64,000 bases of DNA from Bacteroides sp. 519 (GTDB taxonomy: Bacteria > Bacteroidota > Bacteroidia > Bacteroidales > Bacteroidaceae). Location of the stretch: NCBI RefSeq assembly GCF_010500955.1, contig NZ_QVMJ01000003.1, positions 369,542 through 433,541 of the forward strand. The letters run 5' to 3'. The notes beneath the pieces are model-generated. The model was not told the origin of the DNA, did no database searches, and saw only the letters and a list, made by a program, of their open reading frames with translations. This document shows positions 1 to 64,000 of this stretch, piece by piece. Position 1 is the first letter of the stretch. Each line of letters opens with the position of its first letter. The position numbers were made by a program, and so were the translations under genes.

Positions 1-466
1 TATCGTTAACGTATTGCAATTTGTCTGTAGCTGTAGCTAATTGGGTTAACTCTTCGCTGAAACCAGGTTCAAAAAGATGTTGATAGCGGCCAGTAAATTC
101 CTGAAAGCGCAAACTACAATGACTTTCGAATGATGCTTCCAAACGCTCCGGACGCGAATCGACAAATGAGAAGTTAAAACGTAGTACCAGGAATTTTGCC
201 CGCAAGTTGGTGGGATGTTGATAAATCCACTGGTTACCAAAAAGCTCTTCAAACCGGTCGGCATTATTGATATCGTAATAAGCATCGAGTACATTTAGCA
301 GCAAGCTCTTGCCAAATCGACGGGGACGAATCAGAAAGAAAAATGAAGCAGCTTGCTCTATTAAAGGGATAAAGTGAGTTTTATCTACATAGTAATAGTT
401 ATCGCGAACCATGCGTACGTAATCTGTTATTCCGTAAGGTATGCCTTTTGCTGTTATAGGTGTCAT
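1..466 (-). CDS. AAA-ATPase-like protein (DUF1703-type), N-terminal part, runs off the window
   Basis: The reading frame opens at the ATG complementary to 464-466 and stays open to base 1, so only about 155 N-terminal residues are present. It starts MTPITAKGIPYGITDYVRMV and carries a YYVDKTHFIPL stretch followed by LIRPRRFGKSLLLNVLDAYY, the P-loop region typical of the AAA-ATPase-like family found in large numbers in Bacteroidota and usually followed by a C-terminal PD-(D/E)XK (DUF1703) domain. That domain would lie outside the window. The biological role of the family is not known. It is not obviously in an operon with the next gene, which starts on the same strand about 760 bases upstream and ends 35 bases before this start. 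Confidence 0.85.
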   Translation of the reverse strand, partial: MTPITAKGIPYGITDYVRMVRDNYYYVDKTHFIPLIEQAASFFFLIRPRRFGKSLLLNVLDAYYDINNADRFEELFGNQWIYQHPTNLRAKFLVLRFNFSFVDSRPERLEASFESHCSLRFQEFTGRYQHLFEPGFSEELTQLATATDKLQYVND

Positions 467-500
467 AGTTGAAAACTTTTTATGTACACAAAGATAATTA

Positions 501-1229
501 TTAGTTCCGTATAGGCAACCTAACCCAGAGCCTTCGTGGTATAAAACGCCAGAAAAAAACCAGCAAGCAATACTTCCAATCAATGGTTACATAGCTTTTC
601 TGATGGAGAACTGCTTTCACTATATGTTGAGCTACTTTCTCGGGTAACAACATAAAAGGGTAGTTTTTATTATCGTTAAGCAGTTCGGTACGCACAAAGC
701 CGGGCCGAATATCGGTAAAGGTTATCGGAATCTTTTGCATCCTTGTTAACTGTTCCAGCGATTCGATGTATAAGTTCTGAAAACCTTTTGATGCAGAATA
801 AGAGGGAGCCGACCCAAGTCCCTTGGTACCAGCAATAGAACTGATTACGGCTATGTGTCCTTTCCCTTGTTGCTGAAAATAATGATAGGCGGAGAGTACC
901 ATACGGGTAAATCCGTTCACATTGGTTTCTAATGTTTGAAATTCTATTTCAGAATTTAATGTGGGATTTTGCTTCCCTATGCCCGAACTCAGGAAGAAGA
1001 TATCCATTCCTCCTAGTTTTTCAATCAGTTGGGTTAAGTGATCAGGTGCTTCCGGGGAAGTTACATCCAGTTGTTGGGTTTGGTATCCCTGAGGGTCGGT
1101 GGCTTTTAATTCTTCCAGACGGTCGGCACGTCGACCAGCAATGCCAACGTACCAGCCTTGTTTTCGGAAGAGTTTGGCTACTTCCAAGCCGATTCCGGAG
1201 GTAGCACCTATGATGATGATTCGGTTCAT
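501..1229 (-). CDS. short-chain dehydrogenase/reductase (SDR)
   Basis: Classical SDR of about 242 residues. The N-terminus MNRIIIIGATSGIGLEVAKL holds the TGxxxGIG-type dinucleotide-binding motif, and the SSIAGT ... YSASKG stretch gives the catalytic Ser and Tyr-x-x-x-Lys. The substrate cannot be told from sequence. The frame is open 13 codons further upstream (to 1268), but the methionine at 1227-1229 sits directly before the Rossmann strand and is the better start. The gene lies 45 bases downstream of the glucosaminidase gene on the same strand and may be read with it. The C-terminal part (YVTIDWKYCLLVFFWRFIPRRLW) is hydrophobic and basic, as in several SDRs that sit on membranes. Confidence 0.9.
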   Translation of the reverse strand: MNRIIIIGATSGIGLEVAKLFRKQGWYVGIAGRRADRLEELKATDPQGYQTQQLDVTSPEAPDHLTQLIEKLGGMDIFFLSSGIGKQNPTLNSEIEFQTLETNVNGFTRMVLSAYHYFQQQGKGHIAVISSIAGTKGLGSAPSYSASKGFQNLYIESLEQLTRMQKIPITFTDIRPGFVRTELLNDNKNYPFMLLPEKVAQHIVKAVLHQKSYVTIDWKYCLLVFFWRFIPRRLWVRLPIRN

Positions 1230-1274
1230 GATGGATTGCTTCAAGTTATGAGAAGCAAAGATAGGCAAAGGAAA

Positions 1275-2450
1275 TTAATTAAGCCTATGTTTTGTAAAAC
1301 TCTCCAACTCCAATATCAATCTCATTAAATCTTTTCCATACTTAGAATCAACAGCCCACGCCTTACCCATTCTAGTTACAGTACAACCTTTATTGAACAA
1401 ATATCTGTCGTGCCGTGGGTCTTTCGTTGTGTTTCTTGGTTTAGGATAGTTCTTCATCCCTGCATACAGTGCCAGATGATCAAGATGGGCATCAATTCCA
1501 TCTTCCCAAGAATCAAAGTACATAAAGTCATCTGGGCTATCTCCGTTTCTTCCTTGTTTTTTTAAGCCACAAGGATTTTTGTGATCCACACTAACACTTC
1601 CACCATACCATCCATAACCTGTTTCTTTTGCCGACTGACAGTAGGCTACAACCGGATTAATGCCAAGAACCATGCTTCGTTTCCAATAATAATTGGCTAA
1701 TTTGATGAATGTTTCTGTTGCACCTTTTCTATGTGCCCAGTTTTTAGCAGTCTCGAGAGCTACTGTTGAAGAGTCTTCTATTAAATAAAAGAGTTCATAT
1801 CGTTCCAGAATGGTTTCATCTCTATGTAGAAATGCCCGATCTATTCGTCCATTAGAATCGATATTAATAATCAGTTCTTGTTCTTGTTTTTCGAATTCGA
1901 CACTCAAAACTGTGACAGGGATATGGCGTATTTGGTGTCCTCCACCATTTAGTGGCAAGCATTTTACATTAACAAAAGATACCGGACAACAAACATGTGC
2001 TTTTAAAAGAGCAAGTATCTCATTTTTTCCTGTCTCTGTACAGTATAAAGGATTGTTCTGCAATTTGCCTGTTATAACTGTTCGGTTAAACGAAGTGAGC
2101 AACGTAGACAGACACGCTGCTGTTTTTTCGCGTTGATTATCATTGTAAAAGCCCTCTGTTAGTAAAGCTGTAACAGCATCTAACTGGGTACGAGAAAGGA
2201 TGGTTGCAAAATCAAGGGCACGGATTGAATGCTCTAACGAAGGTATAAAGTAAATAATGTCTTCTTTCTTTTCCTTCGCTTCCTCTACCCTATTCTCTTT
2301 TAATGCTTTATGCATGTAATAAAACAGTTCAAGCAACTCGCCATTAGTTACCTTTTTGGCGATAAGTTGATGAGGAACTAAGAATAACAGAACTAACAAA
2401 GCAAACTGAGTTTTCTTTGTTGCAAAGCGAAATAAATGATTTGTTTTCAT
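1275..2450 (-). CDS. secreted glucosaminidase-domain protein (endo-beta-N-acetylglucosaminidase family)
   Basis: 391-residue protein with a Sec-type signal peptide (basic start, then FALLVLLFLVPHQLIA). The C-terminal ~130 residues match the glucosaminidase fold of FlgJ/GH73-type peptidoglycan hydrolases: YWKRSMVLGINPVVAYCQ, then AKETGYGWYGG with the likely catalytic Glu at residue 276, and a SWEDGIDAHLDHLALYAG stretch. The N-terminal ~230 residues are not recognised. It should cleave N-acetylglucosaminyl bonds in the periplasm or outside. It follows the regulator gene by 108 bases on the same strand and so may be part of the sugar-salvage operon upstream, to which it could supply amino sugars. 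The family call is firm; the exact bond cut is inferred. Confidence 0.8.
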   Translation of the reverse strand: MKTNHLFRFATKKTQFALLVLLFLVPHQLIAKKVTNGELLELFYYMHKALKENRVEEAKEKKEDIIYFIPSLEHSIRALDFATILSRTQLDAVTALLTEGFYNDNQREKTAACLSTLLTSFNRTVITGKLQNNPLYCTETGKNEILALLKAHVCCPVSFVNVKCLPLNGGGHQIRHIPVTVLSVEFEKQEQELIINIDSNGRIDRAFLHRDETILERYELFYLIEDSSTVALETAKNWAHRKGATETFIKLANYYWKRSMVLGINPVVAYCQSAKETGYGWYGGSVSVDHKNPCGLKKQGRNGDSPDDFMYFDSWEDGIDAHLDHLALYAGMKNYPKPRNTTKDPRHDRYLFNKGCTVTRMGKAWAVDSKYGKDLMRLILELESFTKHRLN

Positions 2451-2558
2451 GGCTACAAGTTTTATGCAGCCAAGCTAAAACCCTTTAATCAGATTAAATA
2501 CAAAATCATTCAGAGATTTTAAAAAAGATGAGTCGGATATATTCGGATTGAAATATAT

Positions 2559-4886
2559 TTATCCGGAAATATCCGAGTTCTTTTCATTTAGTTGCCTGGT
2601 AGACAGTGTAGACTTATATAATTTATTACACAATAAATCTTTATTCTTCATTTTATCTGCCTGGATATTTATTTTTCTTCTGTCATCGCTAACATAGTTG
2701 CTGTCTCTATCTATTACATTAGCTACTTTATTGGGCTTAATCCCAGGGAAAGCCAAATAAATAACTGCTATTGTTTGCTGATCTAGACTCAATTTTAAAT
2801 GGTTGCGCAGTTGTAAATGTATAGCCCAGAACTCAGCACCTAATTTCTCGACTTCCTTAGTGTCTTTTTTATTAAATGCCTCTCTTATTTTATTAAACAA
2901 CGCATCTTCTAATTGTTGTTTGGTATCTGCTTTAGCTCTGGATCGAAATAAAAGGATTAAACCTATTATTACTAGTACACCCACAACCACACTTACTATT
3001 ACTATCCATGATATTTGTGTGGATGGAGTAATGGTAATTGCTTGAAGCTTGTGATTAACCAAATTATACCTATAAAGCCCTCCCGAAGAGCCCAAAAATA
3101 CATCAATCAACCCATTTTCATTGTATTTATTAGGTACAATGGCAACATCCGAAAATGTTAAATCAGTAGAAAACTGATGCAATACATTGTTGTTATCCCG
3201 ACACCCTATGCCAGTATTACCTATTAAGAGGTTATTATTGTTTATAATAGCTTTGGTTGTTGAGGTTGAATTAAGAAGGGTGATTGCGTTTTTTTCTTTC
3301 AAATAAATGCCTTTATTGGTAAGCAAATATAGTTTATCTTGTGATGTTTGCATTTGCTGTACACTTCCAATTGTTTCGAAGTCTGAATTCGGTATCGAAA
3401 GTAAAGTGTCTTTATGCAACCTGAACACTCCTTTTGTTAAGGATGAAACATAAATACTGTCTCTCTTCACAATATCTGTTATATAAAGATTGGAGTAGTC
3501 TATTGTTGGCTCTGTGCGAATAGTATCAAACTTTTTATTCTTATCCGGATTAGTAATAGCATATAAAAATTTCCGAGAACCGACATACAAACGATCGTCA
3601 AAGTATGCCAGACTTTTAAAGTCGTAATCCTTATTTTCTCCCAATATAGTAGCTTTGTGCTTTTCGCAATCAATCTTATACAATCGTTTGGAAGTAATAG
3701 CCCAAAGATAATTAGGAGATAAACAGATGTCAACTATGTTTTCCTGAGTGTCGAAACCAGTTAAAATCCCTACAGGATTAGATACAGCTGTGTTACAATC
3801 AAAAGAATGCAGCCTTCCCTCCTTGGTAATAAAGAAAGATTGATTATCATCTTTTTTAATTGCTGCTATTACATGGTTAGAATCGCCTAACGGATTTTGA
3901 TGTTTGGAAAGTATATAAAGTGTATGGTTACAAGTTATAAGAATAAAATCTTCTCCTTCATAAATAAAATTCTTGTAATTACTGCTCAGTATGGAGCACA
4001 TCTTCAAAGAACATTTTCCGTTGTTGTTTTTGAATGTTATTTTGTTAGAAAACAGCTTCCATTCAACTTCGGCGTCTGGCCTGATATAAGCAAAGTATTT
4101 TTCGTTACTACTTACAGGAATCGAATCAATTACTGTTTTGCTTTTCATGTCAAACACATATCTACACTCCTGCGACGAAGCATATAGTGTATCTTTAGAC
4201 TCGTATAGATGAAGGATTTCTCTTTTTATAGGAGTCTCTTTTGTTTCTGTTCTTGTAGTATCGGCAAGTATCAACCCTGTTTCTGTAGCACAAAACACAT
4301 CTTTCCCTTTCACTAAAATCTTGTTTACACGATAATGCTTTTCAGTATGTGTATCTGGGCGATAAATCTTTTTCAGAAGTGTATCTCCTTTCAATATATC
4401 ATCTTTTGTTAAGAGATAAGCTCCCGAACTTGTTGCTAAAAACAAACTTCCCTGATCCTCTGTTATACTATATGTTGCATAACTGGTTATCGGATTGGGT
4501 TCGTATATATAATTTTCGAGTTTAATGCTATATTGCTTCTCTTCTATTACTTTGTAGTCTCTTATTTTTATCCATATCAACCCTTCGTTCCGCACTCCAA
4601 GCCAAAAGGTAGAATCGCTTTCTTCTAATATATCATAAATCCGGTTAGGTCGGGTTTTAACAATACGTTGTTCATTGGTAGTTCTGTTTAGAATAGCAAA
4701 ACCTCCAGCGTCAAATCCTATAAAATAAGTGTCATTATGAATTCTTGAAGAAGAAACACAGCTGGTTTTTAAGGTAAAATCTATCTGGCTATGAACAAGT
4801 TGAGGTTCTACTTCCTTGCTTATGTCTGTGCAAGATATACATGTAAACAGAAAGAAAACAAATAGATATAGATTACAGGTTCTCAT
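2559..4886 (-). CDS. membrane-anchored regulator: periplasmic beta-propeller sensor, one TM helix, cytoplasmic LuxR-like HTH
   Basis: About 775 residues. The start at 4884-4886 gives a compact lipoprotein-like signal (MRTCNLYLFVFFLFTCISC, Cys19); an in-frame ATG 21 bases upstream is possible. Residues ~30-610 are repetitive beta-rich sequence of the two-component-regulator propeller type (NRIYDILEESDSTFWLG; SSGAYLL; KRLYKIDCEKHKA). A strong transmembrane helix (ISWIVIVSVVVGVLVIIGLI) lies near residues 624-646, followed by a charged linker and a C-terminal segment, LSLDQQTIAVIYLAFPG then NKVANVIDRDSNYVS, that resembles a LuxR-type helix-turn-helix. No kinase or receiver domain is visible, so signal and DNA binding would sit in one chain. 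It is 33 bases downstream of the BadF-type kinase gene, suggesting that it senses cell-wall sugars. Target genes are unknown. Confidence 0.7.
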   Translation of the reverse strand: MRTCNLYLFVFFLFTCISCTDISKEVEPQLVHSQIDFTLKTSCVSSSRIHNDTYFIGFDAGGFAILNRTTNEQRIVKTRPNRIYDILEESDSTFWLGVRNEGLIWIKIRDYKVIEEKQYSIKLENYIYEPNPITSYATYSITEDQGSLFLATSSGAYLLTKDDILKGDTLLKKIYRPDTHTEKHYRVNKILVKGKDVFCATETGLILADTTRTETKETPIKREILHLYESKDTLYASSQECRYVFDMKSKTVIDSIPVSSNEKYFAYIRPDAEVEWKLFSNKITFKNNNGKCSLKMCSILSSNYKNFIYEGEDFILITCNHTLYILSKHQNPLGDSNHVIAAIKKDDNQSFFITKEGRLHSFDCNTAVSNPVGILTGFDTQENIVDICLSPNYLWAITSKRLYKIDCEKHKATILGENKDYDFKSLAYFDDRLYVGSRKFLYAITNPDKNKKFDTIRTEPTIDYSNLYITDIVKRDSIYVSSLTKGVFRLHKDTLLSIPNSDFETIGSVQQMQTSQDKLYLLTNKGIYLKEKNAITLLNSTSTTKAIINNNNLLIGNTGIGCRDNNNVLHQFSTDLTFSDVAIVPNKYNENGLIDVFLGSSGGLYRYNLVNHKLQAITITPSTQISWIVIVSVVVGVLVIIGLILLFRSRAKADTKQQLEDALFNKIREAFNKKDTKEVEKLGAEFWAIHLQLRNHLKLSLDQQTIAVIYLAFPGIKPNKVANVIDRDSNYVSDDRRKINIQADKMKNKDLLCNKLYKSTLSTRQLNEKNSDISG

Positions 4887-4919
4887 AAGAATTAGATTTA
4901 AAACCAATGTAAGAAAATA

Positions 4920-5753
4920 CTAGCAATGATACTCTACAAGCCCCTCCACCGGATCTACTTCAATGGATTCAATAGTAACGCCACATTGCCCGGCAGCCTC
5001 TATTAATACTTCTTTGTAGTGCCAGGCTATAGAACCGGTAAAGTAAACCGGATGTTGCAGGTAATCGTACTGTTTCACATTCCGTTCAATGAACGATTTG
5101 AAACAACGGATAACCAATTCTTTAACCTCGGCTACATCTATATGCTCCAACAAGAAAGGAGATAGGCTTGCCAGAAAACGATTGGGAAACGGCTGACGAT
5201 ACACTTTTTCAATAACATCGGCAGGGGTTAACGCGTATTTATGCAGGAACGCTTCTTTCAAGCCATCGGGTAATTGGTTCTTCAGTAAATCACCAATCAA
5301 TGTTCGTCCCAATACGGCTCCGCTGCCTTCATCTCCTAGAATATAACCTAATGGCGATATGTTCTTTACTATCTCGTTTCCATTGTAGTAACAAGAGTTT
5401 GAGCCGGTGCCCAGAATGCATACTATGCCGGGATTGTTGCCACACATACTGCGGGCAGCTCCCATCATATCGCTTTCTACTGTAATTGTTTGGGTTATAG
5501 GGAAGTGATCCGAGAAGAGTTTATAAACAACTGGTTTCTTATCGGGTGTACAACCGGCTCCATAAAAATGCAAGGCATCAATAGCCACAGTGCCCAGTTC
5601 GGTAAGAAGCTCGTTTTTAATTCTTTGCCCAGCCTCTTCAACTGTTTGGAAATAAGGATTTAATCCTTTGGTTTGAAAGGATCGAACTCTTTTGTTTTCA
5701 TCAACCAATGCCCATTTTGTTTTGGTTGAACCACTGTCGGCTATCAGTTTCAT
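4920..5753 (-). CDS. BadF/BadG-type sugar kinase, MurK/N-acetylglucosamine kinase-like
   Basis: 277-residue ASKHA-fold kinase. MKLIADSGSTKTKWALVD forms phosphate-binding motif 1. ESD (residues 93-95), GTGSNS (115-120) and GDEGSG (140-145) are the remaining nucleotide and sugar motifs of the BadF/BcrA/N-acetylglucosamine kinase family. Members with this length and start in Bacteroidales phosphorylate N-acetylmuramic acid and/or N-acetylglucosamine in the cytoplasm. The adjoining COG4299 membrane protein, 5 bases upstream, matches the murT-murK arrangement described for Tannerella, which supports a MurNAc/GlcNAc kinase role. No murQ etherase gene is visible in this window, so which of the two sugars is used remains open. 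Confidence 0.85.
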   Translation of the reverse strand: MKLIADSGSTKTKWALVDENKRVRSFQTKGLNPYFQTVEEAGQRIKNELLTELGTVAIDALHFYGAGCTPDKKPVVYKLFSDHFPITQTITVESDMMGAARSMCGNNPGIVCILGTGSNSCYYNGNEIVKNISPLGYILGDEGSGAVLGRTLIGDLLKNQLPDGLKEAFLHKYALTPADVIEKVYRQPFPNRFLASLSPFLLEHIDVAEVKELVIRCFKSFIERNVKQYDYLQHPVYFTGSIAWHYKEVLIEAAGQCGVTIESIEVDPVEGLVEYHC

Positions 5754-5758
5754 TCAAA

Positions 5759-6835
5759 TTATATTTTAATATATATCTTCTTTTTATAAAGGTTATATCC
5801 AACGGCCCAGTTCAGGGTAACAAACAACAATGCATAAACAAGCGATGCCAGATAGTTACCAAACACAGGTTGAAGTACCTCTTTATAAACAAATCCTTGT
5901 GCGCTTCCTCCAAATGTAGCAAGTACACCGGCTAATACATAAATAAATAGCGGGTTTACTCCAAATACCTCGAACGGGCGGCTCCATTTCTTTCTCCCTT
6001 TTACATCGATAATCCACAAGAGCAATGCTTGTAAGGACGATGCCATACCACAGGTTACCAGTACAAAAGAGGGCGACCATATTTTTTTATTAATCGGGCA
6101 AGCGTAACTCAACAAATAACCAACAAATGCCAACGAAACGCCAACAATGAATAGTTGCTCTATCTTTTCGTGAATATTATCCAAATTCATAATCAGTTTG
6201 CCACACCAAAAGCCTATCAGCACATGGGCAACAGCTGGAATGGTACTTAATATACCTTCGGGATCGATACCGTTATCGTTATACATATGATTAAGCCCCA
6301 ATACGGCACGGTCAACAATAGAGAGTATGCTGGTTTGATCGTAGGCAAAACCGTTTCCGGCATAGAGTATAATAAGATAAACGCCCAGTATTCCGGCAAT
6401 AATATAGGGTATATATCGATGTTTTACACTGCAAGCAATCAACGATACTATTCCATAGCAGAGGCCTAAACGACCAAGGACACCCATAATACGTAGATTT
6501 TCGAACGACCAGAAACCTTGGCGAAGCATCAGGCCCAGCCACGAAAGTGCCATACCCAAAACAAATATCACAATAGTACGCTTTGCTATTTTACCTACGG
6601 AATCTTTAGTTAAAGAGAAATTATATTTCCGCAGGGATATATAGGTAGATATACCCATAATAAACATAAAGAAGGGAAATACCAGATCGGTTGGGGTAAG
6701 ACCATTCCACTGTGCATGCCTTAGAGGTTCATAAACGTATTGCCAGCTACCAGGGTTGTTAACCAGAATCATACCTGCAATAGTAATACCCCGAAGTACA
6801 TCAAGGGCCAAAAGTCGATTTGAATTTGTTTTCAT
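5759..6835 (-). CDS. COG4299/DUF5009 inner-membrane protein (MurT/NagX-like)
   Basis: 358-residue polytopic membrane protein with about 10 hydrophobic segments. It starts MKTNSNRLLALDVLRGITIA, followed by PTDLVFPFFMFIMGISTYIS, both hallmarks of the COG4299 family (heparan-alpha-glucosaminide N-acetyltransferase-like, NagX). A Tannerella forsythia member was reported to import N-acetylmuramic acid (MurT). Other members are annotated as acyltransferases, so transport is an inference drawn from its position 5 bases upstream of the BadF-type kinase. A Bacteroidota -7-like element TATTTTTG lies on the minus strand at 6869-6876, 34 bases upstream of the start, and is the likely operon promoter; no convincing -33 element was seen. 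Confidence 0.8.
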   Translation of the reverse strand: MKTNSNRLLALDVLRGITIAGMILVNNPGSWQYVYEPLRHAQWNGLTPTDLVFPFFMFIMGISTYISLRKYNFSLTKDSVGKIAKRTIVIFVLGMALSWLGLMLRQGFWSFENLRIMGVLGRLGLCYGIVSLIACSVKHRYIPYIIAGILGVYLIILYAGNGFAYDQTSILSIVDRAVLGLNHMYNDNGIDPEGILSTIPAVAHVLIGFWCGKLIMNLDNIHEKIEQLFIVGVSLAFVGYLLSYACPINKKIWSPSFVLVTCGMASSLQALLLWIIDVKGRKKWSRPFEVFGVNPLFIYVLAGVLATFGGSAQGFVYKEVLQPVFGNYLASLVYALLFVTLNWAVGYNLYKKKIYIKI

Positions 6836-7045
6836 AGTACATTAATTATTTGTGGTTATTAACTGCTACAAAAATACAAAATGAAAGTAAATGAATTGCT
6901 ATAAGCTAAACTTAAATTCCTACCTTTTGTTAGTGTTTATATAAAAACACATCCTGATAAACAAACACGCCTATAATCTGTTATAATTAAATGGAAAATG
7001 GATACACAAACATGTATCTGTCACTTGTATTTAATTATACTCAAT

Positions 7046-7831
7046 ATGGAAATTCTTCATACTTTTTTGCTACCTTCTGCATGGATAGCCTTACTTACAC
7101 TGACTCTACTGGAAGTGGTTCTTGGTATCGATAACGTTGTTTTCCTATCCATTATGTCGTCTAAGTTGCCCGAGAATCAACAGGGCAAGGCACAAAACAC
7201 CGGACTGTTTCTGGCAATGCTGGCCCGTATCGCCTTATTGTTTGGAATATCTTTACTGATGCAGTTAACCAAACCATTTTATTCATTCGATGCACATTGG
7301 ATTACAGGTGGTGTTACCGGACAATCGCTCATTGTACTCGTTGGCGGATTATTTTTGTTATACAAAAGTGTAAGTGAGATACATGATAAACTTGAGGGAA
7401 CCAGCGAAAATAAAAGTACTAAGAAAAAGGTGAGTTTCTGGGGCATAATTGGCCAGATAGTAGCACTCGATATTGTCTTTTCGTTTGATAGTGTGCTTAC
7501 GGCCGTGGGTATGGTAAGTTTCAGAGACTTTGGTTATGTAGGAGCAATGGCAATTATGGTAACAGCTATTGTGGCTTCGGTAGTTATAATGATGTGGTTT
7601 CTTAAACCAATCAGCAATTTCGTAGGCAAGCATCCCACTGTACAAATGCTGGCATTATCTTTCCTTATCTTAATTGCGGTAATGTTATTGGTGGAAGCTG
7701 CACACCTTTCGAATATAGTAATATTTGGTAATGCAATTCAGGAAATTCCTAAAGGATATATCTATTTCGCAATAGGATTTGCTCTGTTGGTAGAGTATTT
7801 AAACTTGCGGGCGCGAAAGAAGAAAAAGTAA
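7046..7831 (+). CDS. TerC-family integral membrane protein
   Basis: 261 residues, about seven to eight transmembrane helices. LLEVVLGIDNVVFLSI near residues 22-36 and ALDIVFSFDSVLTAVGM in the middle carry the conserved acidic residues of the TerC family, which is linked to metal-ion export and tellurite resistance, for example manganese efflux during protein export in other bacteria. The frame is open 16 codons upstream (from 6998), but the methionine at 7046 begins the first conserved helix and is the preferred start. It ends with a basic tail (LRARKKKK). It stands alone on the plus strand, converging on the HEAT/DUF1080 gene. The transported ion cannot be told from sequence. Confidence 0.9.
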   Translation: MEILHTFLLPSAWIALLTLTLLEVVLGIDNVVFLSIMSSKLPENQQGKAQNTGLFLAMLARIALLFGISLLMQLTKPFYSFDAHWITGGVTGQSLIVLVGGLFLLYKSVSEIHDKLEGTSENKSTKKKVSFWGIIGQIVALDIVFSFDSVLTAVGMVSFRDFGYVGAMAIMVTAIVASVVIMMWFLKPISNFVGKHPTVQMLALSFLILIAVMLLVEAAHLSNIVIFGNAIQEIPKGYIYFAIGFALLVEYLNLRARKKKK

Positions 7832-7936
7832 TGAGTAGTGAGTAGTGAGTAGTGAGTAATGAGTTTTGAGTTACCATGCGGCATCGTTAACTCAAAACTC
7901 ATTACTCAAAACTCATTACTCAAAACTCATTACTCA
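7832..7936. repeat. intergenic hairpin, GAGTAGTGAGT word class, with CCATGCGGCAT centre
   Basis: Left arm: repeated words TGAGTAGTGAG and TGAGTAATGAGTTTTGAG. Right arm: the complement (CTCAAAACTCATTACTCA, three times over). The middle (about 7871-7889) reads TTACCATGCGGCATCGTTAA. The element fills the entire gap between two convergent genes, and the TGA stop of the minus-strand gene (7934-7936) is made of arm sequence. It could serve as a bidirectional terminator-like structure, but there is no T-run. Confidence 0.9.
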
Positions 7937-10900
7937 TTTCAGCTCTTTAATACGAATATTCCTGAACTTAACAGGCGATCCGTGTCCAAGGAAACCTATA
8001 TGGCCTTTCTTGTTGAATAACCCGGGATGTTCTTTCTTGTCCGGTGTACCATTCTTAGTGGCTTCGCGGATATTACCATCCACAATTACATGTCCATTAA
8101 GCGTAATCTTTATGCGGTCACCATTGGCAATAACTTCCTGATAGTTCCACTCGCCAACGGGTTTTAGGTAACCACGTTGTGCAGCAATAATTCCATATAC
8201 CGAACCATGATACTGGTATTTTTCCAAATCTTTGTAAACAGGATGTTCATTATCCAGTATCTGAAGTTCCATACCTACATAAGCTGCATCGCCTTCCATA
8301 GGTGTACGAATACCTAATCCGTTATTGGCAGCAGGGGTAAGCTGGAATTCGAAGCGGAAAACAAAGTTGCCATATTCTTTTCTGGAATACAGGTTACCAC
8401 CCGACCCGCGACTTGGAACCAATGAGATGGTACCTTCGTCCATGGTGTAATCTACAGTGTTGCCAATCCATTCGTGCATGTTTGTTCCGTCGAATAGAAT
8501 CTTATAACCTTCTTTCTTTTCTGCGGCCGAAAGTTGGAATGGTTCAACCATTGGCAATTCTTTTACATAGATATCGCGGTAGTAAACTTTACTTCCATGC
8601 GCTTGCAATTCCAGTTGTTCAAGAGCAAGAATAGGAAGATTACGATCCCAGTAGTTTTCAAGGATAACATTATCAACTACCTTTTCGCCATTAAGTACAA
8701 CAGTAACACGGTCGCCTACCATCTTTATATAGAAAGTATTCCATTCGCCCATCTTGTTATCGGCAACTTTTGATGGTTTGCTTTCATGCACCTTATTATT
8801 ATAAAGGCCACCTGAACCTACCTGAGCACCTACATTTACACGGGCAGTATCCCACATCTGAACCTGTGGTGTTCCACGCAGATAGATACCGGCATCGGCT
8901 TCCGGTCCGGCAGGATCGAGCATCCAGTCAATGTACATTTCAATATCACCATATTTCTTTACTGTACACAGATTGTCGTAACCGGTTCCATCGAATAACA
9001 ACACCCCTTTTTCTACTTTCCAGTCATTCCGCATTTGCACATCGGCTTTTTCCTGAGCAGTCTTCATTTGCGCGGCAGTCATTTTTGCACGACTAATCGG
9101 GTTGCCTACCAGTCCTTTCCAACCAGTGAGGTCTTTACCATTGAAGATAGAAACATATCCTTCTTCCTGCGGCATTTCGCCCAGATGTTTACGAATAGCC
9201 TCTTTCTGATATCCGGCATCGGGATTATTAAGTACATCTATTACTTTACCAAGCAAATCGCGTACAACCTTACCAGTAAAGTCTTTATTACCAAGCGCTA
9301 TTTTCATCACTGCCTGTGCGGCCGATTCCTGAATAGCTTTTTCATTCAGATAATTTCCGGCAAATATCATAGCAGTAAATGTACCTGTTTGACCAATCTG
9401 TCGAAGTATTGTATTTTTTTGTGCCGGAGTTTTAGCAATCTCCATTGCTTTACGCAATCCTATCAAACGGTTTTCCGGACTTAGAGCCGGATTAGCAGCC
9501 AAACGGATGTAAGCATCTATTGCACGGTCAAAATAAGTAGTCGAAGCAGGGTCCTTAGCAATATTGTAAAGCGCATCGGTTGTTTCAGAACCTTTCCAAC
9601 GTAACAGGGCTTCGAATGCTTGCTCTTTTGCACTACCCTTGTCGTTATTGAATCCTTCAACAATAGTTTTCAGGCCCTTTGCATCACCTGTAGCAGCCAA
9701 CACTTTGTAGTAAAGACTACGAGTTTCAATACCAGCACGAATGATGCGGGCATTTACCATTTTAGCTTGTTCGGCAGGCGATTGAGAAGCAATTGATGCA
9801 ATGATAGCTTCCTGAATAGGTGCAATTTCATCTGCTTGTGCTGTTTCGAGCATTCCGCAAAGACGTACAAAGTCACTGTTGTTTACTACATCTTTCAATG
9901 CCTGATAAGCTGCTTGTTTCACCAGGGGCGAAGAGTCTGTTAATTGTTTGTACACAGTAGTACTGTTAACATCCGATTTACGAAGAGCCAACAGTCTTAG
10001 TCCTGCTATTTTCCCCTCATCGGATGATTTGGTAATTACCTTCGAAACCGATTGACTGATATCACCGGGGAAAGATGCTAATGCTCGTTCGGCCATTGCA
10101 ATTACTTTCTGATCCTTACCTGCAAGTAAATCTGCAATTACAGGAATTACACGTGCATCTCCTATTTTAGTGAGTGTCCATATAGCTGCTTCTTTTACTT
10201 CATAAGCTGGATCTTGTAGGAAACCAATTAGTACATTTCTTGCTGGTTGATCCAGTTTTACTTCCATATCCTGTAATGTTTTCCGCTTCGCAGGATCCGA
10301 GGCAGCTTCACGTCCCATCCAGTTCAACACATCCGATTTTACATCGGGTTTTGCCTTATTGATAGCTTTCAGTACTGCAATATACATTGATTCGTTTGCA
10401 TCTTGCGAAGCCAGATTTAATACTCTGTTTCTTTCAACTCTATCAGCTTTCTTTATAGCGTTAAGAACATCTTTGGTTGGGTTGTCACTCTTCAAACCGG
10501 CCTCAACTACTGGTGTTGGCAGTGCTTCGCCTTCTATCGAAACATTTGCCCCCATAGTATATAGCTGGCGGATAAGGAACTTCTTGTTTTCTACCGAAGT
10601 TACTTTCAGTAGTCCTTTGGTATATGCCTGAATAAGGGCAGTGCGTACTGCGGTATTAGCATCTGCCGAGGCATAAGCTGCTAAACCATTTAGTGCGTAC
10701 TCTGCTAATACAATGCTTCCGGCATCGCTGCCTTTCAACATTTCAATCAGCATAAATACACCTTCTTCGCCTGTTGAGGCAAGGTCGGCAAATTGACGGT
10801 TAAAGATTTCCTGATTGTTGGCCGGAAGTTGCGCAAGCACATCGGCTACAATTGTTTTATTTGTCCGGTTGGCCGGGCTTTGGGCCATTACACTACTCAA

Positions 10901-10942
10901 GGCGATGAGTAGGGCGGTTATTATTATGGGTATTCTTTTCAT
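7934..10942 (-). CDS. secreted HEAT-repeat protein with two DUF1080 (3-keto-disaccharide hydrolase-like) domains
   Basis: About 1002 residues from the start at 10940-10942, which gives a clean signal peptide (MKRIPIIITALLIALSSVMA); an upstream in-frame ATG at 10981 would add 13 residues and overlap the preceding gene. Residues ~60-560 are alpha-helical HEAT-like repeats (VKEAAIWTLTKIGDARVIPV; VKQAAYQALKDV). Two DUF1080 concanavalin-like domains follow: the first opens YVSIFNGKDLTGWKGL, the second YKILFDGTNMHEWIG and ends GFLGHGSPVKFRNIRIKEL. DUF1080 proteins include enzymes that cleave 3-keto-glycosides made by Gfo/Idh/MocA oxidoreductases, and such an oxidoreductase gene lies immediately upstream. 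The two are probably one periplasmic pathway. A HEAT array fused to two catalytic-type domains is a large architecture for the family. Confidence 0.85.
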   Translation of the reverse strand: MKRIPIIITALLIALSSVMAQSPANRTNKTIVADVLAQLPANNQEIFNRQFADLASTGEEGVFMLIEMLKGSDAGSIVLAEYALNGLAAYASADANTAVRTALIQAYTKGLLKVTSVENKKFLIRQLYTMGANVSIEGEALPTPVVEAGLKSDNPTKDVLNAIKKADRVERNRVLNLASQDANESMYIAVLKAINKAKPDVKSDVLNWMGREAASDPAKRKTLQDMEVKLDQPARNVLIGFLQDPAYEVKEAAIWTLTKIGDARVIPVIADLLAGKDQKVIAMAERALASFPGDISQSVSKVITKSSDEGKIAGLRLLALRKSDVNSTTVYKQLTDSSPLVKQAAYQALKDVVNNSDFVRLCGMLETAQADEIAPIQEAIIASIASQSPAEQAKMVNARIIRAGIETRSLYYKVLAATGDAKGLKTIVEGFNNDKGSAKEQAFEALLRWKGSETTDALYNIAKDPASTTYFDRAIDAYIRLAANPALSPENRLIGLRKAMEIAKTPAQKNTILRQIGQTGTFTAMIFAGNYLNEKAIQESAAQAVMKIALGNKDFTGKVVRDLLGKVIDVLNNPDAGYQKEAIRKHLGEMPQEEGYVSIFNGKDLTGWKGLVGNPISRAKMTAAQMKTAQEKADVQMRNDWKVEKGVLLFDGTGYDNLCTVKKYGDIEMYIDWMLDPAGPEADAGIYLRGTPQVQMWDTARVNVGAQVGSGGLYNNKVHESKPSKVADNKMGEWNTFYIKMVGDRVTVVLNGEKVVDNVILENYWDRNLPILALEQLELQAHGSKVYYRDIYVKELPMVEPFQLSAAEKKEGYKILFDGTNMHEWIGNTVDYTMDEGTISLVPSRGSGGNLYSRKEYGNFVFRFEFQLTPAANNGLGIRTPMEGDAAYVGMELQILDNEHPVYKDLEKYQYHGSVYGIIAAQRGYLKPVGEWNYQEVIANGDRIKITLNGHVIVDGNIREATKNGTPDKKEHPGLFNKKGHIGFLGHGSPVKFRNIRIKELK

Positions 10943-10968
10943 TATTATATGTTTTATTGAAACGCAGA

Positions 10969-12225
10969 TTATATTGTCCACGGACCACGCATTGGTTGAT
11001 CAATCAACTTATTGGCAGCCTCATCATTAATGAATTTCAGCTTTACCGGATCAAAATGCAGTGTGCGGTTTAATCGCAAGGCAATTGTTCCCAGATTTAC
11101 AATAGTTGACGAACGGAATCCGTTTTGTTCGTTCAGAGCAAATGGTTGACGTGTTTTTACACATTCAAGGAAACTGTCGGCCTGTGGATCGGGCTCGGGG
11201 AAAGCAGCAAGTTTCTTTTGCCAATCGGGTATATCGCAATAGAAGTTCTGATAAACATTTCCATTAGGTCCGGAAATATATGGAGCACTTGTATCACCAT
11301 AATCACCACCCCATAGAACTATCTGGCAACCATCATCGTATGTATAAGTAATAGAGCGCCATGTACCCACTGCGTCGTGGTGTTGTTGCGGAGCATCAAC
11401 TTCTACTTTTACCGGGCTGGTATTGTCTTTACCAAGAATGTACTGAACAGGGTCGATATAATGTTGTCCCATATCACCCAATCCGCCACCATCATAATCC
11501 CAATAGCCACGGAAGGTACTATGTACACGATGCGCATTATAAGGTTTATAAGGAGCAGGGCCTAACCACATATCATAATCCAGTTCTTTGGGTACAGTCT
11601 GTTCGGGCAGATGGTCTTTTCCTACCCAATAGAACTTCCAGTCGAATCCGGTATGTTTACTGATGATTACTTTTAAAGGCCATCCAAGAAGTCCGCTTTG
11701 AACCAGTTTCTTTAACGGCTTAACAGGAGTACCCAGTCCGTAGAAAGTATCGGCAAAGCGAAACCAGGTGTTCAAACGATACATGCGGCCGGTTTGCTTG
11801 ATTGCTTCCATCACTCGTTTACCTTCGCCTATGGTACGGGTCATTGGTTTTTCGCACCAAACATCTTTTCCGGCTTTTGCTGCATCCACCGACATAATCC
11901 CATGCCAGTGCGGAGGGGTTGCAATATGAACAATATCTACATTCGGATCGTGGATTAGATCGCGATAATCGTGATACGCTGCAATTGCATCTGTTGATAG
12001 CTTTTTACCCAGTTCAAGATGTGTTTTATCCACATCGCATACTGCTACCAATCGGGTGCCGTCATAATTAACATGGCCGCGGCCCATTGAGCCGGTACCA
12101 ATAATTCCTTTGGTTAGTTGATCACTTGGTGCTACATAGCCTCTTCCTAGTACATGACGGGGTACTACTGTAAACGCTGTTAGCAAACCTGCGGTTTTGA
12201 GAAACTCTCTTCTGTTTGTTCCCAT
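10969..12225 (-). CDS. Gfo/Idh/MocA-family oxidoreductase with Tat signal
   Basis: 418 residues. The N-terminus MGTNRREFLKTAGLLTAF is a twin-arginine signal (R5, R6). IIGTGSMGRGH is the dinucleotide-binding loop and WCEKPMTR is the conserved EKP catalytic-lysine motif. Members of this exported branch oxidise sugars, often at C3, with tightly bound NAD(P). The gene for a DUF1080 protein starts 27 bases downstream, suggesting oxidation followed by cleavage of a 3-keto-glycoside in the periplasm. A -7-like TATATTTG occurs on the minus strand at 12268-12275, upstream of the start. The substrate is unknown. Confidence 0.9.
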   Translation of the reverse strand: MGTNRREFLKTAGLLTAFTVVPRHVLGRGYVAPSDQLTKGIIGTGSMGRGHVNYDGTRLVAVCDVDKTHLELGKKLSTDAIAAYHDYRDLIHDPNVDIVHIATPPHWHGIMSVDAAKAGKDVWCEKPMTRTIGEGKRVMEAIKQTGRMYRLNTWFRFADTFYGLGTPVKPLKKLVQSGLLGWPLKVIISKHTGFDWKFYWVGKDHLPEQTVPKELDYDMWLGPAPYKPYNAHRVHSTFRGYWDYDGGGLGDMGQHYIDPVQYILGKDNTSPVKVEVDAPQQHHDAVGTWRSITYTYDDGCQIVLWGGDYGDTSAPYISGPNGNVYQNFYCDIPDWQKKLAAFPEPDPQADSFLECVKTRQPFALNEQNGFRSSTIVNLGTIALRLNRTLHFDPVKLKFINDEAANKLIDQPMRGPWTI

Positions 12226-12362
12226 GGTCTAAAATTAGGTTAGAAATAGTTTGTTTTCAAGGAGAGGCAAATATACGTTTAATTGAGGAGATTACAGAAG
12301 AGTATCATGGTTTTCTTACGAGATGTGAGTAAACTTTGATGCGGAAGAAAGGATGGAAAAGA

Positions 12363-12638
12363 TTATTTATCATCATAATGTCCATAGGCAGACAATATGA
12401 GCACTCTTACTTTTTCTTCTTCAATTTCGTAAATCAAACGGTGTTTATCAGTGATTCGCCTTGACCATTGACCACTCCTGTCACCTCCCAGAGGTTTAGG
12501 ATGTCCTGTTCCTGTGGTGGGATGTTCTTGTAATTCAACTAATAGCTTAACTAATTTTTTGTATGCTTGTGGTTCATTTCGCTTTAAAATGATAATATCA
12601 TCTTCTGCTTCTTCAGCAAAGGTTATATCGTAATTCAT
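12363..12638 (-). CDS. yoeB: YoeB-type mRNA interferase toxin (Txe/YoeB family)
   Basis: 91 residues, the usual length. It is a RelE-fold ribosome-dependent RNase that cuts translated mRNA when freed from its antitoxin. QWSRRITDKHRLIYEI matches the family core, with the conserved Arg at 67, and the C-terminal SAYGHYDDK keeps the terminal His-Tyr pair (87-88). At the position of E. coli Glu46 (GKPEPL) this protein reads GHPKPL, a Lys, so the general-base residue may differ or activity may be reduced. The gene overlaps the antitoxin gene by 4 bases (ATGA-type junction), indicating translational coupling. Confidence 0.92.
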   Translation of the reverse strand: MNYDITFAEEAEDDIIILKRNEPQAYKKLVKLLVELQEHPTTGTGHPKPLGGDRSGQWSRRITDKHRLIYEIEEEKVRVLILSAYGHYDDK

Positions 12639-12892
12639 AAGTTATCAAGATATTCAAGAAGTTCCTTTTTTGAATGTACTGTTGTGCCTTTTCCTTCTTT
12701 TATGTTCTTTGAGGCGCGATCTATTTTTGCAAAAAGTTCTTCTTTGCTCATCAACGTATCATCTTCTGTCACAGGAATCAGTTTAAAACTTCCATTTTCT
12801 CTTGATTTTATTACAATATCCTCGCCTCTTTTTGCTAAGCCAAGATACATTCCCTGTTTTTCTCTGAATTCTCTTGTACTAATCACTAACAT
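12635..12892 (-). CDS. yefM: YefM/Phd-family antitoxin
   Basis: 85 residues. The start MLVISTREFREKQGMYLGLA is the DNA-binding Phd/YefM N-terminal domain; the acidic, probably disordered tail (MSKEELFAKIDRASKNIKEG) wraps the toxin in known complexes. It is the first gene of a two-gene operon with yoeB. A perfect inverted repeat 28 bases upstream (12920-12937) is the likely autoregulatory operator. Confidence 0.9.
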   Translation of the reverse strand: MLVISTREFREKQGMYLGLAKRGEDIVIKSRENGSFKLIPVTEDDTLMSKEELFAKIDRASKNIKEGKGTTVHSKKELLEYLDNL

Positions 12893-12919
12893 ATCTTTTA
12901 ATTTAAATGTGTACCAAAG

Positions 12920-12937
12920 TGGTATACAAATATACCA
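12920..12937. promoter_or_regulatory. palindromic operator of the YefM/YoeB operon
   Basis: TGGTATA (12920-12926), a 4-base spacer CAAA, and TATACCA (12931-12937) form a perfect 7+7 inverted repeat just upstream of the antitoxin start. A related half-site, GTACCA, lies at 12911-12916. YefM-type antitoxins bind short palindromes of this kind around their own promoter. Binding here is inferred. Confidence 0.7.
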
Positions 12938-12973
12938 AATATTTTAAGAATTCAAAAGAAGAGAATGATTTTA

Positions 12974-14254
12974 TTACAACCCCCTCCTCACCATCACCGC
13001 AGCCACAATTCCCGGAATAGTACAAACACATACCCAGATAAAGAATCCGGTATAGCCAATAGCCTCTTGAATCCATCCGGCAGCCATGCCAGGAATCATC
13101 ATGCCTAAAGCCATGAAACCTGTACCTATGGCATAATGGGCAGTACTGTGTTCGCCCTGTGCAGCATGAATCAGATACAAAGTAAAAGCAGTAAAGCCGA
13201 AACCATATCCTAGTTGCTCGATAGCCACACAGGTACCTGCTATCCATACACTATCTGGCTGAGCAATGGCCAGCCATATATACAACACATTGGGCAGATT
13301 GATGGCAATGGCCATAGGAATAATCCACCTTTTTAACCCATTGCGCGACACAACAATTCCGCCCAGAATACCTCCAACCAACAAGGCAATAACTCCAACA
13401 GTACCATATATAATTCCAACCGAAGCAGTATCAAGTGCCATTCCACCGGCGCTACGTTCATCAAGCAGGAAAGGAGAAGCTAGTTTAACGAGCTGCGATT
13501 CGCCAAGGCGATAAGTGAGAAGAAAAAAGAATATCAGGCCGATGTCTTTTTTCTGAAAGAACGAAACAAAGGTTGTGAGGAAATTATTCAGCAATTCGTT
13601 TGCTGTAGTGTCTTTTCGTGGGGCATCGGCCGATGGATGCGGCAAAATACGGTTGTGATACAGGGCTAATCCGATAAACAAAGCAGCCATCAGATAAAAT
13701 ATAATGCTCCATGCCAATGGAATATTCCCGGCAGTTGAATGGATGATTTTACCTTGCTCCATCAATCCCGCCAACAACACCAGTAATCCTTGCCCGAAAA
13801 TCATGGCCAAACGGTAGAATGTGTTACGTATGCCCACAAAGAACGATTGATCGGCCTCTGATAATCCCAGAATATAAAAGCCATCGGCAGCAATATCGTG
13901 AGTGGCCGAACTGAAAGCCAATAGCCAGAAGAAAGCCATTGTGGCCTGCACAAAGAAAGTGGTGGGAATAAAGAAAGCCACTCCCGCAAGTCCTGCCGCA
14001 ATAAGCGATTGCATGGCAATAATCCATGCCCGTTTGGTTTTAATCAAATCAACAAACGGACTCCACAATGGTTTAATAACCCAAGGTAAATAGAGCCAAC
14101 TGGTATAGAATGTGATTTCGGCATTGCTCAACCCTAACCGTTTATACATAATCAAAGCGATGGTCATAACAGCTACATAAGGCAAACCTTCGGCAAAGTA
14201 GAGCGAGGGCACCCATGTCCACGGGCGATTAGGGTTGATAGCAGGCTTATTCAT
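12974..14254 (-). CDS. AmpG-like MFS permease (putative muropeptide/oligosaccharide importer)
   Basis: 426 residues with about 12 transmembrane helices. It opens NPNRPWTWVPSLYFAEGLPY, characteristic of the AmpG/PAT branch of the major facilitator superfamily (SLYFAEGLPY motif), with SATHDIAADGFYI in helix 4. AmpG imports GlcNAc-anhydroMurNAc-peptides for cell-wall recycling in Gram-negative bacteria; the substrate here is not proven. The gene overlaps the DUF4922-SpoIID gene by 8 bases and is third in an operon after a GT2 gene, so its cargo is probably handled by those cytoplasmic enzymes. Confidence 0.8.
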   Translation of the reverse strand: MNKPAINPNRPWTWVPSLYFAEGLPYVAVMTIALIMYKRLGLSNAEITFYTSWLYLPWVIKPLWSPFVDLIKTKRAWIIAMQSLIAAGLAGVAFFIPTTFFVQATMAFFWLLAFSSATHDIAADGFYILGLSEADQSFFVGIRNTFYRLAMIFGQGLLVLLAGLMEQGKIIHSTAGNIPLAWSIIFYLMAALFIGLALYHNRILPHPSADAPRKDTTANELLNNFLTTFVSFFQKKDIGLIFFFLLTYRLGESQLVKLASPFLLDERSAGGMALDTASVGIIYGTVGVIALLVGGILGGIVVSRNGLKRWIIPMAIAINLPNVLYIWLAIAQPDSVWIAGTCVAIEQLGYGFGFTAFTLYLIHAAQGEHSTAHYAIGTGFMALGMMIPGMAAGWIQEAIGYTGFFIWVCVCTIPGIVAAVMVRRGL

Positions 14255-16364
14255 ATACTTTTGTTATTTGTGTTTCGGGGTAGTAGTGCAGCAGGATTTG
14301 TTGATATGTGTATCCCTTTACAGCCATATTGGCTGCGCCTATCTGGCATAGGCCTACTCCATGGCCCCATCCGGCACCACGGAAAATAAAACCGGCCAGG
14401 GTTCCATCTTCATTATATGTATGCTCTACAACAAAAGCAGAGCTATATAAATGACTTGTAGAAAGCACTCTGCGTATTTCGAGTTCTTTACCAACAACCC
14501 ATGTTTTTTGTGTTCCTTCAATACGCAGGCGATATATACGTCCGGATTTACCTCTGCTTAGTGGCGTGATTCCTTTTAACTCACCAAAATCGATACCTGT
14601 TTTGTTGCGTATAATCGAAGCGAGTTCGTCTACTTTATACGCTACAGTCCATCGGTAAAAGTCGGGAGTTTTTTGGTCGTAGCCTCTCATGGTAAGGGCA
14701 ATGATGGCAGGATCTGTTACATTGCACCACGCCTCGGGGGTAGTGTTTACCCACTCTGCGGCTGTTTCTTCTTTACCGAAATCGGGGAGAGGGGCTTCGC
14801 TGGGCCAATCCCAACTGGCTATGGCGTATGTTTTAGGTTCGTCTTCCCAAGCATATTGATACTCTTCGATAATACCACCGCAACACTTGGAGTAGCGGGC
14901 ATCAATAACGTTACCCGATTGATCTAACAAAACTTCTCCGTATGTTTCTTCAATGGCCTTTAGTGCGGCTGGGTTTGTAATCTTGGTTATTCCCTGATAG
15001 CGTTGGCAATGGTCGTCGGCACAAACATCGTATACGGTATGCCCGGAAGAGTCGTACCACACAAGTCCTTCCTTATCTGTTGTAACAGTACTTTTGGGAG
15101 ATTGTATCTGATTTATCAGCCAGCTGCGCGATATTATGGCATGAGATTTCAACGATTCTAACGGAGCATTGGCACTCATCTCGGACGAGATTACACTTTT
15201 AAGATATTCTTCGATGGAAAGGGTATTAATACCCACAAGTTTATCGGCTTCTGTTATCACTTTCCACGATCCGCGAAACTGAAAGGTTTGCTTTTGCTCC
15301 CAATGGAATTTCTTGCCAATGGTTACATCGCGTACTTCTATCCATGCTGTGTTTTCGTCGACAGGGGTAAACAGCAATGTATCGTAGAGTGTATCTTCGT
15401 AGGCTATTTTTCCTTCTTTAAGGTGTACTATCTGTTCGCCTTCTACCTGCTTGTTATTAAACAGATATGGGGTATGAAGATAGAAACTTATTGTTTCCGA
15501 TTCAATGATACCAACATTTACATGTTGCGGGTATATGGGCGAAATTACTTGCTGCATAATATTTTCTAGTTTGGGCGAATCCAGTTTATTGAAATCTTCT
15601 TCTCGTATGGTTACAATTACACCACCCATCTCTACTACTGCAGGACTTATTATCAGTTGATCTTCGCCTGTTGCATAATAGCAATCCGGACGGTGCGCTT
15701 TTCGTAAGATAATAACTATGTGCCAGGTATTATCTTCGTACCAAACAATGAGGTTATTCATTTGTTGCTGCTTGGTAGGGAGGGTGCTGAATAGGTGGTT
15801 AAACTTCTCTATCGCATTTTGGTGAGTAGTTGCTTGCAGGTGTTTTACTCCCCGCCCTCTCAAGGAGTCATTTTTTATATATTCAATAGGTAAGCTTCCT
15901 CTCTCTATTGCCTGAAAATGTGCATGCTGCGGAATAGATGCACCCGCTCCGGGACCGTTATAAAGAATAGTATATCCTTCCATCTCCCTTGCCAGATCAA
16001 GCATATCACCGAAGCGAACACCTATTTCCTGTGGAATATGCTGGTTTGCAATAATGGTAAAATGCCTGCGGAATATAGGATACGGATTAATCAGTATAGT
16101 ATATCGTCCATGAAAGTCAAGGCTTTTTTGCTCTGGTGGCCGATTCATGGAACACAACGGACATACATTCTTATCAGCGGGTGTAGCATCTGGTGTAGCG
16201 GTGACCGAAATCTTCCGGAGTGGGTTAAATACTACTTTGGCTGTCCATTCACCAACATGTAAGGAACGTTCTTGCAACTTATCAAGATTATTAAAACGTT
16301 CGGCTACTTCGGGCCAACAATTTAGTTGATCGGTAAAGAACTGTTCGATGGTGTCTTTTATCAT
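14247..16364 (-). CDS. DUF4922 (HIT-like) - SpoIID fusion protein
   Basis: 705 residues with two recognisable parts. The N-terminal half is DUF4922-like, related to HIT/ATP adenylyltransferases: CPLC at 68-71, and HAHFQ at 147-151 matching the HxHxQ nucleotidyl-transfer motif. The C-terminal half is a SpoIID/LytB domain: IEEYLKSVISSEMSANAPLE with the likely catalytic Glu at 395, a CADDHCQRYQGI segment like the zinc site of SpoIID enzymes, and the end signature GAGWGHGVGLCQIGAANMA. SpoIID proteins cut peptidoglycan glycan strands outside the cytoplasm, but this protein starts MIKDTIEQFFTDQLNCW with no signal peptide. A cytoplasmic activity on imported glycans, fed by the AmpG-like permease, is one reading. 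It starts directly after the GT2 gene (stop and start adjoin). Confidence 0.8.
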   Translation of the reverse strand: MIKDTIEQFFTDQLNCWPEVAERFNNLDKLQERSLHVGEWTAKVVFNPLRKISVTATPDATPADKNVCPLCSMNRPPEQKSLDFHGRYTILINPYPIFRRHFTIIANQHIPQEIGVRFGDMLDLAREMEGYTILYNGPGAGASIPQHAHFQAIERGSLPIEYIKNDSLRGRGVKHLQATTHQNAIEKFNHLFSTLPTKQQQMNNLIVWYEDNTWHIVIILRKAHRPDCYYATGEDQLIISPAVVEMGGVIVTIREEDFNKLDSPKLENIMQQVISPIYPQHVNVGIIESETISFYLHTPYLFNNKQVEGEQIVHLKEGKIAYEDTLYDTLLFTPVDENTAWIEVRDVTIGKKFHWEQKQTFQFRGSWKVITEADKLVGINTLSIEEYLKSVISSEMSANAPLESLKSHAIISRSWLINQIQSPKSTVTTDKEGLVWYDSSGHTVYDVCADDHCQRYQGITKITNPAALKAIEETYGEVLLDQSGNVIDARYSKCCGGIIEEYQYAWEDEPKTYAIASWDWPSEAPLPDFGKEETAAEWVNTTPEAWCNVTDPAIIALTMRGYDQKTPDFYRWTVAYKVDELASIIRNKTGIDFGELKGITPLSRGKSGRIYRLRIEGTQKTWVVGKELEIRRVLSTSHLYSSAFVVEHTYNEDGTLAGFIFRGAGWGHGVGLCQIGAANMAVKGYTYQQILLHYYPETQITKVYE

Positions 16365-17636
16365 TTACAGCAAGCTTATATTGTGCGATGTACGGTCTAA
16401 AATCTCAAAGGTACGCAGTTCGTCTTTAAAGAAGTTTTGCTTTACCTTTTCGGCAGAGCCCGGTGCGGCATCAGAGTTATCCCGCCATCTGCGGCAATAA
16501 TAAAGAGATTCGTAGATGCGTCCAATGGGGTACAACCTGCTGAACACCAATGCCAGTGCATAATCTTCGCCATAACTAACGTTGGGTGCAGGATGTTTTC
16601 TTAAAAGGGGCGTATAGAACGAACGGGGAGCACCAATCCCGTTAATTCGTAACAGGTTGTTACGTCCGTTCTCTTTTGTCCATTCACGGTGGTCAATTAA
16701 TCCCGGAGGAATGGTGTTCAGGTGAAAATCTGTCAGTGTATACGATCCCACCAGCATTCCGCATTTCTCTGTATAGAAGGTATCGAGTATCTTTTGAATG
16801 GTGTTTGGGCTCGAATATACATCGTCGCTATCTAACTGAATACAAAATTTACCGCATTCGGAATGATTGGCTGCCAGGTTCCAGCATCCTCCTATCTGAA
16901 GATCTTTTGTTTCGGGTATTATATGAATCAACCGGTTATCGCCGGAGGCTATCCGGCTTATAATCTCTGTGGTTCCATCGGTTGAATGATTATCAACCAC
17001 AATAACATTGTAGGGATTGTTGGTTTTCTGATTTAAAGCCGATTGCAAAGCATCGGCAATTGTTTCTTTCCGGTTCTTTACCGGGATAATAACAGATGCC
17101 TCGACCGGGAAATCTGAAAGAAATGTTACCGGAGCAGGGGTATCGGTAAGTAGTGCATTGGTTTTTTTAAGGTAACTGGAAAAAATCATTTCCATTTCAA
17201 TCTGCACTTCTCTGTTGCGGGGGTCAACATAATCAAATTGACTATTGGCAGTTATTGTTGCATCTTCTTCCAGCGTAATAGGGATAGAATACACTATATG
17301 TTTATAACTTGCTTTCAACCATAATTCGTAAAAAGCGGCATACTTAGATGGTTGAAGCTCGGCGGCAATCTTTTGCAAAACGGATGTTTTAAATAACAAT
17401 ACCGGACCAAAATCGAAATCATCGCGAACACTACCACCCAGAAAATAGGGCCCGAAGAAACAAAATGCAACAGAGGGCTCGGATAGTTTTCGTAACGCTT
17501 TATTTATTGCCGACATGTTTTTAATAATGTCAATATTGCGGAGGCAAAGAGCAGTATAGGGCATTTGTAGGGTACATACTGCCTCTTTTAATTGGGCACT
17601 GCCAATAATGGTGTTAATCAGAACTGTTTCGAACAT
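16365..17636 (-). CDS. GT2-family glycosyltransferase with an extra N-terminal region
   Basis: 423 residues. The GT-A domain lies in the C-terminal two thirds: EASVIIPVKNRKETIADALQ, VIVVDNHSTDGT, and the metal-binding DxD-type motif in QLDSDDVYSS, with GEDYALALVFSRLYP near the end as the acceptor-side motif. Residues 1-180 look like a second, degenerate GT-A-like half or a family-specific domain. The enzyme should transfer a sugar from a nucleotide donor in the cytoplasm. It is the first gene of the operon with the DUF4922-SpoIID and AmpG-like genes. A -7-like TATATTTG lies on the minus strand at 17663-17670. Donor and acceptor are unknown. Confidence 0.85.
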   Translation of the reverse strand: MFETVLINTIIGSAQLKEAVCTLQMPYTALCLRNIDIIKNMSAINKALRKLSEPSVAFCFFGPYFLGGSVRDDFDFGPVLLFKTSVLQKIAAELQPSKYAAFYELWLKASYKHIVYSIPITLEEDATITANSQFDYVDPRNREVQIEMEMIFSSYLKKTNALLTDTPAPVTFLSDFPVEASVIIPVKNRKETIADALQSALNQKTNNPYNVIVVDNHSTDGTTEIISRIASGDNRLIHIIPETKDLQIGGCWNLAANHSECGKFCIQLDSDDVYSSPNTIQKILDTFYTEKCGMLVGSYTLTDFHLNTIPPGLIDHREWTKENGRNNLLRINGIGAPRSFYTPLLRKHPAPNVSYGEDYALALVFSRLYPIGRIYESLYYCRRWRDNSDAAPGSAEKVKQNFFKDELRTFEILDRTSHNISLL

Positions 17637-18041
17637 AAAATAATCTTGTATATAGCAAGAGGCAAATATACAAATACAAATAGATTTTCGGCATATTTTT
17701 TATCCAAAACAGTATATCAAATGTAAATAGGTTGATGATGTTTTGTATAACTACGGTATTTTTATTGTAGATGTGATGGTAAATAGCAATAGCTTGTTTT
17801 ATTCGGATTGCGTTACATAATTAATACAATTTTATTGGTATAACATATTTTAAACACTTAAATCAGAATGAAAAGTAACAACAATATAGAATTAAAAGAA
17901 AATGGTAATACCATGGCAACAGAACAGAACAGAACATAACAGAACATAACAGAAGAAAAAGAATAAGAAAAAGAAACTGCTGCTGTTGAAGGTATCTTCT
18001 CGCTTTCATTCTTTCGCGCTTTCGCGCCTTCACACCTTCGT
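17637..18041. other. gene-free AT-rich stretch with a pentamer repeat and coding-relic look
   Basis: No convincing gene. A short frame opens at 17868 (MKSNNNIELKENGNTMATEQ) and stops after 23 codons inside a pentamer array (AGAAC/ATAAC units, about 17918-17954). Beyond it, another frame reads KETAAVEGIFSLSFFRAF and stops at 18049. The sequence looks like a decayed low-complexity coding segment whose frame was broken by repeat slippage, but no family could be assigned. Confidence 0.4.
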
Positions 18042-18143
18042 GCTATATAGCAGAGCTATTCCGGTCTATATAGCATTGGGTCTTCGGTCTATATAGCATT
18101 GGGCATCAGAGCTATATAGCATTGGTTCTTTGGTCTATATAGA
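18042..18143. repeat. tandem array, five units of 23 bp with a palindromic core
   Basis: The core GCTATATAGC or TCTATATAGC recurs at 18042, 18065, 18088, 18111 and 18134, exactly 23 bases apart each time. The first and fourth cores are perfect palindromes (GCTATATAGC) and the last is also one (TCTATATAGA), while the flanks (ATTGGGTCTTCG and variants) differ. The array ends about 100 bases before the start of the ATPase gene, so it is well placed to be a binding site for a regulator. Confidence 0.9.
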
Positions 18144-18245
18144 CAAATATTTTACTCGTGGTAGAATGGCAGGATGAAAATTATGGCTTGTTTTTTGTTG
18201 CTACCTGATAAAGTATTATATTTGTGCTTGGGTACTCTTACAAAA

Positions 18246-19520
18246 ATGAAAAATATAAAGTTCAACATAAAAAAGCTTGGTGCAATACACAATTCAACAC
18301 TTGAATTAAGTCCACTAATGGTTTTCTCCGGAGAATCCGGGCTTGGTAAAAGTTATGCGGCCTTCTTAGTGCATTATTTGTATATATTGCTACTGACAGA
18401 CAGAATGCGTCATTTTTTCAAGAAAGAAGAAATCGACCTGAATTCACTTATACAAGGAAAAGGCGCTCATGATGTTATTCTAAAAATCCAGTCTTCTGTT
18501 TTTTTGGGATGGGTAAATAAAGATGCGATTTCGTACATTGGCTATCTCTTGGGCGATGAAAATTTAACCGGAGATGTAGAGATAGATATCCCTTTAGAAG
18601 ATGAATTGATCTTCTTTTTTGATGTAGAAAAAGTAGGGATTGATAAAAAGGAAGAATGGTACTACAAATTTTCTTTAGAAAACCTGCCAGCCTCATACCG
18701 AATACCTGCCAACTCCGAAAATCTGAATGCAGATCCCTTAGTAGCACTCTTGGCCGCTAAGTTGTTAGGTGAAATATTTACGGAATCACTCTTAACAAGA
18801 ACCTTTCTTATGCCACCCTCAAGAGGTTCGTTGGTAGAACTTAGTGATCGGCCTGCTTTTCGATCGGGCATGTACGATGAGTTTTTTGATAACAAGTTAG
18901 CATTAAACCGCTCATTAAAGGAAGCAACTCCCCCTTCGGAAACCATATTAAAATGCCTGAACGAAATAAATGGTGGCGAGCTTACCCGGATAGAAGGAAG
19001 AGAAATGTATCGGATAGAAGGAGAAGCTAATTTGGAAATACCTGTAACAGCCGCCGCATCGTCGATAAAAGAGTTAGCCCCACTAACGCTTTTCTTGAAA
19101 AAATACCCAGCTGACGAATCATCTATTTTGCTAGAAGAACCTGAAGCACACTTGCATCCTACCCGGCAAGTTAAAGTGGCCGATTTGGTTGGATGCGCCA
19201 TTCAAGAAGGTTGCCACATGCAAATTACCACCCATAGCGATTATTTTCTCAGGAGGATAAACAACCTGATGATGGCTTTTCAATTAAAAAACAGAGATCC
19301 CGAACACTATAAACAGTTTAAAAGTAAATGGAATTTAGTGGATGAGTGCTTGATAGATCCGGCAAACGTAAATGCATATCTTTTCCAAAGACGCAAAGAT
19401 GGAAGTACCGAGATTATTAAACAAGACATATCGAACGATGGTATTCCCTTCGACTCATTTTTTAATGTAATTGAAGAAGATATATTAACATCACGCGAAC
19501 TAAGAAAAGCTCTTCAATAA
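18246..19520 (+). CDS. AAA/ABC-type ATPase (AAA_15/21-like), first gene of an ATPase-nuclease pair
   Basis: About 424 residues from the ATG at 18246; an in-frame ATG 72 bases upstream adds a hydrophobic, unrelated-looking stretch and is less likely. GESGLGKS (29-36) is the Walker A motif. ASSIKELAPLTLFLKK occupies the place of the ABC-like signature, SILLEEPEAHLHP (from residue 293) is Walker B with the catalytic acidic pair, and QITTHSDYF has the switch His at 330. This order (P-loop, long insert, EEPEAHLHP, THS) is that of OLD-like and other defence-associated SMC/ABC-type ATPases and of non-defence RecF-like proteins. No TOPRIM domain is present. The stop codon TAA overlaps the ATG of the next gene by one base (TAATG), implying tight co-translation. 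Function unknown. Confidence 0.85.
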   Translation: MKNIKFNIKKLGAIHNSTLELSPLMVFSGESGLGKSYAAFLVHYLYILLLTDRMRHFFKKEEIDLNSLIQGKGAHDVILKIQSSVFLGWVNKDAISYIGYLLGDENLTGDVEIDIPLEDELIFFFDVEKVGIDKKEEWYYKFSLENLPASYRIPANSENLNADPLVALLAAKLLGEIFTESLLTRTFLMPPSRGSLVELSDRPAFRSGMYDEFFDNKLALNRSLKEATPPSETILKCLNEINGGELTRIEGREMYRIEGEANLEIPVTAAASSIKELAPLTLFLKKYPADESSILLEEPEAHLHPTRQVKVADLVGCAIQEGCHMQITTHSDYFLRRINNLMMAFQLKNRDPEHYKQFKSKWNLVDECLIDPANVNAYLFQRRKDGSTEIIKQDISNDGIPFDSFFNVIEEDILTSRELRKALQ

Positions 19521-20188
19521 TGTCTGTATCTACCGATCTTAAAACGTTGTTTCCCAACTATGACATAAACTATCATATTGGGAAAACTACAATAAGCGAA
19601 AAAGGTATTCAAGCTAAAGTTAAAGAAATACATTGGGTTAATTCGGATTTTCATTACATAGACACAAGCATAGTAAAAGAATTTACGCAGTTCTTCCAAA
19701 AGTCGGGCACGCCACATATTTTTCATTTAGATTGCGATGGCATTATTCTTTTTGAAGAAAATGGCAAGAAGTATATTTTCATTTCCGAATTAAAATCCAG
19801 TTTCGACATGAGAGACTTATACTATGCCAAGGATCAAATAATATCTTCTTTCATAAAGATAAATATGATTCTGCATTTATTGCCCAATTACCGGAAAGAG
19901 GATTATGTTTTTAAAGGTTTTATAGCTTGCTTATCGCCTAATGCCGAATTTATACGCGAATTACACAAAGGATTATTTTTTAAGCGAGGCAACAGATTTA
20001 AAACAGAAGCAGAATTTGCAGATGAACTTTATCATGATAAAAGTATTAAGCTCAAAGCCTCGGAATGCGACCAATTACGAAATCTGCCTTTAGGAAACAA
20101 CTGCTTATTTAACGAGTTAGAGTTTCATTACCTGGAAGTACCTTCAGGAAACAATTCTTATACGGTTGATGTTCTTCAATATATCTAA
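19520..20188 (+). CDS. PD-(D/E)XK-nuclease-like protein, partner of the upstream ATPase
   Basis: 222 residues; not assigned to a named family. The segment FHLDCDGIILFEENGKKYIF followed by ISELKSS places Asp73 and Glu90-x-Lys92 on consecutive predicted beta strands, the D...(E)xK geometry of PD-(D/E)XK nucleases; helices rich in aromatic and basic residues follow (FKGFIACLSPNAEFIRELHK). The start codon overlaps the stop of the ATPase gene. In two-gene defence systems such a pair usually means an NTP-driven sensor with a nuclease effector, which is the working hypothesis here. An Asp/Glu/Lys coincidence in an unrelated fold is possible. Confidence 0.6.
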   Translation: MSVSTDLKTLFPNYDINYHIGKTTISEKGIQAKVKEIHWVNSDFHYIDTSIVKEFTQFFQKSGTPHIFHLDCDGIILFEENGKKYIFISELKSSFDMRDLYYAKDQIISSFIKINMILHLLPNYRKEDYVFKGFIACLSPNAEFIRELHKGLFFKRGNRFKTEAEFADELYHDKSIKLKASECDQLRNLPLGNNCLFNELEFHYLEVPSGNNSYTVDVLQYI

Positions 20189-20245
20189 GCTACATTATCT
20201 CGTTTGGTTCAGTTAGAGGCTGAAATGAACCAAAAAGAGTTCACA

Positions 20246-20454
20246 AGCAATTACCCCCTTGGGGTAAAATTTGAATAACCCCCAGTGAAGCGAAGCGACT
20301 GGGGGTGGAGAATAGACTCAATCTCATCAACGCCGAAGGTGTTGAATCTCCAATTGAACCCTTATCGGGTTCCCATGCGAGTGAGTGATTTATCTACCCC
20401 CAGTCGCTTCGCTTCACTGGGGGTTATTCAAATTGAATCCCATAGGGATTCCCT
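20246..20454. repeat. intergenic palindromic element, CCCCCAGTGAAG class (copy 1)
   Basis: A nested structure begins ATTACCCCCTTGGGGTAA and contains AACCCCCAGTGAAGCGAAGC ... ACTGGGGG at about 20276-20305. Its reverse complement, CCCCCAGTCGCTTCGCTTCA ... GGGGGTTATTCAAATT, lies at about 20397-20434. The middle has a smaller hairpin-like stretch (GAACCCTTATCGGGTTC). Related copies occur at 25768-26027 and 26180-26360. No gene lies between 20189 and 20728. Confidence 0.85.
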
Positions 20455-20633
20455 GAGATGTATGTGCCATCCTACTTATACTGCACGACAAAAGCGAAGC
20501 CTCCGTGTTCAGCACAAGGAAAAGCTCCGTGTTTCTGTGACTCTGTGTTTTTATTCAATTCCAATCAGATTTAAACCAAATAGATGAAGTATAAATAATA
20601 CAGGCTGCCTCCCCTTAAAATTTATTCTATTAA

Positions 20634-20665
20634 TTTGTTCTTCAATATATTATTTATTATCTTTG
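20634..20665 (+). promoter_or_regulatory. promoter of the rimP-nusA-infB operon
   Basis: TTTG at 20634-20637, a 20-base spacer, and TATCTTTG at 20658-20665 match the Bacteroidota primary-sigma consensus (TTTG, 19-21 bases, TAnnTTTG) exactly. Transcription should begin a few bases downstream, leaving a leader of about 55 bases before rimP. Confidence 0.75.
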
Positions 20666-20685
20666 CACCCGAAATGGATGAAGGT

Positions 20686-20709
20686 GGAGGGGCAATAAGC
20701 CTCTTTTTT
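20686..20709 (+). terminator. terminator-like hairpin in the rimP leader (possible attenuator)
   Basis: Within the leader, GAGG(G)GC, a short AATAA-type loop and GCCTC followed at once by a run of T form a small intrinsic-terminator shape, 20 bases before the rimP ATG. Because the operon encodes NusA, which acts on pausing and termination, this could be a feedback attenuator. The stem is short (5-6 pairs), so it is weak on its own. Confidence 0.45.
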
Positions 20710-20728
20710 TGTTCTTAACAGTTAGTAA

Positions 20729-21196
20729 ATGATAGAAAAAAGCACAGTAACCAAGCTCGTCGAAGAGTGGCTCAATGGAAAAAACTATTTCTTAGTGGAT
20801 GTAAGTGTTAGCCCTGACGACAAAATTGTTGTAGAGATTGACCACGCCGAAGGCGTATGGATTGAAGATTGTGTAGAACTAAGCCGCTACATCGAATCTA
20901 AATTAAACCGGGACGAAGAAGACTACGAACTGGAGGTTGGTTCGGCAGGAATCGGACAACCATTTAAAGTGTTGCAACAATACTACAACCATATTGATTG
21001 CGATGTAGAAGTGCTCACTAAAGCAGGAAGAAAACTAACTGGAGTTTTGAAAGACGTTAACGAAGATAACTTTGTTGTAGGAGTACAGAAGAAAATTAAA
21101 ACCGAAGGCTCCAAGCGCCCACAACTCATAGAAGAAGACGAAACCTTTACCTATGACGATATAAAATACACTAAATATTTAATCAGCTTTAAATAA
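20729..21196 (+). CDS. rimP: ribosome maturation factor RimP
   Basis: 155 residues. RimP assists 30S subunit maturation. VSPDDKIVVEIDHAEGVWIE and YELEVGSAGIGQPFK match the two-domain family (the usual GxSSPGxxxPL motif is here GSAGIGQPF, as in Bacteroidota). It is the first gene of rimP-nusA-infB, 4 bases upstream of nusA, and has a recognisable promoter and a hairpin in its leader. The assignment rests on sequence and on the strongly conserved gene order. Confidence 0.95.
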   Translation: MIEKSTVTKLVEEWLNGKNYFLVDVSVSPDDKIVVEIDHAEGVWIEDCVELSRYIESKLNRDEEDYELEVGSAGIGQPFKVLQQYYNHIDCDVEVLTKAGRKLTGVLKDVNEDNFVVGVQKKIKTEGSKRPQLIEEDETFTYDDIKYTKYLISFK

Positions 21197-21200
21197 GATT

Positions 21201-22463
21201 ATGGCCAAGAAAGAGGAAACTATCAGCTTGATAGATACATTTTCGGAATTCAAAGAATTAAAAAACATAGATAGAACCACAATGGTGAGCGTACTCGAAG
21301 AGTCGTTTCGTAGTGTGATCACTAAAATGTTTGGCACCGATGAAAACTTTGACGTTATTGTAAACCCGGATAAGGGTGACTTTGAAATATGGCGAAACCG
21401 TGAGGTTGTAGCAGATGAAGATCTTGAGAATCCGAACATGCAAATTTCACTCACCGAAGCCCAGAAAATTGATGCTGATTACGAAATTGGAGAGGAAGTT
21501 ACCGACGAAGTACACTTTGCCAAATTTGGACGACGCGCCATATTAAACCTGCGTCAAACATTGGCCTCGAAAATATTGGAACTGGAAAAAGATAGTGTTT
21601 ACAATAAATACATAGATAAAGTAGGTACCATCGTCAATGCCGAGGTATACCAGATATGGAAAAAAGAAATGCTACTGTTAGACGATGAAGGAAACGAACT
21701 ATTATTGCCTAAAACAGAGCAAATCCCAACTGACTTTTACCGAAAAGGAGAAACAGCCCGTGCGGTGGTTGCACGCGTAGACAATAAAAACAATAATCCA
21801 AAAATTATCCTGTCGCGCACATCACCCGTATTCCTGCAACGCCTGTTCGAAATGGAAGTGCCCGAAATTAACGACGGTTTAATAACCATTCGTAAAATTG
21901 CCCGCATACCCGGAGAACGCGCTAAAATAGCAGTTGAATCTTACGACGACAGAATCGACCCTGTAGGAGCCTGCGTGGGAGTAAAAGGAAGCCGTATACA
22001 CGGAATAGTTCGTGAACTACGCAATGAAAACATTGATGTTATTAACTTTACATCAAATATATCATTGTTTATTCAGCGTGCACTAAGTCCGGCCAAAATA
22101 TCGTCTATTCGCTTAAACGAAGCCGAACATAAAGCCGAAGTGTTCCTGAAACCCGACGAAGTATCGCTGGCTATTGGTAAAGGCGGATTAAATATTAAGC
22201 TGGCCAGTATGCTAACCGAATACACCATCGATGTATTCCGCGAACTGGACGAAACAGCGGCAGGAGGAGAAGACATCTATTTGGATGAATTTAACGATGA
22301 AATAGATCAGTGGGTGATTGATGCTATCAAAGCTATTGGATTTGATACGGCAAAATCAGTATTAAACGCACCTCGCGAATTATTGATTGATAAGACCGAC
22401 CTGGAAGAGGAAACCATTGACGAAGTATTGAATATATTAAGAGCTGAGTTTGAAGATGAATAA
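21201..22463 (+). CDS. nusA: transcription termination/antitermination factor NusA
   Basis: 420 residues: N-terminal RNA-polymerase-binding domain (SLIDTFSEFKELKNIDRTTM), S1 domain (VGTIVNAEVYQIWKKEMLLL), then two KH domains (VGACVGVKGSRIHGIVRELR; SLAIGKGGLNIKLASMLT). It ends with one acidic helical segment (DLEEETIDEVLNILRAEFED), shorter than the duplicated C-terminal repeats of enterobacterial NusA and normal for Bacteroidota. It binds the elongation complex and modulates pausing and termination. Second gene of the rimP operon, separated from infB by a 150-base palindromic repeat. Confidence 0.97.
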   Translation: MAKKEETISLIDTFSEFKELKNIDRTTMVSVLEESFRSVITKMFGTDENFDVIVNPDKGDFEIWRNREVVADEDLENPNMQISLTEAQKIDADYEIGEEVTDEVHFAKFGRRAILNLRQTLASKILELEKDSVYNKYIDKVGTIVNAEVYQIWKKEMLLLDDEGNELLLPKTEQIPTDFYRKGETARAVVARVDNKNNNPKIILSRTSPVFLQRLFEMEVPEINDGLITIRKIARIPGERAKIAVESYDDRIDPVGACVGVKGSRIHGIVRELRNENIDVINFTSNISLFIQRALSPAKISSIRLNEAEHKAEVFLKPDEVSLAIGKGGLNIKLASMLTEYTIDVFRELDETAAGGEDIYLDEFNDEIDQWVIDAIKAIGFDTAKSVLNAPRELLIDKTDLEEETIDEVLNILRAEFEDE

Positions 22464-22611
22464 TGTGCCAATGTGCTAATGTGAATAATATGCTAATATG
22501 CAAATGTGCCAATTAGAATTCACATTATACAGCGCAGCCAATTGGCACATAGGCAATTTTACATTAGCACATTAAACTCATATTAGCTCCATTAATCACA
22601 TTAGAAAAAAG
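22464..22611. repeat. intergenic hairpin between nusA and infB, AATGTGCCAAT word class
   Basis: The left arm repeats AATGTGCCAATGTGCTAATG; the right arm holds AATTGGCACAT and ACATTAGCACATTA, its complement with gaps. The same word class reappears at 50079-50190. The element lies inside a co-transcribed operon, so the hairpin would be read through and could affect mRNA processing between nusA and infB. Confidence 0.8.
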
Positions 22612-22612
22612 T

Positions 22613-25600
22613 ATGACGATTAGGTTAAACAAAGTTACAAGAGATTTAAATGTAGGAATAGCGACGGTAGTTGAATTCTTGCAAAAGAAAGGATTTGCGA
22701 TTGAAGCAAACCCCAATACAAAAATTACCGACGAACAATATGCGTTGCTAGTGAAAGAATTCAGTACTGACAAAAACCTCAGACTGGAATCGGAACGTTT
22801 CATTCAGGAACGCCAAAACAAAGACCGCAATAAAGCATCTGTAGCCATTGATGGTTACGAGCCCAAACCGGAAAAACCTAAAAAGGACGAAGTTATTAAA
22901 ACTGTAGTACCCGAAGAGGCACGCCCGAAATTTAAGCAAGTTGGCAAAATAGATCTGGATCAGCTTAATAAGAAACCAGAAAAACCTGCTGTGGCCGAAG
23001 TTGAACCAAAATCGCAACCAGAACCGGAAACCAAACCAGAACCCGCAGCACCAGTAGCAGAAGAGAAGAAACCTGTGGAAAAACCAAAACCAGTTGTAGA
23101 AACCAAACCAGAACCTGTGGTTGTGGTTGAAGAACCGGTAAAGGAAGCAAAAGTAGAAGTAGCGCCACAGCCCAAAATAAAGAAAGAAAAACCGGCTAAA
23201 GAAGTTAAACCGGAAATTAAAGAAGAAGCACCAGAAATAGAAACCGTGGTTCAAAACGAAGAGAATTTAGGCACAGAGGTAGCAGAAGCTAATACCGACA
23301 GCGCAGAAGGAAATGAAAATGAGGTGTTTACGATTCGTAAAACAGAAATCGTATCCAAGATTAACATTGTTGGGCAAATAGACCTTGCCGCACTCAACCA
23401 GTCGACCCGTCCGAAAAAGAAAAGTAAGGAAGAAAAGCGTAAAGAACGTGAAGAGAAGGAAAAAATTCGTCAGGATCAAAAGAAACAGATGAAGGAAGCC
23501 ATCATCAAGGAAATACGCAAAGAAGATCCGAACAAACCCAAAAACGGACCAAAGAACGAAGGAGAAGCGAAGAAAAAACGCAGTCGTATTAACAAAGAAA
23601 AGGTGGACATTACCAGCCCATCGAACTTTGCACGGCCTGTACCTAATAGTGAAAGAAGCAACAACAATAACAGACCGGGTGGTGGTAACAACAATAACAA
23701 CCAACAACGCGGTAAAGGAAAAGACCGATTCAAAAAACCTGTTGTTAAACAAGAGGTTAGCGAAGAGGATGTAGCAAAACAAGTAAAAGAAACACTTGCA
23801 CGCCTTACCTCTAAAGGTAAAACCAAGGCATCGAAATACCGTAAAGATAAGCGTAACACAGCCCGTCAGCAGCTAGAACTGGAAAATCAGGAGGCGGCAG
23901 ACAACAGAACACTGAAAATTACAGAGTTCGTTACTGCAAATGAGTTGGCAAACATGATGGACATCTCCGTAAACCAGGTAATTGCAACCTGTATGAGTAT
24001 CGGTATGATGGTATCAATCAACCAACGTCTGGATGCTGAAACAATCAATCTGGTAGCCGAAGAATTCGGATTCCAAACCGAATATGTAAGTGCCGAAGTT
24101 TCGCAAGCAATTGTTGAAGAAGAAGATGCTCCGGAAGATCTGGAACCACGCGCACCGATTGTTACTGTAATGGGTCACGTTGACCACGGTAAAACATCAT
24201 TGCTCGACTATATACGTAAAGCAAATGTAATTGCCGGCGAGGCCGGAGGTATTACACAGCACATTGGTGCATACAATGTGAAGATGGAAGATGGCCGTCG
24301 AATTACCTTCCTCGATACTCCGGGTCACGAAGCGTTTACCGCCATGCGTGCACGTGGAGCCAAGGTAACGGATATCGCCATTATCATTGTTGCGGCCGAC
24401 GATAACGTGATGCCTCAAACCAAAGAAGCCATCAACCATGCCGTAGCAGCAGGAGTTCCTATTGTATTTGCTATCAATAAGGTAGATAAGCCAACCGCTA
24501 ATCCCGAAAAGATTAAAGAAGAACTGGCAGGAATGAACTTCCTTGTTGAAGAATGGGGAGGTAAATACCAATCGCAAGATATCTCAGCCAAACAAGGTTT
24601 GGGAGTAGCCGAACTAATGGAGAAAGTACTTCTTGAAGCCGAAATGCTTGAGCTGAAAGCTAATCCAAACCGTAACGCAACTGGTTCAATCATTGAATCG
24701 ACCCTTGATAAAGGACGTGGATATGTGGCAACAGTACTGGTATCTAACGGTACACTTAAAATGGGCGATATCGTATTGGCTGGTACAAACTATGGTCGTG
24801 TAAAAGCTATGTTCAACGAACGTAACCAACGCATAACCAAAGCAGGTCCGTCGGAACCGGTATTAATCCTCGGTTTAAACGGTGCACCTACAGCCGGTGA
24901 TACATTCCATGTAATTGATACCGAACAGGAAGCCCGCGAAATAACCAACAAGCGCGAACAGTTGCAACGCGAACAAGGACTACGTACACAGAAGATTCTT
25001 ACGCTCGACGAACTTGGCCGTCGTATTGCACTTGGTAACTTTAAAGAACTTAACGTTATTGTGAAAGGTGACGTGGATGGTTCTATCGAAGCATTGAGCG
25101 ACTCGTTAATCAAGCTGTCTACCGAGCAAATCCAGGTGAATGTAATCCACAAAGGTGTGGGACAGATTTCGGAATCGGACGTTACGCTGGCTGCTGCATC
25201 AGATGCCATCATCATTGGATTCCAGGTACGTCCTTCGGCTGCTGCCCGCAGATTTGCCGAACAGGAAGGTGTTGACGTTCGCTTGTACTCTGTAATCTAC
25301 GCTGCTATCGAAGAGGTGAAAGCCGCTATGGAAGGTATGCTTGCTCCTGTGATTAAAGAAGAAATCACTGCTACTATCGAAGTACGCGAAGTATTCAACA
25401 TCACAAAGGTTGGTACAGTTGCCGGAGCCATGGTGAAAGAAGGAAAGGTGAAACGTTCCGACAAAGCACGCCTCATTCGCGACGGTATCGTAATCTTTAC
25501 CGGAAACATCAATGCACTGAAACGCTTTAAAGAGGATGTGAAAGAGGTTGCTACAAACTACGAATGTGGTATCAGCCTTGTAAACTATCACGATATTAAA

Positions 25601-25654
25601 GTAGGAGACGTAATAGAATCGTTTACAGAAGTTGAAGTAAAACAAACGTTATAA
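22613..25654 (+). CDS. infB: translation initiation factor IF-2
   Basis: 1013 residues. The N-terminal domain ([20 protein letters not shown]) is followed by about 350 residues of charged low-complexity sequence rich in K, E, P and then N/G (residues ~80-380). The GTPase core carries [11 protein letters not shown] (G1), DTPGHEAF (G3) and NKVD (G4), followed by domains II-IV (ending [18 protein letters not shown]). It delivers initiator tRNA to the 30S subunit. Last gene of the rimP operon, with an intrinsic terminator 28 bases after the stop. The long, Pro/Glu-rich linker produces many spurious antisense open frames. Confidence 0.97.
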
Positions 25655-25681
25655 AAACTCACTACTCAAAACTCACTACTC

Positions 25682-25720
25682 AAAAAGGCGGATAATACGG
25701 TTTGTATTTCCGCCTTTTTT
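25682..25720 (+). terminator. intrinsic terminator after infB
   Basis: AAAAAGGCGGA (25682-25692) pairs with TCCGCCTTTTTT (25709-25720); an inner stem AATAC/GTATT (25694-25698, 25704-25708) extends it, and the right arm ends in a T-run. It closes the rimP-nusA-infB operon. Just before it, 25655-25681 holds two copies of a AACTCACTACTC word, half of a GAGTAGTGAGT-class hairpin. Confidence 0.9.
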
Positions 25721-25767
25721 AATTTTGCCTTTTGGTTGTTTCTATTTTCCCATTGTTTGGCATCGCC

Positions 25768-26027
25768 CAATGTCATCAAGTTAAGAAATCCCGAAGGGAT
25801 TGAATTTGAATAACCCCCAGTGAAGGGCTTCGCCCTTCACTGGGGGGATGCGTATCCCTATAACTCACAACGCCGAAGGTGTTGAACCCCCTTCGGGGTT
25901 CAGACTGTGTATGTATTGACTTGCCCCCAGTCGGGCTTCGCCCTTCACTGGGGGTTATTCAAATTCAATCCCTTCGGGATTCACCATGCGGATAGCATAC
26001 AATGAATCCCTTAACTTGATGACATTG
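25768..26027. repeat. large nested palindromic element, CCCCCAGTGAAG class (copy 2)
   Basis: The outer arms CAATGTCATCAAGTTAAG (from 25768) and TTAACTTGATGACATTG (to 26027) are perfect complements 260 bases apart. Inside lie ATCCCGAAGGGATTGAATTT and its complement, then AACCCCCAGTGAAGGGCTTC facing GCCCTTCACTGGGGGTTATT, and a central CCCCCTTCGGGG-type hairpin. CACCATGCGGAT (about 25982-25993) recalls the centre of the other hairpins. No gene is present. Between here and the next element (26035-26180) a 14-base phrase, TGCCTGGGGCTGAA, occurs twice. Confidence 0.85.
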
Positions 26028-26179
26028 GCCAACGCCGGCGTTGCCTGGGGCTGAACTAACCTGCCACTTCGTGGCGAATGAGATCTTCCGAACATGACTG
26101 GGCGATGCCTGGGGCTGAATTAAGTCGGGCTTACAGCCCGTAGAACGCGGATTATGAACTGCCCTTATCAGGGCGCTAG

Positions 26180-26360
26180 GGCGTGGTCGCTGTTATTACT
26201 TTGGAGTAAGCAATTACCCCGAAGGGGTAAACTGTTGATAACCCCGGGTGAGCGAAGCGTAACCCGGGGTAGGCAAATACCACATTCTTAGAACCCCGAA
26301 GTGGGTTCAACCCCTCCGGGGTGATTGCTTATAAATCGTAACTTAAAGAGCGATCACTTT
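26180..26360. repeat. palindromic element, CCCCCAGTGAAG class (copy 3, diverged)
   Basis: The inner arms AAGCAATTACCCC (from 26208) and GGGGTGATTGCTT (to 26330) are complementary, and imperfect pairing continues outward (GTGGTCGCT near 26183 with AGCGATCAC near 26350). The middle has ACCCCGGGTGAGCGAAGCGT, the same plan as copy 1 with different pairing bases. It lies 80-120 bases upstream of the cvpA promoter region. Confidence 0.75.
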
Positions 26361-26484
26361 AACCTGCTACACTACTGCATAGAGGCCGTTGGGCTCCATA
26401 TCTAAAACTCTGTGGTGAAATACGCTAATAAATTTCTTATAACTTTGTATCTTTGTAACCTTTAGCAGGTAATTAGCAACAACA

Positions 26485-26988
26485 ATGACAACAATAGATT
26501 ATATATTTCTGGGACTGATGGCAATTGGAGCCATATCCGGTTTTATGAAAGGTGCCCTCAAACAAATTGCTACTGTATTTGGATTGATAGCCGGGTTATT
26601 CATAGCAAAAGCCCTGTATGTACCTCTTGCGGTAAAACTATCGCCTGCCATTACCGACTCTATGACGGTTGCCCAGATAATAGCTTTTATTGCCATCTGG
26701 ATTCTTGTTCCGCTGGTATGTACACTTATAGCCTCTGTTTTATCACGTTTCCTCAGTGCTATGGCTTTAGGATGGGTAAACAGACTATTGGGCTTAGTAT
26801 TAGGAGTTGTACTCACAACATTGGTGATAAGTGTTGTGCTCAATGTACTGAGTTTTATCGATTCCGACAATCTGCTTATCAGTAAAACAACCCAAGATAC
26901 TTCAATGTTATATTATCATATACACGACCTGATTAGCCGACTGTTCCCAGTTGCTCAGGAAATAGCAAAACCATTAATAACAACTTGA
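26485..26988 (+). CDS. CvpA-family membrane protein
   Basis: 167 residues with four predicted transmembrane helices. The start MTTIDYIFLGLMAIGAISGF and the WVNRLLGLVLGVVLTTLVIS segment are typical of the CvpA family (named for colicin V production in E. coli; involved in envelope homeostasis). It is 3 bases upstream of sufB and reads as the first gene of that operon, a usual neighbour in Bacteroidales. Two -7-like elements, TAACTTTG (26440-26447) and TATCTTTG (26448-26455), lie directly upstream; neither has a clear -33 partner. Confidence 0.85.
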   Translation: MTTIDYIFLGLMAIGAISGFMKGALKQIATVFGLIAGLFIAKALYVPLAVKLSPAITDSMTVAQIIAFIAIWILVPLVCTLIASVLSRFLSAMALGWVNRLLGLVLGVVLTTLVISVVLNVLSFIDSDNLLISKTTQDTSMLYYHIHDLISRLFPVAQEIAKPLITT

Positions 26989-26991
26989 TTT

Positions 26992-28443
26992 ATGCAACAG
27001 GAAGAACCCAATAAATATGTCAAGGAATTCACCCAGGAGAAGTACAAGTACGGTTTTACTACCGATGTACAGACCGAAATCATTGAGAAAGGACTCAGTG
27101 AGGATGTGGTTAGAATCATTTCGGCCAAAAAGAATGAACCGGAGTGGATGCTCGAATTCCGTTTAAAAGCCTACAAACATTGGCTTACTATGGAGATGCC
27201 TACATGGCCACATTTACGCATTCCCGAAATAGATTATCAAGCCATATCTTATTATGCTGCACCCAAAGCCAAAGAAGGTCCTAAAAGTCTGGACGAAGTA
27301 GACCCCGAACTTATTAAAACCTTCAATAAACTGGGCATCCCCCTCGAAGAGCAAATGGCACTTAGCGGAATGGCTGTTGATGCAGTAATGGACTCCGTAT
27401 CGGTGAAAACTACCTTCAAAGAAACATTGATGGAGAAAGGAATTATCTTCTGTTCCTTCAGCGAAGCCGTTCAGGAGCACCCTGATCTTGTAAAAGAGTA
27501 TATGGGATCGGTGGTTGGCTACCGCGATAATTTCTTTGCTGCATTAAACTCGGCTGTATTCTCCGACGGTTCTTTTGTATATATACCCAAAGGCGTGCGT
27601 TGTCCGATGGAACTTTCTACATACTTCCGTATCAATGCCCGGAACACCGGTCAGTTTGAGCGTACATTGATTATTGCCGAAGACGATTCGTATGTTTCGT
27701 ATCTTGAAGGTTGTACAGCCCCAATGCGCGATGAGAACCAACTGCATGCCGCTATTGTAGAGATCATTGTGCACGACCGTGCAGAAGTGAAATACAGCAC
27801 CGTGCAAAACTGGTATCCCGGTGATGCCGAAGGAAAGGGAGGTGTTTATAACTTCGTTACCAAACGTGGCATCTGCAAGGGCATAGATAGTAAACTTTCG
27901 TGGACACAGGTAGAAACCGGAAGTGCTATTACCTGGAAATACCCGTCGACTATACTTGCCGGTGATAACTCTATTGGTGAGTTTTACAGTGTGGCTGTAA
28001 CTAACAACCATCAGCAGGCCGATACCGGAACCAAGATGATTCACTTGGGAAAGAACACCCGCAGCACAATAGTAAGCAAAGGTATATCGGCAGGCAAGAG
28101 CGAAAACTCCTACCGCGGACTTGTTCGTGTTGCTCAAAAGGCAGATGGTGCCCGTAATTACAGCCAGTGCGATTCTTTATTGCTGGGCGATAAATGTGGA
28201 GCTCACACATTTCCTTATATGGATGTGCACAACGAAACTGCCATTATTGAGCACGAGGCTACTACCAGCAAAATCAGCGAGGACCAGATATTCTACTGCA
28301 ACCAACGTGGCATAAATACCGAAGATGCAATAGGCCTTATTGTTAACGGATATGCAAAGGAGGTTTTAAATAAGCTCCCCATGGAGTTTGCGGTAGAGGC
28401 ACAGAAGCTGTTAAGCATATCACTGGAAGGAAGCGTGGGATAA
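26992..28443 (+). CDS. sufB: Fe-S cluster scaffold subunit SufB
   Basis: 483 residues, full length. Part of the SufBC2D complex that assembles Fe-S clusters. Typical stretches: [40 protein letters not shown], the C-terminal beta-helix with [20 protein letters not shown] and the conserved Cys in [20 protein letters not shown]. Gene order sufB-sufC-sufD-sufS follows, but sufB and sufC are separated by a 138-base hairpin repeat. Confidence 0.97.
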
Positions 28444-28578
28444 TTTAAGTTTTTAAGTTTTTAAGTTTTTAAGTTTTTGAGTTTTAGGACTTACAAAGCC
28501 TCAAAAACTAAAAAACTAACAAACTTAAAAACTCAAAAACTTAAAAACTCAAAAACTCAAAAACTCAAAAACTATAAT
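28444..28578. repeat. intergenic hairpin between sufB and sufC, AAGTTTTTGAGTTTT word class
   Basis: The left side is a run of TTTTTAAG words; the right side is ACTTAAAAACTCAAAAACTC repeated in the opposite sense. It starts at the sufB stop codon and runs to 4 bases before the sufC ATG, so no usual ribosome-binding stretch is left outside the repeat. The reading frame of sufC extends backwards through it for 35 codons of meaningless Lys/Asn/Thr-rich sequence. The same words recur at 38163-38275. Confidence 0.85.
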
Positions 28579-28581
28579 ATC

Positions 28582-29337
28582 ATGTTATTAGAAATAAAAG
28601 ACTTGCACGCAAGTATCAACGGAAAAGAGATATTAAAAGGAATCAATCTGGAAGTTAACCCGGGCGAGGTTCATGCTATAATGGGACCTAATGGTTCAGG
28701 AAAAAGTACATTAAGTAGTGTATTGGTAGGTAATCCTGCTTTCGAAGTAACCAAAGGCAGCATTACTTATCAGGGTAAGAATTTGCTCGATATGAGTCCG
28801 GAGGATAGAAGCCACGAAGGCATCTTCCTTTCTTTCCAGTATCCGGTAGAGATTCCGGGTGTTAGCATGGTTAACTTTATGCGTGCTGCAGTAAATGAGC
28901 AACGCAAATACAAAGGGTTAGCACCTCTCTCTGCAAGCGAGTTTTTAAAACTTATGCGCGAGAAACGTTCTATAGTAGAACTGGATAATAAGCTGGCCAA
29001 CCGTAGTGTGAACGAAGGATTCAGCGGTGGTGAAAAGAAACGTAACGAGATATTCCAAATGGCTATGCTCGAACCTCAATTAAGTATCCTCGACGAAACA
29101 GACTCCGGCTTGGATATTGATGCGCTTCGCATCGTGGCCGAAGGGGTGAATAAACTTAAAACTTCGGAAACAAGTTATATCGTTATTACGCACTACCAGC
29201 GTTTACTGGATTACATTAAACCGGATATTGTACATGTGCTCTATAAAGGCCGCATTGTTAAAACTGCCGGACCCGAACTGGCTTTGGAACTGGAAAAACG
29301 TGGATACGACTGGATTAAGGAGGAAATAGGAGAATAA
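28582..29337 (+). CDS. sufC: Fe-S cluster assembly ATPase SufC
   Basis: 251 residues from the ATG at 28582 ([20 protein letters not shown]). ABC ATPase of the SufBCD complex: Walker [10 protein letters not shown], signature [16 protein letters not shown], Walker [19 protein letters not shown]-loop VITHYQRLL. An upstream in-frame ATG at 28477 was rejected because its 35 codons are encoded by the intergenic repeat. In the usual operon sufC is followed closely by sufD; here a 420-base inverted-repeat element intervenes. Confidence 0.97.
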
Positions 29338-29757
29338 TTAGACACGGATGACGCGGATTACACGGATTTTAAAACACGGATTTAATATATTATGATACAT
29401 GAAGAATTAACAGGAAAGATAATTGCTGCTTTTTATGAGGTATATAATACTCTAGGGCATGGATTTTTAGAACAAGTGTATCAAAATTCTTTTTATAAAG
29501 AATTAAAAAGATTGGGGTTAAAGTGTGAGCCACAAAAAGAAATAAAGCAGTAAAACAGTTATTACCTGAGCATGAATGTCAATTGGTTAATTACCTTAAA
29601 GCAACGAATCTGGAAGTTGGTTTACTATTCAATTTTGGTTCTGTCCCCCAAGTGAAACGTAGAATACTCACCGAAGGTTATTATGATGAAATTGATGAAG
29701 AATAATAAATTAAATCCGTGTTTTAAAATCCGTGTAATCCGCGTAATCCGTGTCTAA
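29338..29757. mobile_element. putative mobile element: 47 bp inverted repeats enclosing a GxxExxY gene
   Basis: The left arm at 29338-29384 and right arm at 29711-29757 are inverted repeats matching at 46 of 47 positions (TTAGACACGGAT at the outer end, built of ACACGGATT words). They enclose one decayed GxxExxY gene. The 7-base sequence AGAATAA occurs immediately left of the element (29331-29337, containing the sufC stop) and again 3 bases right of it (29761-29767). Removing the element with one copy would leave the sufC stop 4 bases before the sufD ATG. That reconstruction is the main reason for calling it an insertion; no transposase is present. Confidence 0.6.
29392..29705 (+). pseudogene. 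decayed GxxExxY-family (PD-(D/E)XK_3) gene
   Basis: The first frame starts at 29392 (MIHEELTGKIIAAFYEVYNT), contains the family-defining GFLEQVY, and stops at 29551-29553 after 53 codons. The C-terminal half continues in another frame from about 29544 (KAVKQLLPEHECQLVNYLKA ... FGSVPQVKRRILTEGYYDEI) to the stop at 29703-29705. Compared with the family's usual length of about 125 residues, some 20-30 codons are missing at the junction, precisely the part that normally carries the Asp and ELKA catalytic motif. A deletion with a frame change therefore removed the active site. The gene sits inside 47 bp inverted repeats. The protein family has a nuclease fold but no established function. Confidence 0.85.
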
Positions 29758-29771
29758 AAAAGAATAAAGTT

Positions 29772-31121
29772 ATGAAATTAGAACAACAATATATAGACCT
29801 TTACTACGAAGCAGAAGAATTGCTACGCGCAAAAAGCACCCGCCAATTCAACGCGTACCGTAGTAAAGCCATTGCCGATTTCCGTGAGCAAGGTTTTCCA
29901 ACACGGAAGCAAGAGAACTATAAGTACACCAATATCAGCCAGTACTTTGAAACCGATTACGGATTAAACCTCAACCGTTTGAATATACCCGTAAATCCGT
30001 ACGAAGTATTTAAGTGCGATGTACCCAATATGAGTACATCCCTGTATTTTGTTGTAAACGATATGTTCTATAACAAAGCATTACCTACATACAATCTACC
30101 TAAAGGAGTTATCTTTTGTGGCTTAAACGAAGCTTATGAAAAATACCCTCATTTGGTAGAACCATATTACTGCAAACTGGCCGATACAGCCACCGATGGA
30201 ATAACCGCCTTTAATACCGCTTTTGCGCAAGATGGGGTATTCTTTTATGTTCCGGAAGGTGTGGTAGTAGAAAAGCCCATTCAGTTGGTAAATATTCTTC
30301 GGGCCGATGTAAACTTCATGGTTAACCGCCGGATGCTCATTGTTATCGAAGACGGTGCACAAGCCAAATTGCTTGTTTGCGATCATGCCATGGACGACAA
30401 AGACTTTCTTGCTACTCAGGTAACCGAAGTATTTGTTGGGAAGAATGCCACTCTCGACATATACGAACTTGAAGAAACGCATACCCGGACAGTACGCATC
30501 AGCAACCTTTATGCCAAGCAAGAGGCATCCAGCAACCTGCTTTTAAACGAAATAACCCTTCATAACGGGGTTACCCGTAATACAACCGAAGTTTCTCTGG
30601 TAGGCGAAGGAGCCGAAACTTATCTCTGCGGAATGGCCATAGCCGACAAGAAACAACATGTAGATAATAATACATCTATCAAACATATAGCACCCAACTG
30701 CAACAGCAAAGAGCTATACAAGTATGTGCTCGATAATCAAGCTGTTGGTGCCTTTGCCGGAATGGTGCTTGTTTGTCCCGGTGCTCAGCACACAAACTCA
30801 CAAATGACCAACCGCAACCTCTGCGCAACCCGCGAGGCTCGTATGTACACTCAACCTCAGCTGGAAATCTATGCCGATGATGTGAAGTGCGGACATGGGT
30901 CTACTGTAGGGCAACTGGACGAGAATGCACTCTTCTATATGCGTGCAAGAGGAATACCCGAAAAAGAAGCCCGCTTACTGTTAATGTTTGCCTTTGTAAA
31001 CGAAGTGGTAGATACCATCAGACTTGATGCACTGAAAGACAGACTGCACCACCTTGTCGAAAAACGTTTCCGTGGTGACTTGGCGCGCTGTCAAGGGTGT
31101 TCTATATGCAAGGAACTATAG
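29772..31121 (+). CDS. sufD: Fe-S cluster assembly protein SufD
   Basis: 449 residues. Third subunit of the SufBC2D scaffold. The N-terminal helical part (LYYEAEELLRAKSTRQFNAY; FPTRKQENYKYTNI) is followed by the beta-helix core shared with SufB (YADDVKCGHGSTVGQLDENA, ALFYMRARGI region). The C-terminus RCQGCSICKEL is a Cys-rich tail seen in Bacteroidota SufD. It is 33 bases upstream of sufS and preceded by the GxxExxY inverted-repeat element. Confidence 0.95.
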   Translation: MKLEQQYIDLYYEAEELLRAKSTRQFNAYRSKAIADFREQGFPTRKQENYKYTNISQYFETDYGLNLNRLNIPVNPYEVFKCDVPNMSTSLYFVVNDMFYNKALPTYNLPKGVIFCGLNEAYEKYPHLVEPYYCKLADTATDGITAFNTAFAQDGVFFYVPEGVVVEKPIQLVNILRADVNFMVNRRMLIVIEDGAQAKLLVCDHAMDDKDFLATQVTEVFVGKNATLDIYELEETHTRTVRISNLYAKQEASSNLLLNEITLHNGVTRNTTEVSLVGEGAETYLCGMAIADKKQHVDNNTSIKHIAPNCNSKELYKYVLDNQAVGAFAGMVLVCPGAQHTNSQMTNRNLCATREARMYTQPQLEIYADDVKCGHGSTVGQLDENALFYMRARGIPEKEARLLLMFAFVNEVVDTIRLDALKDRLHHLVEKRFRGDLARCQGCSICKEL

Positions 31122-31154
31122 ATTTCAATCGTAAATCGTCTAATCGTAAATAAA

Positions 31155-32363
31155 ATGATAGATAAAATAAGAGCCGATTTCCCTATACTGCAACGTGAAG
31201 TATATGGTAAGCCATTGATATACCTTGATAACTCGGCAACTACCCAGAAACCACGTGTGGTGGTTGATGCCATAGTAGATGAATACTACTCAGTAAACGC
31301 CAACGTACACCGGGGAGTACATTTTCTGTCTCAACAGGCAACTAACTTGCACGAGGGAGCACGCAAAACCGTACAGAAGTTTATCAACGCTGCCAGTACC
31401 AACGAAATTGTGTTTACCCGCGGCACAACAGAATCTATAAACCTTCTGGCTTTCTCCTTTGGCGAAGAGTTCATGAAGGAAGGAGATGAAATTATCATCT
31501 CCACCATGGAGCATCACAGCAATATAGTACCCTGGCAACTGCTTGCTGCCCGTAAAGGAATTGCCATAAAAGTTATTCCCATAAACGATAAAGGCGAGTT
31601 GCTGATTGATGAGTACAGGAAACTATTTTCGGAACGTACAAAGCTGGTAAGTGTTGCCCACGTATCGAACGTACTGGGAACCATCAATCCGGTAAAAGAA
31701 ATAATAGACATTGCTCACACCAATGATGTTCCTGTATTGATTGATGGTGCTCAATCGGTACCTCATATCCCTGTAGATGTTCAGGCACTTGATGCCGACT
31801 TCTATGCTTTCTCCAGCCATAAGATATACGGTCCTACGGGAATAGGAGTGTTATACGGTAAAGAGAAATGGCTCGATGCAATCCCCCCTTATCAGGGTGG
31901 AGGAGAGATGATACAGCATGTTAGCTTTGAACGTACCACCTTTAACGAACTTCCTTTTAAGTTCGAAGCCGGCACACCCGATTATATTGGTACTACCGGT
32001 TTGGCAATTGCACTGGATTATGTTTCGGCAATCGGCCTCGAAAACATTGCTGCCTACGAGCATGAATTAACCAGGTATGCCACTCAAAGGCTAAAAGAGA
32101 TTGAGGGCTTACGTATCTATGGCGAAGCCGATAATAAAAGCAGTGTAATATCTTTCCTGGTAGGAGATATTCACCACTTCGACCTTGGCACATTGCTCGA
32201 TCGGTTAGGAATTGCTGTCCGCACCGGGCATCATTGTGCCCAACCACTAATGCAACGGCTAGGAATTGAAGGAACAGTACGTGCATCGCTGGCAATGTAC
32301 AACACAAAAGAGGAAGTGGATGCATTGGTTGAGGGAATAAAAAGGGTGGCGAAGATGTTTTAG
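31155..32363 (+). CDS. sufS: cysteine desulfurase SufS
   Basis: 402 residues, class II (SufS/CsdA) PLP enzyme that releases sulfur from cysteine for cluster building. FPILQREVYGKPLIYLDNSA, TRGTTESINLLA, the PLP-lysine region FYAFSSHKIYGPTGIGVLYG, and the active-site Cys in RTGHHCAQPLMQRLG are all present. No sufE follows in this window. The sufD-sufS gap holds a short direct repeat (AATCGTAAAT, twice within 25 bases). Confidence 0.96.
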   Translation: MIDKIRADFPILQREVYGKPLIYLDNSATTQKPRVVVDAIVDEYYSVNANVHRGVHFLSQQATNLHEGARKTVQKFINAASTNEIVFTRGTTESINLLAFSFGEEFMKEGDEIIISTMEHHSNIVPWQLLAARKGIAIKVIPINDKGELLIDEYRKLFSERTKLVSVAHVSNVLGTINPVKEIIDIAHTNDVPVLIDGAQSVPHIPVDVQALDADFYAFSSHKIYGPTGIGVLYGKEKWLDAIPPYQGGGEMIQHVSFERTTFNELPFKFEAGTPDYIGTTGLAIALDYVSAIGLENIAAYEHELTRYATQRLKEIEGLRIYGEADNKSSVISFLVGDIHHFDLGTLLDRLGIAVRTGHHCAQPLMQRLGIEGTVRASLAMYNTKEEVDALVEGIKRVAKMF

Positions 32364-32411
32364 CATATCCGATGGATCAATATGAGTATTAAGACATTAC
32401 TGTGACATTTT

Positions 32412-32443
32412 TTTGTCTTTCTCATTTGTAATCGTTACATTTG
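32412..32443 (+). promoter_or_regulatory. promoter of hppA
   Basis: TTTG (32412-32415), 20 bases, TACATTTG (32436-32443): an exact match to the Bacteroidota TTTG/TAnnTTTG promoter, 28 bases before the hppA start codon. It separates hppA from the suf operon as its own transcription unit. Confidence 0.75.
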
Positions 32444-32471
32444 AGGGACAAACCTTTTAATACTCAATTCT

Positions 32472-34682
32472 ATGGATGATTTACTCTTCTGGCTCGTTCC
32501 TGTAGCCTCTTTGGTAGCTCTTGGTTTTGCTCTTTATTTCTATAAATGGATGATGAACCAGGACGAAGGTACAGACACTATGAAAAAAATAGCCCAACAT
32601 GTTAGGATTGGCGCTATGTCCTATCTCAAACAACAGTACAAGGTTGTAATTGCAGTATTTATAGTAATGGCTGTGATTTTTGGTTGCATGGCCTATTTCG
32701 GCTTACAAAATAACTGGGTACCCGTTGCCTTCCTTACAGGTGGTTTCTTCTCCGGTCTTGCCGGATTTCTGGGTATGAAAACAGCCACATACGCATCGGC
32801 ACGTACAGCAAATGCTGCACGTAAGTCATTAAACAGTGGCTTGCAGGTGGCTTTCAGAAGTGGAGCAGTAATGGGGCTGGTGGTGGTTGGTCTCGGTTTG
32901 TTCGATATTGCTTTCTGGTATCTGCTGCTCAACTGGTTACTACCCGAAACACCCGAAAAGCTAACCATAATAACTACCACGATGTTAACCTTTGGCATGG
33001 GAGCCTCTACCCAAGCACTATTTGCCCGTGTTGGTGGAGGTATCTATACCAAAGCCGCCGATGTAGGAGCCGATTTAGTGGGTAAAGTAGAAGCCGGAAT
33101 ACCGGAAGACGACCCTAGAAATCCGGCTACCATTGCCGATAATGTTGGAGATAACGTTGGTGATGTAGCAGGTATGGGAGCCGATTTGTATGAATCATAT
33201 TGCGGTTCTATTCTGGCAACAGCCGCCCTTGGTGCTGCTGCCTTTGCATCGAAAGGCAATATCGACCTGCAAACAAAAGCAGTTATTGCCCCCATGCTAA
33301 TTGCAGCAGTAGGCATTTTCCTTTCTATTGTAGGTATCTTCTCCGTTAAAACCAGCGAGAATGCAAGTATTAAAAAATTGCTTAACTCACTTTCCTTTGG
33401 AACAAATCTAAGTTCAATTCTTATTGTTATTGCAACCTTTGGCATTATGTATTTACTGGGATTGCCCGATTGGCAATGGATATCTTGTTCAGTAATAGTA
33501 GGTCTGCTGGTTGGTATTGTAATAGGGCAAGCAACAGAATATTATACCTCGCAATCTTACAAACCCACTAAAAAGGTAGCCGAATCAGGTAAAACTGGTC
33601 CGGCAACGGTAATCATCTCCGGGCTAGGACTGGGTATGATATCGACTTGTATCCCTGTACTGGCTGTTGTTGTGGGTGTAATCGCCTCTTACTATTTTGC
33701 TTCCGGATTCGATTTTGCCAACATTGGAATGGGACTTTACGGAATTGGCATTGCAGCAGTTGGCATGCTCTCGACACTGGGATTCACCCTTGCTACCGAT
33801 GCTTATGGCCCAATTGCCGATAACGCTGGTGGTAACGCCGAAATGTCTTGCTTGGGAGCCGAGGTACGTAAGCGCACCGATGCTTTAGATTCGCTAGGTA
33901 ATACTACTGCCGCTACCGGAAAAGGTTTTGCCATTGGTTCGGCTGCGTTAACGGGTTTGGCATTGCTTGCATCTTACATTGAAGAGATAAAAATTGGCTT
34001 AATACGTTTGGCCGAGGGTGCTGCCGATAAAATGGTTGCTGTTGGCAAACATATTACTGTTACGGTTGAGCAGTTACATGCAGCATCTTTCCTCGACTTT
34101 ATGAACTGGTACGAAGTAACCCTGATGAACCCCAAAGTGCTTGTGGGCATATTTATTGGCTCTATGATGGCTTTCTTGTTCTGTGGATTAACCATGAATG
34201 CCGTTGGACGGGCAGCAGCCGATATGGTAGAAGAGGTACGGCGGCAGTTCCGCGAAATCAAAGGGATAATGGAGGGCAAAGCCGAACCTAATTATGCCCG
34301 CTGTGTAGAAATCTCTACCAAAGGTGCACAAAGAGAAATGGTTGTGCCTTCTGTATTGGCCATTGCTGCACCAGTTGTTACAGGACTCATCTTTGGAGTA
34401 ACCGGTGTTATGGGCTTATTAATTGGCGGACTGAGTACGGGATTTGTTCTGGCCATCTTCATGGCTAACTCCGGCGGCGCATGGGACAATGCAAAGAAAT
34501 ACATCGAAGAGGGCAACCATGGGGGTAAAGGATCCGAAACACATAAAGCAACAGTGGTGGGTGATACTGTAGGCGATCCGTTTAAAGATACTTCCGGCCC
34601 AAGCCTTAACATCCTCATTAAATTAATGAGTATGGTAGCTATTGTAATGGCAGGGCTTACGGTAGCGTGGAGTTTGTTTTAA
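32472..34682 (+). CDS. hppA: membrane-bound ion-pumping pyrophosphatase (K+-dependent type)
   Basis: 736 residues, about 16 transmembrane helices. It hydrolyses cytoplasmic pyrophosphate and exports H+ and/or Na+. The catalytic motifs are present: [20 protein letters not shown], then [39 protein letters not shown], and [20 protein letters not shown]. The [10 protein letters not shown] segment has Ala where K+-independent enzymes have Lys, so this is a K+-dependent enzyme. In Bacteroides relatives such enzymes pump both Na+ and H+; which ion is used here cannot be read with certainty. Confidence 0.95.
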
Positions 34683-34797
34683 GATAAAAGATAATAGTTA
34701 AAAGATAAAAGTTCTCTGTAAGTCTTGTTTCAGTTTAGAATTAATAGGATATTTGCAGAAGAAGAACTTTTATCTTTTAACTATTAACTTTTAACTT
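34683..34797. repeat. intergenic hairpin hppA-rnhB, AAAGATAAAAG word class
   Basis: The left arm AAGATAAAAGATAATAGTTA and right arm TTTTATCTTTTAACTATTAA are complementary around a loop of about 60 bases. It begins at the hppA stop codon and ends at the rnhB start region. Confidence 0.8.
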
Positions 34798-34798
34798 A

Positions 34799-35401
34799 AT
34801 GTTATTACCCTATTTACACGAACACCTCATTGAAGCCGGATGCGACGAAGCCGGACGCGGTTGTTTGGCCGGATCTGTATACGCTGCTGCTGTAATACTT
34901 CCCAAAGATTTTAAAAACGAATTATTGAACGACTCCAAACAATTATCGGAGAAACAACGTTATTTATTAAGAGACGTTATACAGCAAGAAGCGTTAGCGT
35001 GGGCTGTGGGTATTGTTACCCCCGAAGAGATTGACGAAATAAACATTCTCAATGCTTCTTTTTTGGCCATGCACCGTGCTGTAGACCAGTTAACCATACG
35101 TCCGCAACATTTGTTGATTGATGGTAACCGTTTCAAAGAATACAATGACACTCCCCATACCACTGTTATAAAAGGTGATGGCAAATATCTTTCAATTGCT
35201 GCAGCATCCATACTGGCCAAAACCTATCGCGATGATTATATGAATGAGCTACACGCAGAGTTTCCCGATTATGCCTGGAATCAAAATAAAGGATATCCAA
35301 CCAAGAAGCATCGCGAAATGATAGCAAAAGTTGGCACTTCGCCATATCACAGAATGAGTTATAACCTTCTTGGTGATACACAACTCGAAATTCCATTCTA
35401 A
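34799..35401 (+). CDS. rnhB: ribonuclease HII
   Basis: 200 residues, normal length. It removes RNA from RNA-DNA hybrids and single ribonucleotides from [16 protein letters not shown] holds the first Asp-Glu of the active site; [17 protein letters not shown] and [14 protein letters not shown] provide the rest of the conserved core. Its start codon directly abuts the right arm of the preceding hairpin, and a second hairpin follows the stop. Confidence 0.96.
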
Positions 35402-35406
35402 CAATT

Positions 35407-35550
35407 CATACTATAGAATGGAAGGAGTTATCGCTTCGCTAGGAGTTAAAGGAGTTAAAGTTTTAGATGCTCTGAAGTATCTTATAGCTATAACTCCTAA
35501 GGAGCAAAGCTCCTGATAACTCCCTTTAACTACTTCCATTCTGGAATATG
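35407..35550. repeat. intergenic hairpin after rnhB, GGAGTTAAAGGAGTT word class
   Basis: The outer arms CATACTATAGAATGGAAG and CTTCCATTCTGGAATATG pair with a few mismatches. Inner words GGAGTTAAAGGAGTTAAAG on the left face TAACTCCCTTTAACTA on the right. No T-run follows; the next gene starts 31 bases later. Confidence 0.8.
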
Positions 35551-35580
35551 AAATAAGCACTAACCTAAAGTAGAATTTTT

Positions 35581-36606
35581 ATGAAACAAATGATTGCATT
35601 GTTGTGTGTTGTGGTATTTTCGGCATGCAGCAACACAAAAGAAATGAAGTTCCTCCAACTCAACATCTGGCAAGAAGGAACAATGGTAGAAGGCGGTTAT
35701 GATGCCTTAGTAAACGAACTGGTAAGAGCTGATGCCGATTTTGTGATGCTCAGCGAAGTACGGAATTACAAAGGGACCCGCTTTTGCGACCGCATAATAA
35801 CATCTTTAGCCGAGAAAGGTCTTACTTACTATTCGTTTTACAGCTTCGACTCGGGCTTACTGAGTAAATATCCTATACAGGATAGTGTTACGATTTTCCC
35901 TTTAAAGGATGATCATGGAACCGTTTATAAGCTGAAAGCTGATGTTAATGGAAAAACCTTCTGTGTGTATACTACGCATCTGGATTATCAAGATTGTTCG
36001 TATTATGAAGTAAGGGGATACAGTGGCAAAACGTGGGCAAAACTACCAGAACCTGTTACGAATGTCGACACTTTGTTAGCTAGAAACGTGGCTTCACTAA
36101 GAGATGATGCCATAAAACTATTTATTGCTGACGCTAACAAGGAAGCTGCCGCAGGTAACTATGTAATTATTGGTGGAGACTTTAACGAGCCTTCTCACCT
36201 GGATTGGACAGAGGCAACCAAAGATAGTGCCGATCATCATGGGGTGGTAATTCCGTGGACTGTTACCACGCTTCTGGAAGAGAACAATTACAAAGATGCT
36301 TACCGCGTAATGTATCCCAATCCGGTTACCCATCCCGGCTACACCTACCCTGCCGATTGCAAAGGCGCACCAATCAAGCGTCTTACTTGGGCTCCCGAAT
36401 CGGACGAGCGCGAACGTATCGACTTAATTTTCTATTATCCTTCGGAGGGTATGAAGTTAAAAGATGCAGCTATTTATGGTCCAAAGGGATGCATACGTAA
36501 TAGCGAACGGGTACAAGAAACCAGTGAGGACAAGTTTATTGAACCAATTGATATCTGGCCAACCGATCATAAAGGGGTGCTTACTGTGTTTGAGGTAAGT
36601 TTTTAA
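35581..36606 (+). CDS. endonuclease/exonuclease/phosphatase-family lipoprotein
   Basis: 341 residues. The start MKQMIALLCVVVFSACSNTK is a lipoprotein signal with the lipidated Cys at 16. The rest is the EEP (DNase I-like) fold: FLQLNIWQEG, MLSEVRN, VYTTHLDY, IIGGDFNEPSHLDW and the final WPTDHKGVLTVFEV with the catalytic Asp-His. Members hydrolyse phosphodiesters, including nucleic acids, sphingomyelin and inositol phosphates. Because it is surface- or periplasm-anchored, a nutrient-scavenging or glycan-linked phosphatase role is more likely than DNA repair; the substrate is unknown. It stands alone. Confidence 0.85.
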   Translation: MKQMIALLCVVVFSACSNTKEMKFLQLNIWQEGTMVEGGYDALVNELVRADADFVMLSEVRNYKGTRFCDRIITSLAEKGLTYYSFYSFDSGLLSKYPIQDSVTIFPLKDDHGTVYKLKADVNGKTFCVYTTHLDYQDCSYYEVRGYSGKTWAKLPEPVTNVDTLLARNVASLRDDAIKLFIADANKEAAAGNYVIIGGDFNEPSHLDWTEATKDSADHHGVVIPWTVTTLLEENNYKDAYRVMYPNPVTHPGYTYPADCKGAPIKRLTWAPESDERERIDLIFYYPSEGMKLKDAAIYGPKGCIRNSERVQETSEDKFIEPIDIWPTDHKGVLTVFEVSF

Positions 36607-37153
36607 ACAGTAAGTAAGCGCTTGGTTAACCAAGCGTTTGCCCAATTAAACTACTTGGTTTATTCTAATAAAGAGTTATATTTGTGCATTAAAGTGAATT
36701 ATTCTAAAGGCCAACGGCCTTTGCTCAATAGCGTAGGGCAAAGCCCTACGTAAACGGATCATGTATTGTGACCCCAACGGGGTCAACGTAAATTGTTTAA
36801 ATGAGTTGACCCCGTTGGGGTCATAATATATAATTATCCGTTTACGTAGGGCTTTGCCCTACGCTATTGAGATGAGGCCGTTGGCCTCTTTGCGTATCAA
36901 AATATATCAGAACTCATTGTTCTTTTTTAAAAGCATTCTTCAAAAGCATCCTGCGCCGGCACAACAATATCCATTTGCCGCTTTGCGGATGTTTCCGTAC
37001 GTCGCCACAACTCTTTTATCGCTTGTTTAACTGTTTCGGAATTTAAAGAGCAATATTTCTAGCTCACCTCAGTGGTACTTTGCTACAAAAAAGGAGCCTT
37101 TTCACAAAGACCCCCTTCCCTAACAAATTATTTAATTAAAAAATCGGAAAATA
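36607..37153. other. gene-free stretch with palindrome, promoter-like site and large inverted repeat
   Basis: No gene. 36619-36636 is an 18-base perfect palindrome (CGCTTGGTTAACCAAGCG). A promoter-like pair, TTGG (36655-36658) and TATATTTG (36677-36684), points right but leads only into the inverted-repeat element at 36705-36891. The remainder to 37153 is non-coding; 36940-37060 has short frames but no recognisable protein. AAAAGG-AG-CCTTTT near 37089 is a weak hairpin downstream of asd. Confidence 0.6.
36705..36891. repeat. 187 bp inverted-repeat element, GGGCAAAGCCCTACG class
   Basis: The left half has AAAGGCCAACGGCCTTTGC, then CTCAATAGCGTAGGGCAAAG and CCCTACGTAAACGGAT. The right half returns as ATCCGTTTACGTAGGGCTTT, GCCCTACGCTATTGAG and GAGGCCGTTGGCCTCTT. 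A central hairpin TGACCCCAACGGGGTCAA faces TTGACCCCGTTGGGGTCA. Each arm is itself made of smaller palindromes, giving a strongly branched fold. No open frame is inside. Confidence 0.85.
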
Positions 37154-38161
37154 TTAAATGTTATTCTCTTTAATCAGGTATTCGGCAATTTGAACAGCAT
37201 TTAGTGCAGCGCCTTTCTTAATTTGGTCGCTAACTGTCCAGAAAGTAAGACCGTTTTCGTTTGCCAGGTCTTTACGGATACGTCCTACATACACAGGATC
37301 TTTGCCCGCAAGGAATAACGGCATCGGATATTCTTTCTCGGCTGGGTTATCCATTAACACAATACCATCGGCACTTGCGAAAGCTTCGCGTGCTTCATCA
37401 ATAGAGATAGGCTTTTCTGTTTCTACCCAGATGCTTTCAGAGTGAGCTCTTAAAGCAGGAACACGTACACAAGTTGCACTTACTTTAATATCCGAGTGCA
37501 TAATTTTACGTGTTTCGTTGAACATCTTCATCTCTTCTTTGGTATAACCATTGTCGGTGAAAACATCAACCTGTGGAATCAGGTTGTAAGCCAACTGATA
37601 AGCGAACTTCTCAACTACAACCTCTTCGCCTGCTACAACCTGACGGTATTGCTCGTGCAACTCGTCCATTGCAGCAGCACCGGCACCACTGGCAGCCTGA
37701 TAAGTAGAAACATGTACGGTTTTAATGTGCGATAGGTTTTCAATGGCTTTCAATGCTACAACTATCTGAATAGTGGTACAGTTAGGATTGGCAATCACAC
37801 CACGTGGACGATCTTTGGCATCGGCCGCATTCACTTCGGGTACTACCAAAGGCACATCGGCATCCATACGGAAAGCGCTTGAATTATCAATCATTACAGC
37901 ACCGTATTGAGTGATAGTCTTTTCGAATTCTTTCGAAGTACCGGCACCGGCAGAGGTGAATGCAATATCAATATCTTTAAAGTCGTCATTGTGTTGCAAA
38001 AGTTTGACTTCGAGCTGTTTTCCACGGAATGTATATTTAGTTCCCGCACTGCGTTTAGAACCAAACAACACTAATTCGTCCATTGGAAAATTTCTTTCCT
38101 CGAGTACGCGAAGGAACTCCTGTCCTACCGCTCCGCTTGCTCCAACAATAGCTACTTTCAT
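37154..38161 (-). CDS. asd: aspartate-semialdehyde dehydrogenase
   Basis: 335 residues. It reduces aspartyl phosphate to the semialdehyde in the lysine/threonine/methionine and diaminopimelate pathways. [20 protein letters not shown] is the NADP-binding loop, [15 protein letters not shown] carries the catalytic Cys, and [16 protein letters not shown] and [15 protein letters not shown] are conserved. It is divergent from the antiporter gene; the 207-base gap contains a hairpin and a minus-strand -7-like TATTTTTG (38286-38293). Confidence 0.96.
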
Positions 38162-38162
38162 T

Positions 38163-38275
38163 TTAAGTTTTTGAGTTTATTAGTTTGTTAGTTTTTGAGT
38201 TTATAGGCTTTTTGAGTTTTTGATGCTGTATAGCAACTTACAAACTCACAAACTTAAAAACTTATAAACTCAAAT
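38163..38275. repeat. intergenic hairpin upstream of asd, AAGTTTTTGAGTTT word class
   Basis: The left arm repeats AGTTTTTGAGTTTATTAG; the right arm is ACAAACTCACAAACTTAAAA, its complement, around a loop near 38220-38240. It lies between divergent genes and so within the asd leader. The words match those between sufB and sufC. Confidence 0.8.
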
Positions 38276-38368
38276 AATTTGGCTGCAAAAATACGACATT
38301 CTGCTATATAACCACATAATAAAACGTTTTTTTTCTTACTTTTGCGTGAAATTAAATCCCGTGTGTGA

Positions 38369-40495
38369 ATGAATTGGCTTGATTTTAATCTACATTTACC
38401 TATTACCGATCCTACCTGGATTTTCCTGCTGGTTCTTCTCATTATTCTTTTTGCTCCGATATTGTTAAGCAAGCTTCGCATTCCCCATATTATTGGGATG
38501 ATTATTGCAGGAGTTTTTGTTGGCGAACATGGTTTCAACATTCTGGTACGGGATAGCAGTTTTGAACTGTTTGGTAAAGTAGGACTTTATTTTATCATGT
38601 TCCTTGCCGGACTTGAAATGGACCTTGAAGATTTTAAGAAGAACAGATCGAAAGCCTTGGTTTTCGGTATATTTACGTTTGTTGTTCCAATGATATTTGG
38701 GGTTTGGAGCTCCATGTCTGTGCTTGGTTATAATGCCACAACATCGGTATTGCTAGCCAGTATGTATGCATCGCACACGCTAATTGCCTACCCCATAGTA
38801 AGCCGTTACGGTTTATCCCGATTGCGCAGTGTGAGTATTACTGTAGGCGGTACAGCCATCACAGTAGCATTGGCCCTCTTGGTGCTTGCCATTATATCGG
38901 GCATGTATAAAGGTGAGATTACCAGCCTGTTCTGGATTTTGCTCACCGTAAAAGTTGTTGTTGTATCCTTCCTAATCATTTATTCTTTCCCTCGTATCGG
39001 TCGCTGGTTCTTCCGCAAATACGAAGACAGCATTATGCAGTTTATCTTTGTACTGGTGTTGGTATTTCTTGGTGGCGGTTTACTTGAACTGGCTGGGATG
39101 GAAGGTATACTTGGTGCTTTCCTTGTGGGCCTGGTACTTAACCGGTTGATACCTAACCTGTCGCCATTAATGAACCGGTTGGAGTTTACGGGTAACGCTT
39201 TGTTTATACCCTACTTCCTGATTGGTGTGGGAATGATTATCGACATCCGCTCTTTGTTTACAGGTGGCGAAGCTTTGAAAGTTGCCGTAGTAATGACAAT
39301 AGTTGCTACTTTTAGTAAATGGCTGGCAGCCTGGATGACACAAAAATCGTTCCGGATGGGCAAGAACGAACGTACCATGATGTTCGGACTCAGCAATGCT
39401 CAGGCAGCCGCAACATTGGCAGCCGTACTGGTTGGTAACAAGATTGAGGTTTCGCCCGGTGTTCCTTTACTGAACGATGATGTATTGAACGGAACAGTAG
39501 TAATGATTCTCTTTACCTGTATTATAAGTTCTGTTGCAACCGAAAGGGCTGCCCGGAACATGACCATCGAGGATAACATTGAAGGTGCAGACGATAAACC
39601 GAAGGAAGAAGAAAACATCCTTATCCCAATAGCCAACCCCGACACAATAGCCAACCTGATGAACATGGCTTTACTTATGAAAGAGCCTAAACGCAAATAC
39701 GGATTAACCGCACTGAGCATCATCAATGACAATAACGCTTCCGAAACCCGTTTGGCACAAGGTAAGCGTTATCTGGAACGGGCAGCTATGGTTGCTGCTG
39801 CTGCCGATGTAAATGTTCACACATTAACCCGGTATGATTTAAATGTGGCTTCAGGCATCATCCACACCATGAAAGAGTGTGCTGCATCCGAAGTAATCAT
39901 CGGTTTGCACCACAAAATAACAATCGTAGATTCATTCTTAGGAAGATTAACCGAAAACCTATTGAAAGGTACCCACAAGCAAATTATGATTGTTAAGAGT
40001 GTAATGCCTGCAAATACTTTGCGCCGGATTGTTATTGCTGTACCCCCCAAAGCCCAATACGAAGCCGGATTTATTAAATGGCTCGAAAGGCTTTGCCGAA
40101 TGGGAACACAGCTAGGTTGCCGCTTGCATTTCTTTGCACACCCGGATACAATACCCTATTTAGAAGGCTACATTGTAAAGAAACACAGGGGATTGAGAAG
40201 AGAAATGACCCCTCAGGATGAGTGGGAAGATTTAATGATGCTGGCAAGCCATATTAACTTCGACCATTTATTGGTTATTGTTAGTGCCCGCCGCGGATTC
40301 ATATCGTACGATCCGGCCTTCGAAAAACTGCCTGCCCAACTAAAATACTTTAGTAACAATAGCTTGATGGTGCTCTATCCGGATCAGTTTGGAGATCCAC
40401 AAGAGAGCCTTTCGTTCTCGGAGCCTTTGCATCATAATGAATCGCAACACTACGAGTCAGTGGGGAAATGGTTTTATAAATGGTTTAAGAAATGA
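38369..40495 (+). CDS. CPA2-type cation:proton antiporter with C-terminal USP-like domain
   Basis: 708 residues. The N-terminal ~400 residues form the Na+/H+ exchanger-type membrane domain (about 12 helices; LRIPHIIGMIIAGVFVGEHG, LYFIMFLAGLEMDLEDFKKN). The remaining ~300 residues are cytoplasmic and contain a universal-stress-protein-like segment (KYGLTALSIINDNNASETRL; VIIGLHHKITIVDSFLGRLT). The two halves suggest ion exchange gated by a cytoplasmic ligand. No TrkA-N domain is seen. TACTTTTG at 38337-38344 is a -7 element directly upstream. The stop overlaps the tcdA start by 4 bases. The ion is unknown. Confidence 0.88.
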   Translation: MNWLDFNLHLPITDPTWIFLLVLLIILFAPILLSKLRIPHIIGMIIAGVFVGEHGFNILVRDSSFELFGKVGLYFIMFLAGLEMDLEDFKKNRSKALVFGIFTFVVPMIFGVWSSMSVLGYNATTSVLLASMYASHTLIAYPIVSRYGLSRLRSVSITVGGTAITVALALLVLAIISGMYKGEITSLFWILLTVKVVVVSFLIIYSFPRIGRWFFRKYEDSIMQFIFVLVLVFLGGGLLELAGMEGILGAFLVGLVLNRLIPNLSPLMNRLEFTGNALFIPYFLIGVGMIIDIRSLFTGGEALKVAVVMTIVATFSKWLAAWMTQKSFRMGKNERTMMFGLSNAQAAATLAAVLVGNKIEVSPGVPLLNDDVLNGTVVMILFTCIISSVATERAARNMTIEDNIEGADDKPKEEENILIPIANPDTIANLMNMALLMKEPKRKYGLTALSIINDNNASETRLAQGKRYLERAAMVAAAADVNVHTLTRYDLNVASGIIHTMKECAASEVIIGLHHKITIVDSFLGRLTENLLKGTHKQIMIVKSVMPANTLRRIVIAVPPKAQYEAGFIKWLERLCRMGTQLGCRLHFFAHPDTIPYLEGYIVKKHRGLRREMTPQDEWEDLMMLASHINFDHLLVIVSARRGFISYDPAFEKLPAQLKYFSNNSLMVLYPDQFGDPQESLSFSEPLHHNESQHYESVGKWFYKWFKK

Positions 40496-41193
40496 AACAA
40501 CGAACCGAATTACTTTTCGGAAAAGATAAGATGAATCGCCTTGCTAATGCCCATGTATTGGTAGTAGGTTTGGGTGGTGTAGGAGCCTATGCTGCCGAGA
40601 TGATTTGTCGGGCAGGGGTAGGACAAATGACAATTGTTGATGCAGATACCGTTCAGCCAAGCAACATCAACAGGCAGCTGCCTGCTCTTCACTCAACTGT
40701 TGGTATGAAGAAGGCCGAGGTGCTTGCCGAACGTTTTTACGATATCAATCCGGATTTGAAGTTAACTGTACTTCCCGTTTTTCTGAAAGATGATAACATC
40801 CCCGAATTGCTCGATGCTGCAATGTACGATTTTATTGTAGATGCTATTGATACCCTCAGCCCCAAATGTTTCCTGATATACCATGCTATGAAAAGAAACA
40901 TAAAGATCATTTCGAGTATGGGGGCAGGTGCCAAAAGTGATATCACACAAATACGCTTTGCCGACATCTGGGATACTTACCATTGTGGTTTAAGCAAAGC
41001 CGTAAGAAAGCGATTGCAGAAAATGGGAATAAAGCGCAAGCTACCAGTTGTGTTCAGCACCGAACAAGCCAACCCTGATGCTGTTATTCTAACCGAGGAT
41101 GAAATGAACAAAAAATCCACTTGCGGAACAGTTAGCTATATGCCAGCAGTATTTGGATGTTATCTGGCAGAATACGTAATAAAAAAGTTATGA
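40492..41193 (+). CDS. tcdA: tRNA threonylcarbamoyladenosine dehydratase (TcdA/CsdL)
   Basis: 233 residues, E1-like ThiF fold. It cyclises the t6A37 base of tRNA to ct6A with ATP. VLVVGLGGVGAYAAEMICRA is the nucleotide-binding loop, DADTVQPSNINRQLPALH the conserved E1 motif, and the KSDITQIRFADIWDTYHCGL stretch is specific to this branch. The start overlaps the antiporter gene (ATGA). The stop codon TGA is the first three bases of the following GAGTAGTGAGT-class hairpin. Confidence 0.9.
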   Translation: MKQRTELLFGKDKMNRLANAHVLVVGLGGVGAYAAEMICRAGVGQMTIVDADTVQPSNINRQLPALHSTVGMKKAEVLAERFYDINPDLKLTVLPVFLKDDNIPELLDAAMYDFIVDAIDTLSPKCFLIYHAMKRNIKIISSMGAGAKSDITQIRFADIWDTYHCGLSKAVRKRLQKMGIKRKLPVVFSTEQANPDAVILTEDEMNKKSTCGTVSYMPAVFGCYLAEYVIKKL

Positions 41194-41318
41194 GTAGTGA
41201 GTTATGAGTTTTGAGTAGTGAGTTTTAAGTAGTGAGTAACGATGCCGCATGGTAAAACTCATAACTCATAACTCATAACTCAAAACTCATAACTCAAAAC
41301 TCATAACTCAAAACTCTA
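41191..41318. repeat. intergenic hairpin tcdA-lolD, GAGTAGTGAGT word class with ATGCCGCATGG centre
   Basis: Left arm: TGAGTAGTGAGTTATGAG and TTTTGAGTAGTGAG. Right arm: five AACTCATAACTC-type words. The centre reads TAACGATGCCGCATGGTAAA (41238-41257), the reverse complement of the centre at 7871-7889. The arm contains the tcdA stop codon and ends 5 bases before the lolD-like start. Confidence 0.9.
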
Positions 41319-41323
41319 TAAAT

Positions 41324-42004
41324 ATGATCCATTTAGAAGGAATCACCAAGAGCTTTGGTACCCTACAGGTTCTTAAAGGCATTGATCTTGACATACAAGA
41401 AAGCGAAGTAGTTAGCATTGTTGGCCCCAGTGGTGCCGGAAAAACAACCCTTCTGCAAATTATGGGTACGCTGGATAAACCGGATAATGGTAAGATAACC
41501 ATTCAGGGAACAGATATATGCCAATTAAAAGAGAAAGAATTATCAGCTTTCCGCAACAAGCACATTGGTTTTGTTTTCCAGTTCCATCAGCTATTGCCCG
41601 AGTTTACGGCACTCGAAAACATTATGATTCCCGCTTTTATTGCAGGTAAATCAGTAAAAGAGTCAACCGGTCGTGCCTTGGAGTTGCTTAAGTTTATGGG
41701 CATAGAAGACCGTGGAACTCACAAGCCCAACGAACTATCGGGTGGCGAAAAACAACGTGTTGCTGTGGCCCGCGCCCTGATAAACAATCCTTCGGTAATT
41801 CTTGCCGACGAGCCTTCGGGAAGTTTAGACACTAAGAACAAAGAAGAACTGCATCAACTGTTCTTTGATTTACGCGCACAGTTTGGCCAAACTTTTGTTA
41901 TTGTAACTCACGACGAATCACTCTCACGTATTACCGACCGTACAGTTCATATTATTGATGGGCTGATTGGAAAGGAAAAAAACTCAGTGATCGTGTATGA
42001 ATAA
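41324..42004 (+). CDS. LolD-like ABC transporter ATP-binding protein
   Basis: 226 residues. MacB/LolD-type ATPase: Walker [17 protein letters not shown]-loop [17 protein letters not shown], signature [17 protein letters not shown], Walker [21 protein letters not shown], and VTHDESL switch. In Gram-negative bacteria LolD powers release of lipoproteins from the inner membrane with LolC/E. No permease gene is adjacent here, as is common in Bacteroidota, so LolD function is by family only. Confidence 0.85.
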
Positions 42005-42224
42005 TTCAATTTAAAGCGCACCTTAAGTACACCTAAAGGGCAACCTAAAAGCACACCTAAAGGGCAACCTAAAGGTATACCTAAAGGGCAACCAAAGCCT
42101 TTATATATAAGAACGCGCAATAAACGAAAACAAAAACTAAAACAAAAACTATATAATAACTCTAGTGAGTTATTAAACACACACTCTGATGTAAAAAAAT
42201 GGAAAGATAAAATCTTGATCTGTT
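42005..42224. repeat. 12 bp tandem repeat with coding-relic appearance
   Basis: Units of the form ACCTAAAGGGCA/ACCTAAAAGCAC start at 42031, 42043, 42055, 42067, 42079 and 42091, every 12 bases. In one frame they read TPKGQPKSTPKGQPKGIPKG and the frame stays open, Lys/Arg-rich, to a stop at about 42234, yet it has no start codon. It looks like the tail of a broken replication-protein-like or other low-complexity gene; the family could not be determined. Confidence 0.55.
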
Positions 42225-42340
42225 TATCCCGGTAGGATCAAGCCTTTATCCCGGTAGGAGAAACCATTTGTCCCGGTAGGATGAAGCGTTTATCCCGGTA
42301 GGAGAAAACGTTTATCCCGGTAGGATGAAAATGATACTTA
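42225..42340. repeat. tandem array upstream of gyrB, five units of 22 bp
   Basis: TCCCGGTAGGA recurs at 42227, 42249, 42271, 42293 and 42315, exactly 22 bases apart, with alternating tails (ATCAAGCC, GAAACC, ATGAAGCG, GAAAACG). Each core has TCC/GGA ends that pair around CGGTA. The array ends about 45 bases before the gyrB -7 element TAACTTTG at 42384-42391. It could bind a regulator of gyrB or be a relic of an inserted replicon. Confidence 0.9.
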
Positions 42341-42417
42341 TAAATACTCATACCACCATAACGCTTTATCCGGAGTTTTTTATTAACTTTGCTAAGTTAT
42401 TTTAATAGGAAAAATAA

Positions 42418-44379
<1,962 letters not shown>

Positions 44380-44422
44380 TTCTTTAATTTAAAAACCAGC
44401 CTCACATCTTACAACGTGAAGG

Positions 44423-44460
44423 AACGCCGATAGAAGAGAAATCTTTTACCGGCGTTTTTC
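44423..44460 (+). terminator. intrinsic terminator after gyrB
   Basis: AACGCCG (44423-44429) pairs with CGGCGTT (44450-44456), with an inner AAGA/TCTT stem in the loop, followed by TTTTTC. It lies 44 bases after the gyrB stop. Confidence 0.85.
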
Positions 44461-44575
44461 TTGTGACAAGCCATTTGTCCACTATGCCCTATGTGATGAA
44501 TATCTTTTTTAGGCAATTGGGTATATAAATCGAAGATTTTTATCTAAGTTTGCGAGGTCATTATTAAAACCTCGA

Positions 44576-45736
44576 ATGAAAAATAAACGTAAAAGCCGGT
44601 TACTTCTACTGGCACTCTTGTTGAGTAATACACTCACTGCACAAGACGCTAATCAAGACAAGCTAAAAATTACTCCTATAGGCCGTTTTTATTACGATGG
44701 TGCAGTGTACTTCTCGGACGAAACCAAGTTAAGCAATGGCACAACCATGCCCGATGCCCGCCTGGGATTGAAAGCAAACTATGGTAAATTCAACATGAAA
44801 GTGGATATCGGATTCAGCGATAAAAAGGTAAAGCCTAAAGATATCTTCCTTGACTATCACATACAAGAAAACGCTTACTTCAGATTCGGTCATGTTGCTC
44901 CACCTTTCGGACTAGAGCCTTGGGAAACAACATCTTCCATTAAGTTTATCTGCGAGAATCCAAACACCTATCTTTTTGGTACAGACAGGTTGCTGAATAT
45001 TATGTTTTCGCACTACGGACAAAGATATGTACTGAATGGCTGTTTAATGGGCGATAGCAATGCCCTTAGCAATGATACGGAAGGACGAGATGGGTACGGT
45101 TTTCTGGCAGATGCCAAATATGTTGTGCATCAACAAGAAAAAACTCTTTTATTATTTGGTGCCAGTAGCTATATACGCACAGGAAATGCAAACGGTTATA
45201 ACGAGGAAGGTAAAGAGAATCCACGGATATTAAACTTCTCGTCGCCAATGAATACAAAAATTGAAAAAAGAAAGCCTATTGTATTCGACATTGAAGATGT
45301 TAAGTACCAGCACAGCAGTGCCATATACACCGAAGCACGATACAATAATGTATTCCTACAATCCGAAGGTTTCTTTATGAATGTAAAAAGGAAGAATGGC
45401 CTCCCCTCCTATCAGGCCAATGGATTTTATATGCAAGGTGGCATCTTATTATTTGGTGATAAAACCTACAATTTCGATTCTGTAGAGAAGAAAACCACTC
45501 GTCCACGTAAAGGGCTTGAACTGGTTGCCCGTTATTCCTACACCAACATGGATGATAATTCTGCGGGCATTAACGCAGGAAAAATGACGGATATCTCTTT
45601 TGCTTCAAATTACTATGTGAACAACCACGTATGTATTAAGCTGAATTACATTTATCAGAAGATGGGTAGTAATTGTGCATTCCTTGCAGGAGAAAATGTT
45701 AGTTCAGTGCAGGCAAGGCTACAGGTAATTTTTTAA
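44576..45736 (+). CDS. outer-membrane porin (phosphate-selective OprO/OprP-like)
   Basis: 386 residues with a signal peptide ending LLSNTLTAQ. The mature part is amphipathic beta strands (LKITPIGRFYYDGAVYFSDE; GLKANYGKFNMKVDIGFSDK; YFRFGHVAPPFGLEPWETTS) ending in an aromatic residue (VSSVQARLQVIF), as needed for outer-membrane insertion. FGHVAPPFGLE is the typical motif of the phosphate-selective porin O/P family. Ion choice is not provable. A -7-like TAAGTTTG lies at 44545-44552. It converges on the DUF3109 gene with a hairpin between. Confidence 0.82.
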   Translation: MKNKRKSRLLLLALLLSNTLTAQDANQDKLKITPIGRFYYDGAVYFSDETKLSNGTTMPDARLGLKANYGKFNMKVDIGFSDKKVKPKDIFLDYHIQENAYFRFGHVAPPFGLEPWETTSSIKFICENPNTYLFGTDRLLNIMFSHYGQRYVLNGCLMGDSNALSNDTEGRDGYGFLADAKYVVHQQEKTLLLFGASSYIRTGNANGYNEEGKENPRILNFSSPMNTKIEKRKPIVFDIEDVKYQHSSAIYTEARYNNVFLQSEGFFMNVKRKNGLPSYQANGFYMQGGILLFGDKTYNFDSVEKKTTRPRKGLELVARYSYTNMDDNSAGINAGKMTDISFASNYYVNNHVCIKLNYIYQKMGSNCAFLAGENVSSVQARLQVIF

Positions 45737-45808
45737 ATAGAGAATTGAGAATTGAAAATTAACGTGCCGCATGGTAATTTTCAATTCTCAATTCTATTTT
45801 CAATTCAA
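45737..45808. repeat. convergent-gene hairpin, AGAATTGAGAATTG word class with GCCGCATGG centre
   Basis: Left arm TAGAGAATTGAGAATTGAAA, right arm TTTCAATTCTCAATTCTA; the centre TTAACGTGCCGCATGGTAAT is the complement of the motif seen at 7871-7889. It fills the gap between two convergent genes, with both stop codons at its edges. Confidence 0.9.
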
Positions 45809-46386
45809 ATAAGGTTTTGTTCTTTTAATTCGCGAGCAACATCTTCCAGCTCATCATACCATACTTTTCCGAACTTGCGGATCAATGGCTCTTTAAGGAA
45901 CTGATAAACAGGGACTCCTTTCTCTTTACCGAGTTCGCGTGCTGCATGGCAAACACTCCACCGATGATAGTTTACGGCTCTAAAGGTTTCGTGCTTGTCT
46001 ACACGAATGGGATATAAATGGCAGGAAACGGGTTTATAGAAATCTACTTTGCCTTCGCGATAAGCTTTCTCTATGGCACAATAGCAGTATCCTTTTTCAT
46101 CGTAACAGGTAAACACGCAGTCTTCCCCCTTTACAATGGATGTTACCAAATCGCCATCCCTATCACGGTAGCATACTCCTTGCTTGTTAATAACATCTTT
46201 GGCAGCCGGCGAAAGATCGTCCCAGATAACGGCAAGGGCTTTTTCCAGTTGTTCTACTTCATCATCTTCCAGCGGTGCGCCTGCGTCGCCTTCAATGCAA
46301 CATTCGCCTTTGCAGGCATCAAGGTTGCAAATAAACTTTTCCTTGAAAACATCGAGGCTTACTACTACATCATCAATCTGTACCAC
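45805..46386 (-). CDS. DUF3109-family cysteine-rich protein
   Basis: 193 residues. The motif FICNLDACKGECCIEGDAGA near the start, then DCVFTCYDEKGYCYCAIE and PVSCHLYPIRV, give a set of at least eight Cys that could hold an Fe-S cluster or zinc, as in the related YkgJ-type families. The function of DUF3109 is unknown. Its stop overlaps the right end of the preceding hairpin, and a 99-base inverted repeat lies just upstream of its start, in the gap to gpmI. Confidence 0.88.
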   Translation of the reverse strand: MVQIDDVVVSLDVFKEKFICNLDACKGECCIEGDAGAPLEDDEVEQLEKALAVIWDDLSPAAKDVINKQGVCYRDRDGDLVTSIVKGEDCVFTCYDEKGYCYCAIEKAYREGKVDFYKPVSCHLYPIRVDKHETFRAVNYHRWSVCHAARELGKEKGVPVYQFLKEPLIRKFGKVWYDELEDVARELKEQNLI

Positions 46387-46407
46387 GGTTTCTTATTTTT
46401 TAATATT

Positions 46408-46506
46408 AGACACGGATTACACAGATTGCACGGATTTAAATACACGGATAAAATATTAATAAAATAAATCCGTGTTAGATCCATGCAATCCGCGTAATCC
46501 GTGTCT
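46408..46506. repeat. empty inverted repeat, AGACACGGATTACAC class
   Basis: The left arm AGACACGGATTACACAGATT and right arm AATCCGCGTAATCCGTGTCT face each other across 99 bases, with further pairing words inside (GCACGGATTTA, TAAATCCGTG). It is the same class as the arms of the element at 29338-29757 but holds no gene. Confidence 0.9.
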
Positions 46507-46517
46507 ATAATAAATTA

Positions 46518-48032
46518 TTATTTTATTAAAACAACCCCGTTCATTTCTTTCGGAGCATCCAGTCCCATGATCTTAAGGATAGTTGGAGCCACGTCAGCCA
46601 AACGGCCATCTTCTACCTTGGCATCCTTGTTCTCTGTTACATAAACACATGGAACAGGGTTCAAAGAGTGAGCAGTATTAGGAGAACCATCTTCGTTAAC
46701 AGCGTTATCAGCATTACCATGATCGGCAATAATGATTGCTTCGTAACCGTGAGCTTTGGCAGCTTCGATGCTATCTTTAACACAATTATCAACTGCTATT
46801 ACAGCTTTTTCGATAGCTTCGTAAATACCAGTATGGCCTACCATATCACCGTTAGCATAGTTTACTACAATGAAATCGTACTTTTCCGAGTTGATAGCCT
46901 CAACCAAACGATCCTTTACTTCGTAAGCACTCATTTCGGGCTTAAGGTCGTAAGTAGCTACTTTAGGAGAAGGAACCAAGATGCGATCTTCGGCAGCATA
47001 AGGAGTTTCGCGTCCACCGTTAAAGAAGAAAGTAACATGAGCGTACTTCTCTGTTTCGGCAATGTGTAGTTGGGTTTTGTTTTCAGAAGAAAGATACTCG
47101 CCTAATGTGTTTTCTACATTATCTTTATCGAAGAGGATATGAACACCTTTAAATGAAGCATCGTAAGGAGTCATACAATAGTATTGCAGATTAGGGATGA
47201 TGTGCATGCCAAAGTCGGGCATATCTTCTTGTGTAAGCACAACAGTAAGTTCCTTTGCACGGTCGTTACGGTAGTTGAAGAAGATAACAACATCACCTTC
47301 TTTAATAGTACCATCGAAGTTGGCGTTTATAATTGGCTTAACAAATTCGTCGGTAACACCTTCATTGTAAGATTCCTGCATTGCCTGAATCATGTTGGTA
47401 GCTTTCTTGCCAACACCATTTACCAAAAGGTCATAGGCTTCTTTTACACGTTCCCAACGTTTGTCGCGGTCCATTGCGTAGTAACGGCCAATGATTGAAG
47501 CTATTTTACCTGCACTTTGTTTGGTGTAAGCATCCAATTGTTCAATAAAGCCTAAACCGCTCTTGGGGTCGGTATCGCGACCATCCATAAAACAGTGAAC
47601 AAATGTATTCTCTATTCCATACTCTTTAGAGATATCGCAAAGCTTAAACAAATGATCGAGCGAACTGTGTACACCACCATCGGAGGTTAATCCCATGAAA
47701 TGAATACTCTTACCATTTTCTTTAGCATAACTAAATGCCGAAACTACTTCGGGATTCTGCATGATGCTGTTGTCGCGGCAGGCAAGATTGATCTTTACCA
47801 AATCCTGGTATACTACACGTCCGGCACCAATATTAAGGTGACCTACTTCCGAGTTACCCATTTGTCCGTCGGGCAAACCTACGTTTTCGCCACTAGCCTG
47901 TAATTTTGAGTGTGGATAAGTGTTTACCAGATAGTCCCAGTAAGGTGTGGAAGTATTGAAAATAACATCTGCTTTTCCGTGGTTTCCGATTCCCCAGCCA
48001 TCGAGAATCATTAATAGGGCTTTTTTACTCAT
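46518..48032 (-). CDS. gpmI: 2,3-bisphosphoglycerate-independent phosphoglycerate mutase
   Basis: 504 residues. It interconverts 3- and 2-phosphoglycerate in glycolysis with two Mn2+. [20 protein letters not shown] has the metal-binding Asp, [15 protein letters not shown] the phosphoserine, and [16 protein letters not shown] and TAHSLNPVP the later metal ligands. A minus-strand -7 element TACCTTTG lies at 48077-48084, 45 bases upstream. Confidence 0.97.
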
Positions 48033-48247
48033 GATCTATTCTGTTTAATGATTAATACCTATCTAATTTCGAGGTACAAAGGTACAAAAAAGATTATAAA
48101 CGTTTACGACGTATGGTTTGTTTGGTTCAAATTGAAACGCTTAGCCTTTTTAATTTCATTTTAATAAATGTTATTCCAATAATCTTTTAGAATCCGATAA
48201 ACTACATTACTTTTGCTGTCATTATTTTAACCTTAATACATTCATTT

Positions 48248-49330
48248 ATGAACAAAATGATGGATATTGTATCTCATTTCGCTATTGATGGCGGAATTGG
48301 TGAGATTTCTCCCCTTGGTAGCGGACTGATAAATGACTCTTACCGCGTAAAAAACTCAGAAGCAGGCAAACCCAACTATGTGCTTCAACGAATTAATCAT
48401 GCTATCTTTCAGGATGTAGATATGCTGCAAAATAACATTCTTGCAGTAACTTCGCACATCCGTCAAAAACTCGAAAAAGAAGGAACAGACGATATCGACC
48501 GTAAGGTTCTGACCTTTATTCCTACCAAAGAAGGCAAGTATTACTATTTTGATGGCGAGAACTATTGGCGGGTAATGATATTTATACCCGAAGCTATTAC
48601 GTACGAAATTGTAAATCCTGAATACTCATACTACGCAGGTGTGGCATTTGGTAACTTCCAGTCTATGCTTGCCGACATTCCGGTTGAGCTGGGCGAAACA
48701 ATTCCCGACTTCCACAACATGGAATTCCGCCTGAGCCAATTGCGCGAAGCCGTTGCCAACAATGCTGCCGGAAGATTGGAAGAGGTTCAATACTATGTTG
48801 ATGAACTGGAAAAACGTGCCGATGAAATGTGCAAAGCCGAGCGTTTGTACCGCGAAGGGAAACTTCCTAAACGTGTTTGCCACTGCGACACTAAAGTTAA
48901 CAACATGTTGTTCGACGATAAAGGAAATGTGCTTTGTGTAATCGACCTCGATACTGTAATGCCTAGTTATATCTTCTCCGACTTTGGCGACTTCCTTCGT
49001 TCGGCTGCCAATACAGGCGACGAAGATGATAAAGACCTTAACCGCGTAACCTTCAACATGGAAATTTTCAAGGCATTTGCCAAAGGTTATCTGGAATCGG
49101 CTAAATCATTCCTTACCCCAATCGAAATTGAAAACCTGCCTTACGCAGCCACCCTATTCCCTTATATGCAGACAGTTCGCTTCCTGGCCGATTATCTGAA
49201 TGGTGATACATATTACAAAACTAAATATCCGGAACATAACCTTGTACGCTCTAAAGCACAATTCAAACTGCTTCAGAGTGCCGAGGAAAATATTCCGGCA
49301 ATGAGTGAATTTGTAATATCATGCTTGTAA
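48248..49330 (+). CDS. APH-family sugar kinase (N-acetylhexosamine 1-kinase NahK-like)
   Basis: 360 residues. ISPLGSGLINDSYRVKNSEA and YVLQRINHAIFQDVDMLQNN give the nucleotide-binding lobe; VCHCDTKVNNMLFDD is the catalytic HxDxxxxN loop and VIDLDTVMPSYIFSDFGDFL the metal loop. These features fit NahK-type kinases that phosphorylate GlcNAc/GalNAc at C1, often annotated as mucin desulfatases in Bacteroidota. TACTTTTG at 48208-48215 is the probable -7 element. The stop overlaps the start of the CBM9-like gene by 10 bases. Confidence 0.82.
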   Translation: MNKMMDIVSHFAIDGGIGEISPLGSGLINDSYRVKNSEAGKPNYVLQRINHAIFQDVDMLQNNILAVTSHIRQKLEKEGTDDIDRKVLTFIPTKEGKYYYFDGENYWRVMIFIPEAITYEIVNPEYSYYAGVAFGNFQSMLADIPVELGETIPDFHNMEFRLSQLREAVANNAAGRLEEVQYYVDELEKRADEMCKAERLYREGKLPKRVCHCDTKVNNMLFDDKGNVLCVIDLDTVMPSYIFSDFGDFLRSAANTGDEDDKDLNRVTFNMEIFKAFAKGYLESAKSFLTPIEIENLPYAATLFPYMQTVRFLADYLNGDTYYKTKYPEHNLVRSKAQFKLLQSAEENIPAMSEFVISCL

Positions 49331-50082
49331 CCAATTACAATAAAAGAAGAAGGCTGGAGCAAGGCATCCGGCTTTCTTTATTCGTTTTTATCGGAAGTTT
49401 TTTATTAAGTGCATGTAATTCATCAAGTGATATGAAAGAATTAAAAGTAAAAAAGATTAGTGAAACCATAACAGATGCTGCCACTGTGCCAGCGCTGCTC
49501 GATAAAGAAAATGTAGCATTCCAAGCTCTTGACGTTGTAAACTGGGAAGCTTATCCTTATAAACCGGATGTAAAATTCCGCATAGCCCACACAGAAAACG
49601 CTATTTTGTTGCAATATCGTGTTAAAGAATCTAGCGTACGCGCTAAGTACGGAAACGATAACGGATCTGTATGGACAGACTCTTGTGTTGAGTTCTTCCT
49701 GATTCCAGGAAAAGATGATGTATATTATAACCTGGAGTGTAACTGTATTGGTACTGTATTACTGGGTGCAGGCAGCGGCAGAAACGACCGCGAGCATGCC
49801 GGTACCGAAGTAATGGAAACCATTCAAAGATGGTCGAGCCTTGGACGCGAACCTTTCGAAGAACGTATTGGAGATACAGAATGGGAAGTGGCTCTTATTA
49901 TTCCTTACAGTGCATTCTTCAAACATCAGATAACATCACTCGATGGCCGCGACATCCGCGCAAACTTCTACAAATGTGGAGATGAACTGAAAACACCACA
50001 TTTTGTTTCATGGAATCCTATAGGGGTTGAGAATCCCAATTTCCATTTGCCGGAGTATTTCGGGATGATACATTTTGAATAA
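49321..50082 (+). CDS. lipoprotein with CBM9-like carbohydrate-binding domain
   Basis: 253 residues. The ATG at 49321 overlaps the upstream gene but yields a sensible lipoprotein signal (LSLFVFIGSFLLSAC, lipidated Cys about residue 32, followed by NSSSD). The rest is a CBM9-like beta-sandwich: NWEAYPYKPDVKFRIAHTEN, SVWTDSCVEFFLIPGKDDVY, WEVALIIPYSAFF, and RANFYKCGDELKTPHFVSWN. Probably binds sugars at the cell surface and partners the NahK-like kinase gene. A second possible start (MKELKVKK, residue 38) would give a cytoplasmic protein. Confidence 0.8.
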   Translation: MLVTNYNKRRRLEQGIRLSLFVFIGSFLLSACNSSSDMKELKVKKISETITDAATVPALLDKENVAFQALDVVNWEAYPYKPDVKFRIAHTENAILLQYRVKESSVRAKYGNDNGSVWTDSCVEFFLIPGKDDVYYNLECNCIGTVLLGAGSGRNDREHAGTEVMETIQRWSSLGREPFEERIGDTEWEVALIIPYSAFFKHQITSLDGRDIRANFYKCGDELKTPHFVSWNPIGVENPNFHLPEYFGMIHFE

Positions 50083-50190
50083 TGTGCCAATAGGATAATA
50101 TGCCAATGTGCTAATTACCATGCGGATAATTAATACACTGGCATATTTTCTTATTTTCACATTGGCACATTGGCACATTGACACATTATT
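50079..50190. repeat. intergenic hairpin, AATGTGCCAAT word class with CCATGCGGAT centre
   Basis: Left arm AATAATGTGCCAATAGG and ATGCCAATGTGCTAAT; right arm ATTGGCACATTGGCACATTG, ending ACACATTATT. The centre TTACCATGCGGATAATTAA resembles the other hairpin centres. The left arm contains the stop codon of the CBM9 gene. ATTG in the right arm (50169-50172) is spaced 20 bases from TACTTTTG (50193-50200), so the arm may supply the -33 box for the next gene. Confidence 0.85.
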
Positions 50191-50204
50191 ACTACTTTTG
50201 CACC

Positions 50205-52118
50205 ATGTTAAAATGGAGAAATCATACCGTTAAGCGATTGGTTCGCAACGCTTTTTATATTTCCTCGGTTGCGGGATTAGTATATTCGTGTGCCAGTATT
50301 GGCCATCCGGATGGTGGTGCATATGATGAAACACCTCCACGTTTCATTGGTAGTACACCCGTAGCAGGGGCAACCAATAATACCCGTACAAGGATTGTAC
50401 TTGAATTCGACGAGTACATTAAGCTGGAAAATCCCGGCGAAAAGGTGGTTTTTGCACCGCCCCAGCTTTTGCAACCGGAAATAAAACCCAGCGGAAAACG
50501 GATAACGATTAACCTGAAAGACTCGCTAAAGCCCAATACTACCTACACCATAGACTTTGGCGATGCCATTACCGATAACAACGAAGGTAACCCGCTCGGT
50601 GATTTCAGCTTTACTTTCTCTACCGGCGAAGCGATCGACACACTCGAAGTAGCCGGTACATTGCTCAATGCATCCAATCTGGAACCAATTAAAGGTATGC
50701 TTGTTGGGCTCCATGCCAATCAGGCCGATTCTGCCTTCACTACACTTCCACTCGACCGTATTGGAAGAACCGATAGTCGCGGACGCTTCAGGATTCGTGG
50801 TATTGGTGCAGGCTCTTATCGTATATTTGCGTTACAGGATGTTGACCAAAACTATCGTTTCAGTCAGAAGAGTGAAGCCATAGCGTTCTATGATTCAATA
50901 GTTATCCCTCACTTCGAAGAACGTCTTCGCCAGGATACTGTATGGAAAGATTCCTTAACTATCGATACCGTTATTGAACGTAACTATTCGCATTACCTAC
51001 CCGATGATATTTTATTGCGTTCGTTCAAAGAGGCAACAGACTACCAGTACCTAAAAAGAAGCGAACGCCTTGTACCTCATAAATTCACCTTGGTTTTCAA
51101 TACTAAAGCCGATACACTACCTACAATCCGGGGATTTAACTTTGATGAGAAAGATGCTTTTATTATTGAGAAAACTTTCCGCAATGATAGTATAACGTAT
51201 TGGCTAAAAGACTCACTGGTTTACAAACTTGATACATTAAAATTCCAACTGGATTATCTGTACACCGACACATTAAACATGTTAGTGGCCAAAACGGATA
51301 CATTAAAATTGCCTGTAAGAAGACCGAAGAGTTCGAAAAAAGAAGAGGAAGAAGATAGCAAATCACGTTCGAAAAAGAAAAAAGGCAAGGATAATGAAGA
51401 AGAAACACCTGCCACAGTATTCCTGAATCTTAATTTACAGGCTCCCTCTTCAATGGATGTATTTGGAAATATTACATTAACTTTCGAAGAACCCACAGCT
51501 TATATAGATACCAATGCCATTCACCTGAAACAAAAGGTAGATACCTTGTGGAATGATATTGATTTTATTTTCCAACGAGATTCGGTCGACATTAAAACAT
51601 ATCATGTGTACCGTGAATGGGAACCCGAAACCGAATATGAGTTCTCTATGGACTCCTTAGCTATCGTTGGACTCTATGGATTGCATACCGATAAGAAAAA
51701 GAATTCCTTTAAGGTGAAGTCTATGGAAGATTATGGAGCAATTATGTTCAACATTACTGGTGCAGGCCCCAATGCTTTTGTAGAACTTCTCGATACTTCG
51801 GACAAAGTAATACGAAAAGTGAAAGTCACTAACAACCAAGCCGACTTCTATTTCCTTCCTGCCGGAAAGTATGCTGCACGCTTAATAGAAGATACAAACG
51901 GCAATGGTGTATGGGACACCGGAAACTACGAGCAGAAACTACAGCCCGAAATGGTTTACTATTATTGGCAGGTACTGGAGTTAAAAGTGAGATTTGAACT
52001 GGAACAAGATTGGAACTTAACCTCACGCCCATTGGATAAACAAAAACCAGATGAGCTTAAAAAACAAAAGCCTGACGAAGATAAAAAGAAGAAGCAAAAC
52101 AGAGAGCGCAGGCGTTGA
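50205..52118 (+). CDS. Ig-like (SbsA-type) domain lipoprotein
   Basis: About 637 residues from the ATG at 50205, which makes a lipoprotein signal (FYISSVAGLVYSCAS, Cys29); an in-frame ATG at 50178 lies inside the promoter-like region. GGAYDETPPRFIGSTPVAGA then IVLEFDEYIKLENPGEKVVF and YTIDFGDAITDNNEGNPLGD form an N-terminal bacterial Ig-like domain. The rest is beta-rich with carboxypeptidase-regulatory-like folds (IKGMLVGLHANQADSAF), a Lys/Glu/Ser-rich linker near residue 395, and a charged end. The family is common in Bacteroidota; a role in cell-surface or gliding/secretion structures is suggested but unproven. The TACTTTTG -7 box sits just 4 bases before the ATG. Confidence 0.78.
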   Translation: MLKWRNHTVKRLVRNAFYISSVAGLVYSCASIGHPDGGAYDETPPRFIGSTPVAGATNNTRTRIVLEFDEYIKLENPGEKVVFAPPQLLQPEIKPSGKRITINLKDSLKPNTTYTIDFGDAITDNNEGNPLGDFSFTFSTGEAIDTLEVAGTLLNASNLEPIKGMLVGLHANQADSAFTTLPLDRIGRTDSRGRFRIRGIGAGSYRIFALQDVDQNYRFSQKSEAIAFYDSIVIPHFEERLRQDTVWKDSLTIDTVIERNYSHYLPDDILLRSFKEATDYQYLKRSERLVPHKFTLVFNTKADTLPTIRGFNFDEKDAFIIEKTFRNDSITYWLKDSLVYKLDTLKFQLDYLYTDTLNMLVAKTDTLKLPVRRPKSSKKEEEEDSKSRSKKKKGKDNEEETPATVFLNLNLQAPSSMDVFGNITLTFEEPTAYIDTNAIHLKQKVDTLWNDIDFIFQRDSVDIKTYHVYREWEPETEYEFSMDSLAIVGLYGLHTDKKKNSFKVKSMEDYGAIMFNITGAGPNAFVELLDTSDKVIRKVKVTNNQADFYFLPAGKYAARLIEDTNGNGVWDTGNYEQKLQPEMVYYYWQVLELKVRFELEQDWNLTSRPLDKQKPDELKKQKPDEDKKKKQNRERRR

Positions 52119-52262
52119 GTTTTGAGTGGTGAGTTTTGAGTAGTGAGTGGTGAGTTATGAGTATTGAGTTAACGATGCCGCATGAAACTCACCACTCATT
52201 ACTCATAACTCACTACTCAAAACTCATTACTCAAAACTCATTACTCATAACTCAATACTCAA
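52116..52262. repeat. convergent-gene hairpin, GAGTAGTGAGT word class with GATGCCGCATG centre
   Basis: Left arm TGAGTTTTGAGTGGTGAG and so on; right arm four ACTCATTACTC or ACTCATAACTC words; the centre is GAGTTAACGATGCCGCATGA (52163-52182). The TGA of the left gene starts the left arm. The right arm runs into the thioesterase gene, encoding its last residues (LSIEL) and stop. Confidence 0.9.
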
Positions 52263-52649
52263 AGCCTGGTCTTTTCTGTAAACAGTGGCTTCGAATGTGG
52301 CAATCAGTTCGTTGTTCTGGTTGGTTACATCTACCTGATAATGTCCTGTTTTGCGGCCCATATATCTTTCTTTAGCTTCGGCAAAGAGAGTATCTCCGGG
52401 TCCGCTTCCCCGCAAGAAAGTAATATTTGAAGTGGTAGATAATGCTAATGTTCCGTGCGAATTAGCTGCGGCCGCCAGTGCTAAATCGGCAAGAGTAAAG
52501 ATGGCACCACCTTGCGTAGTGTTTCCTGCGTTTAGGTGGCGAGGTTCAACAATCATCTGGGCTTTGCCATAACCCGGTTTAATGTCGATTAGTTCAATAC
52601 CCGCTTCGGTGGCAAATCGGTCTAGTTTGAAGAATTCTTTTGCATCCAT
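52245..52649 (-). CDS. PaaI-family hotdog thioesterase
   Basis: 134 residues, the usual length. Hotdog-fold acyl-CoA thioesterase: HLNAGNTTQGGAIFTLADLA carries the conserved Asn and catalytic acidic region, and FLRGSGPGDTLFAEAKERYM the second half. The substrate is not known. The last codons (LSIEL and TGA) are written in the GAGTATTGAGTTATGA words of the adjacent hairpin, so its C-terminus was reshaped by the repeat. Confidence 0.88.
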   Translation of the reverse strand: MDAKEFFKLDRFATEAGIELIDIKPGYGKAQMIVEPRHLNAGNTTQGGAIFTLADLALAAAANSHGTLALSTTSNITFLRGSGPGDTLFAEAKERYMGRKTGHYQVDVTNQNNELIATFEATVYRKDQALSIEL

Positions 52650-52663
52650 GATGGTATCCTTAT

Positions 52664-52740
52664 TGAAACGCAGATTAACGCGGATTAACGCAGATAATTA
52701 ATAAACCAATCTGCGTTAATCCGCGTTAATCTGCGTTTCA
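52664..52740. repeat. empty inverted repeat, GAAACGCAGATTAACG class
   Basis: Left arm TGAAACGCAGATTAACGCGG, right arm CCGCGTTAATCTGCGTTTCA, a perfect inverted repeat around a short AATTAATAAA loop. It is a relative of the ACACGGATTACAC class and lies between the thioesterase start and the cysS stop. A solo half-copy (TTGAAACGCAGATTA) is found at about 10950-10965. Confidence 0.9.
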
Positions 52741-52745
52741 AAAAA

Positions 52746-54224
52746 TTATTTAGTAAGTTTCCACTCAAAACCATCCTTGGTATCCTTTATTTCAAAACCA
52801 AGAGCAGTAAGTTCATTTCTTATTTTATCGGATGTAGCCCAATCTTTATTCGCTTTGGCCTGCATACGTTGTTCAAGAAGCATATCAACAACCTTTCCGT
52901 AAGCCTCTTCACGGTTGTTTGATGATCCGCCACTTTCTGCTTTCATACCAAGGATATCAAATAAAAACAGGTTAAACGTTTCTTTTAAGGTATTCAGATC
53001 TTCTGCATTGATCTTATTATTACCCGAGATAATGTTATTGATAATTTTTGCACCTTCAAACAAATGCGATATAACGATTGGAGTATTCAAATCATCGTTC
53101 ATGGCAGCATAACATTTCTCACGAAGTCCTTTCACATCTACATCCGATTCGGAAGAGGGTGCGATTTTATTCAGATGGTCTACAGCTTCCATCAACCGGG
53201 CGAGTCCTTTTTCGGATGCTTGCAATGCCTCGTTGCTAAAATCAACAGTGCTACGGTAATGAGCCATCAGGATAAAGAAACGAATGGTCATAGAACTATA
53301 GGCCTGTGTAAGCATCGGATGCGTACCAGTGAAAAATTCGTCCAGTGTAATAAAGTTACCTAGCGACTTACCCATTTTGGTGCCATTCACAGTAATCATG
53401 TTATTGTGCATCCAGTAGCGCACCATATCATCACCCTGCGAAGCAACCGATTGTGCAATTTCACATTCGTGGTGAGGGAATATAAGGTCCATACCACCAC
53501 CATGAATATCGAAATGTTCACCAAGATACTTGCGCCCCATAGCAGTACATTCGCAGTGCCATCCGGGGAAACCGTCTCCCCAGGGAGAAGGCCAGCGCAT
53601 AATATGCTCGGGCGATGCTTTCTTCCAGAGGGCGAAATCGCTGGGGTTACGTTTCTCGCTCTGCCCATCAAGATCGCGGGTGGTGTTAAGTAAATCGTCT
53701 ATATTTCTTCCGGAGAGTTTTCCGTAATGATGTTCTTTGTTGTATTTAGGCACATCGAAATAAACCGATCCCTGACTTTCGTAAGCATAACCATGCTTTA
53801 CTATTTCTTCAACCAGCTTTATCTGCTCAATGATATGTCCCGAAGCATGTGGTTCTATACTTGGCGGCAATACATTTAAAGCATTCATTGCATTGCGATA
53901 TCTGTTGAGGTAGTATTGTACTACTTCCATTGGTTCTAATTCTTCGAGCCGGGCTTTCTTGGCAATCTTATCTTCGCCTTCGTCGGCATCATGTTCCAGG
54001 TGACCTACATCGGTAATATTACGAACATAACGAACCTTGTATCCTATATGTGTGAGGTAACGGAAAACGATATCAAAAGTAATAGCGGGGCGTGCATGTC
54101 CTAAATGAGCATCGCCGTATACTGTTGGCCCACAAACATACATTCCCACATTGGGGGCATGCAGGGGTTCAAATACTTCTTTCTTTCTACTTAGCGTGTT
54201 GTAAATAGTTAGTTGCTGTTCCAT
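52746..54224 (-). CDS. cysS: cysteinyl-tRNA synthetase
   Basis: 492 residues, class I synthetase. [20 protein letters not shown] includes the zinc Cys and the HIGH motif (HLGH); [20 protein letters not shown] and HHECEIAQS complete the zinc site; [16 protein letters not shown] is the KMSKS motif. Charges tRNA-Cys. It appears monocistronic, flanked by an inverted repeat downstream. Confidence 0.97.
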
Positions 54225-54404
54225 AACATTTTGGTTATTATTGAGTGATCAAAATTTATGTAGGAAGTTTCTGGGAGATGCCTTATAGTTGGCTATTACT
54301 CTGTTTATTAGTCCATTATTCACTTCTCGACAAATCTAAAATTGTGGTTTATAATTGTCAAAAGTAGCTATATTTATTTGATTTACAAATAAAAAAAAGA
54401 ATAT

Positions 54405-57302
54405 CTACAACAACTCCATCCACTCTTTATCCGTAAGTGTATCAAACGGATTAGAATCTACAATGAATGTTTCCGATAATTTCCGTTTACCTTCTTGCAA
54501 ACGGATAATTTTTTCTTCAATACTGTTTTGGGTAATAAAACGGTATGCAAATACATTCTTATCCTGCCCTATGCGGTGTGCCCGACTGATTGCTTGCATT
54601 TCCGAAGCTGGGTTCCACCAAGGATCTATAATAAAAACATAGTCGGCTTGTGTTAGGTTCAGTCCTACCCCTCCGGCTTTCAGCGAAATAAAAAAGGCGC
54701 CAATATCATTGTTGTTAATGAATCTGCTGATCTCCTGTTCACGGTTTGAAGTGGCACCAGTTAATATCGCATATTTCCATCCCTGTTTATTAAACGCTTC
54801 GGCAATGATTTCCAGATGTTTTACAAACGAAGAAAAAATAAGCACTTTATGGCCCTCACTATGTAAGGTTGCATACATAGTTATAATTTCTTCCAGTTTA
54901 CCCGACGAACCGGTAAAGTCTTGCTGAACCATTCGGGGATGGGAAGCCAACTGGCGCAGTTGCATTATACCATTCAATACAATGAGGTTGTTGTGATTTA
55001 CCTTTTCTGTTTGTTGCTGTAGAAGCAGGTTTCTCAAGCCATTCTTCTCTTTCTGGTAAATCTCGTTTTGTTGTTCTGTCATATCGCAATAAATCACCTC
55101 CTCTGTTAGCGAAGGTAATTCAGGCGCTACTTCCTGTTTGCTTCGGCGCAGAATAAAAGGAGAGATTAGTTTTTGCAGTTTATTCTCTACCTGTTGGTTA
55201 TTCTGCTTTATCGGATTGATATATTGCTTGTTATAATCACTTTCCGAGCCAAACAAATCCGGCTGAATGAAATGGAATTGCGACCATAAATCTTTCAATG
55301 AGTTTTCGATAGGAGTACCTGTAAGAACCAGTTTGTGATTTCCCCGAAGCCTGATTGCTGCTTTAAATGTTTGCGAATCGCTGTTTTTAATATTCTGGCT
55401 CTCGTCCAAAACAATATATTCGAAAGAATACTTTGCCAATTCTTCAATATTGTTGCGCATAATGCCGTAGCTGGTCAGTATCAGATTGGAACGATTAAAT
55501 AATTGTTCCATAGAAGTTCCTTTCAGCTGATTGGAACCAGTGTATTCATAAACAGTGAGTTTGGTAAACTTGGCTGCCTCCCTCCGCCAGTTATGAATAA
55601 GCGAGGTAGGAACTACAATTAAAGATGCATTTAATCTTGATACAAGTTCATTGTTACCAAACAAAGATAGTTGCCCCGGCTCACTGCTTCTAAAGTCCGG
55701 AATGTTCTGTCCCGAATAAACATGTTGCAATACAGTCAGGGTTTGTATGGTTTTCCCAAGTCCCATATCATCGGCAAGGCATCCTCCAAGGCGATTTCTG
55801 TTTAGGTGGAGCATCCAGTTAAATCCTTCTTCTTGATACCTACGCAATTGGGTTTTCAATTCTTTGGGAGGATTTACCTTTTCCTTTTCCTGATAACCGG
55901 TTTTCTTACGCTGATCTTTTTTGAAGATGTTTTGAATCACCCCAACATAAGAACGTTTCAGCTTAATGGCAGAAGTATCTTCTTCGCTTAATTCCAGCAT
56001 GTCGGTATATTCTCTGAACCATTCTTCCGGAAGAAGAACAATCTTTCCATCGGGCAATGTATATTCTCTGTTACCTTGAAGAATGTTTTTCCTGAAACGG
56101 ATAAACGGAATGTGGTAATTACCGATTACTACTGTAATATGCAGTTCAAACCAGTCGTTGGTTTCTGTAACACTCTGTTCAATGGTTGCTTCATCCAAAC
56201 AGTAATTGGCTCCTTTATCTATATTCATTAACCGGATATCATCTCCAAAAAGATTTTTATTATTGCTTATCCACTCAGTAATATCACGGAAGGGTGTTTC
56301 CTCGGAGAGTTTATAAAACGAATCATTCAATAACTGTAGCCCATTATTCTTTAGTTTATTGGCTATTATTTCTTCCTTTTGCCGATCTCGGTAGAAGTAT
56401 CGGATCACCTTTCTGCCATCTTCATCACAGAGAAATGTATATTTAGGTGTAAACTTCTTCCCCGGATAAAAATGTTTATTGCCATAAGCAAAGACCAATT
56501 GTAATGTGGCACCATAAATGCTGCTTTCTACACTTATAATGGCTTCGCACTCCCTGTGTTCCTCAATGATAGGCAAGCCTTTAGATTCTACTTCGTGATG
56601 ACACATTATAGGGTATACAATATTCTCTATATACTTATCTAACTGAGCAACACTTACACTAACAACAGGTTTGTTGGTGAAAGGTAATATACGCGATGCT
56701 TGGATATCATGAAAAACATGCATCTCATTCCCTGCAAGTATTATAGCAGGCGAAAATACAATTGTTGTTACCGGTTTTTTATCAAGGAGGGATACCTCTT
56801 CCCCACCCCGTTTACAATTCAGTTTGTATCTGAAACATTCTTCATCTGCCTCAAAATAGAAAGAAGACTCTGTTAAGTTGGAAGATATTTTATAGGCACT
56901 GTGTGGATAGAGTATTTTGTTTCCGGGACTATTTTGGTAAAGAGGAAGATTGTGGTTTCGAATAAGATCAACCATTTCGGCCAGTTTTTTTTCAATAAAA
57001 GGGCGGATGGTTTTCTTTAGTGTTTCTTCTGTTAGTTTTTTCAGAAAAGTATTCACATTCTTTTCGCGCGAATAAACAGTCATCAGGTGCTTCTCGGAAT
57101 AGCGTGAAGCTATTTCTATAGCTGTTTTAGCAACCTCGTTGAGCTGTTGCTTTAGTTCTGCTGATAAATGAAATGCCTGTTCAAGTAGCTGTACTGTACC
57201 ATCTGGCATATCCTGAGCTGTATATGGTATTAGTAGCGGACCAAAAACCGGATGCTGAACAAGTACTATAACTATTTTAGTTTGAGGAGATATATCTTTC
57301 AT
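54405..57302 (-). CDS. SNF2-family DEAD/DEAH-box helicase-like ATPase
   Basis: 965 residues. The N-terminal ~480 residues are family-specific and have no SWIM zinc motif. The C-terminal half has the Swi2/Snf2 motor: GGCLADDMGLGKTIQTLTVL (motif I), VVPTSLIHNWRREA (Ia), YIVLDESQNIKN (II, DESQ), LTGTPIENSLKDLWSQF (III), KAGGVGLNLTQADYVFIIDP and QAISRAHRIGQ (V-VI). These enzymes move along double-stranded DNA and displace bound proteins such as RNA polymerase. A -7-like TAAGTTTG lies on the minus strand at 57322-57329. It stands alone. Confidence 0.92.
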   Translation of the reverse strand: MKDISPQTKIVIVLVQHPVFGPLLIPYTAQDMPDGTVQLLEQAFHLSAELKQQLNEVAKTAIEIASRYSEKHLMTVYSREKNVNTFLKKLTEETLKKTIRPFIEKKLAEMVDLIRNHNLPLYQNSPGNKILYPHSAYKISSNLTESSFYFEADEECFRYKLNCKRGGEEVSLLDKKPVTTIVFSPAIILAGNEMHVFHDIQASRILPFTNKPVVSVSVAQLDKYIENIVYPIMCHHEVESKGLPIIEEHRECEAIISVESSIYGATLQLVFAYGNKHFYPGKKFTPKYTFLCDEDGRKVIRYFYRDRQKEEIIANKLKNNGLQLLNDSFYKLSEETPFRDITEWISNNKNLFGDDIRLMNIDKGANYCLDEATIEQSVTETNDWFELHITVVIGNYHIPFIRFRKNILQGNREYTLPDGKIVLLPEEWFREYTDMLELSEEDTSAIKLKRSYVGVIQNIFKKDQRKKTGYQEKEKVNPPKELKTQLRRYQEEGFNWMLHLNRNRLGGCLADDMGLGKTIQTLTVLQHVYSGQNIPDFRSSEPGQLSLFGNNELVSRLNASLIVVPTSLIHNWRREAAKFTKLTVYEYTGSNQLKGTSMEQLFNRSNLILTSYGIMRNNIEELAKYSFEYIVLDESQNIKNSDSQTFKAAIRLRGNHKLVLTGTPIENSLKDLWSQFHFIQPDLFGSESDYNKQYINPIKQNNQQVENKLQKLISPFILRRSKQEVAPELPSLTEEVIYCDMTEQQNEIYQKEKNGLRNLLLQQQTEKVNHNNLIVLNGIMQLRQLASHPRMVQQDFTGSSGKLEEIITMYATLHSEGHKVLIFSSFVKHLEIIAEAFNKQGWKYAILTGATSNREQEISRFINNNDIGAFFISLKAGGVGLNLTQADYVFIIDPWWNPASEMQAISRAHRIGQDKNVFAYRFITQNSIEEKIIRLQEGKRKLSETFIVDSNPFDTLTDKEWMELL

Positions 57303-57563
57303 CTAAATTTCTTTTAACCTGCAAACTTAACTAAAAACAAGGCAAAATCCTTTATGAAACTGGTGCAATTCGTTATTTTTTTCTACGTTTGTAGATAAAT
57401 ATGTGTATCTGATACTTCAGTGCAGAAGAAAGAAATATAAATGAATATCTTATTGAGTGAGATTTTAAACATCTGATTAGTGAAAAGAGTTTCCAGATGT
57501 TAATACGTATTTGCATATATCACCGTTTTTTTGTATCTTCGGCATAGCTAAGATAGCAAATAT

Positions 57564-57613
57564 AATACGGGAATGTTAGTAGTTTGAAATTACTCTCATT
57601 CCCGTATTTTGTT
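57564..57613 (+). terminator. orphan terminator-like hairpin
   Basis: AATACGGGAATG (57564-57575) and CATTCCCGTATT (57597-57608) are perfect 12-base complements, with an inner AGTA/TACT pair, followed by TTGTTTTTG. It points right, but no gene lies immediately upstream on the plus strand, so it may end a small RNA or mark a relic. Confidence 0.6.
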
Positions 57614-57620
57614 TTTGTAA

Positions 57621-57720
57621 AACTACAGAGTTTTCTTTGGCGAACTACAGAGTTTTCCAAAGAAAGCTACAGAGCTTTCCGAAGAGAACTACAGACTTTT
57701 CTGAGGAGAACTACAGAGAA
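57621..57720. repeat. tandem array, five units of 22 bp, AACTACAGAGTT core
   Basis: AACTACAGAG-type cores start at 57621, 57643, 57665, 57687 and 57709, always 22 bases apart. The core is a small inverted repeat: AACT-acag-AGTT in units 1 and 2, AGCT-acag-AGCT in unit 3, so both sides changed together. The tails vary (TTCTTTGGCG, TTCCAAAGAA, TTCCGAAGAG). Confidence 0.9.
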
Positions 57721-57811
57721 GTATGCTGATAGGGCTGAAAAAACAGTTGCAGTGAATGGTTATAAGAAAACCAAGAGTTAATAATATACAAAAGTTAACA
57801 GCCTTTTAGTT

Positions 57812-59956
57812 CTAATCAGCAACCACCTGAATCACACGACTATTCAATATCTGCGTTGAAAACAGTTCCAGTCCTACACTCATCAAGTATTCGCCGGAAT
57901 AAACCTTATCGTTTCCATTCAGTGACGAACCTGCACCGGGCATCAGATTTATCTCCTTTACACGGTACTTTTTATCTTTATCCAATCCTTGCAAACGCAC
58001 CGGAAGTAATTTCTCACCATAGCGTGGATAAATATCAAAAGCAAACACTACTGCGTTTCCGTCTTTAGCAACATACATGGAAGAAGTATGATTACCATCA
58101 TAAGGAGAAACGAGACGGTAGAGATCACCTTCCAGAACAGCAGGTTTTAACCGGTTGTAGTTATCCACGGCCTGGTGGCAGAACTTCTGTTCATTCTCAT
58201 TCATTTCTGCTAGTTTGATGTCGAAACCCAACTTACCCATCATGGCAACATCTGTGCGAAACTTTATGCTTGCGTTTTTGTTCCAGGTAGTAACATGTGC
58301 ACACAAGGTTTTGGCCGGAAATATCTGCGAATAGCCCCACTGAATAAACAAACGTTCAATTGGGTCGGTATTGTCACTAGGCCAGAACTCAGTGAAGTAC
58401 TTTAATGCCTCATAGTCCGAACGGCCTCCCCCACCCGAGCAAAGCATCATAGGAAGATCTGGGTATTTTTGCTTTATCCGGTCGAGCACTTTGTACAATC
58501 CACGAACGTAATCAATATAGAGATGAGACTGTTTACCTTTCAGGTAAGGAGAATAAATATTGGTAATCGGGCTGTTGCAATCCCATTTAAAGAAAGCAAT
58601 TCCGGGATATTTGGTCATCAGGTTATCTACTACACCAAACACAAAATCCTGCACAGCCGGATTGCTCAAATCGAGCACTAACTGATTACGGAAATAATAT
58701 TCGTCGCGATTAGACAGATGGATTACCCAGTCTTTATGCTTTTCGTAGAGTTCGCTTTTGGGATTTACCATTTCGGGCTCAATCCAAATGCCAAATTTAA
58801 TACCTTTCTTCTGGGCTTCACTTACCAGATGTCCAACACCATGTGGAAGTTTATCAGCTGTTTCGTCCCAGTCGCCCAATCCCTGATGGTCACTGCTGCG
58901 GGGATATTTATTGGCAAACCAGCCATCATCCAGCAAGAACATATCTACACCTAGTTTTACTGCGTCATCCATTAAGCCAACTAATCGCTCTTCATCAAAG
59001 TCGAAATAAGTAGCTTCCCAGTTATTCAGTAAAGTCATTCGGGTTTTATCTCCATCTTTTAGCTGATGGTTACGAGCCCAGTTGTGGAAGTTACGGCTAG
59101 CCTGTCCTTTTCCTGTAAGACTGTAGGTAAAGTAAAAATCGGGAGTACGGAAAATTTCATTCGGCTGCAATTGATACTCGGAAGCATACGGATTAATACC
59201 GGATAGTATACGCAAATCGTTTTTATTGTCTATCTCGAAAGTGAAATAAAAGTTACCTGTCCATCCCAATGTACCTACCAATATTTCACCTGTATTCTCT
59301 GCCGACTTATCATCCAGCGAAAGTTGAAAGAAAGGAGAACAGAACATATTGGCACGGCTGCCCAGCTTAGAGTCCAGTGTTTTCTTTCCAAACTCTAAAG
59401 GTAATTCGGTTACATTGGCTTCATGGGCCCAGTCGCCTGCAAACTCCGTGAGGAAGTATTTACCCCGATTAAGGTGCAACATCGACGAAGCATATTTATG
59501 CATTGTTACTGCCTTCTTTTCTTTATGGCTTATCTCGGTATAGGTTTTAATGATATTCTCTTTTGTATAGGCCACATAGAATAGCTTTACTGTTACAGGG
59601 TATTTATCGTCCTGCAAAGTAATAACGGTTTCTTCTACTCCCGGTGATAACAGTTTGGTGTTATGCGATACGTATTTGAGTAATAAAGACGAGTTGCCGT
59701 CGTTGTGCAATATATGGATGGCTGGTTCAAAGTAATCTTCCATGCCGTGGGTAATGTACGCTTCGCCACCTGTTGGTAACAAGGCGATATCGCTATCCAT
59801 GTTCAGGCGTTTTCCCAAATAGCTTTGGTATAGGCGGCCGTTATCGGCTACTTTGTAGATAAGGGATACCTCGCCGGTATTTATTTTAATAATGGGGTTA
59901 TTTGCTTGTATTATACAAGTAAATAACAGGAAGAGGAATAAGGGTATTTTTCTCAT
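57812..59956 (-). CDS. GH36 alpha-galactosidase, secreted
   Basis: 714 residues with signal peptide (KIPLFLFLLFTCIIQA). MFLLDDGWFANKYPRSSDHQ and GIKFGIWIEPEMVNP are typical; FFKWDCNSPITNIYS carries the nucleophile Asp and CSGGGGRSDYEALKYFTEFW plus PSDNTDP the acid/base Asp. It removes alpha-linked galactose from oligo- or polysaccharides. It lies 13 bases downstream of the frameshifted GH2 gene, and with GH2 and GH3 suggests degradation of a galactose-substituted mannan or similar hemicellulose. Confidence 0.93.
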   Translation of the reverse strand: MRKIPLFLFLLFTCIIQANNPIIKINTGEVSLIYKVADNGRLYQSYLGKRLNMDSDIALLPTGGEAYITHGMEDYFEPAIHILHNDGNSSLLLKYVSHNTKLLSPGVEETVITLQDDKYPVTVKLFYVAYTKENIIKTYTEISHKEKKAVTMHKYASSMLHLNRGKYFLTEFAGDWAHEANVTELPLEFGKKTLDSKLGSRANMFCSPFFQLSLDDKSAENTGEILVGTLGWTGNFYFTFEIDNKNDLRILSGINPYASEYQLQPNEIFRTPDFYFTYSLTGKGQASRNFHNWARNHQLKDGDKTRMTLLNNWEATYFDFDEERLVGLMDDAVKLGVDMFLLDDGWFANKYPRSSDHQGLGDWDETADKLPHGVGHLVSEAQKKGIKFGIWIEPEMVNPKSELYEKHKDWVIHLSNRDEYYFRNQLVLDLSNPAVQDFVFGVVDNLMTKYPGIAFFKWDCNSPITNIYSPYLKGKQSHLYIDYVRGLYKVLDRIKQKYPDLPMMLCSGGGGRSDYEALKYFTEFWPSDNTDPIERLFIQWGYSQIFPAKTLCAHVTTWNKNASIKFRTDVAMMGKLGFDIKLAEMNENEQKFCHQAVDNYNRLKPAVLEGDLYRLVSPYDGNHTSSMYVAKDGNAVVFAFDIYPRYGEKLLPVRLQGLDKDKKYRVKEINLMPGAGSSLNGNDKVYSGEYLMSVGLELFSTQILNSRVIQVVAD

Positions 59957-59968
59957 TTGTTTTTGGTT

Positions 59969-62862
59969 TTAGTTATAAGGCGTTACCACCAACTTATACG
60001 ACCCACCATTCAGCAAAGCTTCATCAAAAGAAATAGAAACATTTTTGCTTTCACCTGGCATCAGGGTAAAATAGTCATCATTCACTATAGCAGGCAGAAT
60101 ACGTTCGCCATCGCTGGTGCGCACGGCTTGAACATGTATTGCAAAAGCTACCCCTTTAGCTGTTTTGGGATGAGTAATGGTTGCCTGTATCTCTGCTTTA
60201 CCTGCATTCTTCACTAGTTTGGATGATACTTTAAGATCGGCTTTGGGCAAAGAATTTAATGCGGTGAAATCTAAACGGTCGTTACCCCGCCAGTAGTTAT
60301 TCTCTGAAATTACTTTTCCTGTACTGTCTTTCAGTTTCAGGCGGATGAAGTGAACATCAGATAGTTCTTTGCTTGGTTGAGTACCGCTAAGTACATCAAA
60401 GCTCCATAACGAATAGCCGAACCACCAACCGCGCTCAATTCCGAACATACGTACATAACGGGCATCTACTTCGGGAAAGGTTATTTCTTCCGGACCGCCA
60501 ATGCCTTCGTCTGTTTTATACACTTCTTTCCAGTTTTGGGCATCATTAGATATCTGTATCTTATATGCTTTGCCATAAGATGCTTCCCAATCCAAACGTA
60601 CACCGCCTACAGGTTGAACACTACCCAAATCAACATATACCCATTCATTATCGGCAACAGCGGCTGCCCAACGTGTATCACTCTTGCCATCGGTCACTAA
60701 CGAGGCATCGCCGTGGGTGGTAGATGATGCATAAGCGGGTTTATTCAAAGATAGGTTTTTGCGTTCTTTATTAAAGTCAATCGCAAAGCAATCTGTTATA
60801 CTGTTAGAAGGCGAATCCATGCTTACAGTTTTACTGTAAGCCGGAACAATCTTGCCATCAAGATTATAAATAGTTACTTCGGCTTGCAAACCACTCAGGT
60901 TTGTTGCAGTTGTATTTGCCACCTTTACAACGTCTGTTACCGGATTCCAAAGAATGTGTACAGGTTCGCAGGCCGATTTAACTCCCCAGTATGCACCGGT
61001 AAGATCGTAATAGTAATCATACGTTTGCCATACCATAGAAGGATAAGCCGATTGTCCCATCCAGGTCATTATTCCGGAAGCATCTTCCCACATACGATCC
61101 AGCCAACCTTCGTACATTGCTTTGTTGGATTCGATGTTGATGAATTGTGCTTTCCGGCAGAAGTCCTCAGCATTGGTTGGTTCACCGTAGCCTTTAGTTA
61201 TAGAAGCTGCATACCGATCGGGGGCAGCATTGAATGCGGAAGGACCAAAGTAGTGTAGGTTCCACATATCATCACGGGGCCACCAGTTTTCCTGTGGCAT
61301 AAACTTCCTGAAACTTTCGAAAGTACTACTGCGGTACCTATCTCGGTACGGAAGCCCCAACCGCGAGCCGGATCACCTTCCAGTCCGTCGGGGTATTTAG
61401 TGAAATAATGGCGGGCTTCAAAAGCTCCCCAAGGGCCACTGCCTGTTAGTCCGTCGGCATGTGAGTTTGCCTGAAAGTAACGGTCGCCTCCATCAAAGGT
61501 TTTGATATTTTCGGCCATCCAGCCTTCCAGCGGTGGTTGCGGGTTCGATTCGTTATCGCCGCACCATACTGCAATACTTGGGTGGTTGCGCACTCGCTTA
61601 ATCTTTTCCATCATGTTATTGTTAAATACATTCAGGTCGTATGGAAGGTTGGGGTTAGAGTTAATCCAGAAATCATCCCACACCATAATACCGTACTTGT
61701 CGCAGGCTTCGTAAAACTCATCATCGGTAGTTGAACCCAGCCAATTGCGGATCATATTGAGGTTCATTTCTTTATGAAGACGAATTTTAGTATCGTACTC
61801 TTGTCCACGGCAACGTAACATATACTCGGACATTCCCCAGTTGGCACCTTTAATAAATACAGGTACTCCGTTAATATGTATGTGGAAGGTATTGCCTTCT
61901 TTGTCGTACGTGTACTTTTTGATACCGAACTTTACATCGCGGGTTTCGGATACCTGACCGTTAACTGTTACTTCGAAGGTACAAGTATAAAGGTTAGGGT
62001 CACCATAGCCGTTAGGCCACCAAAGCTTGGGAGAATTGATACCCAATTGCGGAAAGAAGCGTTTATCGAACTTTACAAGTTTGGTAGAGTTGCCATCAAT
62101 ATCTACTTCCTGAGTAAATGTAATGTTACCGGGCATAACTGTACCTTTCACTATTGCCTTACCGGATTGAGGTGCATTGTTTTTTACCTCTAACTGCACA
62201 GACAGATCGGCACGGGCATGCGAGGGAAGGTCGGTACGTATCCATGGATCAATCATGGTTACCTGTCCGGTATTGGAGAGATACACTTTATCGGTAATAC
62301 CACTGTTGAGTCCGGGTACATACGGCATCCAGTCCCAGCCTCCACTTGATAGATAATTGGGACTTCCCTGATTGGCTAGAGGCTTTTGTGGTATATGTAC
62401 TAATACAGTCAGGATGTTCTTTCCCGTTTTTTTAATGATGTTGGTTACATTAAAGCGTCCGCGGTGCATAAATCCGTCCAATGTGCCGAGTGGCTGGTCA
62501 TTGAGGTAAATATCTGCTTTGCGGTTTACACCATTGAAGTTGAGCCAGATTAATTCTTTGTTGAAGTTATCAGGCACAGCAAACTCTGCCCGATACCAGA
62601 AGCTGCGGTCGTATTTACTGCGGTCTACCTGATGAATATTATCACCGAAGTTAGGGTCTTTCTCAAGTCCGGCTACTACGTAAGAGTTAAATACGGTTCC
62701 CGGTACAACTGCACTTATCCATGAGGATGTGTCGGACTGAGGAGCAACCTCCCATTTTACTGCCGGGTTATCACTGTGCAGATATACATAATCTGTTTCG
62801 GTGGCCGTTGCATAGCCTGTTACAGCTAAGGCAGCAAGAAAAAGTTTAAGTTTTTTGTTCAT
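59969..62862 (-). pseudogene. GH2 glycosidase (beta-mannosidase/exo-glucosaminidase-like) with F5/8-type domain, frameshifted
   Basis: Two overlapping frames encode one protein of about 960 residues. The first (from 62862, signal peptide LKLFLAALAVTGYATA) carries the GH2 sandwich domains, the acid/base Glu438 in WCGDNESNP and the nucleophile Glu507 in WGFRTEIGTAV. Immediately afterwards, between about 61320 and 61340, the frame shifts; the first frame then runs into nonsense and stops at 61198. The second frame continues with STFESFRKFMPQENWWPRDD and a discoidin-like (F5/8 type C) domain (NKPAYASSTTHGDASLVTDG ... RYVRMFGIERGWW). No slippery heptamer is visible, so this is a mutation or a sequence error rather than programmed shifting. 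In an operon with GH3 (upstream) and GH36 (downstream). Confidence 0.85.
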
Positions 62863-62886
62863 TGATGAATGTTTAATTTATGCGAA

Positions 62887-64000
62887 TTATTTATTTACCG
62901 TAATCGTCTTCTTGAAAGCAATCCGATCCGATGAACTTCCGATTTGTATTTCAAATTCACCCGGTTCCACTACCCTATTCATTCGTGCATCATAAAGGGC
63001 TAGTTCGGCTATAGGCACTTCAAGTTGTATTTCAACTTGTTTGCCTGCTTTGATCAATTCCTTTTTAAATGCTTTCAGTTGTTGAACGGGAGTAGCTACC
63101 GAACTGATTTTATCTTTCACATAGAGTTGTATAACTTCCTTTCCATCCATGTTACCTGTATTCTCTACTTTAACGGTAGCAATAATCTTGTCATTTTCAT
63201 GAAATACCGAATCATTAAGTCTACAATCTACATAGTTGTAATTGGTGTAGCTGAGGCCATAACCAAAGTTCCACAAGGCGTAAGGTTTTTCGAAGATGTA
63301 GTGTCCTTTAGGGTCTTCTAACGAGCCGCCACTATCGAATTGTTGCTCGCGGTCAGTTGGATAATAGTTGTAGAAGCATGGAGTATTACCGGTGCTCCGT
63401 GGAAATGATACATTCAACCGTCCGGAAGGGTTTACTTTCCCGGTAAGAATATCGGCTACAGAGTTTCCTTGTTGTTCGCCTGCATACCATTGTAACAATA
63501 TGGCATCTGCATTCTCTTTTGCCCACGACAGAACCATTGGTTTACCGGAAATCAAGACAACAATAAGTGGTTTGCCTGTTGCTTTAATGGCTTCTAATAG
63601 TTGTTGTTGCTTGCCGGGTAAGTCGAGCGATGAGAGGTCGAAACCTTCGCCTGCTGTTGATTTATTGGGCGAACGGCCAAGATAAGTACTTCGTGTTCCT
63701 ACGGCAACAATGGCCACATCACTTTTCTTAACCAGATTTACCGCTTCCTCAATACCGCTACTGTCCTGACTCCACCAGTCGCAACCTTCGGCATGAAGTA
63801 ACGAAGCTTTGTTACCAATAGCATTATGAAGTCCTTGTAACAAGGTAACCCCTTCTTTGGTATCGCTTGTGGTCCACGCATAATCTCCGAAAACTGTTTG
63901 ATTACTGTTGGGGCCCACTACCGCAATTGTTTTGTATTTAGAGAGATTCAAAGGCAGTATATTGTTTTTATTCTCCAATAAAACGGCACTCTCGTCTGCT
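62887..64000 (-). CDS. GH3 beta-glucosidase-type enzyme, C-terminal part, runs off the window
   Basis: About 371 residues; the frame is open to the last base and reads ADESAVLLENKNNILPLN at its visible beginning, so the N-terminal TIM-barrel domain with the nucleophile lies outside. Present are the (alpha/beta)6 sandwich domain (VGPNSNQTVFGDYAWTTSD; AGEGFDLSSLDLPGKQQQLL, with the acid/base region) and the C-terminal fibronectin-III-like domain (EVIQLYVKDKISSVATPVQQ; GEFEIQIGSSSDRI). It probably trims terminal beta-linked glucose or xylose. It is followed after 24 bases by the GH2 gene in the same direction. Confidence 0.92.
   Translation of the reverse strand, partial: ADESAVLLENKNNILPLNLSKYKTIAVVGPNSNQTVFGDYAWTTSDTKEGVTLLQGLHNAIGNKASLLHAEGCDWWSQDSSGIEEAVNLVKKSDVAIVAVGTRSTYLGRSPNKSTAGEGFDLSSLDLPGKQQQLLEAIKATGKPLIVVLISGKPMVLSWAKENADAILLQWYAGEQQGNSVADILTGKVNPSGRLNVSFPRSTGNTPCFYNYYPTDREQQFDSGGSLEDPKGHYIFEKPYALWNFGYGLSYTNYNYVDCRLNDSVFHENDKIIATVKVENTGNMDGKEVIQLYVKDKISSVATPVQQLKAFKKELIKAGKQVEIQLEVPIAELALYDARMNRVVEPGEFEIQIGSSSDRIAFKKTITVNK

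Follow-up and report, generated by a model that had tools for sequence, protein, structure and literature searches.

At the sufC-sufD junction of the window (the whole stretch of 64,000 nucleotides analysed here), a GxxExxY gene, now without its catalytic centre, lies between nearly identical inverted arms, and GxxExxY genes in several phyla tend to lie between inverted arms made of iterated units. The frequent position of the gene between such arms, and the gene-less copies of the arms that are scattered through some of the genomes carrying it, point to a form of mobile DNA that has drawn little attention and depends on one small nuclease. Taking the explanation given below as a whole, we consider it reasonably probable that the window element is a decayed gene-bearing copy of miniature mobile elements dispersed by the GxxExxY nuclease. 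The broader proposal, a widespread undescribed element class in which a lone PD-(D/E)XK nuclease of ~125 residues reads CRCNRAK arms and mobilises its gene and gene-less swarms with a lineage-specific unit code, has in our estimate slightly better than even chances.

GxxExxY is, to our knowledge, an annotated family without known function, and nothing contrary was found. A cognate, sequence-defined DNA partner turns this orphan family into a testable enzyme-substrate pair. If true, the proposal would account for part of the palindromic repeats that abound in Bacteroides and other bacteria, and would add a nuclease class that drives small mobile elements by itself; we know of no PD-(D/E)XK class previously assigned this role.

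The element at the sufC-sufD junction

The two arms of the window element (Table 1) are identical at 46 of 47 positions, as a sequence-only reading of this DNA had claimed, and their alignment score was 102, whereas 200 mononucleotide shuffles reached at most 25. When extended by repeat search, the arms reach 66 nt with 91% identity. The unit series is CACGGAT, CGCGGAT, CACGGAT, CACGGAT, with a mirrored spacing of 9, 9 and 14 bp. The same reading had spoken of ACACGGATT-type arms; these are present, but they are one form of an iterated-unit architecture that runs through the family and is not confined to ACACGGATT. AGAATAA was found on both sides as described there, and its left copy is the old end of sufC, since GGAGAATAA also closes sufC in element-free relatives. 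Reading of the ORFs gave neither another ORF nor a transposase gene between the arms besides GxxExxY. The earlier reading described GxxExxY as the sole cargo; more likely, it is the enzyme that belongs to the element itself.

Table 1. Coordinates of the element and its neighbours in the window
Feature	Position	Strand	Remarks
sufC, upstream neighbour	28582..29337	+	stop 29335-29337
AGAATAA, left flanking direct repeat	29331..29337	+	sufC end
Whole element, 420 bp	29338..29757	+	between sufC stop and sufD; absent from most relatives' readable junctions (counts in text)
Left arm	29338..29384	+	four inward CRCGGAT units at 29343, 29352, 29361, 29375
GxxExxY (PF13366/TIGR04256) N-terminal fragment	29392..29553	+	53 aa
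GxxExxY C-terminal fragment	29544..29705	+	other frame; catalytic D and E absent
Right arm, mirror image	29711..29757	-	unit outer ends 29752, 29743, 29734, 29720
AGAATAA, right flanking direct repeat	29761..29767	+	
sufD, downstream neighbour	29772..31121	+	

Both halves of the window gene match PF13366 (profile positions 2-49 and 76-116); in an intact relative (L046) they correspond to residues 1-52 and 78-120, leaving residues 53-77 (~25) missing in addition to a frame change. This deletion removed the D and E of the D...ExK motif, and the alignment to L046 thus bears out the earlier claim that the catalytic centre was lost. The N-terminal fragment scored above the curated TIGR04256 cut-off, as did the proteins of L005, L006 and L098.

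A readable sufC-sufD junction was found in 32 of 37 same-genus genomes (own included). GxxExxY is present at four of these junctions (G000, G002, G005 and G033), one copy, that of the window, being broken; two hold gene-less paired arms (G016 and G022, loci L104 and L086) and one an arm-like scar judged by eye (G009, L070). In L104, an unrelated repeat sits between the arms. The remaining 25 junctions hold neither GxxExxY nor arms. In three genomes whose sufC protein is 90-91% identical (G001, G012 and G030), the junction reads GGAGAATAA-tg-ATG, and G015, the DNA of which is ~92% identical to that of G002 here, is without the element. The 25 junctions without trace agree with the earlier claim that the element was inserted in the suf operon, and the element does not occur in all relatives.

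A poorly resolved protein tree does not place the G005 protein next to its G002 and G033 counterparts, which suggests that the suf junction was entered more than once, or that the element was replaced. The nearest relative of the G002 and G033 proteins on this tree is L046, from another site in G001. Several of the 25 element-free junctions hold other hairpin-like repeats, and the junction may therefore simply tolerate insertions.

At the sufB-sufC junction (window 28444-28578), there is another inverted repeat with 8-nt units AAAAACTY and 42-nt arms of 93% identity, within which no gene was seen. This stretch has 83 matches in the genome including itself, and its architecture is similar to that of the GxxExxY arms.

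GxxExxY genes, their arms and the protein fold

GxxExxY genes were collected from relatives, named genomes, the phylum of the window (found in 194 of 392 sampled genomes) and 24 genomes titled outside Bacteroidota. The collection consists of best matches rather than a random draw, and many of the genomes are metagenome bins with possibly misplaced contigs. In the first sample of 145 genes, from which identical proteins and short flanks had been removed, an inverted-repeat score of at least 30 was obtained for 83 genes, compared with 3 of 506 neighbouring ORFs (0.0059) and 5.5% of cross-paired flanks. Despite differing sequences, the arms have in common an inward unit C[AG]C-N-[AG]-A-[GT], apart from a few types such as AAGAACA, spaced mostly by 8-11 bp (mode 9). 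At least two inward units on both sides were found at 89 of the 145 genes and at 7 of 487 control ORFs; when the same test was performed in the outward direction, the count was 16 of 145.

The motif had been derived from these 145 genes, and it was therefore tested on 46 further genes that were unused for its definition (70 hits, 24 duplicates dropped; the genomes partly already sampled). At least two units on both sides were observed at 30 of the 46 and at 3 of 80 neighbouring ORFs (p = 3.5e-14), and the inverted repeat at 31 of the 46 and 1 of the 80. Among the 26 genes of this sample titled as other phyla, 20 were positive by inverted repeat and 15 by units. Arms are thus frequent at other GxxExxY genes, as the tie to inverted repeats proposed earlier implied, and the general absence named there as a refutation did not occur. 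Against our explanation, 77 of 191 scored genes (62 of 145 and 15 of 46) gave an inverted repeat below the threshold of 30; decay, distance or a different role are offered as causes.

Facing arm pairs 300-2500 bp apart numbered 64 in loci that had been chosen for GxxExxY. The gene was found in 54 by profile and in 8 more by position; these 62 contain no other ORF of at least 75 aa between the arms, and the two with another ORF are one locus fetched twice. At unit positions, the two arms of an element agree in 89, 70, 82 and 88 of 92 cases (shuffled means 48-57); this was set aside as evidence, since the elements had been preselected for a high inverted-repeat score and the agreement is partly built in. 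Matching of left to right arms inside a single MITE family was weak in G000, where 76 of 2000 shuffles scored as high, and none was seen in B. fragilis (1983 of 2000); orientation was set alphabetically, which confounds both counts.

In 58 proteins, D72 and K84 are invariant and E82 is found in at least 90%. A structure model built from these sequences had a pLDDT of 95.1 and replaced a low-coverage model (72.6). Its best fold match is the Cas4-type protein SSO0001 (Z 9.2, rmsd 4.6, 100 aligned), and the other matches listed are mostly PD-(D/E)XK folds (Z 5.6-7.8), including Hjc (Z 6.5) and restriction enzymes, with a few unrelated folds such as Rep15 (Z 6.0) scoring alike. A PD-(D/E)XK nuclease fold with D...ExK residues is supported by this model. 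Foldseek with the model gave no match at E <=0.001, and the class is therefore assigned without a close relative. Matches to RelE in a sequence search of solved structures were weak (E ~0.1) and were taken as chance.

Arm types, gene-less copies and mobility

For the last unit base (G or T), mapping 88 elements onto the protein tree requires 5 changes, compared with a mean of 20.5 and a minimum of 14 in 200 shuffles, and for the second unit base 16 changes against a mean of 23.9 and a minimum of 19, also in 200 shuffles. Judged from these counts, gene and arms are inherited together. That unit type tracks the protein tree fits recognition of the units by the protein, and is no proof of it.

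In the genome of the window, the frame is open in two GxxExxY genes, L005 and L006. Both are flanked by inverted arms of differing sequence (CACAGAG and CGCTGAG/CGCGGAG types), and the genome has four PF13366 matches above the curated cut-off. The window arm has 70 matches there (40 of 64 candidates scored), and besides the window pair, 31 facing arm pairs and 6 single arms were counted by eye. These pairs are gene-less copies (MITEs) of mostly ~90-160 bp. One of the MITEs (L014) has a CGC-AAG/GAG-type palindrome, which resembles the L006 arms, nested within it, and folding of three MITEs gave long hairpins (z -9 to -18). A B. fragilis arm gave 150 match rows in NZ_CP018937 and 156 in G014, corresponding to ~75 arms, since the query joined the arm to its reverse complement and each arm was listed twice. 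The G032 arm, of the AAGAACA type, has 60 matches in G032 and 10, 6, 4, 1 and 0 in G012, G000, G001, G014 and G058, respectively; G012 and G001 hold related elements of this arm type.

Arrays of three units were present in 27 of 61 genomes, and a reversed-pattern control gave 0 in all 61. Within the genus, the median was 10 arrays in genomes with GxxExxY (n = 14) and 0 in those without (n = 23), a difference with a one-sided p = 0.009 uncorrected for kinship. Counting against our explanation, arrays occur where no GxxExxY was found in G035 (78; genome 87% complete), G021 (15) and G016 (13), and the gene-bearing genomes G023, G025 and G032, as well as G029 with a gene fragment, have no triple-unit array; the different arm type of G032 lies outside the pattern. 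In 800 kb, none of 30 MITE-like pairs lies inside an ORF.

In the B. fragilis group (L240-L295), the context of MITEs is often TTTTGAG-[MITE]-nnnnATTC[AG]TTT, found on at least one side of 30 of 48 MITEs with at most one mismatch when the better orientation was chosen, a count made without a chance control; it may be a target preference or the outer part of the element. One site (L281 ~14802, L262 ~16568) holds MITEs of different unit type in two genomes, CACAGATT and CACAGAG. At two other sites (L271 ~8759 and L292; L281 ~1409 and L262), a MITE occupies the place of a terminator-like hairpin in the other genome, as judged by eye.

Whole copies of gene and arms were found at unrelated sites. 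Within one genome, L125 and L126 share 91% identity over 481 bp, arms included, and have unrelated flanks, and in the pairs L137/L150 and L163/L212, each from different genomes, homology stops at the arms or within ~30 nt of them. In L354 and L357 of one genome, the left end is exactly common and the right end differs. From these sequences, we infer that arms and gene are mobilised by GxxExxY. High numbers of copies and fragments in G460, G453 and G462, titled outside Bacteroidota (15, 9 and 9 matches including fragments), are as expected of a decaying mobile family. A search with the L006 protein gave matches in 8 of 72,556 plasmid records and in none of 50,697 phage records. In L426 (2498-2872), from a Bacteroides finegoldii record labelled as a plasmid, the order radA, GxxExxY, FAD-dependent protein is as on chromosomes.

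Twelve GxxExxY loci in Bacteroides and relatives are linked to radA. Within the genus, 5 of 24 genomes have the element immediately after radA, one has an arm remnant and 18 are without, by eye; in G018, the gene was seen in the sequence though unflagged by the script. The radA-linked proteins fall into two groups with 3 changes on the tree, which is poorly resolved (few columns; 91 of 188 inner branches open). Replacement or repeated insertion is therefore viable at radA and also explains the differing arms, and concerted evolution of the arms was not retained. With a tree of this resolution, the radA group or the suf group may have a single origin.

The check for target duplications proposed earlier had a mixed outcome, with a suggestive 7-bp AGAATAA at the window but no clear genome-wide excess. 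In the G005 element, the 9-bp AGAATAAAC lies near both ends, the left copy 7 nt from the arm. Tests of adjacent and longest common words detected no duplication in 26 G000 and 39 B. fragilis elements, many right ends in G000 being internal. A retest with outer ends used 18, 14 and 34 elements with uncertain true ends; it gave a weak excess in G000 (4 against 1.8 expected at >=6 nt) and in the G032-type set (3 against 0.9 at >=5 nt), and no excess in B. fragilis (1 against 3.2 at >=5 nt). When syntenic stretches of two B. fragilis-group genomes were compared (400 kb each, differing sites being too diverged for exact ends), many MITEs were common to both; recent movement is therefore slight in B. 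fragilis, which speaks against our explanation.

Interpretation and relation to known systems

In the explanation we favour, each family would pair a small PD-(D/E)XK nuclease, GxxExxY, with inverted arms in which a 7-bp unit is iterated. The units lie about one helical turn apart, which suggests cooperative binding on one face of the DNA, and the protein would bind them cooperatively on both arms, bring the two ends together and cut there or close by. Once released or copied, the segment would enter a new site, mostly an intergenic one, assisted by host repair. The resident protein would also mobilise in trans the gene-less MITEs that have the same arms, and this proposed movement would account for their outnumbering the gene. 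Unit binding, end cleavage, mobilisation in trans and the use of host repair are steps that we infer. The explanation draws on the recurrence of gene and arms, unit types that follow protein lineage, cognate MITEs, copies of the whole element at unrelated sites, the presence and absence of the element at sufC-sufD and radA, conserved catalytic residues and the predicted nuclease fold.

Gene-bearing (G002, G033) and gene-less (G016) arms alternate at the suf junction of close relatives, which would also fit a homing-like selfish gene whose nuclease cuts existing arms or MITEs and which is copied in by recombination, the arms being dispersed otherwise. Different arm types on one spot in two B. 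fragilis-group genomes, and proteins of two tree groups (poorly resolved) at the radA site, point the same way. Homing nevertheless leaves unexplained both the agent that disperses the arms and the fit between arm type and resident protein, and sufC-sufD and radA junctions are free of arms in many relatives; we consider it unlikely. Still less do we expect that the arms are MITEs moved by an unrelated transposase, with GxxExxY as a passenger of host or toxin-like role: the gene recurs with its own arm type across phyla, occupies 62 of the 64 long facing-arm pairs (in loci chosen for it), and has arms whose type follows the protein tree. One cargo-like case favours the passenger reading and counts against our explanation. 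L144 (2760-3457) and L146 (2760-3456), which come from two genomes and occupy unrelated sites, have an iterated palindrome and GxxExxY within a larger element of 702 bp. This element ends in terminal repeats of another kind, GCTACTCTTT, and has what look like direct repeats of 8 bp.

A regulatory or protective role, with the arms serving as operators, terminators or chromosome marks bound by GxxExxY and with elements that are domesticated instead of moving, would be consistent with the 12 loci just after radA, the lack of MITE-like pairs inside ORFs, the strong hairpins of the three folded MITEs, and the two sites at which, by eye, a MITE stands against a terminator-like hairpin in the other genome. 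The elements are, on the other hand, missing from most relatives (18 of 24 same-genus radA loci, by eye), the gene decays, as in the window copy, and some genomes hold multiple copies and fragments, so that this role appears very improbable.

Among known systems, GxxExxY and its arms are most simply read as a two-part system like REPIN-RAYT, in which REP doublets are accompanied by a REP-associated tyrosine transposase (PMC3116915, PMC8266576), with machinery that would be unrelated. As far as the available text of these papers goes, the two are alike in having extragenic, hairpin-capable inverted doublets, many gene-less copies, a gene among its own repeats, and enzyme and repeat types that co-vary. 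They differ in that GxxExxY is a predicted PD-(D/E)XK nuclease and RAYT an HUH/Y1 transposase, and in that the GxxExxY arms are arrays of 7-bp units whereas REPIN are built on a single REP palindrome. Each RAYT is described there as single copy, whereas GxxExxY has whole gene-plus-arms copies at other sites and several genes per genome, up to 15 matches. Inside the GxxExxY elements, no HUH/Y1 transposase was found, the gene matching TIGR04256 and 62 of the 64 arm pairs having no other ORF.

MITEs derived from DDE insertion sequences are short and gene-less, have terminal inverted repeats and occur in many copies. The gene-less GxxExxY-arm copies are likewise short and numerous with inverted ends; unlike in DDE-derived MITEs, the arms enclose no transposase ORF, the gene-bearing form encodes only GxxExxY, and target duplication is at most suggestive. 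The BrickBuilt MITE of Porphyromonas gingivalis (PMC4596501) is similarly intergenic, MITE-like, built of tandem repeats and found in Bacteroidota, but its unit is a 23-nt tandem repeat, and the abstract does not mention GxxExxY. Our search of the open-licence literature (subscription papers and preprints lay outside it) returned no description of the association of GxxExxY with arms.

With Cas4, Hjc and type II restriction enzymes, GxxExxY has in common the predicted fold and the D...ExK residues; it differs in lying, at the loci read, within its own arms, often just after an unrelated gene such as radA. The L005 protein gave a weak match to PADLOC Cas4 (E 0.007). According to the available text of PMC8934634, one gene beside a reverse transcriptase was called GxxExxY by a pipeline and cas4 by another tool.
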